Notes under the pieces: generated by a model | What the model was told of the DNA's origin: nothing | The model's database searches: none | The model's input: only the letters and a program-made list of their open reading frames with translations | DNA from: Colwellia sp. Arc7-D | Lineage (GTDB): Bacteria > Pseudomonadota > Gammaproteobacteria > Enterobacterales > Alteromonadaceae | Length of the DNA stretch: 64,000 nt | Assembly: GCF_003061515.1 (NCBI RefSeq) | Contig: NZ_CP028924.1 | Location: 4,154,001 to 4,218,000 of the forward strand | Direction of reading: 5' to 3' | Made by a program: the position numbers and the translations under genes | In this document: positions 1 to 64,000 of the stretch, piece by piece | Position numbering within the stretch: the stretch's first letter is position 1 | How the letters are laid out: every line of letters begins with the position of its first letter

Positions 1-1124
1 TTTTCAATATGCTCTAATGCATTACGCCGCGCTTTTGCTTTGGTTTTCCCGGCTAGCCAACCCACTGAAATACTGAGCGGTTCAAACCATTTTTGAAAGT
101 TAATCGCATGTTGCTCAGCCAGTATTTCAGTTGGTGCCATTAAAGCTACTTGGAAACCCTGACCGATGGCAGTTAATGCAGCTAGTGCAGCAACTAAAGT
201 TTTGCCTGAGCCAACGTCACCTTGCACCAAACGCATCATGGGCAAAGGCTTTAGTAAGTCAGTACGTATTTCTGCCGTTACACGCGCCTGTGCGCCTGTT
301 GGTGAAAAAGGTAATGACGCTAAAAAGTTTTTTTCTAGTGGTATGTCGATTGCTAAAACAACCGCAGGGTGGTGATCATTAGCAGCCCTTAGCTTTAACA
401 TACTCAAGTTATGCGCTAATAACTCTTCTTTAATTAACCTAAGCTGTGCTGGATGTTTGCCTTCTTCCATTAACACCACGGGAGTATCTGGTGGTGGACG
501 GTGAATTAAAGCTAAGGCTTGTTCTAAAGTGTATTGCTGATGGCTAATTTCTGCTGGCAATAGCTCTTCAACATGACCACGTTTTAAGCGGATTAAGGCT
601 TGCTCGGTTAAGTTTCGTAACGATATTTGCCGTAAGCCATCAGTGGTTGAATAAACAGGTGTTAGAGTTTCTTCTGCGGGAGTTAAGGGCTGATCTTGAT
701 CTAGAGCTTTATATTCTGGATGCACCATTTCAAAGCCACGCATGCCGCGATTTACTTCACCATAACAGCGAATATTAAGTCCAATAGCGAGGCTATTTTT
801 TTGGCTGGCAGAAAAGTGAAAAAAACGCAGATTAATACTACCTGTACCATCATTTATGGTAACTAGCATCATTCTACGTTTGCCTTGCACGATTTCGTTC
901 TGTGTGACCTCACCAATAATATTGGTAAATAAACCCGGAATGAGATCACGCACAGCAGTTACACGTGTGCGATCTTCGTAGCGAAGTGGTAAGTGAAATA
1001 GTAAGTCTTGTAACGACACTAACCCGACTTTTTCTAGTTTAGCCGCCATGCCTGGACCAACACCTTTTAAACTGGTGACTGGAATTTGGGCTAAGTTAGA
1101 TAATGCTTCGATTTGGCGAGACAC
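1..1124 (-). CDS. recG: ATP-dependent DNA helicase RecG (N-terminal part, cut by window edge)
   Basis: Branch-migration helicase acting on stalled replication forks and Holliday junctions. The reverse strand reads open from a GTG at 1124 to the window edge, giving about 374 residues. The N-terminus carries the helix-hairpin-helix-like segment SLKGVGPGMA, then the OB-fold wedge region (FHLPLRYEDRT), and near the cut end the helicase Walker A motif GDVGSGKT followed by MAPTEILAEQH (motif Ia). A good Shine-Dalgarno sequence (AAGGGAG, 6 nt before GTG) decides the start. It lies 21 nt downstream of trmH, the usual trmH-recG order. The second RecA-like domain lies outside the window. The identification is firm; only the 3' end is missing. 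Confidence 0.96.
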   Translation of the reverse strand, partial: MSRQIEALSNLAQIPVTSLKGVGPGMAAKLEKVGLVSLQDLLFHLPLRYEDRTRVTAVRDLIPGLFTNIIGEVTQNEIVQGKRRMMLVTINDGTGSINLRFFHFSASQKNSLAIGLNIRCYGEVNRGMRGFEMVHPEYKALDQDQPLTPAEETLTPVYSTTDGLRQISLRNLTEQALIRLKRGHVEELLPAEISHQQYTLEQALALIHRPPPDTPVVLMEEGKHPAQLRLIKEELLAHNLSMLKLRAANDHHPAVVLAIDIPLEKNFLASLPFSPTGAQARVTAEIRTDLLKPLPMMRLVQGDVGSGKTLVAALAALTAIGQGFQVALMAPTEILAEQHAINFQKWFEPLSISVGWLAGKTKAKARRNALEHIE

Positions 1125-1145
1125 CGCAGACTCCCTTGCTGTAAG

Positions 1146-1856
1146 TTATTCGTCGTCGATTTTTTTCCAAGCATCTTGGGTCATTTGCATTTGCTGCCAC
1201 CATTGCTCTGAAGCAACAATCTGTCCATCTTGGTCGATTTCTGGATACGCTAAGCCTTTGCGCTGACAGGCGGTTGCAAAAATAGGATGGCCACCTTCAA
1301 ATAAAATTCGCTGACGGCGCTCATGGCTTATTCTTGGCTGTTGATACAAACCTGCCGCTTGACGCTGGCGTTGGGCTTCATACAAGACAACAGAACAAGC
1401 AACCGAGACATTTAACGACTGAACCATACCCACCATAGGAATAACGATATCTTGGTCAGCCATTTCAAGCGCTTTTGCAGATGCGCCGAATTTCTCTTGT
1501 CCCAAGATAATAGCGGTTGGTTTGGTGTAGTCAATTTCACGAAAGTCGACAGCCGTATCTGATAAGTTTGTTACCAATACCTGCATACCTTGCTTTTTTA
1601 GTTCGATGATTGCATCTTCAGTATTACTGTAATCATGCACGTCGATCCAATTTTGACTACCTGCAGCACTACCGCCCGAAAGACGCATGGTTTCATTTTT
1701 CCATACTGCGTGCACATCACTAATGCCTATAGCATCGGCTGTACGTACGACAGCAGCTAAGTTATGAGTTTTGTGAACCCCTTCCATACAAACCGTTAAG
1801 TCTGGCTGGCGTTGGTCTAACATGCTGTTAATTCTTTGTAGTCTATCCGGTGTCAT
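1146..1856 (-). CDS. trmH: tRNA (guanosine(18)-2'-O)-methyltransferase TrmH
   Basis: SPOUT-class methyltransferase that 2'-O-methylates G18 in the D-loop of tRNAs using AdoMet. At 236 residues it is close to the E. coli protein (229). Visible family motifs are the N-terminal NLAAVVRTADA block (motif 1, with the catalytic Arg), ILGQEKFGAS (motif 2), and IPMVGMVQSLNVSVA (motif 3, the trefoil-knot AdoMet site). The C-terminal extension typical of TrmH is present. It sits between ridA and recG on the same strand and is probably co-transcribed with recG. No anomalies seen. Confidence 0.95.
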   Translation of the reverse strand: MTPDRLQRINSMLDQRQPDLTVCMEGVHKTHNLAAVVRTADAIGISDVHAVWKNETMRLSGGSAAGSQNWIDVHDYSNTEDAIIELKKQGMQVLVTNLSDTAVDFREIDYTKPTAIILGQEKFGASAKALEMADQDIVIPMVGMVQSLNVSVACSVVLYEAQRQRQAAGLYQQPRISHERRQRILFEGGHPIFATACQRKGLAYPEIDQDGQIVASEQWWQQMQMTQDAWKKIDDE

Positions 1857-1930
1857 ATACTTGTTCTAAAGTTGTGTTATATCTTGGCAAGCGCTTTGTC
1901 TAACTTGCCGCAAGTGTGCAATAGTCAGTA

Positions 1931-2320
1931 TTAGCTGAAATTAGGTAATTCCATAATACCGTCAATTTCGATCGCAACATCTTTTGGCAATCTAGCAACT
2001 TGTACCGCTGCTCTTGCAGGATAAGGTTGTTGAAAGTACTGGCTCATAATTTCATTTACTGTCGCGAAATTAGCAAGGTCTTGTAAAAATATATTCACTT
2101 TTACCATGTCATTAATATTGCCACCTGCTGCTTCACACACCGCAACAATATTCTTAAAAACTTGTTGTGTCTGCTCGGCAAAATCTTCAGATACAATTTC
2201 CATTGTTTCTGGAACTAATGGTATTTGGCCTGAAAGATAGACAGTGTTATTAACTTTCACCGCTTGGCTATATGTACCAATTGCGCTTGGTGCTTGGTCT
2301 GTATTAATAATTGTTTTCAT
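1931..2320 (-). CDS. ridA: RidA family 2-iminobutanoate/2-iminopropanoate deaminase
   Basis: Cytoplasmic enzyme that hydrolyses reactive enamine/imine intermediates released by PLP enzymes, such as 2-aminoacrylate from serine/threonine dehydratases. The 129-residue length is normal for YjgF/RidA. Family signatures are present: [18 protein letters not shown] near the N-terminus, and the C-terminal [19 protein letters not shown] containing the substrate-carboxylate-binding Arg. The ATG start has the Shine-Dalgarno AGGAAA directly upstream. It begins 12 nt after the spoT stop, so it is probably translated from the same transcript as spoT. Confidence 0.96.
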
Positions 2321-2332
2321 AATTTTCCTAAG

Positions 2333-4444
2333 CTATTTATTACGTACTACGCGTTGAACGTCGCCCATAACTTTAATTTTTCTGATGATGTCGGCAAGGT
2401 GAACCCTATTTCGACAAGTAATTTCCATATCAATAAGATACAAGCCAGACTCTTTCTCGCCAGAGTTTAGCGAGTGTACATTTGAGCCACAACGAGCAAC
2501 CACATTGGTCAAAGCTGCTAATGCACCTTTATGATTAAGAATTTCAATACGTAGTTTGGCGATAAAGTCTCGGTCAATATCGGTATCCCATCTAACAGGG
2601 AATAAACTGCCTTGCTCATGACCTTTATTATTTCTACAGCCATGTTGATGTACCATTAAACCTTTTCCAGGGCTTAAGTAGGCTAATATTGAATCGCCAG
2701 GAATAGGACGACAACATTTACCGTAGCTAACCATCATACCTTCAGTGCCTTTAATCGGCATTTTATTTTTAGTTACGGTAGGTTTGAGTAGGTCTGACTC
2801 TTCTGTAAATTCGTCTTTCAAGCGTTTAGCTATACCTATGCTGAGTGCATTACCCAAACCAATATTAATCAGTAACTCTTCAATATTGGTATTACCGGTA
2901 TCTTTAACCACTTGGGTCAATTTCTCTACAGCGATATCTTCTAGTTTTGTAGCACCTAACGCGTGACTAAGTAAACGGCGGCCTAAAGCAAGTGATTCAG
3001 TTTTTTCTTGCGAACGTAAGTAGGTGCGTATTTGCAAACGTGCTTTTGAGGTAACCACAAAGTTAAGCCAAGTTGCGTTAGGTCTAGCAGCAGTAGACGT
3101 AACCACTTCAATCGTTTGGCCAGAATCTAACGGCTTGCTGAGTGGGAAAGGTTTACGTTCAACCTTAACGCCTACGCAAGAATTACCTACATCAGTATGC
3201 ACAGCATAAGCAAAATCGACTGCGGTTGCGCCCATTGGTAATTCAACAATGCGACCATCAGGGGTGAAAACATAAATTTCTTCTGGAAATAAATCCGACT
3301 TTACATTTTCAATAAATTCAAACGAGCTGCCGGCACTTTGCTGTAGCTCTAATAAGCTTTGCATCCAACGGCGTGCTTTCATCTGCGCCGTGGTGCCGGT
3401 ATCTTCACCGTCTTGTTTATATAACCAGTGAGCGGCAACACCTTTGTCTGCCATTTGGTCCATATCATTGGTACGGATTTGTATTTCAACGGGAATACCA
3501 TGCGGACCAATTAAAGAGGTATGCAATGACTGATAACCGTTGGTTTTTGGAATGGCAATATAATCTTTAAATCGTGATTCAATAGGTTTGAATAAGTTGT
3601 GAGCAGCACCTAAAGCGCGGTAACAGTCATCTATTTTGTCGCCAACAATAATTCTAAAGGCATAGATATCCATGACTTCATTAAACATTAACTCTTTATT
3701 GCGCATTTTTCGATAGATTGAATACAGGTGTTTTTCACGGCCAATAACTTGCGCTTTAATACCGTTTTCAGCTAAACGGCTAGTTACTTCTTGTTGAATA
3801 TTGTTGATAATTTCTTTGCGGTTGCCACGTGCTTGCTTAATCGCCGATTTTAAGGCCCTTGCTCGCATAGGGTAAAGCGCTTCAAAACCTAATACTTCTA
3901 GCTCATTTTTAACATCGTGAATACCAAGACGATTAGCAATAGGTGCATAAATATCTAATGTTTCGCGGGCAATTCGACGACGTTTATCTGGTCGTAAAGA
4001 GCCTAATGTACGCATATTGTGCGTGCGATCTGCCAATTTAATGAGAATAACGCGTATATCTTGCACCATGGCTAAGATCATTTTGCGAAAGTTCTCCGCC
4101 TGCATCTCTTCTTTATTATCAAACTTTAGCTTGTCTAGCTTACTAACACCTTCAACTAACTCAGCTACGGTATGACCAAAGAGCTCAGATAACTGATCTT
4201 TAGTTACAGGAGTATCTTCAATCACGTCATGCAGTAATGCTGCCATTAAGGTTTCGTGATCTAAATGCATTTTTGCAAGATTAAGCGCCACAGCTACCGG
4301 ATGGGTAATGTATGGCTCACCACTAGAACGCATTTGACCATCATGGGCCTCACGCGCAACAATATAGGCCTGTTTTAAAAGGTCTATTTGTACTTTTGAT
4401 AAGTAACTTGATACATGTTCTTTTAGTGGTTCAAAAAGGTACAC
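2333..4444 (-). CDS. spoT: Bifunctional (p)ppGpp synthetase/hydrolase SpoT
   Basis: Makes and degrades the stringent-response alarmone (p)ppGpp. The 703-residue protein collinearly matches E. coli SpoT (702), including the first residues MYLFEPL, so the GTG at 4444 is the likely start. Domains in order: HD hydrolase (roughly 20-180, HD within LLHDVIEDTP), synthetase (about 230-340, NEVMDIYAFRI and GYQSLHTS), TGS (about 385-445, DEIYVFTPDGR), a zinc-finger/CC region (KCCRPIPGD, about 590-620) and a C-terminal ACT domain. The HD dyad is intact, so hydrolase activity is expected. It lies between rpoZ and ridA, but a terminator and a MITE-like repeat separate it from rpoZ, suggesting its own promoter. 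Confidence 0.97.
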   Translation of the reverse strand: MYLFEPLKEHVSSYLSKVQIDLLKQAYIVAREAHDGQMRSSGEPYITHPVAVALNLAKMHLDHETLMAALLHDVIEDTPVTKDQLSELFGHTVAELVEGVSKLDKLKFDNKEEMQAENFRKMILAMVQDIRVILIKLADRTHNMRTLGSLRPDKRRRIARETLDIYAPIANRLGIHDVKNELEVLGFEALYPMRARALKSAIKQARGNRKEIINNIQQEVTSRLAENGIKAQVIGREKHLYSIYRKMRNKELMFNEVMDIYAFRIIVGDKIDDCYRALGAAHNLFKPIESRFKDYIAIPKTNGYQSLHTSLIGPHGIPVEIQIRTNDMDQMADKGVAAHWLYKQDGEDTGTTAQMKARRWMQSLLELQQSAGSSFEFIENVKSDLFPEEIYVFTPDGRIVELPMGATAVDFAYAVHTDVGNSCVGVKVERKPFPLSKPLDSGQTIEVVTSTAARPNATWLNFVVTSKARLQIRTYLRSQEKTESLALGRRLLSHALGATKLEDIAVEKLTQVVKDTGNTNIEELLINIGLGNALSIGIAKRLKDEFTEESDLLKPTVTKNKMPIKGTEGMMVSYGKCCRPIPGDSILAYLSPGKGLMVHQHGCRNNKGHEQGSLFPVRWDTDIDRDFIAKLRIEILNHKGALAALTNVVARCGSNVHSLNSGEKESGLYLIDMEITCRNRVHLADIIRKIKVMGDVQRVVRNK

Positions 4445-4517
4445 CCAATAATTCCCTGATGATTGCTTACGCTTTGATAAGTTAGAATACGATTATTTTA
4501 TCGTTATGCCAATATTT

Positions 4518-4678
4518 ATACCAATTTGATTCATTAAGTGATCTACTTTTTAATCAGTAAAAATGGCGAATACAAGGCATAAAATTTAGTACGTAGTTAT
4601 TCTACATATAAATTTTGTAACGCCGTAGTTATTCATTTTAACCATTCAAAATGAGCAGCTAATTAATCAACTTGGTAT
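4518..4678. repeat. MITE-like palindromic intergenic element (161 bp)
   Basis: The element is bounded by imperfect terminal inverted repeats of about 26 bp. The left end begins ATACCAATTTGATT and the right end, read on the reverse strand, begins ATACCAAGTTGATT; both continue with related sequence. Inside is an imperfect stem (AAAATTTAGTACGTAG around 4581-4596 against CTACATATAAATTTT at 4602-4616) and an 11-bp direct repeat CGTAGTTATTC at 4592-4602 and 4624-4634. It contains no ORF. It lies between the spoT start and the rpoZ terminator. Only one full copy is in this window. Calling it a mobile MITE is inference from structure and from my recollection of similar elements in Colwelliaceae. Confidence 0.6.
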
Positions 4679-4726
4679 TAAGCACGCTTACTTGAGTTTT
4701 TCTCATGAATCATGAGCAGATAATAA

Positions 4727-4764
4727 AAAACGCGTAAATCACAGTGATGTAATTTACGCGTTTT
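4727..4764 (-). terminator. Intrinsic terminator after gmk-rpoZ
   Basis: Perfect 13-bp stem (AAAACGCGTAAAT against ATTTACGCGTTTT) with a 12-nt loop. On the reverse strand it ends in a run of six T. It lies 35 nt after the rpoZ stop. Confidence 0.85.
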
Positions 4765-4798
4765 GAATGTTGCGACTAACGTTAAACGTTAGCAATAA

Positions 4799-5074
4799 TT
4801 ATTGGTTACCACCAACAATTGCTGCAACAGCATCTAATTCAGCAGCGTCTTGTTGTACTTGCTCATGTTTATCTGAACGGTCCATTACTTCAGTAGTAAT
4901 TAGGCCAGCTTCGATTTCACGTAAAGCAATTACTGTTGGTTTGTCATTTTCAACGTCAACCAATGGATCTTTACCGCCCGTAGCAATTTGACGAGCACGA
5001 CGAGATGCAATTAACACCAAGTCAAAACGATTACCGACTTTTTCTACGGCATCTTCAACAGTTACGCGAGCCAT
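4799..5074 (-). CDS. rpoZ: DNA-directed RNA polymerase omega subunit
   Basis: Small subunit that clamps the beta' C-terminus during RNA polymerase assembly; in E. coli it is also part of a ppGpp-binding site. The 91-residue length matches the family. The N-terminus [20 protein letters not shown] and the segment ASRRARQ followed by [10 protein letters not shown] are diagnostic. It follows gmk after 74 nt and is followed by a strong intrinsic terminator, so gmk-rpoZ form one transcription unit. Confidence 0.97.
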
Positions 5075-5148
5075 TTGGTCACTCCAACAATTAAATTCAT
5101 AAAATAGTCGCGTAGTTTACTTGATCTACAGGCATGTAAGCAAGCACT

Positions 5149-5784
5149 CTAAGCTAATAATTCACTAAATAAAGCTTGATGCTCGCAGGCTTGTTGGCTG
5201 CGTTTTAAACGTTGGTTGTTAACAACCGTAGTTAAATCGACCAAGGCCTGTTCGAAATCATCATTAATAATAATATAATCAAATTCTTGATAGTGTGAAC
5301 ATTGTGCTTGCGCTTCAGCCATTCTCGATTGAATAACGTCTTCACTGTCTTGGCCTCTACCGCGTAAACGGTTTTCTAATTCTTGCTTTGAAGGCGGACT
5401 TATAAAGATAGTCGTTACGTCTGGCTTTTTCATTCTTACCTGTTGAGCACCTTGCCAATCAATATCAAGAAATACGTCAATACCTTGTGCTAGCTGCTGA
5501 TCTATAGCTATTTCACTGGTACCGTAAAAATTACCAAAGACTTCTGCGTACTCATAAAATTGCTTTTCAGTAATCGATTTCTTGAATTGGTCTTTACTGA
5601 CAAAGTGATAGTGTTGGCCATCAACTTCACCGGGACGCGCATTACGTGTCGTGTGAGAAACAGATACTTGCATAGGCCGAGTTGAAGTTTGTTTGAGTAA
5701 GGCGGAAATTAAACTCGACTTCCCTGCGCCACTGGGTGCAGATAAAATGAAGAGATTGCCTTTAGTTGTCACAATAGTTGTCAC
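5149..5784 (-). CDS. gmk: Guanylate kinase
   Basis: Phosphorylates GMP/dGMP to GDP/dGDP with ATP. The 211-residue protein has the P-loop [10 protein letters not shown] near residue 15, the GMP-binding [14 protein letters not shown] block, and the [10 protein letters not shown] motif. There are two in-frame GTG codons 12 nt apart (5784 and 5772) within a short duplicated sequence. The first is preferred because AAAGGA lies 6 nt upstream of it. No yicC is found upstream; a roughly 500-nt region without a recognisable gene follows instead. Confidence 0.96.
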
Positions 5785-5824
5785 AATTTATCCTTTGTAG
5801 CTGAGTTAATCACAGCTGATAGTA

Positions 5825-5867
5825 ATACCAATAACTATAGTGAATTGAACACAATATAAATTGGTAT
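5825..5867. repeat. Short inverted repeat resembling MITE ends
   Basis: ATACCAAT at 5825-5832 is mirrored by ATTGGTAT at 5860-5867, separated by 27 nt. The 8-bp ends equal the outermost bases of the left end of the 161-bp element at 4518-4678. It may be an internally deleted derivative, or chance. It lies about 40 nt upstream of gmk. Confidence 0.3.
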
Positions 5868-6295
5868 AGTCAGTATTAATGCCGCGCACTATACCTAAAG
5901 TTAAGTATATTTCCCATTATTTTGTCCGCTCAATAACAGCTGGCTTTTAGCTAAACTAGAAATTTTTTATCGCTATTTACTGATTTTTTTGCAAAAACTA
6001 TAGTAATTAAAAGGCATTTTAAACGTTTTTTATTAGCGAATAATTAACCATAGATGTGACGTGTATATCAGGTAAATCGCGCCGATAATATTTAATTATT
6101 TATTGTTAAGTAATGTATCGAACAAGCATGAGGATGTCTAAAAGAAGAAGTACTTTGGATATAAAAATTGCCGATAAGTCAGACGTTTTACATTAACGTT
6201 AGCAAGTTTACTCAAATATTTTGAACATATTAAAGCCCAAGAAGGTCATTTTATCGTGTGAAACATATCAACTCAGCAGAGCAAAACTCAAATGA
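5868..6295. other. Intergenic region with no recognisable gene
   Basis: About 430 nt of AT-rich sequence between gmk and the unknown gene at 6296. No ORF with a ribosome-binding site, no strong hairpin and no recognisable RNA were seen. It probably contains the gmk promoter (minus strand). Confidence 0.5.
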
Positions 6296-6682
6296 TTAGT
6301 TAAGCTCTAGTGATTTTTCAACTTCTAAAAGCATCCATTGTTTTGCCTCAGTAAGGCTGTAAAACACTTCAATATTACTCTTGAAAATACCTTTAACTAT
6401 ATGTTCTTGTATACTGTTACTTAAAACAACGGCTTCTAAAATACAGCCATGGTTTTTACACCATTCGTATAATTCTTTACCTATCACCAAGGTGTCAGGT
6501 GAAGCAATTGATTCTTCGTCCCAGACTTCAATTCTTCGCCATTGTTTGAAGCCCTTTGAAATGACAGATTTTTTTATCTCAGAAGAGTGATAAGCCAAGC
6601 CAAGCTCGTTAAAAGGGCCTTCAACTGTAGAGATAAAAAGATCATTCTCCCAGATAAAAGTAACTTTGCCGTGTCTATTCAT
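6296..6682 (-). CDS. Hypothetical protein, possibly STAS-like
   Basis: A 128-residue soluble protein with no signal peptide or membrane segment. The ATG at 6682 has GAGAGG upstream at suitable spacing, supporting a real gene. The alternation of short beta strands (KVTFIWENDLFISTVEG) and helices, and the C-terminal segment with VFYSLTEAKQWM, resemble small STAS/SpoIIAA-like bacterial proteins. This is a fold impression only; there is no catalytic motif. It stands alone, flanked by a roughly 500-nt gap on one side and about 260 nt on the other. Confidence 0.6.
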   Translation of the reverse strand: MNRHGKVTFIWENDLFISTVEGPFNELGLAYHSSEIKKSVISKGFKQWRRIEVWDEESIASPDTLVIGKELYEWCKNHGCILEAVVLSNSIQEHIVKGIFKSNIEVFYSLTEAKQWMLLEVEKSLELN

Positions 6683-6941
6683 ATGAACCTCTCAGATAAT
6701 AATAACCTCATAAAAATATTTCGTATTTTACATTTATTCAGTAGTTATCTACGATATTTTCAAACGATAAAACCATTATTTAAAGTAATTCGCATGACTT
6801 AAATTTAAATTTTCTGCCCTGCGTTATCCACTTTAATAAATTTTTATCATTATTAATTATTAGCACAAAGATTTATATTATTTCAAGTTTAGAAGAAAAT
6901 CAAACCTGCATTGACCAAGTTTAATTCCGCTTTTTAGTGAT

Positions 6942-7346
6942 TTAAATTGTGGCTCGCAATTCGATATTATTACCGGCTATATCTTTTAAATAAAGTGAAC
7001 GCCCCATTCCTTGTGCACCATATCTTTCTTCAAAGTCGCCAACCGCAACCCCTTTACTTTGAAGGTATTCTTTCAATGCAGATTCATCAAAGGCTTCTAT
7101 TTGCAGACAAAAGTGGTCAACGTTATTGCCGGTAGGTTTAGGCGCATCGCCGCCAGCTTTACCTAACGCTGAATTAACATCAACGATATCGATCAGCGAA
7201 GCGCCTGCTCTCAGCTGAGTTAAACCAATATCATCGGGTAATTTACGTTCTACTGCACAACCTAAAACATTGCAGTAAAAATTAATCAGTTCTTGATAAA
7301 GTACTGTACGTAAAACGATATGATCGATTGCAATAGGCTTAATCAT
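6942..7346 (-). CDS. VOC family (glyoxalase/bleomycin-resistance/dioxygenase-like) protein
   Basis: Small metalloenzyme-fold protein. The frame is open to 7397, but the ATG at 7346 is chosen because GGGAG lies 5 nt upstream and the family fold begins at IDHIVLR. The protein is then 134 residues, one beta-alpha-beta-beta-beta pair. Putative metal ligands are the His in IDHIVLR, the His in NVDHFCLQ and the Glu in NNIELRA, the usual H/H/E positions of the VOC superfamily. The substrate cannot be told from sequence. The segment RYGAQGMGRSLYLKDIAGN is typical of the virulence-associated/YaeR-like subgroup. Confidence 0.85.
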   Translation of the reverse strand: MIKPIAIDHIVLRTVLYQELINFYCNVLGCAVERKLPDDIGLTQLRAGASLIDIVDVNSALGKAGGDAPKPTGNNVDHFCLQIEAFDESALKEYLQSKGVAVGDFEERYGAQGMGRSLYLKDIAGNNIELRATI

Positions 7347-7578
7347 AAAAACTCCCGAGTTAACATGTATGTTTGAAGTGGATAACGTGTCAGACAATTT
7401 TAAAGTATAGAATACACAAAGATAACATCAACATGACATACGTTAACTATTAAGCGTAAGCGAAAATAATACCGGTTGTTATACAAGCACTTCTAAATAT
7501 AAGCTCAGTGTGACCTTAGTATAAACATTCTATTGGTATAAATTTTAAGACATGTGTTGATTTACATTAGGAAGGATG

Positions 7579-7612
7579 TATCTCCATGCACTAAGAACAA
7601 TGCATGGAGATA
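7579..7612 (-). terminator. Hairpin downstream of the aminotransferase
   Basis: Perfect 12-bp stem (TATCTCCATGCA against TGCATGGAGATA) with a 10-nt loop, ending 11 nt past the aminotransferase stop. There is no T tract on the minus strand, so it may be a Rho-independent terminator of weak type or a 3' stabilising hairpin. Confidence 0.55.
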
Positions 7613-7622
7613 GAGTAAAGCG

Positions 7623-8810
7623 TTATAACACTTTAGCAATTGATTGCGCTAAGTAATCAACATTACTATTAGCAATACCTGCAATACTCATTCGGCTTGA
7701 ACCTACCATATAAATACTGTATTCATCTTGCAATTGCTGCACTTGCTCAGGTGTTATACCTAAGAAAGAGAACATGCCTTTTTGACGAGGGATAAAGCTA
7801 AAATCTCGTGTTACGCCACTCTCAATAAGCTTATCAACTAATAGCTGACGGTTGCCGTTGATGCGATTGCGCATTTCTGCAAGTTCACTATGCCATTGGG
7901 CACGTAATTCATCTGAATGCAGGATGGTTTCTACTAGGGCCGCACCATGTGCTGGTGGCATTGAATAAATACAACGAACAACACTGAGTAAAACAGAGTT
8001 TGCAATGTCAGCACTGTGTGAAGTTTCGCCAATGATAGAACAAGCGCCAATACGTTCACGATACAAGCCAAAGTTTTTAGAACATGAACTACAAACGATC
8101 ATTTCTTTTACGCTATCAGCCATTAATCTAAGACCGTAAGCATCTTCGTCTAAACCTTCACCAAAACCTTGATAAGCCATATCAATTAACGGTAAAAAGC
8201 CAATGTCTTTTGCAACTTCAGCAATTTGTTGCCATTGTTCGTTGTTTAAATCCATACCACTTGGATTATGACAACAAGCATGAAGCAAGACAGTATCGGC
8301 AGCTTTAACTTCTTTTAAAGCAGCCAACATACCATCAAAATCAAGAGTTTTGTTTTCATAGTCATAATAAGGATAAGTTTTAACGTTTAAGCCTGCCGCT
8401 TGAAACACACCAGTATGGTTTGCCCAAGTTGGGTTACTCACCCAAATAGTAGCACCCGCTTTACATGAGTTAATAAACTCAGCAGCCACGCGTAATGCAC
8501 CAGTGCCGCCAGGAGTAGAAACCGTGCGGGCACGATTTTCAATCAACACTTTATGATGACCAAAGACTAATTTAGCCATTTCTTCGTTAAAAAGTGATGA
8601 ACCTGTTGGGCCAATATAAACTTTGGTATCTTCGGTATCGAGTCGATGCTTTTCAGCGGCTTTTACACATTGTAAAACAGCAGTATGACCTGCTTCATTT
8701 TTGTAGACACCTACACCTAAGTCGATTTTTTTAGGGTTAGAATCTTCACGATATTTAGCCAACAAGCCTAAAATAGGATCGGCAGGCAACGCCGTTAAGC
8801 TACCAAACAT
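7623..8810 (-). CDS. Aromatic/aspartate aminotransferase (class I, PLP-dependent)
   Basis: Transfers amino groups between aromatic amino acids or aspartate and 2-oxoglutarate. The 395-residue length is normal for the AspC/TyrB subgroup. Visible features are GVYKNEAGHTAVL near residue 35, STPGGTGALR (PLP phosphate region), CCHNPSGMD (Asn contacting PLP), and SSCSKNFGLYRERIGA with the Schiff-base Lys. The C-terminal SSRMSIAGI supplies the substrate-carboxylate Arg. A TATAAT-like -10 at 8849-8854 (reverse strand) lies about 40 nt before the ATG. It is monocistronic. AspC and TyrB cannot be separated by eye; Shewanella-type aromatic aminotransferase is my preference. Confidence 0.9.
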   Translation of the reverse strand: MFGSLTALPADPILGLLAKYREDSNPKKIDLGVGVYKNEAGHTAVLQCVKAAEKHRLDTEDTKVYIGPTGSSLFNEEMAKLVFGHHKVLIENRARTVSTPGGTGALRVAAEFINSCKAGATIWVSNPTWANHTGVFQAAGLNVKTYPYYDYENKTLDFDGMLAALKEVKAADTVLLHACCHNPSGMDLNNEQWQQIAEVAKDIGFLPLIDMAYQGFGEGLDEDAYGLRLMADSVKEMIVCSSCSKNFGLYRERIGACSIIGETSHSADIANSVLLSVVRCIYSMPPAHGAALVETILHSDELRAQWHSELAEMRNRINGNRQLLVDKLIESGVTRDFSFIPRQKGMFSFLGITPEQVQQLQDEYSIYMVGSSRMSIAGIANSNVDYLAQSIAKVL

Positions 8811-9255
8811 TTTTGGGTTTACCTTTTACGAAGAGAGGGTGTTGAGCGATTATACTCCGGGCTTGGAGCCGCTAAATTAAACCCTGTGATTAAAGGCTAA
8901 GCATAACGGCTATCCGGCTAAAATTAAAGCATAAAAATTAAAAAATCTCATGCTAAATAGCCTAAAAAGAACTAGCTGATAACGCATAGTTATAGCAAGC
9001 GAATTAACGCTAGAATATTGAATCTGTGGTAATTACGGGTAAATCATCTGTATTGGATGTAGTCTCTATCGGTAAGCTGTTGATGAGGTTAAATTTCACA
9101 TCCTGAAAACTCTTTACAATCGTGGCTGATAATTAAAGTAAATAAGCCAGATTTAATTAAAAATAAATATCACTCATTGTGTATTTAATGCTGTAGAGCA
9201 AGCCAGTTAGCCAATGGCATGACTAACTGGAGATCATCAAATAAATACACAAAAG
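8811..9255. other. Intergenic region; inverted repeat at 9203-9230
   Basis: 445 nt without a supported gene. The only notable structure is CCAGTTAG/CTAACTGG at 9203-9210 and 9223-9230, 26 nt past the end of the DUF445 gene. It may serve as its terminator, though T residues are few. Confidence 0.45.
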
Positions 9256-9966
9256 TTAAAGCTGAGTCGTAAGCGCCGCGATAAGGCCGATTATACCGCC
9301 AAAAACACCACCCCAAACCACCAGCCAACCTAAGTGCTCACGGATCATTCTTTGCACTATTTCTTTAACCAGTTGTGGAGTTAATTCATTAAGTCGCTTT
9401 TCAATTATATCGCTTACTTTTTCGCGCATACCCGCCATTATGTTCGGTTGCTCTAACTCTTCACGCAAAATGGCATTAAATTCATCACTTTGGCTTATTT
9501 CGATAACCGAGGCGCGCATTTTTTCAATAAAAGGTTCTCGCATAGGTTGTAAGGCTTCTGTGCCTCCAACCATCGCTAACATGCCGCCAAAGGAAGATTG
9601 CTCAACCACACTCACTAAGTTATCAAAAGCAGGCGATAAATCGACTTTATTTATAACGGGAGCAAGATCAATTGTCATAGCAGGGTTATCGCCGCCAGCT
9701 AAAAAACGGTCGATGTTTTCTTCGGTAAAAAACTGCTCCATCATTAACGCTCGAATCGCTACTTTAAAATCTTCAAAACGCGCAGGAATAACACCAGAAC
9801 CATATAAAAAAGGCACTCGCTCAAATAACATGTGTATGGCAAGCCAATTGGTTATTGCACCAGATAAAGCAAATAAACCGACAGTAAAAATAATATTGTT
9901 TGCGACTGCATAGCCAATAATAATGGCTATAAGGGCTAGAAAGTTGGTGATAAAACTCTTATTCAC
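9256..9966 (-). CDS. DUF445 family inner-membrane protein
   Basis: Membrane protein of unknown function. It has an N-terminal hydrophobic hairpin (about residues 8-48, including the GAITNWLAIHMLFERVPF signature of DUF445), a roughly 160-residue amphipathic helical domain, and a C-terminal membrane segment (about 212-234, Gly/Ala rich). Translation starts at a GTG at 9966 with GGAG 5 nt upstream. The 236-residue length is on the short side for the family, where longer YjiN-type members exist. It is monocistronic and divergent from the cyclophilin gene. Confidence 0.85.
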   Translation of the reverse strand: MNKSFITNFLALIAIIIGYAVANNIIFTVGLFALSGAITNWLAIHMLFERVPFLYGSGVIPARFEDFKVAIRALMMEQFFTEENIDRFLAGGDNPAMTIDLAPVINKVDLSPAFDNLVSVVEQSSFGGMLAMVGGTEALQPMREPFIEKMRASVIEISQSDEFNAILREELEQPNIMAGMREKVSDIIEKRLNELTPQLVKEIVQRMIREHLGWLVVWGGVFGGIIGLIAALTTQL

Positions 9967-10146
9967 AAAAGCTCCGTTACTTTGAGGGTGGTGATTCTGG
10001 TTATGGTATCAATTGCTTGCGGTTGCGCCAATAATTCATTTATCAGTTGCCAACATTAGCAGTATTACAACATGCTAATTTGCTATTTTAGTTGCAATAT
10101 TAAACAATCATTGAAATAGTAAAATAAAATAATAAAAAGGGATTTT

Positions 10147-11082
10147 ATGAATATTCGCACAACCTTCCCAACGTTAGTCACAATATGTAGTACTTTATGC
10201 TTGTTATTAAGCGCCAACATCTATGCTGAACAAAACATTAAAAAGCCAATAGCCAAAATTATTACCGCCCAAGATACAAACAGCAATCAAAGTGAATGGC
10301 GAACCGTTAAGGTTGAAAACATGGTGTTGCTAACACTCCCTCATGGCAAAGTTGTTATCGAGTTAGCTCCACAGTTTTCCCCAAAACATGTAGAACAATT
10401 CACCCAGCTAACAAAAGCAGGGCATTACAATGACAACAAATTTTATCGAGTCATTGACGGTTTTGTTGCACAAGCCGGCCCGGTTGATGGCAGTAAGGCC
10501 GACAACTCTGTTGCTTTATTATCGCTTGAAGGCGATTGGCCAACAGATGACACTTTTTCGTTTACATTAGTGCAAAATAAAGACTTATTTGCCGAACAAA
10601 CCGGTTTTAAAGATGGCTTCGCACTTGCCCATAACCCCAGTGAAAATAGAGCTTGGTTAGCACATTGCCCAGGTATTATTGCCATGGCGCGAGGTAACGA
10701 AGCAGACTCAGGTTCAAGCCATTTTTATATAACTAATGGTCAAGCACCCAGGTATTTAGATCGCATAATGAGTATCTTTGGTCGAGTTATTTATGGCATG
10801 AACCATGTACAGTCAATAACGCGCACGGCTGTTATCGAGGGTGATACTGAAGTATCCACTACTGCTCATACGCCAATACTGTCAATGCAAATGATGGCTG
10901 ATGTGCCCAAAACTGAGCAAATACACCTTCAAGTAACTAATACCGAAAGTCATTTGTTTGCGACTAAGCTTGCTGATCGTGTTAAGCGTGAAAACGCTTT
11001 CTTCTTTAAGAAACCACCACCTGTACTTGATGTCTGCCAAACCCCTGTATTGTCTCGCTTAATAAACAATAAAAACATCTAG
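10147..11082 (+). CDS. Periplasmic cyclophilin-type peptidylprolyl isomerase
   Basis: Isomerises X-Pro bonds in exported proteins. Residues 1-27 form a Sec signal peptide ending SANIYA, followed by a linker and a cyclophilin domain from about residue 55 (GKVVIELAPQFSPKHVEQF, then NKFYRVIDGFVAQAG). A roughly 50-residue insertion precedes the core IAMARGNEADSGSSHFYI and the Phe-Gly segment MSIFGRVIYGM. The catalytic Arg is in FYRVI. At 311 residues it is longer than PpiA (190), with the insertion and a C-terminal extension accounting for the difference. This layout is common in Alteromonadales. AAAAGGG lies directly before the ATG. Confidence 0.9.
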   Translation: MNIRTTFPTLVTICSTLCLLLSANIYAEQNIKKPIAKIITAQDTNSNQSEWRTVKVENMVLLTLPHGKVVIELAPQFSPKHVEQFTQLTKAGHYNDNKFYRVIDGFVAQAGPVDGSKADNSVALLSLEGDWPTDDTFSFTLVQNKDLFAEQTGFKDGFALAHNPSENRAWLAHCPGIIAMARGNEADSGSSHFYITNGQAPRYLDRIMSIFGRVIYGMNHVQSITRTAVIEGDTEVSTTAHTPILSMQMMADVPKTEQIHLQVTNTESHLFATKLADRVKRENAFFFKKPPPVLDVCQTPVLSRLINNKNI

Positions 11083-11121
11083 TATTAATGACTAATATCC
11101 CCATAGGCGAGTTATCTCAAG

Positions 11122-11185
11122 TTCCCAGAAACCTTAAGCATAATTAGTAGTATTTTCAATTAATTAGGCTTAAGGTTTATGGGAA
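11122..11185. repeat. Long inverted repeat (18-bp arms)
   Basis: The arms at 11122-11139 and 11168-11185 match at 17 of 18 positions and are separated by 28 nt. The inner arms read CCTTAAGC/GCTTAAGG and the outer arms TTCCC/GGGAA. It starts 40 nt after the cyclophilin stop. There is no T tract, so a simple intrinsic terminator is not certain; a stabilising hairpin or a small insertion remnant are alternatives. Confidence 0.6.
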
Positions 11186-11422
11186 TGTTATAGTCAAAAC
11201 AATCGCTACACATAACAAATAAATTATAATATCTGCGCGTTAGGCAACCCAGTGTATTTCAACAATATCGATTGATGTTACTTGAATTTAATTCAGTTTT
11301 GCTTTTATAGTAGCCATTCGAATAGCTGATTGTTTAACTTTTACAATAATTTGTCGCTAAATGTTAGTGCTTTAAATTCTAAAATTTAACCAACATCAAC
11401 CATTGAGTCATTGGAACTAATC

Positions 11423-12142
11423 ATGAGTAGTAATTCAACAAATACCCGCCGAGCTTTTTTAGAAAAAGCATTCAACACCGGTGTATGGGCAACCGTAGCA
11501 ACCAGTGGTTTGCTTAGTTCACTAGTAAAAGCGATGGCAGATGTCCCCACAGAATTACCGCTGGGTCAGTCAATTTATAACTTTGCTGGCGACGTAAAAG
11601 TAGATGGTAAAATAATTACAAAAGATAATATGGCAAAAACGGTTATCAGAGCCAATTCATTGGTTGTTACTGGTGAAGATGGCTGGATAATATTTGCTGT
11701 TGGAAAAGATGCACACCACCTTAGAGAAAACTCTCATCTGGCCTTAGAAAGTTCAGGGGTCTTTGAGGAGGCTATGCGTTTACTTGCTGGATCTGTTTTA
11801 TCAGTATTTGCCACGCGTAAGCCAAACGAAAAACAATACAAAATGCACACATCGACTGCCACAGTAGGTATTCGTGGTACAGCTGTTTACGCAGAATCTG
11901 ATACGGCGCTCAACCGCAGCTATATTTGTACTTGTTATGGTAATGTGAAAATAAGTGCTCGCGCTAACCCAAGTATTTCTGAAAACATTCAAAGCGCTCA
12001 TCATGACAGTCCACGCTATATTTATGCTGATGCAAGCCAAGGTGATATTATTCAGCCAGCGCCGATGAAAAACCATAATGATGCAGAATTACAGTTAATT
12101 GAGGCTATTGTTGGCCGTACCACACCATTTTCGTCGGTTTAA
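11423..12142 (+). CDS. FecR-domain protein with Tat signal peptide
   Basis: Periplasmic sensor-like protein of 239 residues from the ATG at 11423; the frame also opens at TTG 11411. The N-terminus has a twin-arginine motif (TRRAFLEK) followed by a hydrophobic stretch to about residue 40 (LVKAMA). The body contains a FecR-type domain, a beta-rich segment with VDGKI, VTGEDGWIIFAVG, and the characteristic TSTATVGIRGTAVYAE. A CTCYGNV segment follows. It is immediately upstream of the CHASE2 cyclase on the same strand (76-nt gap), a pairing also known elsewhere in gammaproteobacteria. The likely role is an extracytoplasmic partner of the cyclase. This is inference. Confidence 0.8.
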   Translation: MSSNSTNTRRAFLEKAFNTGVWATVATSGLLSSLVKAMADVPTELPLGQSIYNFAGDVKVDGKIITKDNMAKTVIRANSLVVTGEDGWIIFAVGKDAHHLRENSHLALESSGVFEEAMRLLAGSVLSVFATRKPNEKQYKMHTSTATVGIRGTAVYAESDTALNRSYICTCYGNVKISARANPSISENIQSAHHDSPRYIYADASQGDIIQPAPMKNHNDAELQLIEAIVGRTTPFSSV

Positions 12143-12218
12143 AAGCCGGATCAAAATGCACTAAAACCAAGAAAAAGCTTTTAATTATTGCAGCAACTCA
12201 TGGTTGGTAAACATTAAA

Positions 12219-14429
12219 ATGATATTTCAGCGCTCAAAAAAAAACATCCTAAATTTTTGTATTATTTTATATATTTTTATTAGTACAACACCATTAATAG
12301 AAGTACCTATTTTAAACACTGTAGAGATGTTCATTTCTGACGTGCGCTTAAAAATGACGATGCCAGAAGGAGTAGATAATAGAGTTGTTATTGCCGATAT
12401 CGATGAAGCCAGTATTCGAGAATTAGGACGTTGGCCTTGGAATAGAGCCATTTTAGCTGAATTTGTTGACACTATGTTCGACCATTATCAAATTAAAGTA
12501 CTTGGCTTTGATGTTGTGTTTTCTGAACCTGATGATGTCAGTGGCTTTATGGTTTTAAAACAGCTTGATTCGCTTAAAATTGACGATGAACAATATCTTG
12601 CTACAAGCGAAAAATTAAAACAACAACTGGCGTATGACAAAATATTTTCAGCGTCTATAAAGGGTCGTAACATAGTATTAGGTATGGTTTTCGACCAAGC
12701 CAATTCTGATGAAGTTAATGATTTAAAACAACCAATCACCACAATCGAAGCCGCACTTGCAGAAAAAACTTTTGTTGCAAAACCTATTGGCTACACGGGT
12801 AACATCGACATTTTACATCAAGCAACCGACAGTGTTGGTTTTTTTGACAACCCTAATATTTCTGAAGACGGTTTATATCGTAAAGTGCCACTCTTTCAGC
12901 TTTATCAAAATGGCTTTCATCCTTCTTTAGCGTTAGCGATTACACGAAAAGCTATTGGTGACCAAGATTACTACTTTAACATTCAAAAAACTGGTCAGTA
13001 TGTTGCAATCGAGCAAGTGCAACTGGGTAGTTTAATTATTCCAGTAGATAAAACTGGCTCGGTTATTGTGCCTTATCGGGGCGGTGAAGGGAGTTTTCCT
13101 TACATTTCTGTCAAAGATATTATGAACAAACGTGTCGCTAAAGATGCACTTAAAGATCGTATTGTTATTTTAGGCACTTCAGCGCCAGGACTACAAGATA
13201 TAAGGGCAACACCGGTAGATAGCGCGCTGCCTGGTGTTGAAGTTCATGCCAATATTATTACCGGCATACTGGATCAGCGTATTCCTTATCAACCGAGTTA
13301 TGCTCTGGGTGTTGAGCTCACTATTATTATAATTTTGGGCTTACTGATGATGGTGGTATGCAATTACTTATCGCCCATCATGACCATGCTTTTTACCTCA
13401 ACACTTATCACTGTTTACCTTATTTTAAACTTGTTTTTATGGCAACAAGGCATAGTTATTTTCCTCGCCTCACCATTATTATTGATACTCATGATCTTTG
13501 TTGTGCATATGTCATGGGGCTTTGTTGCTGAAAATAACACTAAAAATACAGTCAAAAAATTGTTTGGCCAGTATGTTCCCCCTGGGTTAGTTGATGAAAT
13601 GGTTAATAAGCCAGAATGGATCACTCAAGAAGGCCAATCACGTGAGTTAACCGTATTATTTGCAGATATACGAGGCTTTACATCAATTTCTGAACGCCTA
13701 TCCCCCCAAGAGCTCAGTGAGTTATTAAACTTATTTTTAACCCCATTAACCAAAGTGATATACGACGAACGAGGCACTATTGATAAATATATAGGCGATT
13801 GCATCATGGCTTTTTGGGGAGCCCCTTTACCCGATAGTAGACACGCAGAACAAGGCGTTGCAGCCGCGTTAAAAATGCTAGAAAAAGTAAAACATCTGCA
13901 ATCAAGTTTTTCTGCTCGTGGTTGGCCAGAAGTTAATATTGGTATTGGTTTAAATACTGGCATGATGAGCGTTGGCAATATGGGTTCTGAATACCGTATG
14001 GCTTACACCGTTTTAGGCGATGCCGTCAACTTAGGTGCTCGTGTAGAAGGATTAACCAAGCAATATGGCGTTGCTTTGATCGTGACTGAATATACTAAGC
14101 AGGCCGCACCAAATTTCATTTACCGAAAATTAGATCGCGTAAAAGTAAAAGGCAAAGTTGAAGCCGTTAACATATATGAAGTGGTTAATTTTATTGACTT
14201 AGTGACTGATGAATTAAAACAAGAAATCGATCAGTTTCATTTAGCTTATGAATTATATTGTCAACAAAAGTGGGATGAAGCAGCTGTAATTCTTAATAAC
14301 TTAATGAGCCAACCTAACGATAAAAGCAACATTGTTTTATATCAAATATATTTGCAACGCATTGATGACTATAAGGCATCTCCCCCTGTTAAAAACTGGG
14401 ATGGTGTATATAGTCATCAAACTAAATAA
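12219..14429 (+). CDS. CHASE2-domain adenylate/guanylate cyclase
   Basis: Transmembrane class III nucleotide cyclase. Order: an N-terminal membrane anchor (about 10-30), a periplasmic CHASE2 sensor (about 35-345, with VVIADIDEASIRELGRWPW and DRIVILGTSAPGLQD), three closely spaced membrane helices (about 355-440), and a catalytic cyclase domain from about 470. Metal-binding Asp residues are visible in LFADIRGFTS (near residue 483) and YIGDCIMAFWGAP; LGDAVNLGARVEG is the purine/transition-state segment. A roughly 75-residue helical tail follows. The substrate (ATP or GTP) is not certain. The start is uncertain (TTG 12204 or ATG 12219) because no clear Shine-Dalgarno sequence is present. It ends 6 nt from the convergent SDR gene. 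Confidence 0.92.
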   Translation: MIFQRSKKNILNFCIILYIFISTTPLIEVPILNTVEMFISDVRLKMTMPEGVDNRVVIADIDEASIRELGRWPWNRAILAEFVDTMFDHYQIKVLGFDVVFSEPDDVSGFMVLKQLDSLKIDDEQYLATSEKLKQQLAYDKIFSASIKGRNIVLGMVFDQANSDEVNDLKQPITTIEAALAEKTFVAKPIGYTGNIDILHQATDSVGFFDNPNISEDGLYRKVPLFQLYQNGFHPSLALAITRKAIGDQDYYFNIQKTGQYVAIEQVQLGSLIIPVDKTGSVIVPYRGGEGSFPYISVKDIMNKRVAKDALKDRIVILGTSAPGLQDIRATPVDSALPGVEVHANIITGILDQRIPYQPSYALGVELTIIIILGLLMMVVCNYLSPIMTMLFTSTLITVYLILNLFLWQQGIVIFLASPLLLILMIFVVHMSWGFVAENNTKNTVKKLFGQYVPPGLVDEMVNKPEWITQEGQSRELTVLFADIRGFTSISERLSPQELSELLNLFLTPLTKVIYDERGTIDKYIGDCIMAFWGAPLPDSRHAEQGVAAALKMLEKVKHLQSSFSARGWPEVNIGIGLNTGMMSVGNMGSEYRMAYTVLGDAVNLGARVEGLTKQYGVALIVTEYTKQAAPNFIYRKLDRVKVKGKVEAVNIYEVVNFIDLVTDELKQEIDQFHLAYELYCQQKWDEAAVILNNLMSQPNDKSNIVLYQIYLQRIDDYKASPPVKNWDGVYSHQTK

Positions 14430-14435
14430 GCGTCT

Positions 14436-15266
14436 TTATGAAGACTTAGTATTATGTTGTTTATATTGCTCTTTCATTTTTCGACCTTTGCGATAAAGTG
14501 CAGGGCGTAAAGCTCGACGCAGTTTTGGAAATAAATATGATACGGTTGTTAGCCAGCCACTGACTTTGGGTAACGATATTTCAGTTTTTTCACCACGTGC
14601 CACACTAACTATAGCATCGGCAACTTGTTGAGCACTGCTCATAGGCTGTGAAAAGACAATGTCTTCTACTTTATCAATTTCTGACATGATAAAGCCGGTA
14701 TCAATAGGCCCCGGCGAAACCAACCCAACATAAATCCCCGTATTTTGTAGTTCATCAGCCAAAGAGTAAGTAAATGCACGTAAACCTGCTTTTGTTGCCG
14801 CGTAAGTTGCTGCGCCTTGTAAAGGGGTTCTACCCGCGAGCGAGCCAACATTGACTATTGCGCCGCCTCCGGCTTTTTGTAAATACGGTAACATTAAACA
14901 CGACAGTTGGATCGGCGCGCGTAAGTTAATATCTACCATTTTGGCAAGATCATTTGCTTGGTTTAATGCCACCTCACCACGCTGATGAAAGCCAGCATTA
15001 TTGATTAACACATCAACAGTCCCAAATGCCTGTGCAGCTTTAATCAGTAAAGACTCATTGGCTGATGCATCATTAATATCCATAGCAATATTGATGACCG
15101 ATGTGATTGACGCGAGCTCTTCAGTGATTTTATCTAACGCTTCTTGTCCACGTGCCACTAAAACTAAATTAGCCCCTAAACTAGCAAAAGTTCGTGCGGT
15201 TGCTGCACCAACGCCAGCTGAGGCGCCAGTAATAATGACCGTTTTGTTATTAAAATCAGAATTCAT
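14436..15266 (-). CDS. Short-chain dehydrogenase/reductase (SDR) family protein
   Basis: NAD(P)-dependent oxidoreductase with a Rossmann fold, 276 residues. Classical SDR motifs are present: TGASAGVG (cofactor loop, about 13-20), NNAG in the central strand, Ser in NVGSLAG, and the YAATK catalytic Tyr/Lys pair, followed by SPGPIDT. The C-terminal roughly 40 residues are rich in Arg/Lys (KLRRALRPALYRKGRK), suggesting a membrane-surface or regulatory tail. Substrate unknown. It is convergent with the cyclase gene. Confidence 0.9.
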   Translation of the reverse strand: MNSDFNNKTVIITGASAGVGAATARTFASLGANLVLVARGQEALDKITEELASITSVINIAMDINDASANESLLIKAAQAFGTVDVLINNAGFHQRGEVALNQANDLAKMVDINLRAPIQLSCLMLPYLQKAGGGAIVNVGSLAGRTPLQGAATYAATKAGLRAFTYSLADELQNTGIYVGLVSPGPIDTGFIMSEIDKVEDIVFSQPMSSAQQVADAIVSVARGEKTEISLPKVSGWLTTVSYLFPKLRRALRPALYRKGRKMKEQYKQHNTKSS

Positions 15267-15420
15267 CGTAGTGTTCTCTTTTATTTATGCAGATAATTCG
15301 TTTGTTATAACGGATAACGTATGTATTTTGTTACAGTATATTGTGTAAATAAGTTGTTAAAGTGGTGAAAAAACACCAACAATTTCATAAGATAGCAGCA
15401 TATCAACAAAGGGCTCGATA

Positions 15421-18309
15421 ATGAAAACAAAATATTTAGCGGCAGTCATTGTCGCCAGCTTTACTCTCTCTGCTTGTATAGCAACACAAACTAACCAAAA
15501 CTCAACAGCGCAAAGTGCCGCTGTTGAAAGTAATAACCATAAAGTATTCAGTCAAAACTATGTTTTTAAAGAGCTAGATAATGGCTTACGTGTCTTAATT
15601 GTTAAAACTGATTACCCAGATTTAGTTTCTGTACAAATTCCTGTATCAGTAGGCGCTCGTGATGAAGACGAAGTAGGACGAACAGGATTTGCTCACTTTT
15701 TTGAACACATGATGTTTAAAGGTTCAGAGAAATATCCCCAAACAGTGTATGCAGATTTATTCAAAAATGCGGGTGTAGATAATGGTGCCTATACCACTAA
15801 CGATTACACTAACTATCATTTAGATTTTTCTAAAGATCATCTTGATAAAGTACTAGAAATTCAAGCCGATCATTTTAAAAACCTCAGCTACACTGAAGCA
15901 CAATTTAAAACAGAAGCGTTAACCGTTAAGGGCGAATATTTAAAGAACAATGCCAGCCCTACCCGAAAATTGCTTGCTGCAGTGCGAAAAGAAGCCTTCG
16001 ATACTCATACTTATAAACACACCACTATGGGATTTTTTGAAGATGTAGAAGCAATGCCTGAACAATCTGCTTATGGTGAAAAATTCTTCAAACAGTTTTA
16101 TAAGCCCGAATATGTTTCATTGGTTATTGTCGGTGATGTCGACCCAAATGCAACCATGGCAATGGTTGAAAAGCATTGGGGCAACTGGCAAAAGGGTGAC
16201 TTTGTTAACAATATTACACCAGAGCCTAAGCAACTAGCACCTAAGTACGTGCATGAAAAATTCGACGGTTTACCAGGTCACTGGTTATTAGTATCTTATA
16301 AAGGTGCTGACTGGCAACCGAAGAAAAAAGATCGCGCAGCATTAGATTTAATATCAGAATTGTATTTTTCAAATAACTCAGCGCTGTATCAAGAGTTAGT
16401 GGTAGACAAACAATTAGCCAGCCAGATGTTTAACTATAATCCAGAGACTAAAGATGCTGGTTTACGACACGTCTTTATAAAAGTGAACGAAGAAAAAGAT
16501 TTAGCCACTGTCCGTGATGCTATTAATCAAACATACGCAAAAGCGCGCACCGAATTAGTCTCAGCTGAAAAGCTTGATAATTTAAAGTCGAACCTAAAAT
16601 ATAGCTTTGTGAATAGCTTAGACTCTTCAGAGTCAATTGCATCAACTTTAGCAAGCTATATGCATTTTGACCGCGATCCTGAAACTATTAATCATCTTTA
16701 TAATAGCTTCGATAATATTTCTGCTGATGATATTAAACGCATTGCTAACAAATACTTTATTGATGAAAACCGCACAACGGTGACTTTATCTGCTTTAGAT
16801 AAGGTGGCGGGCTTTGAAAAAGAAGTCACGTTAAACACCGCTGTTGCAAACCTTAAAATGAAAAAGTCTCAACCGACTAAAGCGCAATTTACCGTATTAG
16901 ACAAAACGAATGACTCACCGTTAATCGATGTTAACTTTTTGTTTTACACTGGCGCAGCAGCAGATCCTGTAGGTAAAAAAGGCACAGCGGCATTAATGGC
17001 ACGTATGTTAACTCAAGGGGGTTCACAAACGCGTAGTTACAAGGAAATTCAACAAAATTTATATCCTATCGCTGGACAGTTTACCTCGCAACTTGATAAA
17101 GAAATGATGTCGTTTACTGGCCGTGTTCATAAAGACAATGCTGATTTATGGTACTCACTCATCAGTGACCAATTATTAAATCCAGGATGGCGCGAAGATG
17201 ACTTTAAACGTCTGAAAAAAGAATTAATTGATGGCATTAAATCAGGACTCAAAGCCTCTAATGATGAAGAACTAGGTAAAGAGGTTTTATACAGCGAGTT
17301 ATATCAAGGCCATACTTACGCGCATTTTAACAGCGGCGACCTGTCTGATTTAGACACTATTTCACTTGACGATGTTAAAGCATTTTATAAAACGCAACTA
17401 ACTCAAGCTAAATTACATCTAGGTATTACTGGTGCGCTTTCAAATACTTTAAAAACGCAAATGTTTAGTGATTTAGCGCGCTTACCTGTTGGTGATGAAA
17501 AACGATTAAACATTGCAAAAGCGCCAATGCTAAAAGGTCATCATGCCACTATTGTAGAAAAGAATGCGCAATCTACGGCGGTTTCTTTTGGTTTCCCAAT
17601 CAAGACTATTCGTAACGACAACGATTGGGCAGCACTATGGCTTGTTCGTTCTTATTTTGGAGAGCACAGAAGCTCGAACAGCTACCTTTATCAACAAATA
17701 CGCCAAGAACGTGGCATGAACTACGGTGATTATGCTTATATTGAGTACTTCCCACGCGGTATGCATCAAACAAAACCTGATGCAAACTTGGGGCGTTCAA
17801 GTCAGATCTTCCAAGTATGGTTGCGCCCGTTACGTTCAAATAATGACGCACACTTCGCTACGCGTGCTGCTTTATATGAATTAGATAAATTAATTAAAAA
17901 TGGTATGAGCGAAAAGGACTTTCAAGCTACACGTAATTATTTAACTAATTATGCCCCGCAGCTGGTAGCGAGCCAAGATCAGCAATTAGGGTATGCACTT
18001 GATAGTGAGTTTTATCAAACTGATGAGTTTGTTAAATATGTGCGCGAGCAATTTGCAAAACTCTCATTAGCAGATGTAAACCGAGTGATTAAAGCAAACT
18101 TGCAAACCGATAACATTCATTATGTATTTATTTCAGGTGACGGCGAAGACATGAAAAATCGTTTATTGTCAGAGCAAACTTCACCATTAAAATACAATTC
18201 TGAAAAACCAGCAGAGTTATTAGCGACTGATAAAATTATTGAAAGCTATAAACTGGCTCTACCAAGTAAAAACGTCAAAGTATTAGCGGTTGATGCAGTA
18301 TTTAAATAG
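15421..18309 (+). CDS. M16 family zinc metallopeptidase, lipoprotein
   Basis: Pitrilysin-type peptidase of 962 residues built from two M16 halves. The N-terminus is a lipoprotein signal peptide with lipobox LSAC (Cys19), so it is probably anchored in the periplasm. The active site HFFEH (His92, Glu95, His96) and third ligand Glu172 (in VKGEYLK) lie in the first half. The second half (from about 490) keeps the fold but has no HxxEH, and contains the substrate-binding RxxY-like block RQERGMNYGDYAY. It is monocistronic and is followed by a clear terminator. Substrates are likely short peptides. Confidence 0.93.
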   Translation: MKTKYLAAVIVASFTLSACIATQTNQNSTAQSAAVESNNHKVFSQNYVFKELDNGLRVLIVKTDYPDLVSVQIPVSVGARDEDEVGRTGFAHFFEHMMFKGSEKYPQTVYADLFKNAGVDNGAYTTNDYTNYHLDFSKDHLDKVLEIQADHFKNLSYTEAQFKTEALTVKGEYLKNNASPTRKLLAAVRKEAFDTHTYKHTTMGFFEDVEAMPEQSAYGEKFFKQFYKPEYVSLVIVGDVDPNATMAMVEKHWGNWQKGDFVNNITPEPKQLAPKYVHEKFDGLPGHWLLVSYKGADWQPKKKDRAALDLISELYFSNNSALYQELVVDKQLASQMFNYNPETKDAGLRHVFIKVNEEKDLATVRDAINQTYAKARTELVSAEKLDNLKSNLKYSFVNSLDSSESIASTLASYMHFDRDPETINHLYNSFDNISADDIKRIANKYFIDENRTTVTLSALDKVAGFEKEVTLNTAVANLKMKKSQPTKAQFTVLDKTNDSPLIDVNFLFYTGAAADPVGKKGTAALMARMLTQGGSQTRSYKEIQQNLYPIAGQFTSQLDKEMMSFTGRVHKDNADLWYSLISDQLLNPGWREDDFKRLKKELIDGIKSGLKASNDEELGKEVLYSELYQGHTYAHFNSGDLSDLDTISLDDVKAFYKTQLTQAKLHLGITGALSNTLKTQMFSDLARLPVGDEKRLNIAKAPMLKGHHATIVEKNAQSTAVSFGFPIKTIRNDNDWAALWLVRSYFGEHRSSNSYLYQQIRQERGMNYGDYAYIEYFPRGMHQTKPDANLGRSSQIFQVWLRPLRSNNDAHFATRAALYELDKLIKNGMSEKDFQATRNYLTNYAPQLVASQDQQLGYALDSEFYQTDEFVKYVREQFAKLSLADVNRVIKANLQTDNIHYVFISGDGEDMKNRLLSEQTSPLKYNSEKPAELLATDKIIESYKLALPSKNVKVLAVDAVFK

Positions 18310-18348
18310 CCTTTACCGAGCAGAATAACGTAACGATTAACTTGCTTC

Positions 18349-18376
18349 AAAACACCACGCTTGTCGTGGTGTTTTT
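18349..18376 (+). terminator. Intrinsic terminator after the M16 peptidase
   Basis: 11-bp perfect stem (AAAACACCACG/CGTGGTGTTTT) with a 5-nt loop and a T run, 40 nt after the stop codon. Confidence 0.9.
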
Positions 18377-18626
18377 ATATCGGATTTACGATATATCGCA
18401 GACTGACTAACGAGCACTAAGAAGTTAATTTTTTCGCATGGGACTGCGTTCTAATTTTAGGCGTTAAGGCAAAAGTACCCTGAAGATACACATTGATGAT
18501 CTTTAAAGGTTAACTGCTCGTATTTAATTGCTACAATCAGGCACTCTCGTTCATTAACCATTCATTTTTCTTTGGTATAATGAAAACAAGTTATTCAAAT
18601 TGTTAATTTTCTTTAAGGTCGTATTT

Positions 18627-19256
18627 ATGCAGTGTAAAAAATCCATTATCAGTTTAATTGTTGTATCGTTGGCATTCACCGGTTGTGCGAGTACTAATAA
18701 AGAAAAAGGTGCTGCTATTGGCGCTATTACTGGCGCAGTAATTGGAAAATCGACCAGTAATCATAAAAATAAACGTGCTGTTTGGGGTGCTGCTATTGGT
18801 GCTATTGCGGGTGTTGCTATTGGTGATTACATGGATAAACAAGAGCAAGAGTTTCGTGACGAATTGTCAGGCTCAGGTATTGAAGTAGTAAGAGAAGGTG
18901 ATAATTTACGCTTAATCATGCCAGCCAACATTACTTTTGCTACAGGCCAAGCTTATATTACGTCAGGGTTTTACAGTACCTTGGACGATATAGCACGTGT
19001 ATTAAATAAATATGAAAAAACCTTATTAAGTATTGAAGGTCATACCGATAGCCAAGGTGGTGCAGAGTTTAATCAAAACTTATCTGAGCAACGTGCGGGT
19101 AGTGTTAAACAGTATTTAACGAACCAAGATATTATGGCTAGTCGATTACAAACAGTTGGTTACGGTGAGACACGTGCTGTTGCTGATAACACTACTGCCA
19201 ATGGTCGTGCATTAAATCGTCGAGTAGAAATTCAAATTATTCCAAACCAAGCGTAA
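18627..19256 (+). CDS. OmpA-family lipoprotein with glycine zipper
   Basis: Peptidoglycan-associated outer-membrane lipoprotein, 209 residues from the ATG at 18627. The upstream in-frame start at 18600 is rejected because it would precede the signal peptide, and AAGG lies before 18627. It has lipobox FTGC (Cys20), then a Gly/Ala-rich zipper with repeats of the GAAIGAI/GAVIG type (about 27-75). A C-terminal OmpA-like peptidoglycan-binding domain follows, with IEGHTDSQGG, LSEQRA and NRRVEI. The architecture matches YiaD-like proteins. It is monocistronic with its own terminator. Confidence 0.9.
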   Translation: MQCKKSIISLIVVSLAFTGCASTNKEKGAAIGAITGAVIGKSTSNHKNKRAVWGAAIGAIAGVAIGDYMDKQEQEFRDELSGSGIEVVREGDNLRLIMPANITFATGQAYITSGFYSTLDDIARVLNKYEKTLLSIEGHTDSQGGAEFNQNLSEQRAGSVKQYLTNQDIMASRLQTVGYGETRAVADNTTANGRALNRRVEIQIIPNQA

Positions 19257-19293
19257 CGCACTTTAAAATAGTTTACTCAGCGAAAATCAATAT

Positions 19294-19322
19294 AAATACC
19301 ACTGACATCAGTGGTATTTTTT
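19294..19322 (+). terminator. Intrinsic terminator after the OmpA-like gene
   Basis: AAATACCACTG/CAGTGGTATTT stem with a 4-nt loop, followed by seven or more T. Confidence 0.9.
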
Positions 19323-19450
19323 TGGACTATTTTCAGTAAGTAAGTAATATAAAGTATAAAAATCAAACATTATTAATACTCATACAAACTAAAACTCGTT
19401 ACTTAACCTGAAAGTAAAAGGTTTCTTCAACTTAAAGGACAAAAGGACTT

Positions 19451-19894
19451 ATGGATTTATTTAGCCTCAATATTAATCTAGATGAAGTCGTGAAAAATAT
19501 AATGCAGCTATTTATCGCATTAGTATTGCCAATTATGACCGCATGGGAAAGAGAAACAAGTAGTAGGTCAGCGGGCTTAAGAACCTTCCCTTTAGTATCA
19601 ATGGCAGCTTGTACCTTCACTATTCTTGCCATGTCTATTTTTAACGACCAAGACGCTCAATCTAAAGTTATTGCGGGTATTGTCACCGGCATCGGTTTTA
19701 TCGGTGGTGGTGCAATTTTAAAAGACTCATCACAGGTTAGCGGAACATCAACAGCGGCGGCAATTTGGTCTACAGGAGCTATAGGGATTGCGGTGGGTTT
19801 AGAACGTATAGAAATTGCAATTGCGTTAAGTATTATGACTTTTGCAACGCTTAAAATTATAGGTAGAGTGAAAAAAGAAGTCCCTAAGGATTAA
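19451..19894 (+). CDS. MgtC/SapB family membrane protein
   Basis: Inner-membrane protein of 147 residues with four predicted helices, corresponding to the MgtC N-terminal membrane domain only; there is no C-terminal cytoplasmic ACT-like domain. Signatures are the RETSSRSAGLRTFPLVS block between helices 1 and 2, GIVTGIGFIGGGAILKD in helix 3 and STAAAIWSTGAIGIAVG. Family members are linked to magnesium limitation and to inhibition of ATP synthase or membrane-potential control; the role here is unknown. AAAGGA precedes the ATG at good spacing. Confidence 0.9.
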   Translation: MDLFSLNINLDEVVKNIMQLFIALVLPIMTAWERETSSRSAGLRTFPLVSMAACTFTILAMSIFNDQDAQSKVIAGIVTGIGFIGGGAILKDSSQVSGTSTAAAIWSTGAIGIAVGLERIEIAIALSIMTFATLKIIGRVKKEVPKD

Positions 19895-19961
19895 TAGAAG
19901 TCTTTAAAGGGCTAAGGTTTGAGTTTTATCTTCACTGACGATGTATTTATTCACTCTAGTT

Positions 19962-19997
19962 AAACTCATTTTATACTGCTGCTTTTAAAATGAGTTT
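19962..19997 (+). terminator. Hairpin downstream of the MgtC-like gene
   Basis: Perfect 12-bp stem (AAACTCATTTTA/TAAAATGAGTTT), 12-nt loop, 68 nt after the stop codon. Only a short T run follows. The rest of the region between 19895 and 20305 shows no supported gene. Confidence 0.55.
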
Positions 19998-20305
19998 CTA
20001 GCCGTGTTATCGCACCATCTTTTGTTAAAAATTACACAATCTAAATATACTTACTTTAATTTTAGTTAGTTACGCTGATTTTCTACTGTAATATGTATAT
20101 CGTAAAAATATCAGCGTTTAAACTAACAGCACTATTTGCCGCTATTGGATTGAAAATATTGAGTGTTTTCCTGATTGTACCAGCAATAATATTGACCAGG
20201 CTGCACATAAGGATTTTTCGGTCTCTGTTTCAGGCTTTTTTTAAATATCTGAACAATGGCATTCCAGTAATTTTGCAAAATTCTTCCCCTTAAATAGCTC
20301 ATTAA

Positions 20306-21292
20306 CTAACTACAAACTTGGTTACGACCGTATGTTTTTGCTTTATACAAACTGACGTCTGCTTGATTCATAAACTCTTTAATCCCAATACTTGTTTCAT
20401 CTTTAAAAGTGGGCGAATAGCTCGTTACCCCTGCACTGATAGTAATGTTATGGTATTTTGCATTGACAGCATGCGGGATATTTAGCTCATTAACCGACTT
20501 AACCAAATCGTTGGCTATTTTTGTAGCACCTACTAAGTCGGTAAATGGCAGTAAAATAACAAACTCCTCTCCACCAAATCTGGCAACAAGATCTGTAGTG
20601 CGCTTTCTAGTTGCCACTAAACACTGAGCGACTAGGGTTAAGCATTCATCGCCTTTCACATGGCCAAATTCATCGTTGTAATGTTTAAAGTGGTCAATAT
20701 CGACCATAATAAGTGATATATCTCCTGCCCCTCGTATTACAGCTTGCCAGTCATGAACTAACTGGTTATCAAAACAGAACCGATTAGCAATACCGGTTAA
20801 AGCATCGGTTTTTGAAACCAGTTCCAGCTCTTTAGTGTGCTTCACTAATTTAATATGATTTTTTACACGACTGAATAGGATTTTAGGCAAAGTATCTGAG
20901 GCAATATAATCAATAGCCCCTAAATCTAGCATTTGCTCCTCTTCTATTTCACTGTAATGATCACTAATAAAAATCATTTGAATGTGCTCTGTCGACTTAT
21001 GCTGTTTCACAAATTTACACACATCCGCGCTAGTCATTTGAGCTAATTGTGTTGATGAAAGTACTATGTCAATGTTGCCATTTAAAATAGCTTTTAACGC
21101 CATTAAACCATCACTTGCTGTTTGTATTTGAAAGTGAGTGCCAAATATATTGCGCCAATCTGTCAATTGATTTTCGAACTCATTAACCAGTAATAGGGTT
21201 AGCTTGGAGTTACTTTTTGGTGTTAACTTACTATTATGTAAAGTAGAAGCTATTGCGTACACATTATCTTGAGAGGTTGGTGCTGAAGCCAT
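20306..21292 (-). CDS. Diguanylate cyclase with degenerate receiver domain
   Basis: 328 residues: a CheY-like receiver fold (about 30-150) and a GGDEF domain (about 160-325). The GGDEF active site is GGEEF, with the allosteric I-site RTTD exactly five residues before it, so c-di-GMP synthesis with product inhibition is expected. The receiver has lost its phosphorylation chemistry. The acidic pair is replaced by Asn-Glu (LLLVNEFE), the acceptor Asp position is Ser (IDIVLSST), and the conserved Lys region reads YIASDTLP. Control must therefore be by something other than phosphorylation, perhaps dimerisation or partner binding. Monocistronic. Confidence 0.9.
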   Translation of the reverse strand: MASAPTSQDNVYAIASTLHNSKLTPKSNSKLTLLLVNEFENQLTDWRNIFGTHFQIQTASDGLMALKAILNGNIDIVLSSTQLAQMTSADVCKFVKQHKSTEHIQMIFISDHYSEIEEEQMLDLGAIDYIASDTLPKILFSRVKNHIKLVKHTKELELVSKTDALTGIANRFCFDNQLVHDWQAVIRGAGDISLIMVDIDHFKHYNDEFGHVKGDECLTLVAQCLVATRKRTTDLVARFGGEEFVILLPFTDLVGATKIANDLVKSVNELNIPHAVNAKYHNITISAGVTSYSPTFKDETSIGIKEFMNQADVSLYKAKTYGRNQVCS

Positions 21293-21422
21293 CTAATCCT
21301 CCAAATTAGCTTTCGAGAGAAAGCAATGTTGAAATAATATAAAATCAAAACTCAGCAACACCAAATCAGATCAACGATAGATTATGATGAACACATGTTC
21401 AAATTTTGAAAAGTGCGAAAGT

Positions 21423-21449
21423 TAAACGCACGCCTAGAGCGTGCGTTTA
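21423..21449 (-). terminator. Hairpin terminator of the BON-domain gene
   Basis: 11-bp perfect GC-containing stem (TAAACGCACGC/GCGTGCGTTTA), 5-nt loop, about 20 nt past the stop. The T tract on the minus strand is poor. Confidence 0.7.
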
Positions 21450-21468
21450 GTTGAACTATTGCGAAATA

Positions 21469-22020
21469 CTAATGCTTAACCATTTCCAATTTATCAACCA
21501 CCGATTTAACGTCGGTTGTATTTTTGGCAATAGCAACAGCTAGTTGTTTTGCTGCATCTGAGTCAACTTGACCTGATAATGTAACCACGCCTTTTATGAC
21601 TTCTACTTCGATAGCGGTTCCGCTTACTTCTGATTCAAATAAAAGCTTTGTTTTTACAACTGTTTCAATTTTGGAATCTGTTAATGCGATAAGCATTTTA
21701 CTGTCTTTGGTAGATTTATTATCTATTACTGTCAAACGGTTATCGACTGAATTTACACCTTCTAGGCTAGCAACTAACTCTTCAGCCAACGCTTTATCAA
21801 CATCGCTTTCAACTTTACCCGTTAGAATGACTACACCGTTTTTCACATCAGTATTGATGTCGAAAGAATTCAGATTCGTATTAAATAATAAAGTGCTTTC
21901 GGCTTTACCATCTAACCAAGCGTCTTTTGAGGTATCTTTCCATGTGTTCTCTGCATATGCTGCTGACGAGCCAACTGTTAATAATGTTAACGCAATAATT
22001 GAACGAATTGAGTTTTTCAT
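21469..22020 (-). CDS. Periplasmic protein with two BON domains (OsmY-like)
   Basis: 183 residues with a Sec signal peptide ending AYA (cleavage near residue 23) and two BON domains (about 35-100 and 112-182). Each has the pattern of a short helix, a GVVxLxG strand turn and VxxVxxxL (NGVVILTGKV, KGVVTLSGQV). BON domains bind phospholipid or peptidoglycan; E. coli OsmY is an osmotically induced periplasmic chaperone. The gene has its own hairpin and a strong Shine-Dalgarno sequence (AGGAGAAT). Function beyond envelope stress protection cannot be stated. Confidence 0.88.
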   Translation of the reverse strand: MKNSIRSIIALTLLTVGSSAAYAENTWKDTSKDAWLDGKAESTLLFNTNLNSFDINTDVKNGVVILTGKVESDVDKALAEELVASLEGVNSVDNRLTVIDNKSTKDSKMLIALTDSKIETVVKTKLLFESEVSGTAIEVEVIKGVVTLSGQVDSDAAKQLAVAIAKNTTDVKSVVDKLEMVKH

Positions 22021-22199
22021 ATTATTCTCCTTTTAGTTAAGACAACAATACTAATGCCACATCTATGCCAGTAAAATAAAGCACTGATTAATAACGATAT
22101 AATTTATTTTGTCCATTTATTTTTTGTGTTATTGAATCATCATCGCGATTTATTTACCGATTGGATTGTAAAAAGTACATAGGTGGGTAAAGTGAAAGT

Positions 22200-22229
22200 A
22201 TCACAATGTGTATTACACAAACGTGTGAT
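22200..22229. promoter_or_regulatory. Nested palindrome between the BON gene and greB (candidate operator)
   Basis: TGTGTA-T-TACACA at 22207-22219 is an inner palindrome flanked by ATCACA (22200-22205) and TGTGAT (22224-22229). It lies in the 421-nt divergent intergenic region, 180 nt upstream of the BON gene. A binding site for a dimeric regulator is plausible. Nothing else recognisable was seen in 22021-22441. Confidence 0.3.
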
Positions 22230-22441
22230 ATTTATAAGCTACGTCAAAGTTGATGTTCGTAACGCCATGTTGAACATTAGCTTTTAAATGAATTACGTGA
22301 TGTACGCCTGAACAAATACTCTCTAGCATAACAATATATTTCATTATATTATTACCTACAGCTTAATGAGGGTTTTATTTTTCTTATTATTTGTAAAATA
22401 TCACTGCTATCTCCTCCAATTATCGAACTCACAAACAACAT

Positions 22442-22915
22442 ATGAAAACCAAATTAATTACTCGACCAGGCTATGTATTACTTCAGCAAGAGTTAAATAA
22501 ACTCTGGCGAGAAGACCGTCCAGAAACAACCCGAAAAGTTTCGTGGGCGGCAAGTTTAGGGGATCGAAGTGAGAACGCTGATTATCAATATAATAAAAAG
22601 CGTTTGCGAGAGATTGATCGCCGCGTGCGTTATCTTCGAAAAATACTCGAAGAGTTAAAAGTTGTCGATTACGGCCCTCAACAAGAAGGCAAAGTATTTT
22701 TCGGTGCTTGGGTCAGTTTAGAAAATGACGACAATGAAACGCTAAAGTTTCGCATTGTTGGTCCAGAAGAAATCTATGGTCGCAACGACTACTCTTCAAT
22801 TGACTCACCGATTTCACGCGCATGTTTAAAGAAAGAAGTTGATGACGAAGTCGTGGTTAAAACGCCTACGGGTGAAAAAATTTGGTACGTTAACGCCATT
22901 CAATATGAAAAATAA
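22442..22915 (+). CDS. greB: Transcription elongation factor GreB
   Basis: Binds in the RNA polymerase secondary channel and stimulates cleavage of backtracked RNA. 157 residues, as expected. It has an N-terminal coiled-coil with the acidic tip SLGDRSENADY (the catalytic Asp and Glu), then a FKBP-like C-terminal domain (FRIVGPEEIYG, ISRACLKKEVDDEV). GreB rather than GreA is supported by RPGYVLLQQELNKLWREDRPE and by the strongly basic helix KKRLREIDRRVRYLRK. No clear Shine-Dalgarno sequence precedes the ATG. Confidence 0.95.
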   Translation: MKTKLITRPGYVLLQQELNKLWREDRPETTRKVSWAASLGDRSENADYQYNKKRLREIDRRVRYLRKILEELKVVDYGPQQEGKVFFGAWVSLENDDNETLKFRIVGPEEIYGRNDYSSIDSPISRACLKKEVDDEVVVKTPTGEKIWYVNAIQYEK

Positions 22916-23030
22916 TTAATGAAAATAATGCAATAGTCTAACAATCGATACTTTTTGAAATTTCATATTAAATTTAACACTCGATATATCTACTTACCTC
23001 GATAATTACCGACAACTAAAAGGAGTTTTG

Positions 23031-23615
23031 ATGTCCGTACAAAATAAGATTAAACAAAAAACGCGTGAATTTATAGATTCTAGACATATGCTTAGAGGTA
23101 TTACCATTGCTTCTTTTCTAGAATCTACCATAGTCCCCATTCCTTTAGAGGCCGTATTAATTCCTCTTATGCAGGCACGCCGCGAAAAACTTTGGCTTAT
23201 TGCATTCATGGCAACATTAGGCTGTATAGCTGGCGCTTTACTTGGTTATACACTGGGATATTATCTATTTGATATTGCTGGCGAGTGGGTTATCAACACA
23301 TTTTCAAACCCCGAACAATTTGAAAATGTGAAACAAAAAATGCATGACCAAGGCTTTTGGTTTGTTATCACCTTAGGCATAGTGCCAATTCCGTTTCAAA
23401 TAGCCATGCTGGCAGCTGGTGCAACTAAATATTCACTCACTTTATTTATAATAGCCTCGGCTATTGCAAGATCTATTCGATATTTTGGTCTAGCGATTGT
23501 CGTGTATTACGCCGGTAATCAAGCTGAGCGTATTATCAGTAAACATAAAACAAAAACCATGATCGCTTTAACGCTTTTAATATTAACTGCTTGGGCATTA
23601 AGTCGTATGCTTTAA
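23031..23615 (+). CDS. DedA/VTT-domain membrane protein (YqaA-like)
   Basis: Inner-membrane protein of 194 residues, possibly involved in lipid scrambling or proton-dependent homeostasis, as proposed for DedA proteins. The ATG at 23031 is chosen because AGGAG lies 5 nt upstream; a TTG one codon earlier is in frame. The family motifs FLESTIVPIPLE (re-entrant loop 1) and GIVPIPFQIAMLAAGATKYS, followed by ARSIRYF (re-entrant loop 2 with conserved Arg), are present. It follows greB after about 115 nt. Confidence 0.88.
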   Translation: MSVQNKIKQKTREFIDSRHMLRGITIASFLESTIVPIPLEAVLIPLMQARREKLWLIAFMATLGCIAGALLGYTLGYYLFDIAGEWVINTFSNPEQFENVKQKMHDQGFWFVITLGIVPIPFQIAMLAAGATKYSLTLFIIASAIARSIRYFGLAIVVYYAGNQAERIISKHKTKTMIALTLLILTAWALSRML

Positions 23616-24182
23616 AGATTGATGAATAGCACGCTCTATTTATTGATAATAGAAGTAATAAACTGCATTTTACACATAAATTAGATAACCATTAGACTGT
23701 GTAGTCACTAGTGATTGTTGAAGACTTGCGTTATTAATAGCTTGCATAAAAAGGTCACTAGGATTGTCGTTTAGCTGATCAGCCACAAATAAAATTAATC
23801 AGTAAACTAACGATATTATCGAAATATTAACAACACTTAACATCTTGTTTTAAGCCTTAATAATTCATATAGTGTATGGAGTTTAGTGAGAAATCAAAAC
23901 TTATAGCCACTGTCGATTCGTACTATAAATGAATAGTAGTATTACAGGGTTAATACTTTAATGCTATGGCGTGCAGTACTCTATACTTATTAGTCAAACA
24001 AGCGACAAAAATTTCAACCTAACAGAGGTGATAATTTCATATCTTCTGCGCTAGTAAATAGGTTTTTTATTTTTAAAGTAACACTTAAAACAATAGCTAA
24101 ACCTCTCATTAAAAAGTCAAAACTTGACACCATTGGCGGTTATAAATAGTATTATTTAATATACGCTGCACATTTTTATTGT
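23616..24182. other. Intergenic region with nothing recognisable
   Basis: 567 nt of AT-rich sequence between the DedA-like gene and the EAL gene. No ORF with a ribosome-binding site, no strong hairpin with a T run and no RNA motif was recognised. Confidence 0.5.
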
Positions 24183-25439
24183 ATGGATAAATATATGGAC
24201 AGACAATTTATCGACCACATTTTTGATCCGAATGAAGAAACTAACGTTGGCGCTAAATTATTAAACCTACTGGCACTTGTTCGCAAACATTTAGATATGG
24301 AAGTCGCTTTCATTTCAGAGTTTGTTGGTAATGACCGCGTATTCAAATTAGTCGATAAGCAAACTTCAAGCTCAACAGTCTGCGTTGGAAATTCAGACGT
24401 GATTAAAGAAACTTATTGCCAAAAAATTGCTGATAATCAACTAGACCCCATAATCACTGATACTAAAGCTAACCCAATAACGAATGTAATGCCGATAACA
24501 AAGGAGTTGAACATTGGTTGTTATATTGGCGTTCCTATCGTTCTTTCTGATGGAGGGATGTACGGGACATTTTGTTGCTATAAGTCGCATCCCGATGACA
24601 GTTTAAATGGCAGAGATTTAACTTTTTTAACACTGATCTCCGAAGTTGCCGCTGAGCTTATTGAAAAAAATGTTCAATTCGAAATGTTAAACAAAGATGC
24701 CAAGCTAGCTATTGAAAATGTTATTAAAACCAAGGGTATCGATATTTATTTTCAACCAATATTTAGCTTAAACACTAATAAAATTTCAGGTTTTGAAGCC
24801 CTTTCACGCTTTACTTCGATACCTTATCGCACACCTGACATTTGGTTTAACGAGGCGGCTCAACTAGGCCTGGGTGAACCACTGGAAATGCTTGCTATAC
24901 AAAATACACTCGATTATATAGACAAGTTTGATAAAGCGACTTATATATCAGTTAATACAGCTCCTGAACATATATTATCAGGTGCCATAGCAAAGGTTTT
25001 TGAGCAAATAGATTGTAATCAAATAGTGTTAGAATTAACTGAGCATACTCAGGTATTAGATTACCCCGCAATGCGCGAGGCTCTGAAACCACTACGTATC
25101 AAAGGTATGCGTTTAGCTATTGATGATGCAGGTGCTGGCTTTTCATCATTTCAACATATATTAGAGCTTGAAGCGGATATCATTAAACTTGATATTAGCC
25201 TAACGCAAAATATAAATAAGGAGAGAAGTAAATACCTTTTGGCTAAGGCTTTATGTGGTTTTGCTAAGGCGATTAACTGTATTATTCTTGCTGAGGGTGT
25301 TGAAACACAAGATGAACTCGATACACTGAGGGTGCTAGGTGTTGATAAAGTGCAAGGCTACCTGCTGGGTCGCCCAGCGCCATTTGAAGACGTTGTAAAG
25401 TATCAAACCACAACACTTTTAAATAAGCTTTCTGAGTAA
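24183..25439 (+). CDS. GAF-EAL c-di-GMP phosphodiesterase
   Basis: 418 residues: a GAF sensor domain (about 20-165, with CYIGVPIVLSDGGMYGTFCC) and a C-terminal EAL domain (about 175-410). The catalytic set appears complete: Glu205 of EAL, the Asn in SVNTAPEH, Glu in LELTEH, the Asp pair in AIDDAGAG, Lys in IIKLDIS and Glu in LAEGVET. Hydrolysis of c-di-GMP to pGpG is therefore expected, gated by an unknown GAF ligand or signal. The start is uncertain: ATG 24183 and ATG 24195 are both possible and neither has a clear Shine-Dalgarno sequence. Monocistronic. Confidence 0.9.
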   Translation: MDKYMDRQFIDHIFDPNEETNVGAKLLNLLALVRKHLDMEVAFISEFVGNDRVFKLVDKQTSSSTVCVGNSDVIKETYCQKIADNQLDPIITDTKANPITNVMPITKELNIGCYIGVPIVLSDGGMYGTFCCYKSHPDDSLNGRDLTFLTLISEVAAELIEKNVQFEMLNKDAKLAIENVIKTKGIDIYFQPIFSLNTNKISGFEALSRFTSIPYRTPDIWFNEAAQLGLGEPLEMLAIQNTLDYIDKFDKATYISVNTAPEHILSGAIAKVFEQIDCNQIVLELTEHTQVLDYPAMREALKPLRIKGMRLAIDDAGAGFSSFQHILELEADIIKLDISLTQNINKERSKYLLAKALCGFAKAINCIILAEGVETQDELDTLRVLGVDKVQGYLLGRPAPFEDVVKYQTTTLLNKLSE

Positions 25440-25646
25440 TTATCAACGTTTAAATAAATTTTGCTGCTTGCTACTGCTTATTGTACAACCCGCTTCAGCT
25501 AAATTTTTGTGGAATAATATAATAGCTCGTTTAGCCATATATATTATTCGACATTATCAATGTCTCTGTTATGTAACTAAAGGGTATTAATGTAAATACT
25601 TTAATACCCGAAAGTTTAAACTAACCAATAAGTAATTGTTTGTCGC

Positions 25647-26341
25647 TTAGATAAAAGCAAAAGCATCAGCATACATATGCTCTATTAATGCACCTTGCTC
25701 AACAAAATCGCCACGTACAACCGCAACCATTTCAAAGCGGCCAGCTAAATAGATATCATAATCAACTAAGTTATTAACATCATCCATTACCGCTTTATGT
25801 ACCATGCCTGAACGACCTTTCCAATCAGCACTGGGCGCTTCAATCACTGGAATAAATTTACCATTAGCGAGTTTATTAATCATAGCGGCTGTTTGCTCTA
25901 ACTCATAACACGCACTCGTGTCACGTAAGCCCCAGTAAACAATTACCTCTCGTTGAGAGTTCTGCAAAGCTAGATGCTCAAACATAGACTTCACATAAGA
26001 AAACCCGGTACCACCCGCAATAAGAAGTAGTGGGCGCTCACTACTTTCGCGTAACTGTGCATTACCAAAAGGCATTTCTACCGTAACTTCAGTATTAGCT
26101 TTTATGTGTTCTATCACTTGCATTGGATAACTGTCCGAACCAAAAGCACCAATTTGTAATTCTATTAGTTCAGCGCCAGGGCACTGGCAATTGAAAAAGG
26201 ACGTTTATCTTCGTCACTCATTACAAAGTTTAAATACTGTCCGGCAGAGAAATCAACAGGCATGTTAGGCTTTAGAAGCGCCTTATAAACATGCTCCGTC
26301 AATGGTGTTAACGACGCTACCTGACATGTGATCACTTTCAT
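25647..26341 (-). pseudogene. fre: NAD(P)H-flavin reductase Fre, interrupted by a 1-nt frameshift
   Basis: Reduces free flavins with NAD(P)H. Two overlapping reading frames together cover the whole protein. The first, from ATG 26341 (MKVITCQVASL) through DKRPFSIAS, hits a stop at 26165. The second carries PGAELIELQIGAFGS through LLIAGGTGFSY (NAD(P)-binding), IYWGLRD and the C-terminus ADAFAFI. The frame changes at a run of three C (reverse strand) at 26179-26181; adding one base restores a 231-residue protein, against 233 in E. coli Fre. It could be a true pseudogene or a homopolymer error in the assembly. The ubiD-fre order is as in E. coli, with a 46-nt gap. Confidence 0.88.
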
Positions 26342-26387
26342 TTATTCTTTACCTTATTACTGCATGCTGACTATATTAGCCGCATTT

Positions 26388-27890
26388 TTAATGTGAATTT
26401 TTGGTCTCGTTTGAGATATTAAGTTCATCCCAAATCTCGTCAACTTGGTCTTTAATTTCTTGCGTCATTTCTATGGGTTCACCCCACTCACGATTCGTTT
26501 CGCCAGGCCATTTATTCGTCGCATCTAAGCCCATTTTTGAACCTAAGCCTGAAACAGGTGACGCAAAATCTAAATAATCTATCGGTGTGTTCTCAATTAA
26601 CACAGTATCGCGACTTGGATCCATGCGCGTTGTCATTGCCCAAATAACATCTTGCCAGTCTCGTGCATTAATATCATCGTCACATACAATAACAAACTTG
26701 GTGTACATAAATTGACGTAAAAACGACCAAACACCCATCATCACACGCTTAGCATGACCTGCATATTGCTTTTTAATGGTCACTACCGCTAGACGATATG
26801 AACACCCTTCTGGTGGCAAGTAAAAGTCTTGGATTTCAGGAAACTGTTTTTGCAAAATAGGGACAAACACTTCATTTAGCGCTACACCTAAAATCGCCGG
26901 TTCATCAGGCGGACGACCCGTGTAAGTGCTATGATAAATAGGATCTTTTCTATGCGTAATATGCGTTACGGTAAATACCGGAAAATCGTCAACTTCATTG
27001 TAGTAGCCAGTATGATCGCCATAGGGTCCCTCGGGTGCTACTTCATCCGGGTCAATATAGCCTTCAAGTACTATTTCAGCACTCGCAGGAACCTCTAAGT
27101 CACTACTTATGCACTTAGCAACTTCTGTTTTACTACCACGCAATAAGCCCGCGAAAGCATACTCTGACAAAGTATCTGGAACAGGCGTAACAGCTCCTAA
27201 AATGGTTGCCGGATCAGCACCAAGCGCAACAGCAACTGGATATTTTTCACCTGGAAAGGCTTTTTTAAACTCTTGAAAATCTAATGCACCACCGCGATGC
27301 GATAACCAACGCATAATCACTTTATTGCGACCTAACAATTGATTACGATAAATACCTAAATTTTGTCGTGATTTATGCGGCCCTTTAGTTACGGTTAATC
27401 CCCATGTGATCAAAGGAGCAACATCACCAGGCCAACATTTTTGTATTGGCAATTGAGTTAAATCAACTGCATCACCTTCAAGTACCACTTGCTGACATAG
27501 TGGTTTTTTAATCACCTTAACCGGCATGTTAAGCACTTGCTTGTATAAAGGTATTTTACTTAAAGCATCACGGAAACCTTTCGGTGGCTCTGGCTCTTTT
27601 AATGCTGCCAACAATGTGCCTACATCACGTAAGGCTTTTACATTTTCTTGCCCCATAGCCAAAGCAACGCGATCAGGCGTACCAAATAAATTGGTTAATA
27701 CTGGCATTTTGTGTGGCATACCATTTTCGTCGATTGGGTTTTCAAATAACAATGCTGGACCGCCTTGTCTTAAGGTACGATCACTGATTTCTGTCATGGT
27801 TAAATCAGTAGAAATAGGCTGGCTAATCCGCTTGAGTTGACCTAATTTCTCTAGTTGAGAGATAAAATCTCTTAAATCACTGTATTTCAT
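26388..27890 (-). CDS. ubiD: 4-hydroxy-3-polyprenylbenzoate decarboxylase UbiD
   Basis: Prenylated-FMN-dependent decarboxylase of ubiquinone biosynthesis. 500 residues, as in E. coli (497). It is diagnostic throughout: [22 protein letters not shown] at the start, [26 protein letters not shown] (the conserved Arg), and [30 protein letters not shown] provides the catalytic Glu region. It is followed by fre on the same strand and separated from rho by a strong terminator. Confidence 0.97.
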
Positions 27891-28031
27891 ATTAGAATTT
27901 GATGAAAAATTTGTCGTACATTATAACGGTAATAAGCCTAAAACCCCTAATCGATAGCAGCATCAAGTTAATAATTCTGCTTTTATCGTATCCCATTTCA
28001 ATTTATCGCCGATTAATTTTATATTACCCAT

Positions 28032-28062
28032 AAAAAATGCCAGCTAATTGCTGGCATTTTTT
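28032..28062 (-). terminator. Intrinsic terminator of rho
   Basis: Perfect 13-bp stem (AAAAAATGCCAGC/GCTGGCATTTTTT) with a 5-nt loop, 18 nt after the rho stop. A T run lies on the minus-strand side. Confidence 0.92.
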
Positions 28063-28080
28063 AAAAAGTTAATAACTAGC

Positions 28081-29340
28081 TTATTGACGTTTCATCGAAT
28101 CAAAAAATTCGTCATTAGTTTTCGTCATAGCCAATTTATCAATCATGAATTCCATCGCATCAATCTCACCCATTTCATGAACGATTTTACGCAGTATCCA
28201 CATTTTCTGTAGTTCATCAGGCTTAGTTAAAAGCTCTTCGCGACGCGTGCCACTGCGGTTAAAGTGGATAGCAGGGAAAACACGTTTTTCAGCAATTTTG
28301 CGTGAAAGGTGTAATTCCATATTACCTGTACCTTTAAACTCTTCGTAGATAACTTCATCCATTTTAGAGCCAGTATCAACAAGCGCTGTTGCGATGATAG
28401 TTAAGCTACCACCTTCTTCGATATTACGAGCAGCACCGAAAAATCGCTTTGGACGGTGTAATGCGTTCGCATCAACACCACCGGTTAATATTTTACCTGA
28501 CGATGGAATAACAGTGTTGTATGCACGTGCAAGTCGAGTGATTGAATCTAATAAAATCACAACATCTTTTTTATGCTCAACTAAGCGCTTTGCTTTTTCG
28601 ATAACCATTTCGGCAACTTGAACATGACGATTGGCTGGTTCGTCAAAAGTTGAAGCAATTACTTCACCCTTAACTAAGCGCTGCATTTCAGTTACTTCTT
28701 CTGGACGCTCATCAATCAGTAATACCATTAACTCCGCATCAGGGTGGTTATGCGCAATACTTTGAGCGATGTTTTGTAACAATAAGGTCTTACCCGCTTT
28801 TGGAGGAGCAACAATCAAACCACGTTGCCCTTTACCAATTGGAGATGCTAAATCTAAAACACGTGCGGTAATATCTTCGGTAGAACCATTTCCACGTTCC
28901 ATTGTTAAACGGTCAGTAGGGTGAATAGGCGTTAAGTTTTCAAAAAGGATTTTATTGCGAGAGTTTTCTGGACGGTCAAAGTTTACTTCATTAACTTTTA
29001 AAAGAGCGAAGTAACGTTCGCCATCTTTTGGTGGGCGAATTTTACCGGTAATGGTATCGCCTGTTCGCATACTAAATCGACGTATCTGGCTTGGTGATAC
29101 ATAAATATCATCTGGGCCTGCTAAATAGGAAGAATCCGCTGAGCGTAAAAATCCAAAGCCGTCTTGTAGAATTTCTAAAACACCGCTACCAAAAATATCC
29201 TCACCACTTTTAGCGTGGGCTTTTAATATGGCAAAAATAATGTCTTGTTTGCGGTTACGAGCTAAATGCTCCAATTTCATTGATTCTGCGAGTTTAACCA
29301 GTTCGCTGATCGACTTTTCTTTAAGTTCGTTAAGATTCAT
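28081..29340 (-). CDS. rho: Transcription termination factor Rho
   Basis: Hexameric RNA-dependent ATPase that terminates transcription. 419 residues, identical to the E. coli length and nearly collinear. Features are the N-terminal helical domain ([15 protein letters not shown]), the cold-shock-like RNA-binding domain ([21 protein letters not shown]), Walker A PPKAGKT, Walker [14 protein letters not shown], the Q loop, and the R loop near [18 protein letters not shown]. It is followed by a strong intrinsic terminator. The order rho-trxA-rhlB-gppA is the classical gammaproteobacterial block. Confidence 0.98.
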
Positions 29341-29502
29341 ATTGGGGGTTCTTAAACTATTTAGGTTGTTATGCTGTGCCGTTTGGCAATTTAGGATGTT
29401 TAAATATGGTTTTTTTTGAAATGTTCTTTCTTTAGAAAACTAAATTTAGCATTAAAAAGTAAACCAGTAAAGGATCACTTAATTGATCTTATGATAAATA
29501 AT

Positions 29503-29531
29503 AAAAAGGTCCGATAATTCGGACCTTTTTT
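29503..29531 (-). terminator. Intrinsic terminator of trxA
   Basis: AAAAAGGTCCGA/TCGGACCTTTTT stem with a 4-nt loop. The right arm abuts the trxA stop codon at 29531, so on the minus strand the hairpin begins immediately at the end of the gene. Confidence 0.9.
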
Positions 29532-29857
29532 TATAAATTGTTATCAATAAACTCTTTTAATTGAGTTTTTGATAAAGCGCCAACTTTCGTATCGGCTACA
29601 GCACCATCTTTAAACAGTAACAAGGTAGGAATACCACGAATACCGTATTTAGGTGGGGTGTTAGAATTTTGATCAATGTTTAATTTACCGATAGTTAATT
29701 TACCAGCATATTCTTCAGCTACATCGTTTAACAATGGCGCGATCATTTTACATGGTCCACACCATTCAGCCCAAAAATCAACAAGGATTAGACCTGATGC
29801 ATTGATTACATCTGTGTCAAAACTATCATCAGTTAACTGAACAATTTTATCGCTCAT
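29531..29857 (-). CDS. trxA: Thioredoxin 1
   Basis: Cytoplasmic protein-disulfide reductase. 108 residues with the active site WCGPC (Cys33, Cys36) in the [12 protein letters not shown] context, the cis-Pro in [10 protein letters not shown] and the buried Asp27. The ATG has GGAG upstream. It is divergent from rhlB; the intergenic region holds a 30-bp direct repeat. Confidence 0.98.
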
Positions 29858-29933
29858 TTATATCTCCATTAAAGGTGGCCTATAGCCAATTGGTTAAGAT
29901 TATACCTTCATCACAACTAATTACCAACTATCG

Positions 29934-29996
29934 TATATAACAGTTATGTGTATTAAATTTAAATCATATATAACAGTTATGTGTATTAAATTTAAA
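29934..29996. repeat. Two perfect 30-bp direct repeats upstream of trxA
   Basis: Identical 30-mers at 29934-29963 and 29967-29996 are separated by 3 nt (33-nt period), each containing AACAGTTATGTG. The repeats lie 77 nt upstream of the trxA start and 82 nt upstream of rhlB, in their shared divergent promoter region. They could be a duplicated operator or a slippage duplication. Confidence 0.85.
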
Positions 29997-30078
29997 AAAT
30001 CAACTAGAGCCATCATTTTATTGTCGCTTTTATGTGAATCTAATTTTTATTAATTGCGTAACCTGTTAAGCTAGCGGT

Positions 30079-31344
30079 ATGAAAAAAACACACTTAACAG
30101 AAATAAAGTTCTCGGAACTTAAGCTCGAGCCTACCGTTGTTAGCGGCCTCGAATCTATGGGCTTTGAATATTGCACTGCAATTCAAGCAAAGTCTTTACC
30201 TATACTGATGACAGGCAAAGATATTGCCGGTCAAGCACAAACTGGCGAAGGTAAAACAATTGCCTTTTTAGCGGCAACATTTCATCACTTATTACAGAAA
30301 AAAGATGTAACCCATAATCAACCACGTGCGTTAATTATGGCGCCTACACGTGAGCTTGCTATTCAAATTCATCGCGATGCGCTCGAAATGGCGAAAAGCA
30401 CGGGTTTACGCCTCGGCTGTGTTTATGGCGGTGAAGGTTATGAAAGTCAGCGTTTAGAACTTGAACAAGGTGTAGATATTTTAATCGGCACTTGTGGTCG
30501 CTTACTTGATTACTTGAAACAAGGTATTTATAACCTTAGTAATATTGAAGTCGTTGTATTAGATGAAGCTGATCGTATGTTCGATCTAGGCTTTATTAAA
30601 GACATTCGCTATATGTTCAATAAAATGCCTGCTGCTACTGAACGTTTGAGCATGCTGTATTCTGCAACCTTATCATTTCGTGTTAAAGAGTTAGCTTTTG
30701 AACACATGAATGATCCTGAAAGTGTTGAAGTAGAACCTGATCAAAAAACTAATATTCGTATCAGTGAAGAATTATTTTACCCTTCTAATGAAGATAAAAT
30801 GTGCTTACTACAAACACTGATTGAAGAAGACTGGCCTGACAAAGCTATTATTTTTGCCAACACTAAACATGTTTGTGAAAAAATTCATGCACACCTAGAA
30901 GCAGATAAAATTCGCGTTGGCATGCTTACGGGCGATGTTATTCAAAAGAAACGTTTGAAAATTTTAGAGCAATTTACTGCCGGTGAATTAGACGTGCTAG
31001 TTGCTACCGATGTTGCAGCCCGTGGTTTACATATTCCTGCCGTTACGCATGTATTTAACTACGACTTGCCAGACGATTGCGAAGATTATGTTCATCGTAT
31101 TGGAAGAACAGGCCGAGCCGGTGCTTCTGGTCATGCTATTAGTTTAGCTTGTGAGCAATATGTTTTTAATTTGCCAGCGATTGAAACTTATATCGACCAT
31201 GCATTACCGGTCAGTAAATATGATCACGAAGCATTATTAACCGACTTACCTAGACCTAAGCCACGTCCACGTCGCCATAAACCTCACAATGGTGGCCAAA
31301 ATCGTAGCCGTAGTTCAAGTAATAGGCCTCAAAGGAACAGTTAG
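30079..31344 (+). CDS. rhlB: ATP-dependent RNA helicase RhlB
   Basis: DEAD-box helicase that in enterobacteria unwinds RNA for the RNase E degradosome. 421 residues, equal to E. coli RhlB. Visible motifs: Q motif with [10 protein letters not shown], motif [15 protein letters not shown] (Ia), DEAD in [10 protein letters not shown] (II), SAT (III) and HRIGRTGR (VI). The C-terminal tail is basic ([10 protein letters not shown]). Synteny with rho, trxA and gppA supports RhlB over other DEAD-box helicases. The gppA start codon follows 3 nt after its stop. Confidence 0.96.
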
Positions 31345-31347
31345 TTA

Positions 31348-32859
31348 ATGACGACCACTTCCATGGAGACTTTATCACCTCTATATGCTGTGGTCGATTT
31401 AGGTTCTAATAGCTTCCATATGTTAATTACGCGACAACTTGCCGATAGCGTGCAAGTTGTTGACAAAGTTAAGCGTAAAGTTCGCCTTGCCGCTGGCTTG
31501 AATGAACAAAACATATTGTCTGAGCAAGCCATGGCAAAAGGCTTAGAATGTTTACGCTTTTTTGCCGAACGCTTGCAAGATATTCCTGTTCAAAACATCC
31601 GCATAGTTGCCACCGCAACGTTAAGACTCGCGAATAATCGCGCTGATTTTATTACCAAAGCCGAAGCGATATTAAACCTTCCTGTGACACTATTAAGCGG
31701 TATTGCTGAAGCGGAACATATATACCTTGGCGTAGCCCACACAAGTTCAAGTGCTAATAAACGTTTAGTGTTAGATATTGGTGGTGCCAGTACTGAGCTC
31801 ATTGTTGGTCGAGGTTTTACCGTTAAAAAAGCCCATAGTCTTGATATAGGCTGCGTTACTTTTAATCAACAATACTTTCCAAATGGAACGCTTTCAGAAG
31901 AAAACTTCAAGCAAGCCATATCTGCCGCTGAACTCGCTATTTCATATATAAAACAAGACTTTGTCGACATTGGTTGGCAATGTGTACTCGGTGGTTCAGG
32001 TACCATGCAAGCATTAGCAGAAATGCTAATTTATCAACATAAACCGAGTATTATTTCATTAGAATATCTCTATCAAGTTAAAACACAAATACTTGATTTT
32101 GATCTTATTAACAACATTAACATTGCAGGACTATCGATAGAAAGAAGTCCTGTTATTGCTAGTGGGTTAGCTATTTTAATTGCTTTGTTTCAGCAATTGT
32201 CGATCAAAGAGTTAACACTTTCTAGCGGAGCATTACGTGAAGGCTTGTTATATGAAATGCTACCTAACAGCCATAAAACCAATATTCGCCAACGCACTAT
32301 CAGTTCTTTAAGCCAGCGTTTTCATATTGATCAGCTACATGCTAATAATGTAAAACGACAAATAAAAACTATATTTTCACAACTTAAATCTATTTGGTCA
32401 TTACCTGACGAAAATGCATTAGCACTATTATTGGCCAGCGCTGATTTACATGAAATAGGCTTGTTATTGGCATATAAATATCATCAGCAACATAGTGCTT
32501 ATATTTTGAATCATGCTGATTTAGCTGGCTTTAGTCAATCAGATAGACAATTACTGGTTAGCTTTGTCTCGCTTTATAAAGGGGACATAAAACTCGCAAT
32601 CATTGAGCAACAATCGGCGATTGACCTTGAAACGGCTAAGAAGTTATTAATTATTCTGCGTTTAGCTATAAAGTTGTGTCATCGCAGTAAAGACGATGAC
32701 TGCCCAAACTATCGTGTATCGCTAAACGATCATGTATTACAGTTACATTTACCGCGAGCTTGGCTGATTGAGCACACACTGATCCATGACGAATTAAAGC
32801 AAGAGAATCACCATATTGCTAAACTCGGTTATGGTTTGAGTATAATGTGCGATAAGTAA
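31348..32859 (+). CDS. gppA: Exopolyphosphatase / pppGpp phosphohydrolase GppA
   Basis: Converts pppGpp to ppGpp and can hydrolyse polyphosphate. 503 residues. An actin/Hsp70-like ASKHA ATPase fold is shown by VDLGSNSFHMLI (phosphate 1), the catalytic Glu in GIAEAEHIYLGV, and LDIGGASTELIVG (phosphate 2). A C-terminal HD-like helical region (about 310-480) contains LLASADLHEIGLLL. It is transcriptionally coupled to rhlB, with AGGAAC 12 nt before the ATG. GppA is preferred over Ppx on synteny. Confidence 0.93.
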   Translation: MTTTSMETLSPLYAVVDLGSNSFHMLITRQLADSVQVVDKVKRKVRLAAGLNEQNILSEQAMAKGLECLRFFAERLQDIPVQNIRIVATATLRLANNRADFITKAEAILNLPVTLLSGIAEAEHIYLGVAHTSSSANKRLVLDIGGASTELIVGRGFTVKKAHSLDIGCVTFNQQYFPNGTLSEENFKQAISAAELAISYIKQDFVDIGWQCVLGGSGTMQALAEMLIYQHKPSIISLEYLYQVKTQILDFDLINNINIAGLSIERSPVIASGLAILIALFQQLSIKELTLSSGALREGLLYEMLPNSHKTNIRQRTISSLSQRFHIDQLHANNVKRQIKTIFSQLKSIWSLPDENALALLLASADLHEIGLLLAYKYHQQHSAYILNHADLAGFSQSDRQLLVSFVSLYKGDIKLAIIEQQSAIDLETAKKLLIILRLAIKLCHRSKDDDCPNYRVSLNDHVLQLHLPRAWLIEHTLIHDELKQENHHIAKLGYGLSIMCDK

Positions 32860-32982
32860 GTCGTAGATTAGGCATTATGGAATGCTAAGTAAAAAAACCT
32901 CTTTCCAATTACTTTAAACGCTGTTCAAGTAATAGAGACTTTAAGCAAGCAGCAATAATTATGAAAATTTTGAGATAAAAAA

Positions 32983-33004
32983 GCCGTAATATTTTTATCA
33001 CGGC
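32983..33004. terminator. Shared terminator between convergent gppA and hemB
   Basis: GCCGTAAT/ATCACGGC stem (7 of 8 pairs) with a 6-nt loop, flanked by an A run on one side and T-rich sequence on the other. It is placed between the convergent stops at 32859 and 33049. Confidence 0.75.
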
Positions 33005-33048
33005 ATTTATATATCAGTTACTCATAAAGCATCAAATACTGTCGTACT

Positions 33049-34074
<1,026 letters not shown>

Positions 34075-34166
34075 CTATAACAATGTAAATTTTATTCATA
34101 CCAACAGAATTAATGAATCGCGCAAAATATAGAGCGATACGGCACACTAGATTTTTTTAAGATGCG

Positions 34167-35612
34167 CTAACTCGACAGGTTTATTTTTTCAATTGGCATA
34201 ACTTGTACTTGATCTCGACCAGCGGCTTTTGCTTTATAGAGTGCTTTATCGACATACTCAAAAATAATTTCTGGTGTAATTTCTTTCTCTTGCTGATAAG
34301 TGGTAACACCACAACTTACGGTTAATTTAATAACGTTTTCATTATTATAAACCTGTTGCTGTCGTACATTTTCACATATCTCTTGAGCTAGTGCTAAAGC
34401 GCCTTTATCATCGGTTTCGGGCAGAATTAAGCAAAACTCTTCGCCACCATATCGGCAGCCGACATCAGAGCTTCTCCGTAATAGTGATTTAATCATGCTA
34501 GCTACTTCTACAATGCATTTATCACCGGCTAAATGACCAAAGCTATCGTTTACATTCTTAAAGTGATCAATATCGACTAAGAGAATACTTAATGGCGTTA
34601 AGTTACGGCGGCTACGTCTAAATTCAGCCACTATTTTTTGATCGTAATAACGACGATTATAAAGTCCTGATAAATCATCAAGAGTATTCTTTTCTTTTAG
34701 CTCTTGATTAACCGCTTCTAATTCTTGTAAAGCTATATTTAACTCTAACGTTCTTTCTTGAACTCGACTCTCTAATTGCTCTTGGCTTTCATCCTGCAAA
34801 ATTTGTAGCTCTTTCTGTGCTAATTCAGAGGTTTTTACGCTCGACATAACCTGTTGCTGAGCTAACTTTTCATCACGTAATTGACAGAAGTATGTATGTC
34901 CCATCAAATACGTAACCATGATGGCCATAACCCAAAAAGCGCTCATATCTACACAGTTAATAATATGGGCAGAAAAACTAAGATAATAGAGTAAATAAGC
35001 CAAAACATTAAAGCTTAATTGTACAATGAGGATTAATGAGAATATTTTCAATAGGTCAACGTTTACTGTCTTTTCACATTTGGTGACATACAGTAATGCA
35101 AGTAAACTAATACTGGTGGAAATTTGCGTTAATAGCCAAGTATGGTTAGGGCTAAACAGAAAACTTAAGGGCACTATCAGTGCGATAATAATTGATAAGC
35201 GCAGCAATAATTGATAACTATTATGCTCATCTTTTTTGAGTGCAAATAACTTAATCGTAAAAATAAAAAATATAATGTTAGATAAGTTGGCGAGTAAAAT
35301 ACTCTCAACATTGAAGAAATATAGGTTATTGGTCAATAATGCGAGTAATGAAATGCCCCCAGCAACTAAAATACTTAATGATTTTACCGTAAAGAATAAC
35401 GCTAATGTCGCCACACTGTAACTGCGTGAAGCTTTAGCCCATGTAAAACACATCAAGAGTAAAATTAGACTACTACCAATAAAAATATGTTGTATATGCA
35501 ATTGCAACAGCACACTCGTTTTTGCCACTAAATGAGTACCATGAGCCATTACCCCAAAACTGGTAAATAGAGTAATAAGACAAAAAATTAGGCTGTTAAT
35601 TACATTACGCAT
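34167..35612 (-). CDS. Membrane-bound diguanylate cyclase
   Basis: 481 residues. The N-terminal half has about seven hydrophobic helices (residues 1-245), resembling a 7TM sensor module. A coiled-coil linker (about 250-310) leads to a GGDEF domain (about 315-475). The active site GGEEF and I-site RSSD (five residues upstream) are intact, so c-di-GMP synthesis with product inhibition is expected. A His-containing N-terminal segment (MAHGTHLVAKTS) follows the first hydrophobic stretch, which may be a signal peptide. The start overlaps the end of tatD by 8 nt, so it is probably co-transcribed with tatD. The signal is unknown. Confidence 0.9.
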   Translation of the reverse strand: MRNVINSLIFCLITLFTSFGVMAHGTHLVAKTSVLLQLHIQHIFIGSSLILLLMCFTWAKASRSYSVATLALFFTVKSLSILVAGGISLLALLTNNLYFFNVESILLANLSNIIFFIFTIKLFALKKDEHNSYQLLLRLSIIIALIVPLSFLFSPNHTWLLTQISTSISLLALLYVTKCEKTVNVDLLKIFSLILIVQLSFNVLAYLLYYLSFSAHIINCVDMSAFWVMAIMVTYLMGHTYFCQLRDEKLAQQQVMSSVKTSELAQKELQILQDESQEQLESRVQERTLELNIALQELEAVNQELKEKNTLDDLSGLYNRRYYDQKIVAEFRRSRRNLTPLSILLVDIDHFKNVNDSFGHLAGDKCIVEVASMIKSLLRRSSDVGCRYGGEEFCLILPETDDKGALALAQEICENVRQQQVYNNENVIKLTVSCGVTTYQQEKEITPEIIFEYVDKALYKAKAAGRDQVQVMPIEKINLSS

Positions 35613-36399
35613 TGTTAGTACTTAAACTAAAAAAGGTGTCAGAGTTAAGCTTAGTTTGTTTAATTATTTCCTGCTCACTGTAATTCATTAATTCGGCTAA
35701 AACCGTCACAATATAAGGTAAATAACTGGGTTCATTTCGGCTACTTTTAGGCTTGGGACGAATATTTCTTGGCGTTAAATAAGGTGCATCAGTTTCTATC
35801 ATTAGTCTATCTAATGGAATTAAAGAAACAATATCGCGTAACTGCTGTCCTCTTCGCTCATCACAAAGCCAACCCGTAATTCCAATATACATATTAGCCG
35901 ATAAACATTGTTCTAATTCTCGTTGATTACCAGTAAAACAATGAGAAACCATGGCTGGAATTCGAGAAAAATAAGGTCTTAATATTTCAAACCAAGGTTC
36001 AAAGGCATCTCTTTGATGCAAGAATAAAGGCAATTGGAGTTCTGATGCTAAGATCACTTGCTGAGTAAAAACATTTTTTTGGTTTGCTGCAGTTGAAAAG
36101 TTGCGATTAAAATCTAATCCACACTCACCAATGGCTTTAACACAGGAGTTTGCAGCTAAAACACCCAATTTGTCTTGAAAGTTTAATGCAGCGTTATCAG
36201 CATCGTGCGGGTGAATACCAACAGTACTATATAAATAATCAGGATGTTGTTGGCAAAGTTTTATAGCCTGCTGACTTTCTTCAAGATTGGTCCCCGTAAT
36301 AACCATGGCACTTACATTTGCCTGTTTAGCACGCATAAGCACTTCTTCACGGTCCTTATCAAAACGCGCGTTGGTTAAGTTAACTCCAATATCAATCAA
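35605..36399 (-). CDS. tatD: TatD family metal-dependent DNase
   Basis: TIM-barrel hydrolase with 3'-5' exonuclease activity in E. coli TatD; not part of the Tat translocase although genetically linked. 264 residues. It starts at a TTG (36399) because the conserved start IDIGVNLTNARF follows immediately and AAAGAG lies upstream. Metal-binding motifs: VGIHPHD, IGECGLDFNR, LHQRDAFEPW, VSHCFTGN and IETDAPYLTPR. It lies 145 nt after tatC, the standard tatABCD arrangement. Confidence 0.93.
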   Translation of the reverse strand: MIDIGVNLTNARFDKDREEVLMRAKQANVSAMVITGTNLEESQQAIKLCQQHPDYLYSTVGIHPHDADNAALNFQDKLGVLAANSCVKAIGECGLDFNRNFSTAANQKNVFTQQVILASELQLPLFLHQRDAFEPWFEILRPYFSRIPAMVSHCFTGNQRELEQCLSANMYIGITGWLCDERRGQQLRDIVSLIPLDRLMIETDAPYLTPRNIRPKPKSSRNEPSYLPYIVTVLAELMNYSEQEIIKQTKLNSDTFFSLSTNNA

Positions 36400-36544
36400 A
36401 AAACAAACTCTTTACTGAAATGCATATCACCATATTCTTTGGATTTAAGCATATTGAAGGCTTCGACTATAACACCCATAATATTAATGACTTGCTTAAC
36501 TAAGCAGTCAAAAAAAAACAAGATTATAAGCGAAGTTCTCTGCA

Positions 36545-37294
36545 CTATTTTACATCCTCTGGCTCTGCTGTTTCTTTGTAATAAAGCGAAGCGATAATTA
36601 TGCCTAGCTCAAATAGCAACAACATAGGTACTGCCAACATGGTTTGAGAAATAATATCAGGGGGAGTTAGCAACATACCAACAATAAAGGCACCAACAAC
36701 AATATAAGGGCGTTTAGTCCGTAAGCTTTCTGGGGTTGTTACGCCTGTCCAACACAATAATATGATGGCAATTGGAATTTCAAATGCCGCGCCAAAAGCA
36801 AAAAAAAGTTTTAACACGAAATCTAAGTAGCTACTGATGTCCGTGGCTATGGTAACGCCATCGGGTGCGACCGATGAAAAGAATGTAAAAGCTACTGGAA
36901 ATACCACGTAGTAAGCAAAGGCAATACCACCATAAAACAATAGCGTACTACCAAACATTAAAGGCGCAATTAAGCGCTTTTCGTTTTTATACAAACCAGG
37001 TGCAATAAATGACCACAACTGATACAAAATGTAAGGCATAGTAATAAATATTGATAAGACTATGGTCAGTTTAAACGGTGTAAAGAAAGGTGATGCTACG
37101 TCAGTAGCGATCATTTGTGTCCCTTCAGGCATCACAGCCAAAAGCGGCTGTGCAACATATTGATAAATATCTTGAGCGAAGTAGATTAACGAACAAAAAA
37201 CAACGAGAACACCTAGCACGGCATGTAATAGCCGTGTTCTTAGTTCTAATAGATGATCAAATAATGTGTGGTTTTGCTTAGCAGTTGAACTCAT
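36545..37294 (-). CDS. tatC: Sec-independent protein translocase TatC
   Basis: Core six-helix receptor of the twin-arginine translocase, recognising RR signal peptides. 249 residues. The N-terminal cytoplasmic segment [14 protein letters not shown] (with conserved Glu), [13 protein letters not shown] and the periplasmic PDGVT loop are typical. The start overlaps the tatB stop by 4 nt (ATGA). It probably exports the FecR-like, FMN-binding and Rieske proteins also encoded in this window. Confidence 0.97.
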
Positions 37295-37659
37295 TTAGTC
37301 TGCTTTTCATCTTTATTATCATTTAGCTTATCAATATCATCTTTAGACTTTATTGACTGTTCAGCTGTTTGATAGGGATTATTTACCATTTCTGCCGCTT
37401 CTTTTAGAGACTTTACAGAAGCCTCAATTTCTGGCGACAGATCCTTCATGCCTGATTGTTCAGCTTTCTTTAAATTTGCATGCAATTCCTGAATACGCAA
37501 CTCTTCAGTGAGTTCGTTTTTAACGCTTTCACTAAAGCCACGAATACTCGCGATCCAACCCCTAACGGTTCGAATTGCAACGGGCAATCGCTCTGGGCCG
37601 AGAACCACAAGGCCAATAATCGCGATTAATGATAATTCCCAAAAGCCAATATCAAACAT
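37291..37659 (-). CDS. tatB: Sec-independent protein translocase TatB
   Basis: Single-span protein that forms the receptor complex with TatC. 122 residues. The membrane helix with [22 protein letters not shown] (conserved Glu8 and Gly-Pro hinge) is followed by an amphipathic helix and a charged tail. It shares one base with the tatA stop (TAATG) and overlaps tatC by 4 nt. Confidence 0.96.
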
Positions 37660-37907
37660 TAGACTTTATCTTTCTCTTTTTCATCCACAGCGCTCTTACT
37701 TGCTGTTTTATCACCTAAACTATCACTTGAAGTAGAATCTTCTTCTGAAGCTTGGTCTTTTTTAGCGGGTTCATCAGAAACAGCACCTTTAAAGCCTTTG
37801 ATTGCTGAACCTAAATCAGTGCCTAAATTACGTAATTTTTTAGTGCCAAATAACAACACAACAATCACTGCAATAATTAATAATTGCCAAATACTTATAC
37901 CGCCCAT
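37659..37907 (-). CDS. tatA: Sec-independent protein translocase TatA
   Basis: Forms the protein-conducting oligomer of the Tat system. 82 residues: a short membrane helix ([21 protein letters not shown]), the [10 protein letters not shown] hinge, and an amphipathic helix ending [13 protein letters not shown], with an acidic/Ser-rich tail. AGGAG lies 7 nt before the ATG. First gene of tatABC-tatD. Confidence 0.97.
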
Positions 37908-38008
37908 AAAAAAACTCCTATAATTTAATTGAATTCATTATAAAGTTTATAGAAATAAAATCACCAACTGATATGCTAAATGTCTAGGTAAAACAAAATT
38001 TGATAAGA

Positions 38009-38983
38009 ATGTATTGTAAAAATCGATGTTATTGGCATTTATGCCTAGTATTTTTTTACTTTGTGTTTGCAAATTCAGCACAAGCTTTCACTTCACAAGA
38101 AGAAAAAGCGCATGTTGATCAAAAAGATGATCACTGGATGCAAGGATTGCATGAAACGGTTTCTGATTCCGTTTATCAATCTGCGCAATGGTTTGATAGC
38201 TTTTTTATCGCAAATGATAGTGAAGAACAACAAAATCCAACAACAACCGCAAAAATTCGTTTTGCCTGGTTGCCAAAAAGTCGTGACTGGAGCGAGGTAA
38301 AAACCCGCTTTCGCATACGGGTTAAGTTACCGCATTTTCAAGATAGAGTAAGTTTAGTACTCTCTGATGAAGCAGATGATCAACTCAATAACTTACCTTT
38401 AGAGTCGGCAAACACAAATTCGAGTGTTGAAGAAGAAAAATTCTCTTTAGCCTTAAACTATACCCAAGAAAAAAGAGATGATCGCTTGATGAACTATCGC
38501 TTAGGTATTTCAGGCGGTGACATATTTGTTAGAGCAAAACATAAGCGTCGTTTCGACTTGAGCCCAACACAAAGCTTCTTAGTTGAACCGTCACTCTATT
38601 ACTTTCTCGACGAAGGTCTCGGCGCTAAGCTTTTACTCGAGTATGATTACCAGTTAAGCCAAAAATCTCAATTTCGCATTAACTACAGCATCCGAGGTTC
38701 GGCAGAGTTTAGTGGTATTCGTTGGAAACATGGATTCTACAAATTACATCAAATCAACGAAACCACAGCTTCAGTTATTAGCTTACAAGTAGAGGGTGAG
38801 CGTAACGGCGAACGAGGATTTGTCGTTGATAATTATACTTTAGGTTATAGATATCGTTTTAATGCCCTAAGAGAATGGCTATTTTTTGAAATAGAGCCTT
38901 TTTTAGAGTTTCCAGAAGATAAAAACTATACCACAACCCCTGGTATTGCATTACGCATCGAAGGATATTTCCATAAAGGCTAA
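38009..38983 (+). CDS. Hypothetical secreted protein, probably outer-membrane beta-barrel
   Basis: Not recognised beyond general class. 324 residues from ATG 38009; the frame is open from TTG 38000. Residues 1-26 form a signal peptide ending SAQA. After an acidic linker (30-75) the rest is rich in alternating hydrophobic/aromatic beta strands (KTRFRIRVKLP, SFLVEPSLYYFLDEG, FRINYSIRG, FFEIEPFLEF), suggesting a small outer-membrane barrel of about 12 strands. The C-terminus GIALRIEGYFHKG ends short of a classical terminal Phe. It is divergent from tatA. It may be a lipid- or envelope-related protein; no function is assigned. Confidence 0.75.
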   Translation: MYCKNRCYWHLCLVFFYFVFANSAQAFTSQEEKAHVDQKDDHWMQGLHETVSDSVYQSAQWFDSFFIANDSEEQQNPTTTAKIRFAWLPKSRDWSEVKTRFRIRVKLPHFQDRVSLVLSDEADDQLNNLPLESANTNSSVEEEKFSLALNYTQEKRDDRLMNYRLGISGGDIFVRAKHKRRFDLSPTQSFLVEPSLYYFLDEGLGAKLLLEYDYQLSQKSQFRINYSIRGSAEFSGIRWKHGFYKLHQINETTASVISLQVEGERNGERGFVVDNYTLGYRYRFNALREWLFFEIEPFLEFPEDKNYTTTPGIALRIEGYFHKG

Positions 38984-39005
38984 TAGTTTCAATGTTAGTG
39001 GGTTG

Positions 39006-41624
39006 CTATGCTCGATACATAGCAACAACATTGTTTTCAACTTTAGCTTTTTCAATTTTTCCTGGTCGGCTAATATGATAACCCTGACCAAATTCACAAC
39101 CTACATTTTGCAGCTTTTTCAACATAACTTCAGACTCAATGCCTTCAGCCACTAAACGGTAGCCAAATTTTGTACCTAATTCATGTAACGCTTTCACTAA
39201 TGAAAGGTTTTTATCACTTTTGTTTATCGAACGGATAAAGCTACGGTCGAGTTTAATAAACTCAAACGGATAGTTATGTAAAAAATTAAAAGAGGATAAG
39301 CCTGCGCCGTAATCATCTAAAGCTAATTTAACACCAAACTCTTTAAGTTTTCGTAAACCCTTAAGTGCTAATTCGGTATGTCGAGAAAAAGCAGACTCGT
39401 TAAATTCCAAAATAAGTCGCTCTGGCTCTATGGTATTATTGCTAATCAGTCCCATCAGCTTGGTTAATTGATTCGCTTGTATTAAATGACGTCCTGAGAG
39501 GTTAATACCAATATAAGCATGTTTATATTCTTCAGATTGTTTCCACAGTTTTAGTTGCGCACAAACTTCTTCAATAACCCATGTTTCTATATCCAAAATC
39601 ATACCAGTTTCTTCTGCCATAAAAAGAAACTCACTAGGTGTTAATAAGCCTTTAGTTGGATGATTCCAACGTAAAAGCACTTCAAAACCTAAAGTTTTTG
39701 TTGAGCTTAAATCTGAAATTTTTTGATAATGTAATTCAAACTCTTTGCTTTTTATTGCCTGTCTAAGCTCTTGTTCAAGTGTCATGCTCGCAATGATTTT
39801 TTCTCGCATACTATCATCAAAGAAAACGTATCGACCGCGACCTAAACTTTTTGCTTGATACATAGCCGCATCAGCATCACGTAGTATTTCATTAGCATCT
39901 TTATAGCTAACGCGACTTTGCGCGATACCTATGCTGGCGTTTGAATATAAGGTATGGCCATTAAGTTCAAAGGGTTGTGCAATTGATGTGATGATACGAG
40001 TAGCAATTTCTTCAATATCATCAGGTGATTGCAACGAATCAAGTAACACGACAAACTCATCGCCACCTAATCTTGCCAAAATATCATTATCACGAACACA
40101 ATCTCGTAACCTTCTTGAAATTTCAATTAAGAACTGATCACCAGCATGATGACCCAAGGTGTCATTAATCATCTTAAATCGATCTAAATCAATAAACAAA
40201 ACTGCAAACCTATGATTTGGATGACGTTTTAAGTGTCGAATAGTATAGGTTAATCGATCTGAAAACATTGCTCGATTGGGTAGCTCTGTTAAGGCATCGT
40301 GATGAGCTTCATGATATAAACGCGCTTCTGCTTTTCGTCTTTCTTCAATTTGCATACGCAAATTTAGGTTAGTTGCTTGCAGTTCCTCTGTACGTTTATT
40401 AATAATTTTCTCAAGTGCTTCATGGCTTTGTAGCGCTTGTTGTTGAACTTTTTGTCGTATAATCTCAATCGCAATATGGTGACTAACAAAGCGAAGTAGC
40501 TCAAGATCTTTATTCTGATAAGCATCTTTATCTTGATAATGTTGAATGGCTATAACACCAAAAACTTCCCCATGGTCAGATAACGGTGCGGCCAAAAAAG
40601 CCTGAGGTAATTTATCTTCAGGATAGGGTTGAGTAAACGCAGATTGAGTAACTTCACCTTGCTCTGCTAATGTGTATATCATTCCATCACTCAGCAGTAT
40701 CGGTTTGCCCGTTTTTATCGGCATTTCGGAAAGACCGTCACTAAGTTTGCGTGTTTTTGGTTGTGCTAATTTTTCATCACAATAATAGGGAAACGCTAAT
40801 TGACTTTTATCATCTGACAATAGTGCAATATAAAAATTTTTGGCTGGTAAAAGTTTACTTACTTCTCGATGCAATGCTTGATAAAACTCGTCTATATCAT
40901 ATGATTTAGCCGTTAGCTCAGAAATATTAAGTAAGACTTGATGCGCTCTAACCGCTAACTGTCTTTCAGCAATTTCACTCTGTAATTGCTGATTCGTTTG
41001 CGTTAATTTAACTGTGCGTTGGTGAATACTTGACGTTAATAACTCTCTACTGCGAACACGATCGATTGCTGTAACTAAATGTTCAGCAATACCTTCTAAT
41101 ATTTGACAATCTCTTGCAGAAAAACTTAATGCCTCATCGTAACTTTGTAAGGCGATAACACCAATAATATTTCCGTTTCTTTTAAGTGGCACACCTAACC
41201 AGTCTTTAAATTCGGAGCCATACAATACAATTTCATCAGCGTTCGCAAGGTTTAATCGCATACTTTCCGAGCAATGAACTGGCTGTTGACGCAATAACAC
41301 TAACCCCGAAAGGCTTTTTCGCCAATGAGTGAGATCAACTTGTTCGCACAAACCTTTTTCTAATGGGTTATGACAATGAGTTAATTGTAATTCGTCAGAT
41401 GAGTTTAAAAGGGCTATATGAAAACTGTCAGTAACCAACAAGGTTTTAATTACGGATTCAAGGGCGTGATAAAACGCATTCATATCAGTTATTGAACTGG
41501 CTAATTCAGACAGTTGTAACAACCCTGATTGCATGGTTTTAATTTGTCGATATTTATTAAGTAACCGCTTTAATCTAGGAAGTTGACGTACCGCTTGTGT
41601 AGTTTCCGTCGCAGGAAATACCAT
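39006..41624 (-). CDS. GAF-GAF-GGDEF-EAL dual c-di-GMP protein
   Basis: 872 residues, cytosolic. Two GAF domains (about 45-190 and 225-390), each followed by a coiled coil, lead to GGDEF (about 435-595) and EAL (about 610-860) domains. The GGDEF site is intact (LGGDEF) and has an I-site RDND five residues before it. The EAL signature reads EVL, but the other catalytic residues are present: Asn in GINLSG, Glu in LEFNES, Asp pair in ALDDYGAG, Lys in FIKLDRS and Glu in VAEGIES. Both synthesis and hydrolysis are therefore possible; the GAF domains may decide direction. It is convergent with the unknown secreted gene and insulated upstream by two terminators. Confidence 0.93.
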   Translation of the reverse strand: MVFPATETTQAVRQLPRLKRLLNKYRQIKTMQSGLLQLSELASSITDMNAFYHALESVIKTLLVTDSFHIALLNSSDELQLTHCHNPLEKGLCEQVDLTHWRKSLSGLVLLRQQPVHCSESMRLNLANADEIVLYGSEFKDWLGVPLKRNGNIIGVIALQSYDEALSFSARDCQILEGIAEHLVTAIDRVRSRELLTSSIHQRTVKLTQTNQQLQSEIAERQLAVRAHQVLLNISELTAKSYDIDEFYQALHREVSKLLPAKNFYIALLSDDKSQLAFPYYCDEKLAQPKTRKLSDGLSEMPIKTGKPILLSDGMIYTLAEQGEVTQSAFTQPYPEDKLPQAFLAAPLSDHGEVFGVIAIQHYQDKDAYQNKDLELLRFVSHHIAIEIIRQKVQQQALQSHEALEKIINKRTEELQATNLNLRMQIEERRKAEARLYHEAHHDALTELPNRAMFSDRLTYTIRHLKRHPNHRFAVLFIDLDRFKMINDTLGHHAGDQFLIEISRRLRDCVRDNDILARLGGDEFVVLLDSLQSPDDIEEIATRIITSIAQPFELNGHTLYSNASIGIAQSRVSYKDANEILRDADAAMYQAKSLGRGRYVFFDDSMREKIIASMTLEQELRQAIKSKEFELHYQKISDLSSTKTLGFEVLLRWNHPTKGLLTPSEFLFMAEETGMILDIETWVIEEVCAQLKLWKQSEEYKHAYIGINLSGRHLIQANQLTKLMGLISNNTIEPERLILEFNESAFSRHTELALKGLRKLKEFGVKLALDDYGAGLSSFNFLHNYPFEFIKLDRSFIRSINKSDKNLSLVKALHELGTKFGYRLVAEGIESEVMLKKLQNVGCEFGQGYHISRPGKIEKAKVENNVVAMYRA

Positions 41625-41768
41625 GGTGTAAATTCCATTTTTTTATTATTAGTATTATTTTTATACGACTAGTCTAACAAAATAAAATTGATTAGCTAGA
41701 CCTTAGCGTAATTTATTCAATGTCATCCATCGCATTAAGTTAATTTATTAAGAGGTTAGTGATAAAAA

Positions 41769-41806
41769 ACACTTGAACTAATAGCTTAATCCATTAGTTC
41801 AAGTGT
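41769..41806 (-). terminator. Second terminator downstream of rpoH
   Basis: Perfect 14-bp stem (ACACTTGAACTAAT/ATTAGTTCAAGTGT) with a 10-nt loop. On the minus strand it is followed by six T. It lies between rpoH and the GGDEF-EAL gene. Confidence 0.88.
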
Positions 41807-41846
41807 AAGTTATTTATACTTGTTTAGATTAATTTTAGACATAAAA

Positions 41847-41866
41847 AAACCGGCAGAAGCCGGTTT
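41847..41866 (-). terminator. First terminator downstream of rpoH
   Basis: GC-rich stem AAACCGGC/GCCGGTTT with a 4-nt loop and a T run on the minus strand, 20 nt after the rpoH stop. Confidence 0.92.
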
Positions 41867-41886
41867 AAAATAAATAGATTTTCGAG

Positions 41887-42750
41887 CTATGTAGCCATTG
41901 CACCTTTTAATTTAGCCAGTGCATTTTTCTCTAATTGGCGAACACGTTCAGCTGATATTTCATATTTATTCGCTAACTCTTGTAAAGTTGACTTATCATC
42001 AAGTAACCAACGAGTACGAATAATATCTTGGCTGCGATCGTCAAGACCAACTAAGGCATTACTTAGCCTTTTATTAGCATGTTGCTCCCAGTTCGAATCT
42101 TCTACTTCTGTAGCAAGATCAGATTGCTTATCTTCTAGATATTGCGCTGGAGAATATGTGCTTGCACTAGCGTTATCATCATCGTCAGTTGATAACTCAA
42201 AGGCTTGGTCCTGGTTACTCATACGAGATTCCATTTCCAAAACATCTTTAGTCGTAACACCAAGTGTTTCAGCTACGTTACTAACTTCTTCATGACTAAA
42301 CCAACCTAAACGCTTTTTATTTTTACGTAAGTTAAAAAATAATTTTCGTTGTGCTTTAGTTGTAGCAACTTTAACTATGCGCCAGTTTTTTAGTACAAAC
42401 TCATGAATTTCAGCTTTAATCCAGTGCACAGCAAAAGATACTAGGCGAACACCAACTTCAGGATTAAAACGTTTTACCGCTTTCATCAGTCCGATATTAC
42501 CTTCCTGAATTAAATCAGCTTGTGGTAAGCCGTAGCCTGCATAGCCCTTAGCAACATGAATAACAAAACGAAGATGCGACATAATTAATTCTTGTGCCGC
42601 TTTTAAATCATTTTCAGAATATAAACGAGTTGCTAACTCATGCTCTTTTTCCGCCGTCAGCATTGGAATGCTATACGAAGATTGCACGTATGCTTCAATG
42701 CTGCCACTTTTAGGAACAGTTAACGCCATTGATTGCATTGATTCACTCAT
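41887..42750 (-). CDS. rpoH: RNA polymerase heat-shock sigma factor (sigma-32)
   Basis: Directs transcription of heat-shock genes. 287 residues against 284 in E. coli. Present are region 1.2/2 ([49 protein letters not shown]) and the RpoH box [14 protein letters not shown]. The region 4 helix-turn-helix includes [21 protein letters not shown]. It lies downstream of ftsYEX on the same strand with a 270-nt gap, which leaves room for its own promoters and the 5' RNA thermosensor region known in E. coli. Two terminators follow. Confidence 0.97.
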
Positions 42751-43020
42751 TTAATAACTCCTCTATCTAAATCTAATCTACTCGTGATAATAACATATTT
42801 ACGCAAACCACCTCAAGATACAGATTTAGTGGTAAATAATAGGGGTGTATGACCGATCATCACGATTTTAATAGGTCAACATTAGCTTAGAAGACAGTGG
42901 TAAACAACACTCTCTTTCAATTTTTTTGTCAACAAACTGTTAAACTTTGTCACCAATATAAAAATTAGCATTAATAACAAGGTGATATAAAGCCTGCAAA
43001 GACTTATAAAACCATAACAA

Positions 43021-43995
43021 CTAATCTGCAGTTGGTTCAATCGCTCGTATATGTTGTCGTACAGAAATAAAGCTACCCAATAAACCTAGGCCTATCGCGG
43101 TCGACTGCAAAATAATTAATTCATTAAAAGATAAGCCCGCCAGTACAAATTGGCTTTGATATAGATCGGTTAACTGACGTAATGCGCCAGAAAGATAGCT
43201 GGCTAAAATAGCCACACAAATACTGGCGACAAAGCCACCTAGTACTCCATACCATACACCAGCGTATAAGAAGGGTCGTTGTATAAAGCTGTCGGTCGCG
43301 CCCACTAATTTCATTACCGCTATCGCATCTTTTTGATGAAGTATTGCCAAGCGAATAGTATTGCCAATAATTAAAACCACTGACAAACATAATAATAGTG
43401 CAATACCAAGCACAACGTCTTCAATGAGCTCCGCCATAGCTTGCAAGCGCGTTAACCATTCTAAATCGAGCTTACCTTGGTCAACACCACGTTCTTGCTC
43501 TAATTTAAGTAACAATTCTCGAGCAGCTTGGGCTTGGCTAAAGCGTTGTGTTGGCGTGACTAATAATGTCGCAGGTAAGGGGTTATCATCTAAATATTCT
43601 AAGGCTTGACCAAAACCAGAACTAATCTTAAATTCCGTTAATGCCTGTTCAGCCGAAATATAAACAACATTAGCTACTTCAGGGTAAAGCTGAATACGTT
43701 GTACAAGGCTTTGTGCTGCTTTATCAGGAGTCGATAGTTTTAAAAACAAAGTGATTTCGGAGGCAGAGTCCCACTGATCCGTAACCGTTTGAGTGTTTTT
43801 AACAAATAAATGTAAAGTTGCGGGTAAGGTTAAGCTAATACCTAAAACAAGCACCGTCATCACCGAGGTAAAAGGTGTCCGCCACAAGTCACCTAAGCTA
43901 CCTATTGCTTGTTGTAAGTGCCTTAGTACCCTATCGGTAAAGCGTGCAGTCCAGTTTAAGTGTTGGCCTTTATGGCGCGTGTCGTTAGCTGCCAT
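43021..43995 (-). CDS. ftsX: Cell-division protein FtsX
   Basis: ABC-transporter-like membrane partner of FtsE, coupling divisome constriction to peptidoglycan hydrolase activation. The frame is open to 44034, but ATG 43995 is chosen: it overlaps the last 11 nt of ftsE with GGGTG upstream and gives 324 residues. There are four membrane helices (about 40-60, 190-215, 240-265 and 290-310), a large periplasmic loop between helices 1 and 2, and the conserved MKLVGATDSFIQRPF segment. Second member of ftsYEX. Confidence 0.94.
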   Translation of the reverse strand: MAANDTRHKGQHLNWTARFTDRVLRHLQQAIGSLGDLWRTPFTSVMTVLVLGISLTLPATLHLFVKNTQTVTDQWDSASEITLFLKLSTPDKAAQSLVQRIQLYPEVANVVYISAEQALTEFKISSGFGQALEYLDDNPLPATLLVTPTQRFSQAQAARELLLKLEQERGVDQGKLDLEWLTRLQAMAELIEDVVLGIALLLCLSVVLIIGNTIRLAILHQKDAIAVMKLVGATDSFIQRPFLYAGVWYGVLGGFVASICVAILASYLSGALRQLTDLYQSQFVLAGLSFNELIILQSTAIGLGLLGSFISVRQHIRAIEPTAD

Positions 43996-44686
43996 TGTGT
44001 TCACCCATTGCTTGTAGCCCATCAACAATACCATCGGTAATCATATGCCCTTGCTTTAGGGTGAGTGTTCTATATTTCATTCGAGCAATAAGCCCTAGAT
44101 CATGAGTAGCAATGAGCACACTAACGCCCATATCATTGAACTCTTCAAATAACCGGATAATATCTAACGACAATTTCGGGTCTAAATTACCCGTTGGCTC
44201 ATCGGCTAATAAAATGGGGGGCTTGTTAACAATAGCTCGTGCAATACCTACACGCTGTTGCTCCCCACCTGAAAGCATATTCGGAAAACACTTTAATTTA
44301 CTGGTTAAATGAACTTTATCAAGCGCGGCCTCAACACGTTTACGCGTTTCTTTTTGGCTGTAACCTTCAATAATCAGGGGGAGTGCTACGTTTTCAAATA
44401 CGGTGCGATCGGCTAATAGATTATGATTTTGAAATATCATGCCAATACCACGTCGAACATAAGGTATTTGTGAGTATTTAATAGTAGATAATTCAGTGCC
44501 GTTTATTTCAATGCTTCCAGTACTGGGCTTTTCCATCATACTCATGAGCTTCAATAAAGTACTTTTACCTGCCCCAGAGTGACCCGTTAAAAACGCCATT
44601 TCACCGGGAGCAATAGTAAAGCTCACTTTTTTAAGTGCTAAAAATCCTCCTGGATAAGTTTTGCTAACGTCATTAAATCGGATCAT
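43985..44686 (-). CDS. ftsE: Cell-division ATP-binding protein FtsE
   Basis: ABC ATPase of the FtsEX complex. 233 residues. Walker [11 protein letters not shown]-loop FQNHNLL, signature [14 protein letters not shown], Walker [13 protein letters not shown] and the switch His in IATHD are all present. It overlaps ftsX by 11 nt and follows ftsY by 17 nt. Confidence 0.97.
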
Positions 44687-44703
44687 ATTAAATCTTATCT
44701 TTC

Positions 44704-45906
<1,203 letters not shown>

Positions 45907-46082
45907 AAATGTATTTACAATATTAGTTGGATGTATGAGTTTACTACTAAAATCATTTGACTAGAATAGGTTCAAAGGTGAACAATTCCTAAGATCAAGT
46001 TGGTATTCGTGAGTAAACAAGGATAAAATTATCGATATAGTATCACCTAACCTGCCGACAAAAAACAAAAGCTGTTTAAGTT

Positions 46083-46673
46083 ATGAGCAAAGTCAAAAAA
46101 CAATCTGATAAAAATGCCCCTAAAGGCCAAATTCGCATCATTGCAGGTCAATTTCGTGGGCGAAAATTGCCCGTATTAATGGCAGATGGTTTACGGCCAA
46201 CCACTGATAGAGTGAAAGAAACCGTATTTAATTGGCTAATGCCTTATATTCAAGACGCTAATTGCTTAGATTGCTTTGCCGGGTCTGGCGGATTAGGCTT
46301 TGAAGCCATATCACGTGGTGCAAGTGCTGTAACATTAGTCGAATTAAATAAACTTGCAGCCCAGCAGTTAAAAGACAATAAAGCACTTCTCAAAGCAGAT
46401 AATATTCAAGTTATTCAGCAAAATGCTTTAGATTTTTTACACAATAACCAACAGAGTTATTCGTTAGTGTTTATTGATCCACCTTTTAGAAAGGGCTTAG
46501 CGCAACAAACAGCTCAATTGTTAAGTGAAAAAGGTTTAACGGATGATGCCTTAATATATGTTGAGATGGAAACTGATCATAATACGCAAATAATGCCAAG
46601 CCACTGGCAACTGCTAAAAGAGAAAGTTGCCGGGCAAGTTGTTTATCGACTTTATCAGAATAGTGCGGATTGA
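46083..46673 (+). CDS. rsmD: 16S rRNA (guanine(966)-N2)-methyltransferase RsmD
   Basis: Methylates G966 of 16S rRNA in the 30S subunit. 196 residues. RPTTDRVKETVFNWL near residue 40, the AdoMet motif LDCFAGSGGLGFEA and the catalytic DPPF motif in FIDPPFRKG are diagnostic. It is divergent from ftsY, as in E. coli. Confidence 0.96.
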   Translation: MSKVKKQSDKNAPKGQIRIIAGQFRGRKLPVLMADGLRPTTDRVKETVFNWLMPYIQDANCLDCFAGSGGLGFEAISRGASAVTLVELNKLAAQQLKDNKALLKADNIQVIQQNALDFLHNNQQSYSLVFIDPPFRKGLAQQTAQLLSEKGLTDDALIYVEMETDHNTQIMPSHWQLLKEKVAGQVVYRLYQNSAD

Positions 46674-46701
46674 ACTCAAAAGAGAGCACTGTAACTATTG
46701 C

Positions 46702-46733
46702 AATAATATAGCGATATAAGCCGCTATATTATT
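46702..46733. terminator. Bidirectional terminator between rsmD and the serine hydrolase gene
   Basis: Perfect 12-bp stem (AATAATATAGCG/CGCTATATTATT), 8-nt loop, followed by a T run on the plus strand. It lies between two convergent stop codons. Confidence 0.8.
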
Positions 46734-46744
46734 AATTTTTATAG

Positions 46745-48340
46745 TTAATGTGTAATAGCTTTAGGCTTTAGCATAAGATCATGAAAATCAAAGCTAAAAT
46801 CTGTCGATTCAGATACCGCCGTCATAGTGACAAAGTTAATGCTACCATCTGAATTTAGCTTGAAATTCACATAAGCATCCGCTTCTAAAGTACGGTCGTC
46901 CCAGCGAACAATAAAGGTGTTGTGCTGATAATGCACTAACTTACCAAGCAATGCCGGCGTATTAGCAAACTGCATGACCAAATCATCGTTCGTTAAACTA
47001 ATGGTAATTTCACCATACCAATTATCAACATAGCTTTGAGCATAATGAGCGAGTGATAAAGGGGGAGTTGAATTCTTATCAATATTTGCGGCTACTTTTG
47101 CTAACTGTGTTTTTTTCTTAGTGGTTTTTTCTCCCTGTAATTTCGCATAATGTTCAACCCAATCTTTTGCAGGCAACTCAAGATATTCGGTTAAAACTTG
47201 TTGAGATAATGCGTTAAGGGCAAATCCTGACTGCTGATTAGTTAAAATTATCATAGCTAAATTTTCTTCTGGCACCATCACCACTTTTGACACCATACCT
47301 AATATTCCTCCGGTATGTCGTACCACTTTGACCCCGTGATAATCTTTTACAAACCAACCTAAAGCATATGCATAAAAATGCGTTTTATCTTGCGCTGTTG
47401 TTTGTTGCGAAACAGGTAATAATGTACGTGCTTGCCACATCTCACGACTTTGCTGCTCACTAAAAAGTCTTAACGTTGTATCATCAACATCATATTGTCC
47501 GCGATTAAGCTGTGCTTTAAGCCATAACGACATATCATTTACACTAGATGCCACAGAGCCCGCAGAAGAAAATTGTTCTAAAAAGTTACCACCAACAACG
47601 TTTAACTCTCCGTCTAGAGGTACATGAGCACGAGCAACATTTTTATTGTTTTTGGCAATCAAAGAAAACTTAGCTCGGGTATTATTCATTCCTAATCGAT
47701 CGAAAATACGTGTTTGAATTACTTCTTGCCAAGGCTGTCCGGTTAGTTTTGCAATGATCTCTCCTGCAATAACATACATTAAATTATCGTAAGCAAATTC
47801 GCTACGAAAGCTCGATACTTGCGGTAAATACTTTAAACCTTTAATAACATCTTGGTTGGTAAGGGTGGTTTCAGGCCATATCATTAAATCGCCAGCACCT
47901 AACCCTAAACCACTGTTATGTGATAGCAAGTCGATGATTGTAAACTCACGCGTAACATAGGCATCGGGTAGTTGAAACTCTGGAATAATATCAATAACTT
48001 TTGTTTGCCAAGTTAACTTCCCTTCATCCACTAAGCCTGCCAATAACGCCGAGGTCATCGCTTTGGTATTTGACGCTATACCAAATAAGGTATCTGCATT
48101 TACTGGCGCTTTACTGCCGTGTTTAAGCACGCCAAAGCCCTTACTTAGCACCACCTCGTTATCTTTAATGATAGCGACAGCAATACCTGGCACTTGAAAA
48201 GTGCTCATGATTTTATGAACAGATGATTCAATACGCTCAATTTTATTACTATTACTAGCACTAAGCGTTTGTGCATTTACGTTCTGAAGTGTCGATAGCG
48301 CAATTAAGCCAGCACATAGCCCGATATAATTTAATTTCAT
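46745..48340 (-). CDS. Periplasmic serine hydrolase, class C beta-lactamase/PBP-like
   Basis: 531 residues. A signal peptide (about 1-23, ending NVNA) precedes a beta-lactamase-like domain (about 30-380) with the nucleophile motif SNTK (Ser90, Lys93), the YDN Tyr motif and HTGG in place of KTG. A C-terminal domain of about 120 residues (DUF3471-like, beta-rich, WYGEITISL) follows. Proteins of this layout are usually peptidases or esterases rather than resistance enzymes. The substrate is unknown. Monocistronic. Confidence 0.9.
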   Translation of the reverse strand: MKLNYIGLCAGLIALSTLQNVNAQTLSASNSNKIERIESSVHKIMSTFQVPGIAVAIIKDNEVVLSKGFGVLKHGSKAPVNADTLFGIASNTKAMTSALLAGLVDEGKLTWQTKVIDIIPEFQLPDAYVTREFTIIDLLSHNSGLGLGAGDLMIWPETTLTNQDVIKGLKYLPQVSSFRSEFAYDNLMYVIAGEIIAKLTGQPWQEVIQTRIFDRLGMNNTRAKFSLIAKNNKNVARAHVPLDGELNVVGGNFLEQFSSAGSVASSVNDMSLWLKAQLNRGQYDVDDTTLRLFSEQQSREMWQARTLLPVSQQTTAQDKTHFYAYALGWFVKDYHGVKVVRHTGGILGMVSKVVMVPEENLAMIILTNQQSGFALNALSQQVLTEYLELPAKDWVEHYAKLQGEKTTKKKTQLAKVAANIDKNSTPPLSLAHYAQSYVDNWYGEITISLTNDDLVMQFANTPALLGKLVHYQHNTFIVRWDDRTLEADAYVNFKLNSDGSINFVTMTAVSESTDFSFDFHDLMLKPKAITH

Positions 48341-48441
48341 CTAACTTCCTTGGTTGATTATTTGATCATTCATAAAAATCGGACACCTAAAATAACTTTA
48401 AATAAGCTTTTAAAACCTAAGTCCATTTTATAATAAAGAGA

Positions 48442-49404
48442 TTAAAGTGTGTGGCTTACATCGTCAACATCAAGTAATTCTGCTTGGTTAAAAACGGTTT
48501 GTGGCAGAATATAATTAGCAAAACTCACTAAATCATTATTACTTAAATGCTGTTGAAATAAAGACTTACTAATATATTCTTGAGGTAGATACTGACGCGT
48601 TAACTCACTAAAGTCAGTTTCGTTAACACTTAAAAGGTCAATCGACTTAGGTGCTAAAATACGTAAAAAGTCTGGCGCAAGTGCAATCAAGTTAATGTTA
48701 GCTTGAATACTGACATAACTACTGCTCGCTTGCGGCGTAATATGGATAGTTAAGTAATGCATGCCTTTAATGGCATTAATGGAGTAACCAAAAGGTTCAA
48801 AAACAAAGTCATCCAATATATAACCCGCTAGAAGTCGATCTAATTGTAAAAATTCTCTAATTTCATTAGCAGCTAAACCAAGGGTAGTAAGTTTATCAGA
48901 AGCTTTTTGGCAAATTTGGTAAGCGATTAACTCGTATGATTTATCTTCTTGGTTCAACTTAAAATGGGTATCTTGATTAAATATATAATTATGATGACCG
49001 TCTAATTCGCCAAATCGAAATGATTTACCTTTTACGTATTGTCCAAGCAAAGCAATATCATCACCAAAACTACTTAACTGGGCATGAGCGAAATACTCAT
49101 TTTTTCTTTGATAAGTGATCTGCTGAATTTTACTCATCCCGACTTGTTGAATAAAATATTCAACAGAATGTACTAAACGGGTATTGCCACAGGTAATAAT
49201 AAGTAGACGATCATGCCAAACAAATAAACTAGATTCCGATAGCAAAAATGCTTTACAGTCTTTATTTTCAATCGTTGATAATATTTTTGCATTACAACAT
49301 TGTACAAGTGCTTGCCAAAAATTTTCTTCGAGGTCAGCGATTAATGAAATTTGCGTGGCATCAATGATAATTTCAGCTTTCTTTTCTGAACCTTCAAAAA
49401 ACAA
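48442..49404 (-). CDS. S-adenosylmethionine decarboxylase, eukaryotic type (class 2)
   Basis: Pyruvoyl enzyme that makes decarboxylated AdoMet for spermidine synthesis. 320 residues, as in eukaryotic proenzymes (human 334) and unlike the roughly 264-residue E. coli SpeD. It matches the human enzyme at FFEGSEK (Glu4, Glu7), the self-cleavage site LSESSLFV (Glu57-Ser58, the pyruvoyl precursor), TCGNT (Cys72, human Cys82), FEPFGYSIN (Phe202, Ser208; human Phe223, Ser229) and TIHITP (His221, human His243). The ribose-binding Glu247 of human is Gln225 here. A TTG start is inferred, with GAGG 9 nt upstream. No spermidine synthase gene is adjacent. Confidence 0.88.
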   Translation of the reverse strand: MFFEGSEKKAEIIIDATQISLIADLEENFWQALVQCCNAKILSTIENKDCKAFLLSESSLFVWHDRLLIITCGNTRLVHSVEYFIQQVGMSKIQQITYQRKNEYFAHAQLSSFGDDIALLGQYVKGKSFRFGELDGHHNYIFNQDTHFKLNQEDKSYELIAYQICQKASDKLTTLGLAANEIREFLQLDRLLAGYILDDFVFEPFGYSINAIKGMHYLTIHITPQASSSYVSIQANINLIALAPDFLRILAPKSIDLLSVNETDFSELTRQYLPQEYISKSLFQQHLSNNDLVSFANYILPQTVFNQAELLDVDDVSHTL

Positions 49405-49476
49405 TTCATTTATCCTCGGTTATCTAGCTTTCAATTAATTCGACCAAGCGTTTTATAAATCAGTAAACGCATTTGA

Positions 49477-50094
49477 CTAGGCAGTGTTAATTTCTATACC
49501 TAGATTTGAAAGGCCTTCTTCTAATACCAAGGCTTTGGCTTTAACACAACTTGCCTTGTTTTCACTGGCTGATGTTAAGAAGTCAAATAACTCATTTTGT
49601 GTGGCAATTTCCCACTGCATTAATGGGTGTTCACGAATTTGCTGCTCTGAGATCATTATCTCGTCTTCTTCTGGCGTTATTTCGTCAATTTGCTGAGCTA
49701 AGCTCAACTCAACATAATAACTAACACTGTTTTCTGACAACTTACTCACGTTGATAAAACCATCGCTTTCAGGGTCTTGCATTGCTTGAAATAACGACAT
49801 TAATGCCATTGCACTATCAAGCGCAGGAAATACCCCTAAAAAATCAAATAATTCAGGATCAGGCACTTGTTCTTCAAGTTTTGCTATTTGGGCATCATAG
49901 TTAATTTTGCAACGGTTGGCTTTATCTAACCATTGCCAAATAAGGTCTAACTGATTTCTCAAAATCTTAAAATTACCAAACTCGGTATGCTCTGAAAACA
50001 TTTGATAATTTGGTATCATGCGCTCAAGTAATGCTGCACAAAATGCCACCTGTTGCCATTGGCTTAATTTATTAAAAGGTAGGTTTATCGACAC
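49477..50094 (-). CDS. YjaG family protein (DUF416)
   Basis: 205-residue soluble helical protein of the DUF416/YjaG family, function unknown. Recognised by the N-terminus LPFNKLSQWQQVAFCAALLERMIPNY and the FGVFPALDSAMAL-like segment (FLGVFPALDSAMALMSL). It has an acidic C-terminal half (TPEEDEI). It lies 72 nt upstream of the AdoMet decarboxylase gene on the same strand, so co-transcription is possible but no functional link is known. Confidence 0.85.
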   Translation of the reverse strand: MSINLPFNKLSQWQQVAFCAALLERMIPNYQMFSEHTEFGNFKILRNQLDLIWQWLDKANRCKINYDAQIAKLEEQVPDPELFDFLGVFPALDSAMALMSLFQAMQDPESDGFINVSKLSENSVSYYVELSLAQQIDEITPEEDEIMISEQQIREHPLMQWEIATQNELFDFLTSASENKASCVKAKALVLEEGLSNLGIEINTA

Positions 50095-50294
50095 GTAGAG
50101 TCTCGTTATTTAGATTGAAAAAGGAAGGTATTATATACCGATATACCATTAAGATGCGAGTTACATCAAGTTGCAAGCGCCCAGTTTAACCGGCATGTTT
50201 TTATCCATAATGAGTTCGTTAAAACGGTGGCATTAAAAATAGGGTTTATGAACGGATAAAAGTACTGTTTACAAAAATTACCCGTAGTTATCGC

Positions 50295-52181
50295 TTATTT
50301 GCTTAATTTTGTTATCTGCTTCTGCGCATACTCAAAGCGCAATCGATATTCAGTTAGTTTATCTTCGAGCTCATTAATTTGCTGGTCTAATTTTCGATTT
50401 AACTCAGTGTTTTCATCACGAAGATATTTTATTGTTTCACGGGCTTTATTATATTCTACTTCTTGCTTGCCTTTATTTTCTTGATGCAGCAGTCTATTTT
50501 TCGCTGTTCTTGCTCTATCTTGGTCTAACTCTGCTTTAACAGTTGTTAATTGTGTTTGTTTTTTATTTAAATCTTGCTCTATTTTTTCTAAATTTTCTAA
50601 GGCCTGGGTATAAGAAAGCTCTAATTCAGAAAACTTAGACATTGCTGTTTCTGTCTTTGTCACTTGTGCTTCGAGCTGCTGCGTTAAATCAGACGCTGTT
50701 GTATCAGCCTGTCGCTGTAACTCGGTAAGTGCTTTGTTTTTATCGGTTAAAACCTGTAGATGCCCGGTCACCACTTGCTTATGGTTTTCATCTTGCTTAT
50801 CAATGGCTTGTTTAAACTTCAACTGCTCATTTTCATTTTGACTTAACAGATCATTGATTTTTTCTAGTTGGGTATGATTTTCTTGCGATAAATCGGCAAT
50901 AGTTTGTTGGCTATTTTTCGCCTCAGTAACACTTTGTTCTAGGGTTTGTGTTAACTCAGCTATCTGCTTAGTTTGTTGTTCATTGTTGCTGTTATGCTTG
51001 AGTTCGGCTTGTTCTAAAGACGTTTTTAAATGTAAATTATCGGCATTAAGTTTAGCGGATACTGACAACTCTTTTTGCAATTGCTGTTCAAGTGAATTCA
51101 CCGTCTCCGCTACCTGAAATTGTTGCTTATTAGCGGCAACTAGTTCTTCATTGGCTTCTGCAAGCTTGTTTTCAAGTGCTTGTGTATCGCGCTCCGCTTC
51201 GTGAATTTGTTTAATGACCTGTTCATTATCGACTGACAATTGCTTTAAAACGAGGGAATTTTTTTCTTGCTCATTAAGCCACTTGTCATTAATTTGTTGT
51301 TTTTCTTTTTCATATTGCTGTTGTGCAGAAACCGCGTCTTGCTCAATTTGGACTATCGTTTGCTCTTGGCTATTCACTTTTAAAGTTAAGTCACTATTTT
51401 CGTGCTCTACTTTAGTTATCGTTGCTTGCTGCTGATCAATACTTACTTGTTTATTTTTCAGCTCTTTCTGTAAAGTAGAAATTTGCTCATGTAATAAGTT
51501 TGCTTGTTGCTGTTCATGATTCAACTGCTCACTACTTGACAGTAATTTATGCTCTTGTTCTGCTTTTAAGTATTCTAACTCACTCGATACTTGATCAAAT
51601 TTAAGCTGTAAATCAGAGTATTGCTGATTTTGAACCGCAAGCGTTGCAGCTTTAGCCTTGTCATTTTTGGCTAATGCGTCTTTTTCTGTGGTTAATTCAT
51701 TTAGCGTTGTTGTCGCATTTTCTGCAGCTAAACTTACGGTTTTTAATTGCTGTTGCTGCTGCTCGTTCTCTTGATTAAGTGTTGCAACTTGTTTAACTAA
51801 CTGTGAGTTTTCAGCCAGTTTATCTTTCAAAATTTGTTCTGAGTCTGTTAGCTTAGCGCTGTTAAGATTTTCTGCGTTGGAGAGTTCTTCTTGAAGTTGT
51901 GCTAATTGGTTATGCTGCGCTTTTTGTTCTGCTTTTAATATTTCAAGCTCACTATTATTTTCTTGTTGGCTTTTAGTAGCCAGTAATTGCTGCGACTGAA
52001 ACTGTTCTTCAAGCGCCATATAAAGTGGGTGCGTGGTAACAATTTCAGGGCTAACGTCAATATTATCGCTATAATTAGTGAGTAATGCAGTGATTTTATC
52101 TTCAATTTGTAAATAAATATCACCCGCCAAGTTTTGGATGTTTTCTTCAATATCACTTGGTAATTTTTTCTGAACAGTCAT
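50295..52181 (-). CDS. Long coiled-coil protein of unknown function
   Basis: 628 residues, no signal peptide or membrane segment. After a roughly 55-residue N-terminal part (EENIQNLAGDIYLQIEDKITALL, possibly a small folded region), almost the whole protein (about 55-625) is heptad-patterned and rich in Gln, Glu, Lys and Leu with essentially no Pro or Cys, predicting one very long coiled coil. No ATPase motif is seen, so it is not an SMC or RecN protein despite the likeness. The ATG at 52181 is the start. It could be a structural, cytoskeletal or scaffold protein. Monocistronic. Confidence 0.8.
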   Translation of the reverse strand: MTVQKKLPSDIEENIQNLAGDIYLQIEDKITALLTNYSDNIDVSPEIVTTHPLYMALEEQFQSQQLLATKSQQENNSELEILKAEQKAQHNQLAQLQEELSNAENLNSAKLTDSEQILKDKLAENSQLVKQVATLNQENEQQQQQLKTVSLAAENATTTLNELTTEKDALAKNDKAKAATLAVQNQQYSDLQLKFDQVSSELEYLKAEQEHKLLSSSEQLNHEQQQANLLHEQISTLQKELKNKQVSIDQQQATITKVEHENSDLTLKVNSQEQTIVQIEQDAVSAQQQYEKEKQQINDKWLNEQEKNSLVLKQLSVDNEQVIKQIHEAERDTQALENKLAEANEELVAANKQQFQVAETVNSLEQQLQKELSVSAKLNADNLHLKTSLEQAELKHNSNNEQQTKQIAELTQTLEQSVTEAKNSQQTIADLSQENHTQLEKINDLLSQNENEQLKFKQAIDKQDENHKQVVTGHLQVLTDKNKALTELQRQADTTASDLTQQLEAQVTKTETAMSKFSELELSYTQALENLEKIEQDLNKKQTQLTTVKAELDQDRARTAKNRLLHQENKGKQEVEYNKARETIKYLRDENTELNRKLDQQINELEDKLTEYRLRFEYAQKQITKLSK

Positions 52182-52326
52182 ACGGTATAAATCCCTAACC
52201 CTACATCAATTAAACACCATCAGCCAAAATCATCCTATCAGACGTTTAATGTAGATTCATCAATTAATACTGTTCTGGCTAAAAATTAAACGAAGGCTTC
52301 GTAATATCTTAAATTTTAAGCAAAAA

Positions 52327-52350
52327 AAAAAAGACCAACAGGTCTTTTTT
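52327..52350 (-). terminator. Intrinsic terminator of the SapC-family gene
   Basis: AAAAAAGACC/GGTCTTTTTT stem with a 4-nt loop and a long T run on the minus strand, 20 nt after the stop. Confidence 0.9.
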
Positions 52351-52370
52351 TTACTAGCTTTACTTAAGTG

Positions 52371-53135
52371 TTATTTTTCAGCTTCAACTGTTACTGGTGA
52401 AAAGCGAATAGCATTTACTTTAGCTGTTGATTCACTCTGATTACGCAATTGAGCTAAACGATTAACTTGACCAACAGAGCCTAACATTGCGTGAATTGGA
52501 ATAAACAAACCACGTTTATGAAAATCAAGTACTTGCTCATCACTTAATGCTTGAATTTTCTTTTCGTCAACACTGTATAAGCCAACAAGTTTCTTAGTTT
52601 CACCTGAAGCAAAATTTACATTAAGCTCAAGTTCTAGTAATAAATCATTATCGACTAATTCTTTAATGAATTTTTCGTTCATTACTTCATTGTCGTATAA
52701 ACGACCCAGTGAATCTTGTACGCCTTTAAAGAACTCTGTGTCATTGCCTTCAGCATCAAACAACTCATGTTCATTATCTTCGCCGACAAATTTACTGTCT
52801 AAATCTATACAAGCCGTTAATGTTTTTTCTTTCTCAGGGTCTAGACCTAGAGAAAAAGGTGACATTGAAATACTTTGCGGAACATAAACTGCCTGCCAAG
52901 AATCTTCTTTATAATATAAGTTTTCGCCGGACTCTAAGCCCAACATAACAACACTACGGTAACGTTCGCTACCTTGATCTTTTACAAATACAACAGGGTA
53001 ACTCGTGGCCGCTTGAGAAAACTCGGGTGCGGTGATCGGTGCAATATGTTGAGTAGATACATTTGATAAATCACGTTTTGCAGCGATTTTAATATTCTGA
53101 TGAGTTTCTTTTTTAATCGGGGTAATGTTAGCCAT
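52371..53135 (-). CDS. SapC family protein (PF07277-like)
   Basis: 254 residues, soluble. SapC-type features: YPVVFVKDQGSERYRSVVMLGLESGENLYY near residue 50, WQAVYVPQSISMSPF and the central acidic LTACIDLDSKFVG. The C-terminus has LVGLYSVDEKKIQALSDEQVLDFHKRGLF. SapC was first linked to surface-layer and TonB-receptor loci; its function is unclear. The first roughly 38 residues (IKKETHQNIKIAAKR) are basic and likely disordered. It has its own terminator. The neighbouring small secreted gene is divergent. Confidence 0.85.
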   Translation of the reverse strand: MANITPIKKETHQNIKIAAKRDLSNVSTQHIAPITAPEFSQAATSYPVVFVKDQGSERYRSVVMLGLESGENLYYKEDSWQAVYVPQSISMSPFSLGLDPEKEKTLTACIDLDSKFVGEDNEHELFDAEGNDTEFFKGVQDSLGRLYDNEVMNEKFIKELVDNDLLLELELNVNFASGETKKLVGLYSVDEKKIQALSDEQVLDFHKRGLFIPIHAMLGSVGQVNRLAQLRNQSESTAKVNAIRFSPVTVEAEK

Positions 53136-53328
53136 GAATAGGGTCTCTTTTTACTGCGTCTTTAATCTTTGTCATTTTTGACACATGTTTTGTTGTGATA
53201 ATAGTTATGGAGACACGCGAAGTCGCTTTCAATGGTATAATCAAATTATCTTCAGATATTTTTAATTACACTTGAGTTATTTTAGAAAAATTATACCTTA
53301 AATTTATTTAAAAACAGAAAGTTAACCT

Positions 53329-53637
53329 ATGAATATAACAAAATACTTTTGTGCCGTAGCCATTTTGATCAGCCCAGTTATTTTAGCATCACCCAAAATA
53401 ACGGTCAGTTTTGGCGATTCAAATGGTTTTGCACAAGTAAAAATTAAAAACGAAACATTCGAGCCTTTAGCTTGTTATGTCGCTATAGATGGCCACAGAA
53501 TAAAATTTCAATTACAAGTTAAGTCTTCATCCCCTTGGATAAGTGCTACAGATAAACAGTTCAACTACCAAAATTTTAGTACTTGGTGTGACTACTTAGA
53601 AATTCATCCTAAGTATAAATCCTATCAAATATATTAA
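53329..53637 (+). CDS. Small secreted hypothetical protein
   Basis: 102 residues with a signal peptide (about 1-20, ending VILA) and a beta-rich mature part containing two cysteines (Cys48 in EPLACYVAI and Cys88 in STWCDYL) that could form a disulfide. Not recognised. Purine-rich sequence (AGAAAG) lies upstream of the ATG. It stands alone before the Fur-box region. Confidence 0.55.
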   Translation: MNITKYFCAVAILISPVILASPKITVSFGDSNGFAQVKIKNETFEPLACYVAIDGHRIKFQLQVKSSSPWISATDKQFNYQNFSTWCDYLEIHPKYKSYQIY

Positions 53638-53893
53638 TTTTTCGGGTATATAAACCTTAGTTACGCCCACATATCTGCACCACTAAGCAAATATAATTCT
53701 AAGTACACATACAAAATAGTATTAGTAAGAGCAATAATCACCACATTGATATATCCACTTAAGTCAGCAATCTTCGCATAGCTAAATTTACAATAAAAAC
53801 AACACTCCAATCTGCAATGATTTCTCAATTTTTCATTTTACAATCTTAGACACGTGTCAGCCCAAAAAAATTGGAAACTCCTCAAAACAAAAC

Positions 53894-53912
53894 GCTAATG
53901 ATAACAATTATC
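53894..53912 (+). promoter_or_regulatory. Fur box upstream of the iron/redox operon
   Basis: The 19-mer matches the classical Fur consensus (GATAATGATAATCATTATC) at 16 of 19 positions and carries the central ATGATAA...TTATC dyad. It sits directly upstream of the -35 of the predicted promoter and about 80 nt before the first gene. Confidence 0.75.
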
Positions 53913-53914
53913 AG

Positions 53915-53943
53915 TTGCGTTACGTTTTGTAACACCTTATAAT
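53915..53943 (+). promoter_or_regulatory. Predicted sigma-70 promoter of the iron/redox operon
   Basis: -35 TTGCGT at 53915-53920 and a perfect -10 TATAAT at 53938-53943, with a 17-nt spacer. The adjacent Fur box suggests repression by iron. The remainder of 53638-53893 shows nothing recognisable. Confidence 0.6.
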
Positions 53944-53994
53944 ATTTTGCATAACAACAATCGCTTTTTCGATAAAAACTAGGTTCAAAATAAG

Positions 53995-54981
53995 ATGAAA
54001 CTCAATTTCAACACTCTCATAGCGGCAGCAATATCTACGACAACTTTTATTGCTTCTGCAGGCGAAAATTTATGGGTTTATGCTAAAGGTACAGACACAC
54101 GTCCAGCTAACAGCTATGAATTTAAAATTGCTGACACTATTCGTTTAGATAAAAATGCGGGTGATCATTACACCTTTCACGATATTCGACCTGAAATTGA
54201 ATACGGTGTAACGGATAAACTCACCATTGCCGCTGAAGCGATTATTTTTATTCACGATTACGATGTAGGCTCAGAAGCAGATGGCGCGCCATGTCCAATG
54301 TGTGAAGCAGGCGATGGTACTGGCAAATTTAGCGATACACAATTTGCCGGTTACGAGTTGGCCATGAAATATAATGTTTTAAGCCCGTATAAAGATGCTT
54401 TCGGCTTTTCATATGGATTAAGTTATGAGCGTCGTGACAAGTATCGTTTAGATGGTGCTGACATTGATCAAAACTCATTTGTTGGAACGCTATTTTTCCA
54501 GAAAGATTTTCTTGATGACACTGTAATTACCGTACTTAATATTAAAACTGAATTTGAACGCAGAAAATCAGGTTCGGTTGTCGAAGATGAGTTTGCCGTT
54601 GATATCTCAGCAGGTATTTCATACCGTTTCGCACCACAATGGTTTATCGGCCTAGAGTTTAGACACCAGTCTGATTATTTAAACCCTCAAGATAAAGCAG
54701 AACAAGGCAATACTGAAGGCGGTTTTGATGAAGAAGGTTACACCCTTGGTTTAGATAAAACTAATTTTGATTTAACTGACTTCCGTATTGGCAGCCAACA
54801 TCAAAACGGTAACTATTTTGGACCTACATTGCATTTTGCAGAAAAAAAATGGTGGGCTACAGCGGGCGTTTTATGGCAAATCAGTGGCGGCGGCTCTGAA
54901 TATGCCGATGTACGAAATGGCCGTAACTGGGATGAGCATGAAAAAATGCACATCGGCTTATCATACGGCTATGAATTTTAA
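53995..54981 (+). CDS. Outer-membrane beta-barrel protein with CPMC motif
   Basis: 328 residues: signal peptide 1-22 (ending IASA), then a beta-barrel-like chain of alternating strands, ending GLSYGYEF with a terminal Phe as in outer-membrane proteins. An apparent loop near residue 100 holds CPMCEAGDGTG, a CxxC motif that could bind metal or be redox active. I believe similar proteins are annotated as DUF6662; this is recollection. It is the first gene after the Fur box, and a terminator-like hairpin lies between it and the FMN-binding gene. The role is probably metal or substrate passage across the outer membrane; unproven. Confidence 0.75.
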   Translation: MKLNFNTLIAAAISTTTFIASAGENLWVYAKGTDTRPANSYEFKIADTIRLDKNAGDHYTFHDIRPEIEYGVTDKLTIAAEAIIFIHDYDVGSEADGAPCPMCEAGDGTGKFSDTQFAGYELAMKYNVLSPYKDAFGFSYGLSYERRDKYRLDGADIDQNSFVGTLFFQKDFLDDTVITVLNIKTEFERRKSGSVVEDEFAVDISAGISYRFAPQWFIGLEFRHQSDYLNPQDKAEQGNTEGGFDEEGYTLGLDKTNFDLTDFRIGSQHQNGNYFGPTLHFAEKKWWATAGVLWQISGGGSEYADVRNGRNWDEHEKMHIGLSYGYEF

Positions 54982-55011
54982 TATTTTCAATTGTGTTGAT
55001 TGACCTCAATA

Positions 55012-55039
55012 AGGCTTACATTCATTTGTAAGTCTTTTT
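55012..55039 (+). terminator. Internal terminator/attenuator after the beta-barrel gene
   Basis: AGGCTTACA/TGTAAGTCT stem (9 pairs including one G-U), 6-nt loop, followed by a T run. It lies within the presumed operon, so it may reduce expression of the downstream genes relative to the first. Confidence 0.65.
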
Positions 55040-55072
55040 CGTATTAACCATATACAGCGGATTACTTAGATC

Positions 55073-55624
55073 ATGAGCATGTTACGCAGACGATTTTTGA
55101 AAGGTTTAGTCGCTACAGCGGCAAGTTTCGCGCTACCTATTCAGCTCGCATTTGCAAAAAATTATTTGACGATTGAACAGGCCCAAAAAATATTGTGGCC
55201 AGACCAAAACCTTACACCAACACCAATCACGTTAAGCGAAGCACAGGCAGATCTAATTGAAGAACTTGCTGATATTCGCGTCCGTAATCATTTTATAAAT
55301 GGCTGGCGCTCTGAAGATGGTGGATGGTTTATTGTTGATCAAGTCATAGGTAAACACGAAAATATCGATTTAGCAGTAGCGATTAGTGCTGAAGGTAAAG
55401 TGATGGGTATTGAAGTACTTACTTATCGTGAAACCTATGGTGATCAAATTATGCATCCAAAATGGCGAGCACAATTTTACGGTAAAGATAGCAGCGAATT
55501 TTTAAAGTTAGATAAACAAATCAGAAACATTTCTGGTGCAACACTGTCATGCCGACATGTTACTGACGGTATTAACCGACTTAACCACACTTGGTCTACC
55601 GTGTTGAGTAAGGTAGCGCGTTAA
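55073..55624 (+). CDS. Tat-exported FMN-binding domain protein
   Basis: 183 residues. The N-terminus LRRRFLKGLVATAASFALP is a clear twin-arginine signal peptide (cleavage near residue 28, AFA). The mature part has an FMN-binding domain (about 95-178) with the flavinylation motif SGATLS; Thr157 is the expected covalent FMN site. Family knowledge: such domains carry phosphoester-linked FMN placed by ApbE and pass electrons outside the cytoplasm. Neighbours are apbE 12 nt downstream, a His-rich membrane protein and a Rieske protein. The likely role is a periplasmic electron carrier in an iron-regulated reductase. Confidence 0.88.
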   Translation: MSMLRRRFLKGLVATAASFALPIQLAFAKNYLTIEQAQKILWPDQNLTPTPITLSEAQADLIEELADIRVRNHFINGWRSEDGGWFIVDQVIGKHENIDLAVAISAEGKVMGIEVLTYRETYGDQIMHPKWRAQFYGKDSSEFLKLDKQIRNISGATLSCRHVTDGINRLNHTWSTVLSKVAR

Positions 55625-55636
55625 TGGATAAAACAT

Positions 55637-56506
55637 GTGGCCTCTAATCACACAATAAAGCGCTGTAAGCCTTTGCTTGGTACCTTTATCGAAGTTGATT
55701 TGTATGGTGATCTACCAGAAAAAGATCTCGTGCATTGGTCAAATATCGCGTTCAATGAAATAGAACGCATCCACCATGCGCTGAGTTTTCACGCTCCAGA
55801 AAGTGACATATCAGTATTGAATAGAGCACTATTAACTGCACCACAATCTGCACACAATCTTACCGACGACCTATCAGTTATCTTAGCTTTTGCTCATGCG
55901 TTATTTAAAAGTACACAAGGCTATTACGATCTCAGCGTTGCTTCCAAATTAGTCAATGATAAGCACTTGCCTGAGCATTTATTTTTAGCTAATTCGTTCG
56001 AACATAATCAACCATTAGGCACATTTGCTGATGTCTTAATCAGTAACAACCAAATAAGCAGTAAGCGACCCATTATTATTGATTTAGGTGGAGTCGCGAA
56101 AGGTTATGCCGTTGACCAAGCGATTGCACTTTTACCCGAAGACATTTGCGGGAGCATTAATGCAGGTGGCGATATGCGTGTCATTGATTGGCAAAATAAA
56201 AAAGTAGAGATCAAATATGGCAAACGCTTCAGCGCCTTAAAAAAGCTACAAATGGCCAATACGGCATTAGCCACAAGTGCTAGTTATTATAATGAAGGTG
56301 GCTCACAATATTTTAATCCAATAGCTAACCATTATGTAAAAATTAAAGGCAGTATGTCGGTTTTTTCTGAAAAAGCCATGCACGCTGATGCATTAACGAA
56401 AGTTGCCTTGTTGGTCGAGCGCCAACAAGCAAAACAGATATTAACAGACTACAACGCCACTGCGATCAGCATTAATCGTTTTGGCTTTAGTCGTCAATTA
56501 ATCTAG
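55637..56506 (+). CDS. apbE: FAD:protein FMN transferase ApbE, without recognisable signal peptide
   Basis: Transfers FMN from FAD to a Thr of the target protein. 289 residues. Family motifs: KPLLGTFIEVDL at the N-terminus, the metal/FAD loop DLGGVAKGYAVDQA, NAGGDMRV and the C-terminal HADALTKVALL. The start is GTG 55637 (GGAT upstream); nearby ATG codons are out of frame. Unlike classical ApbE lipoproteins there is no signal peptide or lipobox: the sequence begins almost directly at the catalytic fold. It therefore probably acts in the cytoplasm, on the Tat substrate encoded just upstream. Next gene follows after 9 nt. Confidence 0.92.
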   Translation: MASNHTIKRCKPLLGTFIEVDLYGDLPEKDLVHWSNIAFNEIERIHHALSFHAPESDISVLNRALLTAPQSAHNLTDDLSVILAFAHALFKSTQGYYDLSVASKLVNDKHLPEHLFLANSFEHNQPLGTFADVLISNNQISSKRPIIIDLGGVAKGYAVDQAIALLPEDICGSINAGGDMRVIDWQNKKVEIKYGKRFSALKKLQMANTALATSASYYNEGGSQYFNPIANHYVKIKGSMSVFSEKAMHADALTKVALLVERQQAKQILTDYNATAISINRFGFSRQLI

Positions 56507-56515
56507 AGCATTTAC

Positions 56516-57019
56516 ATGTCGAATATCAGTCGAAAAATTGCCAAAAAATATCGTTATATTTTTTATTTTAATTTAGTAGTCAGTGCATTAAGCGGTGCAA
56601 CTTTCTGGCTACTGCGAGAATTTGCCATGGTCGAAGGTGACTTTGGGCCTGAATCGCACTTTTTGCAATATCCAACTTTGCAACTTCACGGTTTTGCAGC
56701 ATTTTTTATGCTAATGGCGTTAGGTGCTATATTTACTTCTCATATTCCAAAAACTTGGTACAAGGATCAAGCAAAAAAATCGGGGCTTACTATGCTCTGT
56801 TTTATCGTTTTTTCTCTCTTGTCAGCCTATTCACTTTATTATTTAGTTACTGAAGATTGGCACGTTTTACTTGGCAATGCCCATGCTATTGTCGGTATAT
56901 GCTTACCCGCTTTACTCTATTTTCACATTCGTACAGGTCGAAAATCGACACGTGGAAAAAACCGTCAGCCGATCAAAAACAATGATAAAGCTCGATCATC
57001 TGCTGGTAAAGTTTCATGA
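56516..57019 (+). CDS. Four-helix His-rich membrane protein (DUF4405/cytochrome b-like)
   Basis: 167 residues with four membrane helices (about 15-33, 55-75, 92-112, 119-138) and a basic cytoplasmic tail (RKSTRGKNRQ). Histidines at helix positions could ligate heme: His58 (LQLHGF), His76, His123 (NAHAIVG) and His137 (YFHIR). Family impression: DUF4405/cytochrome b561-like membrane electron carriers that occur beside flavinylated proteins. The neighbouring FMN-binding, ApbE and Rieske genes support a quinol-to-periplasm electron-transfer role. It overlaps the Rieske gene by 4 nt (ATGA). The heme assignment is inference. Confidence 0.7.
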   Translation: MSNISRKIAKKYRYIFYFNLVVSALSGATFWLLREFAMVEGDFGPESHFLQYPTLQLHGFAAFFMLMALGAIFTSHIPKTWYKDQAKKSGLTMLCFIVFSLLSAYSLYYLVTEDWHVLLGNAHAIVGICLPALLYFHIRTGRKSTRGKNRQPIKNNDKARSSAGKVS

Positions 57020-57414
57020 AACGCCGCTCATTTTTAAAAACGGCATGCTTAGCAAGTAACTGCTTATTACCGGCATGCAAAAGCACAATGGTTCATGTGG
57101 AATCAAAGCGAGTCGGTAAGCAAATTTTCATCGAAAAAACATTATTTAATCACCGTAGTAACGTTACCGTAGCCTATAATAAATATGCTATTGGTGTGGT
57201 AAAAATTGATAATGATCACTTCGCAGCATCGTTATTAGCATGCACACACAATGGCTGCGCACTTACACCAACAGAACTTGGTTTTATTTGTCCTTGTCAT
57301 GGCGCTAGATTTGACGCTTTATGGCAAGTAAAAAAAGGCCCTGCAGAACAAAATTTAACACGTTTTATCACCAGTACTAATTCACAGTCTGTCATTATCC
57401 ACTTAACCGATTAA
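57016..57414 (+). CDS. Tat-exported Rieske [2Fe-2S] protein
   Basis: 132 residues. A KRRSFLK twin-arginine motif opens the signal segment, which ends LLPAC, a possible lipobox (Cys21). The cluster motifs are CTHNGC (Cys76, His78, Cys81) and CPCHG (Cys92, Cys94, His95). Both extra cysteines (81 and 94) of the bc1-type disulfide are present, which usually goes with higher redox potential. It is small and stands alone rather than in a bc1 complex; its gene is translationally coupled to the His-rich membrane protein. The likely role is electron transfer between the membrane protein and a periplasmic acceptor. Confidence 0.9.
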   Translation: MKRRSFLKTACLASNCLLPACKSTMVHVESKRVGKQIFIEKTLFNHRSNVTVAYNKYAIGVVKIDNDHFAASLLACTHNGCALTPTELGFICPCHGARFDALWQVKKGPAEQNLTRFITSTNSQSVIIHLTD

Positions 57415-57424
57415 GCTATTGATT

Positions 57425-59341
57425 ATGTTTAAATTTACAACGACGTTGAAGTCTATAACGCATTTATTTTTAGCTGTATTACCTTGTCTAAGTTATGGCT
57501 ATACGGTCCCCGAGCCAAGTACCACTGAAACCATGACTATTTCTTATAATAAGTCGATAAAATCACTCGACGATAGTCGTACCAGTGACAATATTATGGT
57601 GCATCCCGAGCAAACTGTTCAAGCTCCGAATACGGTGGCAAATATAATTACACAGCAAGCAGGCGTTGCGCTCAATGGCCAAGGAGGATTATTTCAAAGT
57701 TACAATATTAGAGGCTTTAGTCGCTCACGTATTAAAACAGAAGTCGATGGCATACCTATTATCACCGATCGACGTGCAGGCAATGCCGTTTCTTTTATTC
57801 CAAGTGAATTAATTTCTGGGGTTTATATTCAAAAAGGACCTCAATCCACTTTATACGGTTCTGACGCCATGGGTGGCGTTATTAGTATTGCCACTAACGC
57901 ATTTAATAGCTCAGCAGTGGGCATAACCATGCAGCCTCAAGATAATGCACAACATATTTGGGCACGCTTTAATGGTGAGTCAATTAGCGCCAGTGTAATT
58001 CATCGTCAAGCCGACAATGGACGTTCTCCAAGTAATGAAGGTACCTCCAGCACTGAACTGAACACTCAATATCAACAACTGGCCGCCACTTTATCGGCAG
58101 CATTCACGTGGCATGATATTGATATTTTTGCTTCGAGTATTATCAGCCAAGGTGATGACATTGGAAAAAGTTCCAGTACCTTTCCTCAGCAACGGATCAG
58201 TAGCTATCCACAAGACGATCACTTGTTGTCACAAATTGAATTTTCATCACTAGGACAATGGAAAGTAAAACTCTATCAACATCAACAACAATGGCAAACA
58301 CACATAGTTCGTCTAGATGACAACCAAGCAACAGCCAGAAGTAATATCACTGACTACCAATCAAACACCTATGGTGCTTATGGCTCTTGGCTTGTAGATA
58401 ATACCGTACTCGGCCTAGAGTGGTTCGGGCGTCATAATATCGATATTAGTGAGCGTGAATTTACTAGTGGTGGCGAGCTTGCTTGGGCAAAAACCGTGGT
58501 TGATGCCGATGAAGATACTTACGCAGCGTATATTTTACATGATTGGCATGTTAACAAACTCACCCTAGCTACAGGTGCACGATTTGACAGTATTAATGTC
58601 TCTGCTCAACAGCAAACTAAACGCGATAATTTTTTATCCTTATCTGCTGATATTTCTTACACACTATCAGCACAAACTTTCGCCAGCATACAAATCGCGA
58701 ATGCGTTTCGCTTTCCAACAGTAAGTGAACTCTTTTTTTCTGGTGAAACACCCAGAGGGAATACCCAAGGAAATATGGATCTTGAACCTGAACAAAGCCT
58801 AGGGTTGCAAATATCGATAAACCACCAGTTAACACCTGAATTTTCCACACGTTTTAATGCCTACCATTATGATATTGATGACTATATAGAACGCTACACT
58901 CTCGATAACATTCGCTATTACCGTAACAGCGAGCGCGTAACGATCAGAGGCTTTGAACTCATTAATGATTGGCGCATTAACCCACAATGGCAAACAAGTT
59001 TAGGATTACAGTGGCAACAATCGCGTGATATAAATAACAATACGGTTGATGATGGTTTACCCAAAGCACTTAAATGGGCACTAAATTGGCAACATAATGC
59101 AATTAATATCCGTCAGCAATTAACGGTATTGCTCGAACGTTCTGATGTTGGTCCATCAGAAAGCACACAAGCTAGTGAACTTATTTGGCAAATAACAGGG
59201 GACTATCAACTCAGTGAAGATATAACCTTAAGTATGTCGATACTTAATATCACCGACAATGAATATCGAGCCTCAAGCGACGAAGACGCCGCTTATCAAC
59301 CTGAGCGTACTATCAATATAAGTGGCTTATGGCGCTTTTAA
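57425..59341 (+). CDS. TonB-dependent outer-membrane receptor
   Basis: 638 residues from ATG 57425 (TTG 57419 also in frame). The signal peptide (about 1-27) is followed by a TonB-box-like segment (ETMTISYNK) and the plug domain (about 60-165, with NIRGFSRSRIKTEVDG and GPQSTLYGSDAMGGVISI). A 22-strand barrel ends in a terminal Phe (ISGLWRF). The C-terminal NITDNEYRASSDE motif is typical of siderophore or heme receptors. Substrate unknown. Its place in a Fur-box operon points to a ferric chelate. Confidence 0.93.
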   Translation: MFKFTTTLKSITHLFLAVLPCLSYGYTVPEPSTTETMTISYNKSIKSLDDSRTSDNIMVHPEQTVQAPNTVANIITQQAGVALNGQGGLFQSYNIRGFSRSRIKTEVDGIPIITDRRAGNAVSFIPSELISGVYIQKGPQSTLYGSDAMGGVISIATNAFNSSAVGITMQPQDNAQHIWARFNGESISASVIHRQADNGRSPSNEGTSSTELNTQYQQLAATLSAAFTWHDIDIFASSIISQGDDIGKSSSTFPQQRISSYPQDDHLLSQIEFSSLGQWKVKLYQHQQQWQTHIVRLDDNQATARSNITDYQSNTYGAYGSWLVDNTVLGLEWFGRHNIDISEREFTSGGELAWAKTVVDADEDTYAAYILHDWHVNKLTLATGARFDSINVSAQQQTKRDNFLSLSADISYTLSAQTFASIQIANAFRFPTVSELFFSGETPRGNTQGNMDLEPEQSLGLQISINHQLTPEFSTRFNAYHYDIDDYIERYTLDNIRYYRNSERVTIRGFELINDWRINPQWQTSLGLQWQQSRDINNNTVDDGLPKALKWALNWQHNAINIRQQLTVLLERSDVGPSESTQASELIWQITGDYQLSEDITLSMSILNITDNEYRASSDEDAAYQPERTINISGLWRF

Positions 59342-59374
59342 TTCACACAAACATCAAAGAACAAACGAGTAGTG

Positions 59375-59899
59375 ATGAACTTTAATAGAATCAACCGCAG
59401 CACCCATCGATGGGCAAGTATAGCTATCGCCATACCCTTTTTGGTTATTTTAGTGACAGGGATTTTACTGTTATTAAAAAAAGAAGTTGAATACATTCAG
59501 CCAGCGAGCACAAAAGGTCAGTTCAACCAGCCCAGTATCAGTTTTTCGCAAATACTCACCATTGCTAAAACAGTAAAAGTTGCAGAAATAGACTCTTGGC
59601 AAGCCATAGATCGCTTAGATGTACGACCAAATAAAGGCATTATCAAAATACGCGCGAAGTCGCACTGGGAAATTCAAATTGATGCCACAACCGGAGAGGT
59701 TTTAAAAACGGCCTTTCGACGTTCAGATATCATTGAGCAGTTGCACGATGCAAGTTACTGGCAAGATAAAGCAAACCTCTGGTTTACACTGCCAATTGCC
59801 GTCATCATGATTGTCATCTCAATTACTGGGATCATTTTATTCTTTTTACCTTATTACCGCCGCAACAAAAACCAAAAGCTATTGAAAAATAAGCACTAA
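59375..59899 (+). CDS. PepSY-associated membrane protein
   Basis: 174 residues from ATG 59375. An N-terminal membrane helix (FLVILVTGILLLL) preceded by NRSTHRWASI, a periplasmic PepSY-like region (about 40-125, ending near GEVLKT) and a C-terminal helix (about 132-158, IAVIMIVISITGIILFF) give the PepSY_TM layout in short form. His residues in STHRW and EQLHDAS are the positions seen in PepSY-type reductases. Such proteins are often found beside TonB receptors and are thought to act in reduction of imported ferric siderophores. Last gene of the iron-regulated set. Confidence 0.85.
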   Translation: MNFNRINRSTHRWASIAIAIPFLVILVTGILLLLKKEVEYIQPASTKGQFNQPSISFSQILTIAKTVKVAEIDSWQAIDRLDVRPNKGIIKIRAKSHWEIQIDATTGEVLKTAFRRSDIIEQLHDASYWQDKANLWFTLPIAVIMIVISITGIILFFLPYYRRNKNQKLLKNKH

Positions 59900-60072
59900 T
59901 TTATTTAAAGATAATAGCAGTAATCAATGTTTTGGACCAATGAAGCTATAAGTGTTCCTAAACCTGAGACTAAGCCATGACGATTAATAGCGAGAACATC
60001 CAAGCACCAAATACCTATTCAAGTTAGTTAGTTTCATTTCATCTTATTTGTTATGATCTCTTTATAAAGAAA

Positions 60073-60093
60073 AAACGTATATCGATTACGTTT
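60073..60093. promoter_or_regulatory. 21-bp palindrome before the sigma-54 activator gene
   Basis: AAACGTA and TACGTTT flank a 7-nt centre (TATCGAT). The palindrome lies 15 nt before the ATG at 60109, immediately upstream of the Shine-Dalgarno AAGGGA. It may be an operator for autoregulation. Nothing else was seen in 59900-60072. Confidence 0.4.
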
Positions 60094-60108
60094 ATAAGGG
60101 AATAAAAT

Positions 60109-61437
60109 ATGCTACAGGTGCTATTGGTTGATGACGATGCTGAATTTACAGAAGTCGCGTGCCAAATAATAGAATTTTTAGGTCATGATGTTTATGTAGC
60201 GTCTACCTTAAAAGAAGCAGAAGAATGGTTAACCAATCAACAATTTGATCATGTTTTGCTTGATTTTATGTTGCCCGATGGCAGCGGCTTACACTTGATA
60301 GATTTTTTGAAAAAAAATCAACTTAGCCCTTATGTGACTTTAATAACAGGTCACCCTTCGGTAAAAGGTATGCTTGCAGGCTTGTGTGGTCCAAAAGTTA
60401 ACTACATTGTAAAACCATTACAACGCGAAGATATTGAAGCGACACTGAATAGAAACACCAAAAAGCCCAAAAAAATCAACAGTAAAATGCCAACATTACA
60501 CTTTGGTTGCCTTGTAGGTGAGTCAAAACCTATGCAAGAGCTATATACTATGATTGAGCGCGTAGCTAAAACCTCAGCTAACGTAATGCTCATGGGAGAA
60601 AGTGGTGTAGGTAAAGAAGTTGTTGCGAATGCAATTCATGCATCCACTGGCGCAACTGACCCCATCATTGCTACCAACTGCGGGGCTTTATCAAAAGAGT
60701 TAATTAGTAGTGAGCTGTTTGGTCATGAAAAAGGCGCATTTACAGGCGCGGTTGCTCGCAAAGAAGGGGTATTTGTTAGGGCCGGCAATGGCACACTTTT
60801 TCTTGATGAAATAACTGAAATGCCGCTCGACATGCAACCAAATTTATTACGCGCATTAGAAAATAAGCGTGTTATCCCGGTTGGTGGTACACAAGAAATT
60901 GAAGTTAATTGTCGTGTAGTTTCTGCTACAAACAGAACAATGGCTGAATTAGCTGAAGGAAAAGTAATTCGTGAAGATGTGTATTATCGTTTAGCCGTTT
61001 TTCCAATTAGCATCCCATCATTGAGCGAAAGAAAAGAAGACATTCCTTTACTTGCCGAAGTGTTTTTACAACAGCTGAACAATGAAAATGATGCAGAATT
61101 TGTTTGGACAACAGCACAATTAGAGACATTAAAAAATACCCCTTGGCCTGGTAATGTTAGGGAGCTTAGACACGCTATACACCGTGCTTTTATTATGAGT
61201 GAACCAGCAACCAAAACCATACAATTACCAAGTAGTTTTATCTCGCCCTTTGCTGCTGCAACAAATCAATCATCTGCCGTATCGGCAGGACAAACAATTG
61301 AAGGGCTTGAAAAAGAGCTTATTCGTGTCACCTTAGATAAAGTTGATGGCAACAAAACACAAGCAGCTGAAATGTTAGGCATAAGTACCAAAACCTTATA
61401 CAACAGATTACATGCTTACGGTGACTTTACAGATTAA
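60109..61437 (+). CDS. Sigma-54-dependent response regulator (NtrC family)
   Basis: 442 residues: a receiver (about 1-115, acidic DDD near residue 8, acceptor Asp in LLDFMLPDGSG, Lys in YIVKPL) and an AAA+ domain (about 135-365). The AAA+ domain has Walker A GESGVGKE, the sigma-54 contact loop GAFTGA and FLDEITEMPLD (Walker B). A C-terminal Fis-type helix-turn-helix (about 400-440, NKTQAAEMLGISTKTLYNRL) follows. It therefore activates sigma-54 promoters when phosphorylated. Its partner kinase may be the CHASE3 kinase downstream. First gene of a signalling cluster. Confidence 0.95.
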   Translation: MLQVLLVDDDAEFTEVACQIIEFLGHDVYVASTLKEAEEWLTNQQFDHVLLDFMLPDGSGLHLIDFLKKNQLSPYVTLITGHPSVKGMLAGLCGPKVNYIVKPLQREDIEATLNRNTKKPKKINSKMPTLHFGCLVGESKPMQELYTMIERVAKTSANVMLMGESGVGKEVVANAIHASTGATDPIIATNCGALSKELISSELFGHEKGAFTGAVARKEGVFVRAGNGTLFLDEITEMPLDMQPNLLRALENKRVIPVGGTQEIEVNCRVVSATNRTMAELAEGKVIREDVYYRLAVFPISIPSLSERKEDIPLLAEVFLQQLNNENDAEFVWTTAQLETLKNTPWPGNVRELRHAIHRAFIMSEPATKTIQLPSSFISPFAAATNQSSAVSAGQTIEGLEKELIRVTLDKVDGNKTQAAEMLGISTKTLYNRLHAYGDFTD

Positions 61438-61481
61438 TAGCAGAGTAAGTAGCTTTTAACAAACTATGATGAGGTAGTGCA

Positions 61482-61691
61482 GTGAATCAAGAAAACAACG
61501 ATATTAATCATTTAATACATGATACTCGAGCGCCTTTAAATAGAATTTCTATGCAGGCAGAATTAATCAAAATGGTGTTAGAAAACGATATGCCAAAGGA
61601 AAAAGCAATAGCTGCCATCGATAAAATACTGGTCGCTTGCCAAGATTGTAGCAAACGTTTGCAAGATATTGCTGAACTGTCTCAATCGTAA
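61482..61691 (+). CDS. Stand-alone histidine-kinase dimerisation (DHp/HisKA-like) protein
   Basis: 69 residues from GTG 61482 (AGG upstream). The sequence is a two-helix DHp hairpin: the H-box HLIHDTRAPLNRI (phospho-acceptor His14) followed by a second helix (AIDKILVACQDCSKRLQDIAEL). It has no ATPase domain, no sensor and no membrane segment. The spacing and the gene position between an NtrC-type regulator and a CHASE3 kinase suggest a phosphotransfer or kinase-interacting module. It is too intact at both ends (start, ribosome-binding site, stop) to be called a decayed kinase with confidence. Function inferred. Confidence 0.7.
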   Translation: MNQENNDINHLIHDTRAPLNRISMQAELIKMVLENDMPKEKAIAAIDKILVACQDCSKRLQDIAELSQS

Positions 61692-61763
61692 TGCTTTTTA
61701 TTGTATATCAAACGTTTATAAAAATATTTCAGATGGTAATAATTGACCAGAAAGCGAGTAAAC

Positions 61764-63242
61764 ATGCCCATTAAAAAGCTTTTCGAAAACGCAGTATTTA
61801 ACTGGGGGCTGATTACAAGTATCATCGTTATGGTGATAATAACTAATGGTTATTTAGCCATAAAAACCATTGAAGATTTATCTGATACTCAGGCCAGTTT
61901 ATATAATACCGGAGATATTATAGGGGAAATAAATAACTTACATAATTTAGTTTTGATGGCTGAAACAGGCCAGCGTGGCTATTTACTGACTGAAATACCA
62001 GAATATTTAACCCCCTATGAAGATGCATTAGATAGCTTAAGCGATCAACTTACCAATACCCGAAAACTTCGCTCCGAAGTACCAGAACAAACAGAGCGAA
62101 TTGCAGCTTTACTGATACTGGTAGAGCAAAAAACAAATGAATTAAAAAAGACCGTTGAATTAGCACTCGCTGACAAAGAAAAACGCGCGTTAAAACTTGT
62201 GATGACAGGTGCGGGTCGTAACTTGTATAAAGAGTTACGAGCCGAATTAGAATATATAAAAATACTCGAGATAAACCACCGAAACACCTTATTTGCCGTG
62301 CTTTCAACAGTTGAGCGAGAAGCAAAAGTTACTTTCGCTATTTCGGGTATTACCAGTGCTTTATTACTTTTAGGCTTAGCCTTTTTTGCCCGATTAAATA
62401 CCAAAAGTGAAGTAAAATATCGTCTTCAACTTGAACAACAAAATGAAGAATTAGCGCAAAAAGTTGCTGCTCGAACCAAAGAACTCACGCTTTATTCAGA
62501 TGAGTTATCACGCAGTAACCGTGAACTAGAAGATTTTGCCTTTGTAGCTTCACATGATTTACAAGAACCGCTAAGAAAAATTCGTGCTTTTGGTGACCGG
62601 TTACAAACAAACTACGCACAATCATTAGACGAAAAGGGCGCTGATTACATCAACAGAATGAAAAATGCGGCCGAGCGAATGTCAAATTTGATCAATGATT
62701 TGCTCGAGTTTTCGCGTATATCCACTCGCGGAAAACCTTTTACCAATGTGCCTTTACAACATCTTATTGAAAGTACCATTGGCGACATAGAGATCAGTAT
62801 AGAAGAAAGCGGTGCAAAAATTTTACTGGATGATTTACCCGAAATTAATGCTGACGCGAGCCAAATGCACCACCTTTTTATAAACTTAATTTCTAACGCG
62901 ATTAAGTTTCGAAAAGAAGATGTTAAGCCAATAATTATCATACAATATTGCCAACAAGAAATTGCTCAAGAGCAATGGCATATCATCACCGTAAAAGATA
63001 ATGGCATTGGCTTTGAACAAGAGTTTGCCGATAAAATATTTGTACCTTTTCAACGGCTACATGCCAGAACTGAATATAAAGGTACGGGGATTGGTTTAGC
63101 CATAAGCAGGCGAATTGTAGAAAGGCATGGCGGTAAAATTTCAGCAACCAGTATATTGGGTGAGGGAACACAATTCAGGATTGAAATTCCTGTTAATAAC
63201 ACTTTAATTAACTTAACTGGAGAAGATACTAATGCTAAGTAG
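61764..63242 (+). CDS. CHASE3-domain sensor histidine kinase
   Basis: 492 residues from ATG 61764 (TTG 61743 also in frame). A first membrane helix (about 12-32), a periplasmic CHASE3 domain (about 35-170, with MAETGQRGYLLTE) and a second helix (about 190-208) lead to a coiled coil (LEQQNEELAQKVAARTKEL). The DHp domain has the H-box FVASHDLQEPLRKIRAFG and the HATPase_c domain has N box LINLISNAIKFR, G1 KDNGIGF and G2 GTGIGLAISRRI. It resembles phytochrome-type kinases that pair with CheY-like Rcp1 regulators, and such a gene overlaps its 3' end by 11 nt. Confidence 0.93.
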   Translation: MPIKKLFENAVFNWGLITSIIVMVIITNGYLAIKTIEDLSDTQASLYNTGDIIGEINNLHNLVLMAETGQRGYLLTEIPEYLTPYEDALDSLSDQLTNTRKLRSEVPEQTERIAALLILVEQKTNELKKTVELALADKEKRALKLVMTGAGRNLYKELRAELEYIKILEINHRNTLFAVLSTVEREAKVTFAISGITSALLLLGLAFFARLNTKSEVKYRLQLEQQNEELAQKVAARTKELTLYSDELSRSNRELEDFAFVASHDLQEPLRKIRAFGDRLQTNYAQSLDEKGADYINRMKNAAERMSNLINDLLEFSRISTRGKPFTNVPLQHLIESTIGDIEISIEESGAKILLDDLPEINADASQMHHLFINLISNAIKFRKEDVKPIIIIQYCQQEIAQEQWHIITVKDNGIGFEQEFADKIFVPFQRLHARTEYKGTGIGLAISRRIVERHGGKISATSILGEGTQFRIEIPVNNTLINLTGEDTNAK

Positions 63243-63684
63243 TAAAGGTAAACCTTTCACTATTTTGATGGCCGATGACGATGAAGATGATCGTTTATTA
63301 ACACAAGACGCCTTACAAGAAAGTAGAGTTCGCAATAACTTATATTGTGTAGAAGACGGCGTGGAGCTACTCGAATACCTCAGAAGAGAAGGTAAATACG
63401 CAGATCCTGCCACCTCACCAAGACCGGGGTTAATTCTGCTTGATTTAAACATGCCAAGAAAAGATGGCAGAGAAGCACTGAAAGAAATTAAAGCAGATGC
63501 AGAATTACAAAATATACCGGTTGTTATTCTGACCACTTCAGGACAAGAAGAAGATAAAGTTAAAGGATATAACTTAGGCGCGGCATCTTATATTACTAAA
63601 CCGGTTAACTTTGAAGGTTTAGTAGAGCTAATGAAAGCGCTAGGTAAATATTGGATAGAATTTGTTGAGTTACCCAATGAATAA
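63232..63684 (+). CDS. CheY/Rcp1-like single-domain response regulator
   Basis: 150 residues, receiver only. Acidic DDDEDD near residue 16, acceptor Asp in ILLDLNMPRKDG, Thr in ILTTSGQ and Lys in YITKPV are complete. The extended loop with RREGKYADPATSPRPG is typical of the Rcp1 group that serves phytochrome-type kinases. It overlaps the CHASE3 kinase gene by 11 nt, so it is very probably its phosphorylation target. Confidence 0.93.
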   Translation: MLSSKGKPFTILMADDDEDDRLLTQDALQESRVRNNLYCVEDGVELLEYLRREGKYADPATSPRPGLILLDLNMPRKDGREALKEIKADAELQNIPVVILTTSGQEEDKVKGYNLGAASYITKPVNFEGLVELMKALGKYWIEFVELPNE

Positions 63685-63698
63685 ATTATAAAAAGCCA

Positions 63699-64000
63699 AT
63701 GAATATAAAAAATATGCCCACACCCGTTGCTCGTGTACTACTTGTTGAAGATGATGAAGATGATTACATTCTCACCAGTGAATATCTGAATCAGTTAGAC
63801 TCACATACATTTGAAATAGACTGGGTAACCAATCCAACAAAAGCACTGGAGCAGCTTAACCTTGGAAAGCATGATATTTGCCTGCTTGATTATCAGCTTG
63901 GTGCATACAATGGTTTAACGGTATTAGAAAAAGCATCAAAAGCCGGCTGTTCTACACCTATAATAATGTTAACAGGCCAATCAGACGAGACGCTTGATCA
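63699..64000 (+). CDS. Response regulator or hybrid signalling protein (cut by window edge)
   Basis: The frame is open from ATG 63699 to the window end, about 100 residues. A receiver domain begins at VARVLLVEDDEDDYILTSEYL, with the acceptor Asp in CLLDYQLGAYNGL and IIMLTGQ. What follows the receiver (PAS/kinase, GGDEF or nothing) lies outside the window. It starts 14 nt after the Rcp1-like gene and belongs to the same unit. Confidence 0.88.
   Translation, partial: MNIKNMPTPVARVLLVEDDEDDYILTSEYLNQLDSHTFEIDWVTNPTKALEQLNLGKHDICLLDYQLGAYNGLTVLEKASKAGCSTPIIMLTGQSDETLD

Follow-up and report, generated by a model that had tools for sequence, protein, structure and literature searches.

A Fur-box operon of Colwellia sp. 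Arc7-D encodes a predicted periplasmic electron-transfer cassette that occurs with exchangeable TonB receptors

Gene content and regulatory features of the locus

The window analysed here is a 64-kb stretch of Colwellia sp. Arc7-D DNA, in which seven ORFs, all on the + strand, occupy positions 53894–59899 and are separated in order by 91, 12, 9, −4, about 10 and 30–33 nt (Table 1). Gathering cut-offs in Pfam were passed for DUF6662, FMN_bind, ApbE, Rieske, TonB plug, TonB barrel and PepSY_TM, so that every operon product except a membrane protein, here termed HisTM, reached a family threshold. The Fur box ahead of the first gene is the only match with three or fewer mismatches in the window, where shuffled sequences lead one to expect 0.01. 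ORF calls and the motif scan with shuffles confirmed the box and the seven co-directional genes described in a sequence-only reading of the same DNA. Its promoter claim stood in part: the −10 hexamer is perfect, whereas the −35 agrees at only 3/6 positions and a mechanical consensus scan requiring at least 4/6 per hexamer omitted the site. We regard this promoter as weak yet plausible, and by the position of the predicted box the operon would belong to the Fur regulon.

The interval between the first two genes holds a terminator-like hairpin, a feature absent from the sequence-only reading, that is kept, with paired changes, in Colwelliaceae (7/7 loci examined), and the first gene may therefore exceed the downstream genes in expression. 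The longest receptor ORF begins at TTG 57419, with ATG 57425 as the likely start; family searches took 57446–59341.

Table 1. Features of the operon (positions in the window)
Feature	Position	Strand	Basis
Fur-box-like operator, predicted	53894..53912	+	16/19 bases match the Fur consensus
Candidate promoter TTGCGT-17-TATAAT	53915..53943	+	beside Fur box; read by eye
DUF6662 outer-membrane protein, predicted 12-stranded channel	53995..54981	+	Pfam DUF6662 match
Terminator-like hairpin after gene 1	55011..55036	+	in 91-nt gap
FMN_bind carrier	55073..55624	+	PF04205 43.6 bits (cut-off 22); Tat-type RRxFLK leader; SGAT motif
Leaderless ApbE, a FAD:protein FMN transferase predicted to be cytosolic	55637..56506	+	PF02424 98.2 bits (cut-off 25.6)
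HisTM, four-helix membrane protein, predicted diheme b cytochrome	56516..57019	+	weak PF01292; H58, H76, H123, H137
Rieske 2Fe-2S protein, predicted Tat lipoprotein	57016..57414	+	PF00355 36.1 bits (cut-off 20.3); RR and lipobox Cys21
TonB-dependent receptor	about 57425..59341	+	PF00593 99.3 bits; PF07715 67 bits
Small PepSY_TM protein	about 59372..59899	+	PF03929 52.1 bits (cut-off 28.8)

Flavin carrier, ApbE and the four-histidine membrane protein

The carrier combines a PF04205 domain, an [S/T]GA[S/T] site and an ApbE partner, as expected of the flavinylated FMN_bind/ApbE class. Residues G155-A156-T157 are kept in 88/88 sequences, and T157 is the predicted site of FMN attachment. The RR test in the N-terminus analysis used a broad pattern rather than a Tat predictor. 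A recognizable ApbE core motif was present in 80/84 matches, the other four being left unscored for a leader. The N-terminus preceding the motif measured at most 20 aa in 62 of these, and the 18 longer ones contained no 12-residue stretch above 1.6 on the Kyte-Doolittle scale; as a control, the own-genome ApbE L177 has a lipoprotein-like leader. Cassette ApbE thus lacks the leader or lipobox export signal usual for extracytosolic ApbE, and the flavin is probably attached before the carrier is exported.

HisTM gave its best Pfam match to cytochrome b561 (PF01292, Ni_hydr_CYTB) at 21.3 bits, under the 30.1 cut-off, and 25/61 family members matched PF01292 at E<0.01. Its four histidines are kept in 85/85, 85/85, 84/84 and 84/84 sequences of the trimmed alignment; in the untrimmed alignment H137 is nearly invariant. 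A further HisTM alignment took in 61 of 85 matches. Helices 2 and 4 (residues 51–75 and 113–148) carry H58/H76 and H123/H137 at their ends, which gives two parallel helices with a bis-His pair at either end. This arrangement fits a diheme b cytochrome, with haem binding predicted. In comparison with cytochrome b561/Ni-hydrogenase cytochrome b, HisTM scores under the family cut-off and carries both His pairs on helices 2 and 4. A relationship to PepSY proteins was rejected (hhalign probability 7.7% over 35 columns). The window HisTM did not match PF14358 (DUF4405) at E≤0.1, and 4/61 family members did so weakly. Sequence searches of the PDB gave no convincing relative, and DUF4405, FezC and MsrQ were missing from the structure matches listed, a result that excludes none of them. 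DUF4405 proteins occur in apbE gene clusters and are described as six-helix (Huang et al. 2024, PMC11334425); on that description DUF4405/FezC cytochromes and HisTM are alike in being membrane proteins with conserved haem-ligand histidines and differ in helix number, HisTM having four.

Rieske protein, outer-membrane channel, receptor and PepSY protein

The Rieske ORF shares 4 nt with HisTM. Its 2Fe-2S ligands in the CxH...CxxH pattern (C76, H78, C92 and H95), together with C81 and C21, are kept in 28/28 sequences, and C94 in 27/28. Ala97 and Phe99 stand where Ser and Tyr are customary, for which reason a midpoint potential lower than in bc1 would be expected. Cytochrome b6 plus Rieske of b6f/bc1 complexes is among the closest known systems, and the operon has neither class trait: the bc1 iron-sulfur protein model TIGR01416 scored 39.6 bits, below its 97.4 cut-off, and Pfam and NCBIfam searches gave no bc1/b6f cytochrome b family match (Qo half) among the operon proteins.

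For the DUF6662 channel, whose alignment used 59 of 79 matches, a PDB sequence search returned nothing at E≤1. COG4313 outer-membrane channels share 9% identity with it, and Pfam places it in DUF6662, a family name that did not appear in the literature searched. The idea of a flavinylated barrel resembling DUF3570 was rejected, [ST]GA[ST] occurring in 1/75 sequences, at residue 19.

Receptor similarity bears on haem or haem-protein iron as the substrate, in which case the receptor would import haem and the reductase chain would aid periplasmic release or transfer of its iron. The top NCBIfam models are indeed haemoglobin/transferrin/lactoferrin (178.4 bits) and haem (162.1 bits), and PhuR is the best PDB sequence match (E 4.6e-13). 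Both scores nevertheless fall far under the curated cut-offs (323.75 and 316.85), leaving the receptor outside TIGR01785/01786; the PDB matches cover the plug region only, with the colicin I receptor (6.3e-13) and BtuB (2.3e-12) close to PhuR; receptors of other clades are distant; and the operon has no haem-ABC gene. We consider this reading improbable.

The PepSY protein, of about 175 aa, gave no PDB sequence match. It has a single pair of histidines, H12 and H125, kept in 22/22 sequences, and its family recurs in 21 other loci at 37–87% identity. Like the PepSY_TM reductases FoxB, CrpH and VciB, it has two conserved histidines and adjoins a TonB receptor. Each of the two FoxB haem sites has two histidines, whereas here one His pair is accompanied by a flavin chain.

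Nested conservation of the neighbourhood

Gene content around the cassette was tallied by distance, ignoring strand, and the ORFs called in high-GC genomes often extend too far at their start. A four-gene core (DUF6662 channel, FMN_bind carrier, ApbE and HisTM) was found in 66/81 loci across three phyla, and HisTM adjoined an FMN_bind match in 15/15 places among 398 sampled genomes. The channel was near-constant (69/81 loci). The small PepSY protein and TonB receptors join the core in part of the loci, the receptors forming three distant, well-supported groups that are non-orthologous between clades and of which two are accompanied by the PepSY protein. Rieske genes were present in 7/81 loci and, within this sample, are an addition made at the level of Colwelliaceae. 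Of 226 loci found, the best 80 were named, a choice that favours close relatives; contig ends clip some of them.

These tallies sorted the claims of the sequence-only reading. Its grouping of carrier, ApbE and membrane protein recurs, as does the link with TonB receptors and PepSY; the DUF6662 channel, absent from its title, is part of the conserved core. The seven genes as one travelling unit were not borne out across the 81 loci. Random break-up in relatives had been put forward as evidence against the proposal: the set does break up, but in a nested order, core being commoner than PepSY/receptor and these than Rieske.

Imelysins are described as likely proteins of iron uptake (PMC3143127). 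In genome G234 the core lies directly beside an imelysin-DHOR-imelysin-DUF1513 cluster, and in G139 a Rieske homologue adjoins a cluster of imelysin/DHOR/DUF1513 type. As a regular neighbour of the core this cluster was rejected (0/80 named loci, the best 80 of 226).

Fur-like boxes across relatives

Boxes matching at least 14/19 positions lay upstream of 26/72 cassette cores as against 9/521 control genes (Fisher 5e-19, with relatives not independent), the controls being mechanically called neighbouring ORFs of mutually related loci. Loci lacking DUF6662 or having <200 nt upstream were left out, as were L133 and L145, in which the OMP call was split; this kept 72/88 loci, and 65/81 in the comparison by receptor/PepSY. 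Such enrichment across genera supports the iron control proposed earlier. Among 65/81 loci compared, boxes accompanied 18/26 with receptor/PepSY and 8/39 others (p 1e-4); after removal of near-duplicates, of which eight were named and six were present in the set, the counts were 14/20 and 8/39.

Most Acidobacteriota, Verrucomicrobiota and Dyella-group loci have neither a box nor a receptor, so an iron role is unsupported there. A core that stands in these groups with no receptor, PepSY or Fur box would suit a periplasmic redox module of general use, in respiration or protein repair, that is switched on by iron limitation and has no direct part in metal uptake, receptor and PepSY being co-regulated neighbours. 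This we judge unlikely, since three distant receptor groups adjoin the core, one small PepSY family recurs beside it and the outer-membrane channel is near-constant. Copper acquisition is very improbable: as proposed for Bordetella CrtA/CrpH, the receptor would import chelated copper and the PepSY/flavin chain would reduce Cu(II). Fur boxes stand at the cassette, whereas the crtA promoter is reported without a Fur site; the layout is that of an iron system; imelysin-type clusters adjoin relatives; and the copper-receptor NCBIfam model gave the window receptor 31.4 bits, far under the haemoglobin/transferrin score.

Relation to described flavinylation clusters

In Meheust et al. 2021 (PMC8238504), iron reduction is proposed for PepSY-like flavinylation clusters, and Fur repression is reported for some. 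They share with our operon ApbE, a flavinylated substrate, a PepSY protein and sometimes a TonB receptor. The PF03929 protein lies four genes after ApbE, within the limit of five (PF03929/PF16357), and by this ±5-gene rule the operon is probably PepSY-like. The described clusters mostly have a DUF2271 substrate (2833/3220, usual rather than required), and PepSY is the protein put forward as their membrane wire. No DUF2271 match occurred in any of the seven operon proteins (Pfam); the core has instead a carrier of the FMN_bind family, a distinct four-His protein and the DUF6662 channel, and it exists without PepSY too. The cassette was not found described as a unit in our literature search, although the supplementary table of Meheust 2021 may list such clusters. 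No paper among those listed combined flavinylation/ApbE, Rieske and TonB; those with both Rieske and ApbE appear unrelated, and PMC9478572 and PMC12817903 mention Rieske, TonB and PepSY.

Proposed function and significance

We interpret the operon as probably a Fur-controlled periplasmic electron-transfer cassette that assimilates chelated metal, most likely Fe(III), with exchangeable receptors. The reductase interpretation proposed earlier is thereby kept for iron control, recurrence of the core and the receptor/PepSY link, and given up for the single unit and for Rieske as a general member. The carrier would receive its FMN from ApbE in the cytosol and be exported in loaded form, by Tat in the source organism. 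Electrons supplied by the membrane quinol pool or by a cytosolic donor may reach the periplasmic carrier by way of two b haems in HisTM; in Colwelliaceae the lipid-anchored Rieske protein would relay them onward, possibly at the outer membrane. The TonB receptor would bring in the chelate, probably together with the DUF6662 channel; the small PepSY protein, with its presumed haem, may act as a second reductase or docking partner; and a transporter whose gene lies elsewhere would take up the Fe(II) that reduction sets free.

A bolder version is doubtful: a complete trans-envelope iron-reducing wire, different from those described, in which a minimal four-helix diheme cytochrome, representing a flavinylation partner of a new class, would supply a carrier loaded in the cytosol and then exported. 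In Colwelliaceae this carrier would pass electrons to a Tat-exported Rieske lipoprotein anchored in the outer membrane, where ferric chelates would be reduced on arrival via exchangeable TonB receptors. If it were true, HisTM and Rieske, with their overlapping genes, would amount to a pared-down cytochrome b/Rieske pair that runs reductively.

To our knowledge, what powers periplasmic reduction of siderophore-bound iron in Gram-negatives is known for few proteins only. The cassette offers a compact chain with named residues (T157; H58/H76/H123/H137; C76/H78/C92/H95). It also suggests how flavinylation may proceed without FAD export, by cytosolic loading followed by export, and gives DUF6662 channels a likely redox context.

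Organization of the Fur-box operon

The operon lies within bases 4154001–4218000 of a single-contig 4.3-Mb genome, and its Fur-box-like sequence was the only match in the window to the Fur consensus with three or fewer mismatches (0.01 expected). Downstream of a plausible promoter, seven plus-strand genes encode, in order, a DUF6662 outer-membrane protein, an FMN_bind carrier, ApbE, a four-helix membrane protein with four conserved histidines (HisTM), a Rieske protein, a TonB receptor and a small PepSY_TM protein. All except HisTM passed Pfam gathering cut-offs. The hairpin between genes 1 and 2 was present in all seven Colwelliaceae loci examined (the window and L073–L078), with paired, two-sided base changes among them at stem positions 8–10. 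Since it is kept after gene 1, genes 2–7 may be read less than gene 1, and the element is possibly a leaky terminator or processing site favouring the channel gene. The predicted secreted protein encoded nearby has look-alikes at the equivalent position in L073–L076.

Location of features in the window and in comparison loci
Feature	Location	Remarks
SapC-family gene	window 52371–53135 (-)	5' flank of operon
Predicted small secreted protein	window 53329–53637	102 aa; 5' of Fur box; no Pfam match
Fur-box-like sequence	window 53894–53912	16/19 bases of Fur consensus
Plausible promoter TTGCGT-17-TATAAT	directly after Fur box	read from sequence; absent from mechanical promoter-scan list
Terminator-like hairpin AAGGCTT...	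window 55011–55036	in 91-nt gap between genes 1 and 2
NtrC-type response regulator	window 60109–61437 (+)	3' flank of operon
Third ApbE of the same genome (L178)	G000:C1:1423017–1423811	leaderless, as in the cassette; far from it
DUF6662 relative	L195 5306–6178	away from cassette
DUF6662 relative	L196 5709–6614	away from cassette
DUF6662 relative	L202 5895–6809	away from cassette
Rieske lipoprotein homologue and imelysin-DHOR-DHOR-imelysin-DUF1513 cluster	L035 3975–11580	adjoining; genome G139

Conservation of the core and exchange of its partners

A carrier-alignment scan of a species-genome collection gave 226 loci, the best 80 of which were taken. Among these, the carrier of Cognaticolwellia mytili reached 91% identity and the closest named relatives were Colwelliaceae, which, from this carrier relationship, we take to be the family of the window. 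Neighbour genes were scored by distance in 81 loci (the best 80 and the window): DUF6662 occurred in 69, ApbE in 70 and HisTM in 74, with all three accompanying the carrier in 66. A HisTM profile search of 398 sampled Pseudomonadota genomes returned 15 places in 14 genomes. Thirteen of these places are 3' of a strong carrier match at a distance of 0.80–0.94 kb, which leaves room for ApbE; at the remaining two, a weaker FMN_bind match is no more than 75 nt away. Strong relatives of DUF6662 (E<1e-60) were at 12 places in 11 genomes, and 11 of the 12 adjoin the carrier. Eight loci without DUF6662 have a different barrel gene directly 5' of the carrier (Porin_O_P in both tested), with ApbE and HisTM more distant, on the opposite strand or outside the fetched DNA; Porin_O_P barrels also stand beside the carrier in two sampled genomes. 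No description of a core of DUF6662, FMN_bind, leaderless ApbE and HisTM was found in the literature searched.

Cassette-free DUF6662 was seen as distant relatives in several large-genome Pseudomonadota and as a lone second copy in genome G531; no recognised core gene was found in the 12 kb fetched around the relatives in L195, L196 and L202.

Of the 81 loci, 23 had PepSY within 5.2 kb and 23 had a TonB receptor no more than 3.5 kb away. The small PepSY proteins of 21 other loci form a single family with that of the window (37–87% identity to it), and H12 and H125 occur in 22/22 sequences. Cassette-adjacent receptors fall into three distant, well-supported groups: a Colwelliaceae/Paraglaciecola type and an Emcibacteraceae/Kordiimonadaceae type (L091, L104), both downstream of the cassette, and a group of ten members divergently upstream. 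The small PepSY accompanies the first group and most members of the third; in L091 the PepSY protein is a larger one, and a search for PepSY at L104 found none. Three such distant groups beside one core make the receptors look exchangeable and the core constant. The window's own genome holds no close receptor paralogue (best other match E 1.3e-6).

The Rieske gene was found in seven of the 81 loci (L073–L078 and the window) and additionally in L034, from a genome of the same family (G134), with neither receptor nor PepSY in 19 kb. In 197 genomes sampled across the order, small and close Rieske relatives among the matches listed were confined to the window's genome, G134 and G139 (33–34% identity in the last); other listed matches with a ~200-aa open frame look like ordinary bc1 subunits. 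The flavin cassette is not on the 12-kb contig bearing the G139 homologue. Two papers contain the words Rieske, TonB and PepSY. No description of a Rieske lipoprotein in a chain built on this core was found in the literature searched.

Evidence for probable control by iron

Fur-like boxes were counted in the 300 nt 5' of DUF6662 in 72 loci, and 521 further genes from those loci served as controls. Boxes of at least 14/19 occurred in 26/72 loci versus 9/521 control genes (Fisher 5e-19, a p-value too small because the related loci are not independent), and of at least 15/19 in 15/72 versus 3/521. Boxes were commoner with a receptor or PepSY (18/26 loci) than without (8/39). Colwelliaceae scores were mixed: 16 for the window, one locus at 15, two at 14 and four at 13, the last being a score that 10–15% of shuffles also reach. 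The eight other-barrel loci have 14–15/19 boxes 5' of the barrel gene, counted without a control set. Most Acidobacteriota, Verrucomicrobiota and Dyella-group loci have neither box nor receptor (exceptions: box in L100 and L138; receptor in L108, L114 and L127); an iron role there is largely unsupported, and these loci may have a different regulator or substrate.

In genome G234 the core directly adjoins imelysin-DHOR-imelysin-DUF1513 genes, and a likely role in iron uptake has been described for imelysin-like proteins (PMC3143127); no imelysin-type neighbour appeared in the 80 named loci (best 80 of 226).

Proposed mechanism

Meheust et al. (PMC8238504) linked flavinylation clusters with PepSY, sometimes with TonB, to iron assimilation. 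Their criterion was that one or more target genes have a predicted leader; consequently, the window operon could already be in their data as PepSY-like. Huang et al. added DUF4405/FezC cytochromes to flavinylation systems (PMC11334425), and TonB and PepSY pairs have also been linked to copper (PMC12914433, PMC13038864). Low iron would lift Fur repression, as the boxes suggest; ApbE would load FMN onto the carrier in the cytosol, and the folded carrier, which has a Tat motif, would be exported by that route. Two b haems, predicted from the ligand pattern of HisTM, would bring electrons to the periplasmic face and reduce the carrier. Chelate delivered by the TonB receptor or the channel would then be reduced by the carrier, via Rieske where present, or by PepSY. 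On balance, we moderately favour reduction of metal chelates, the metal being iron, as the function of the cassette.
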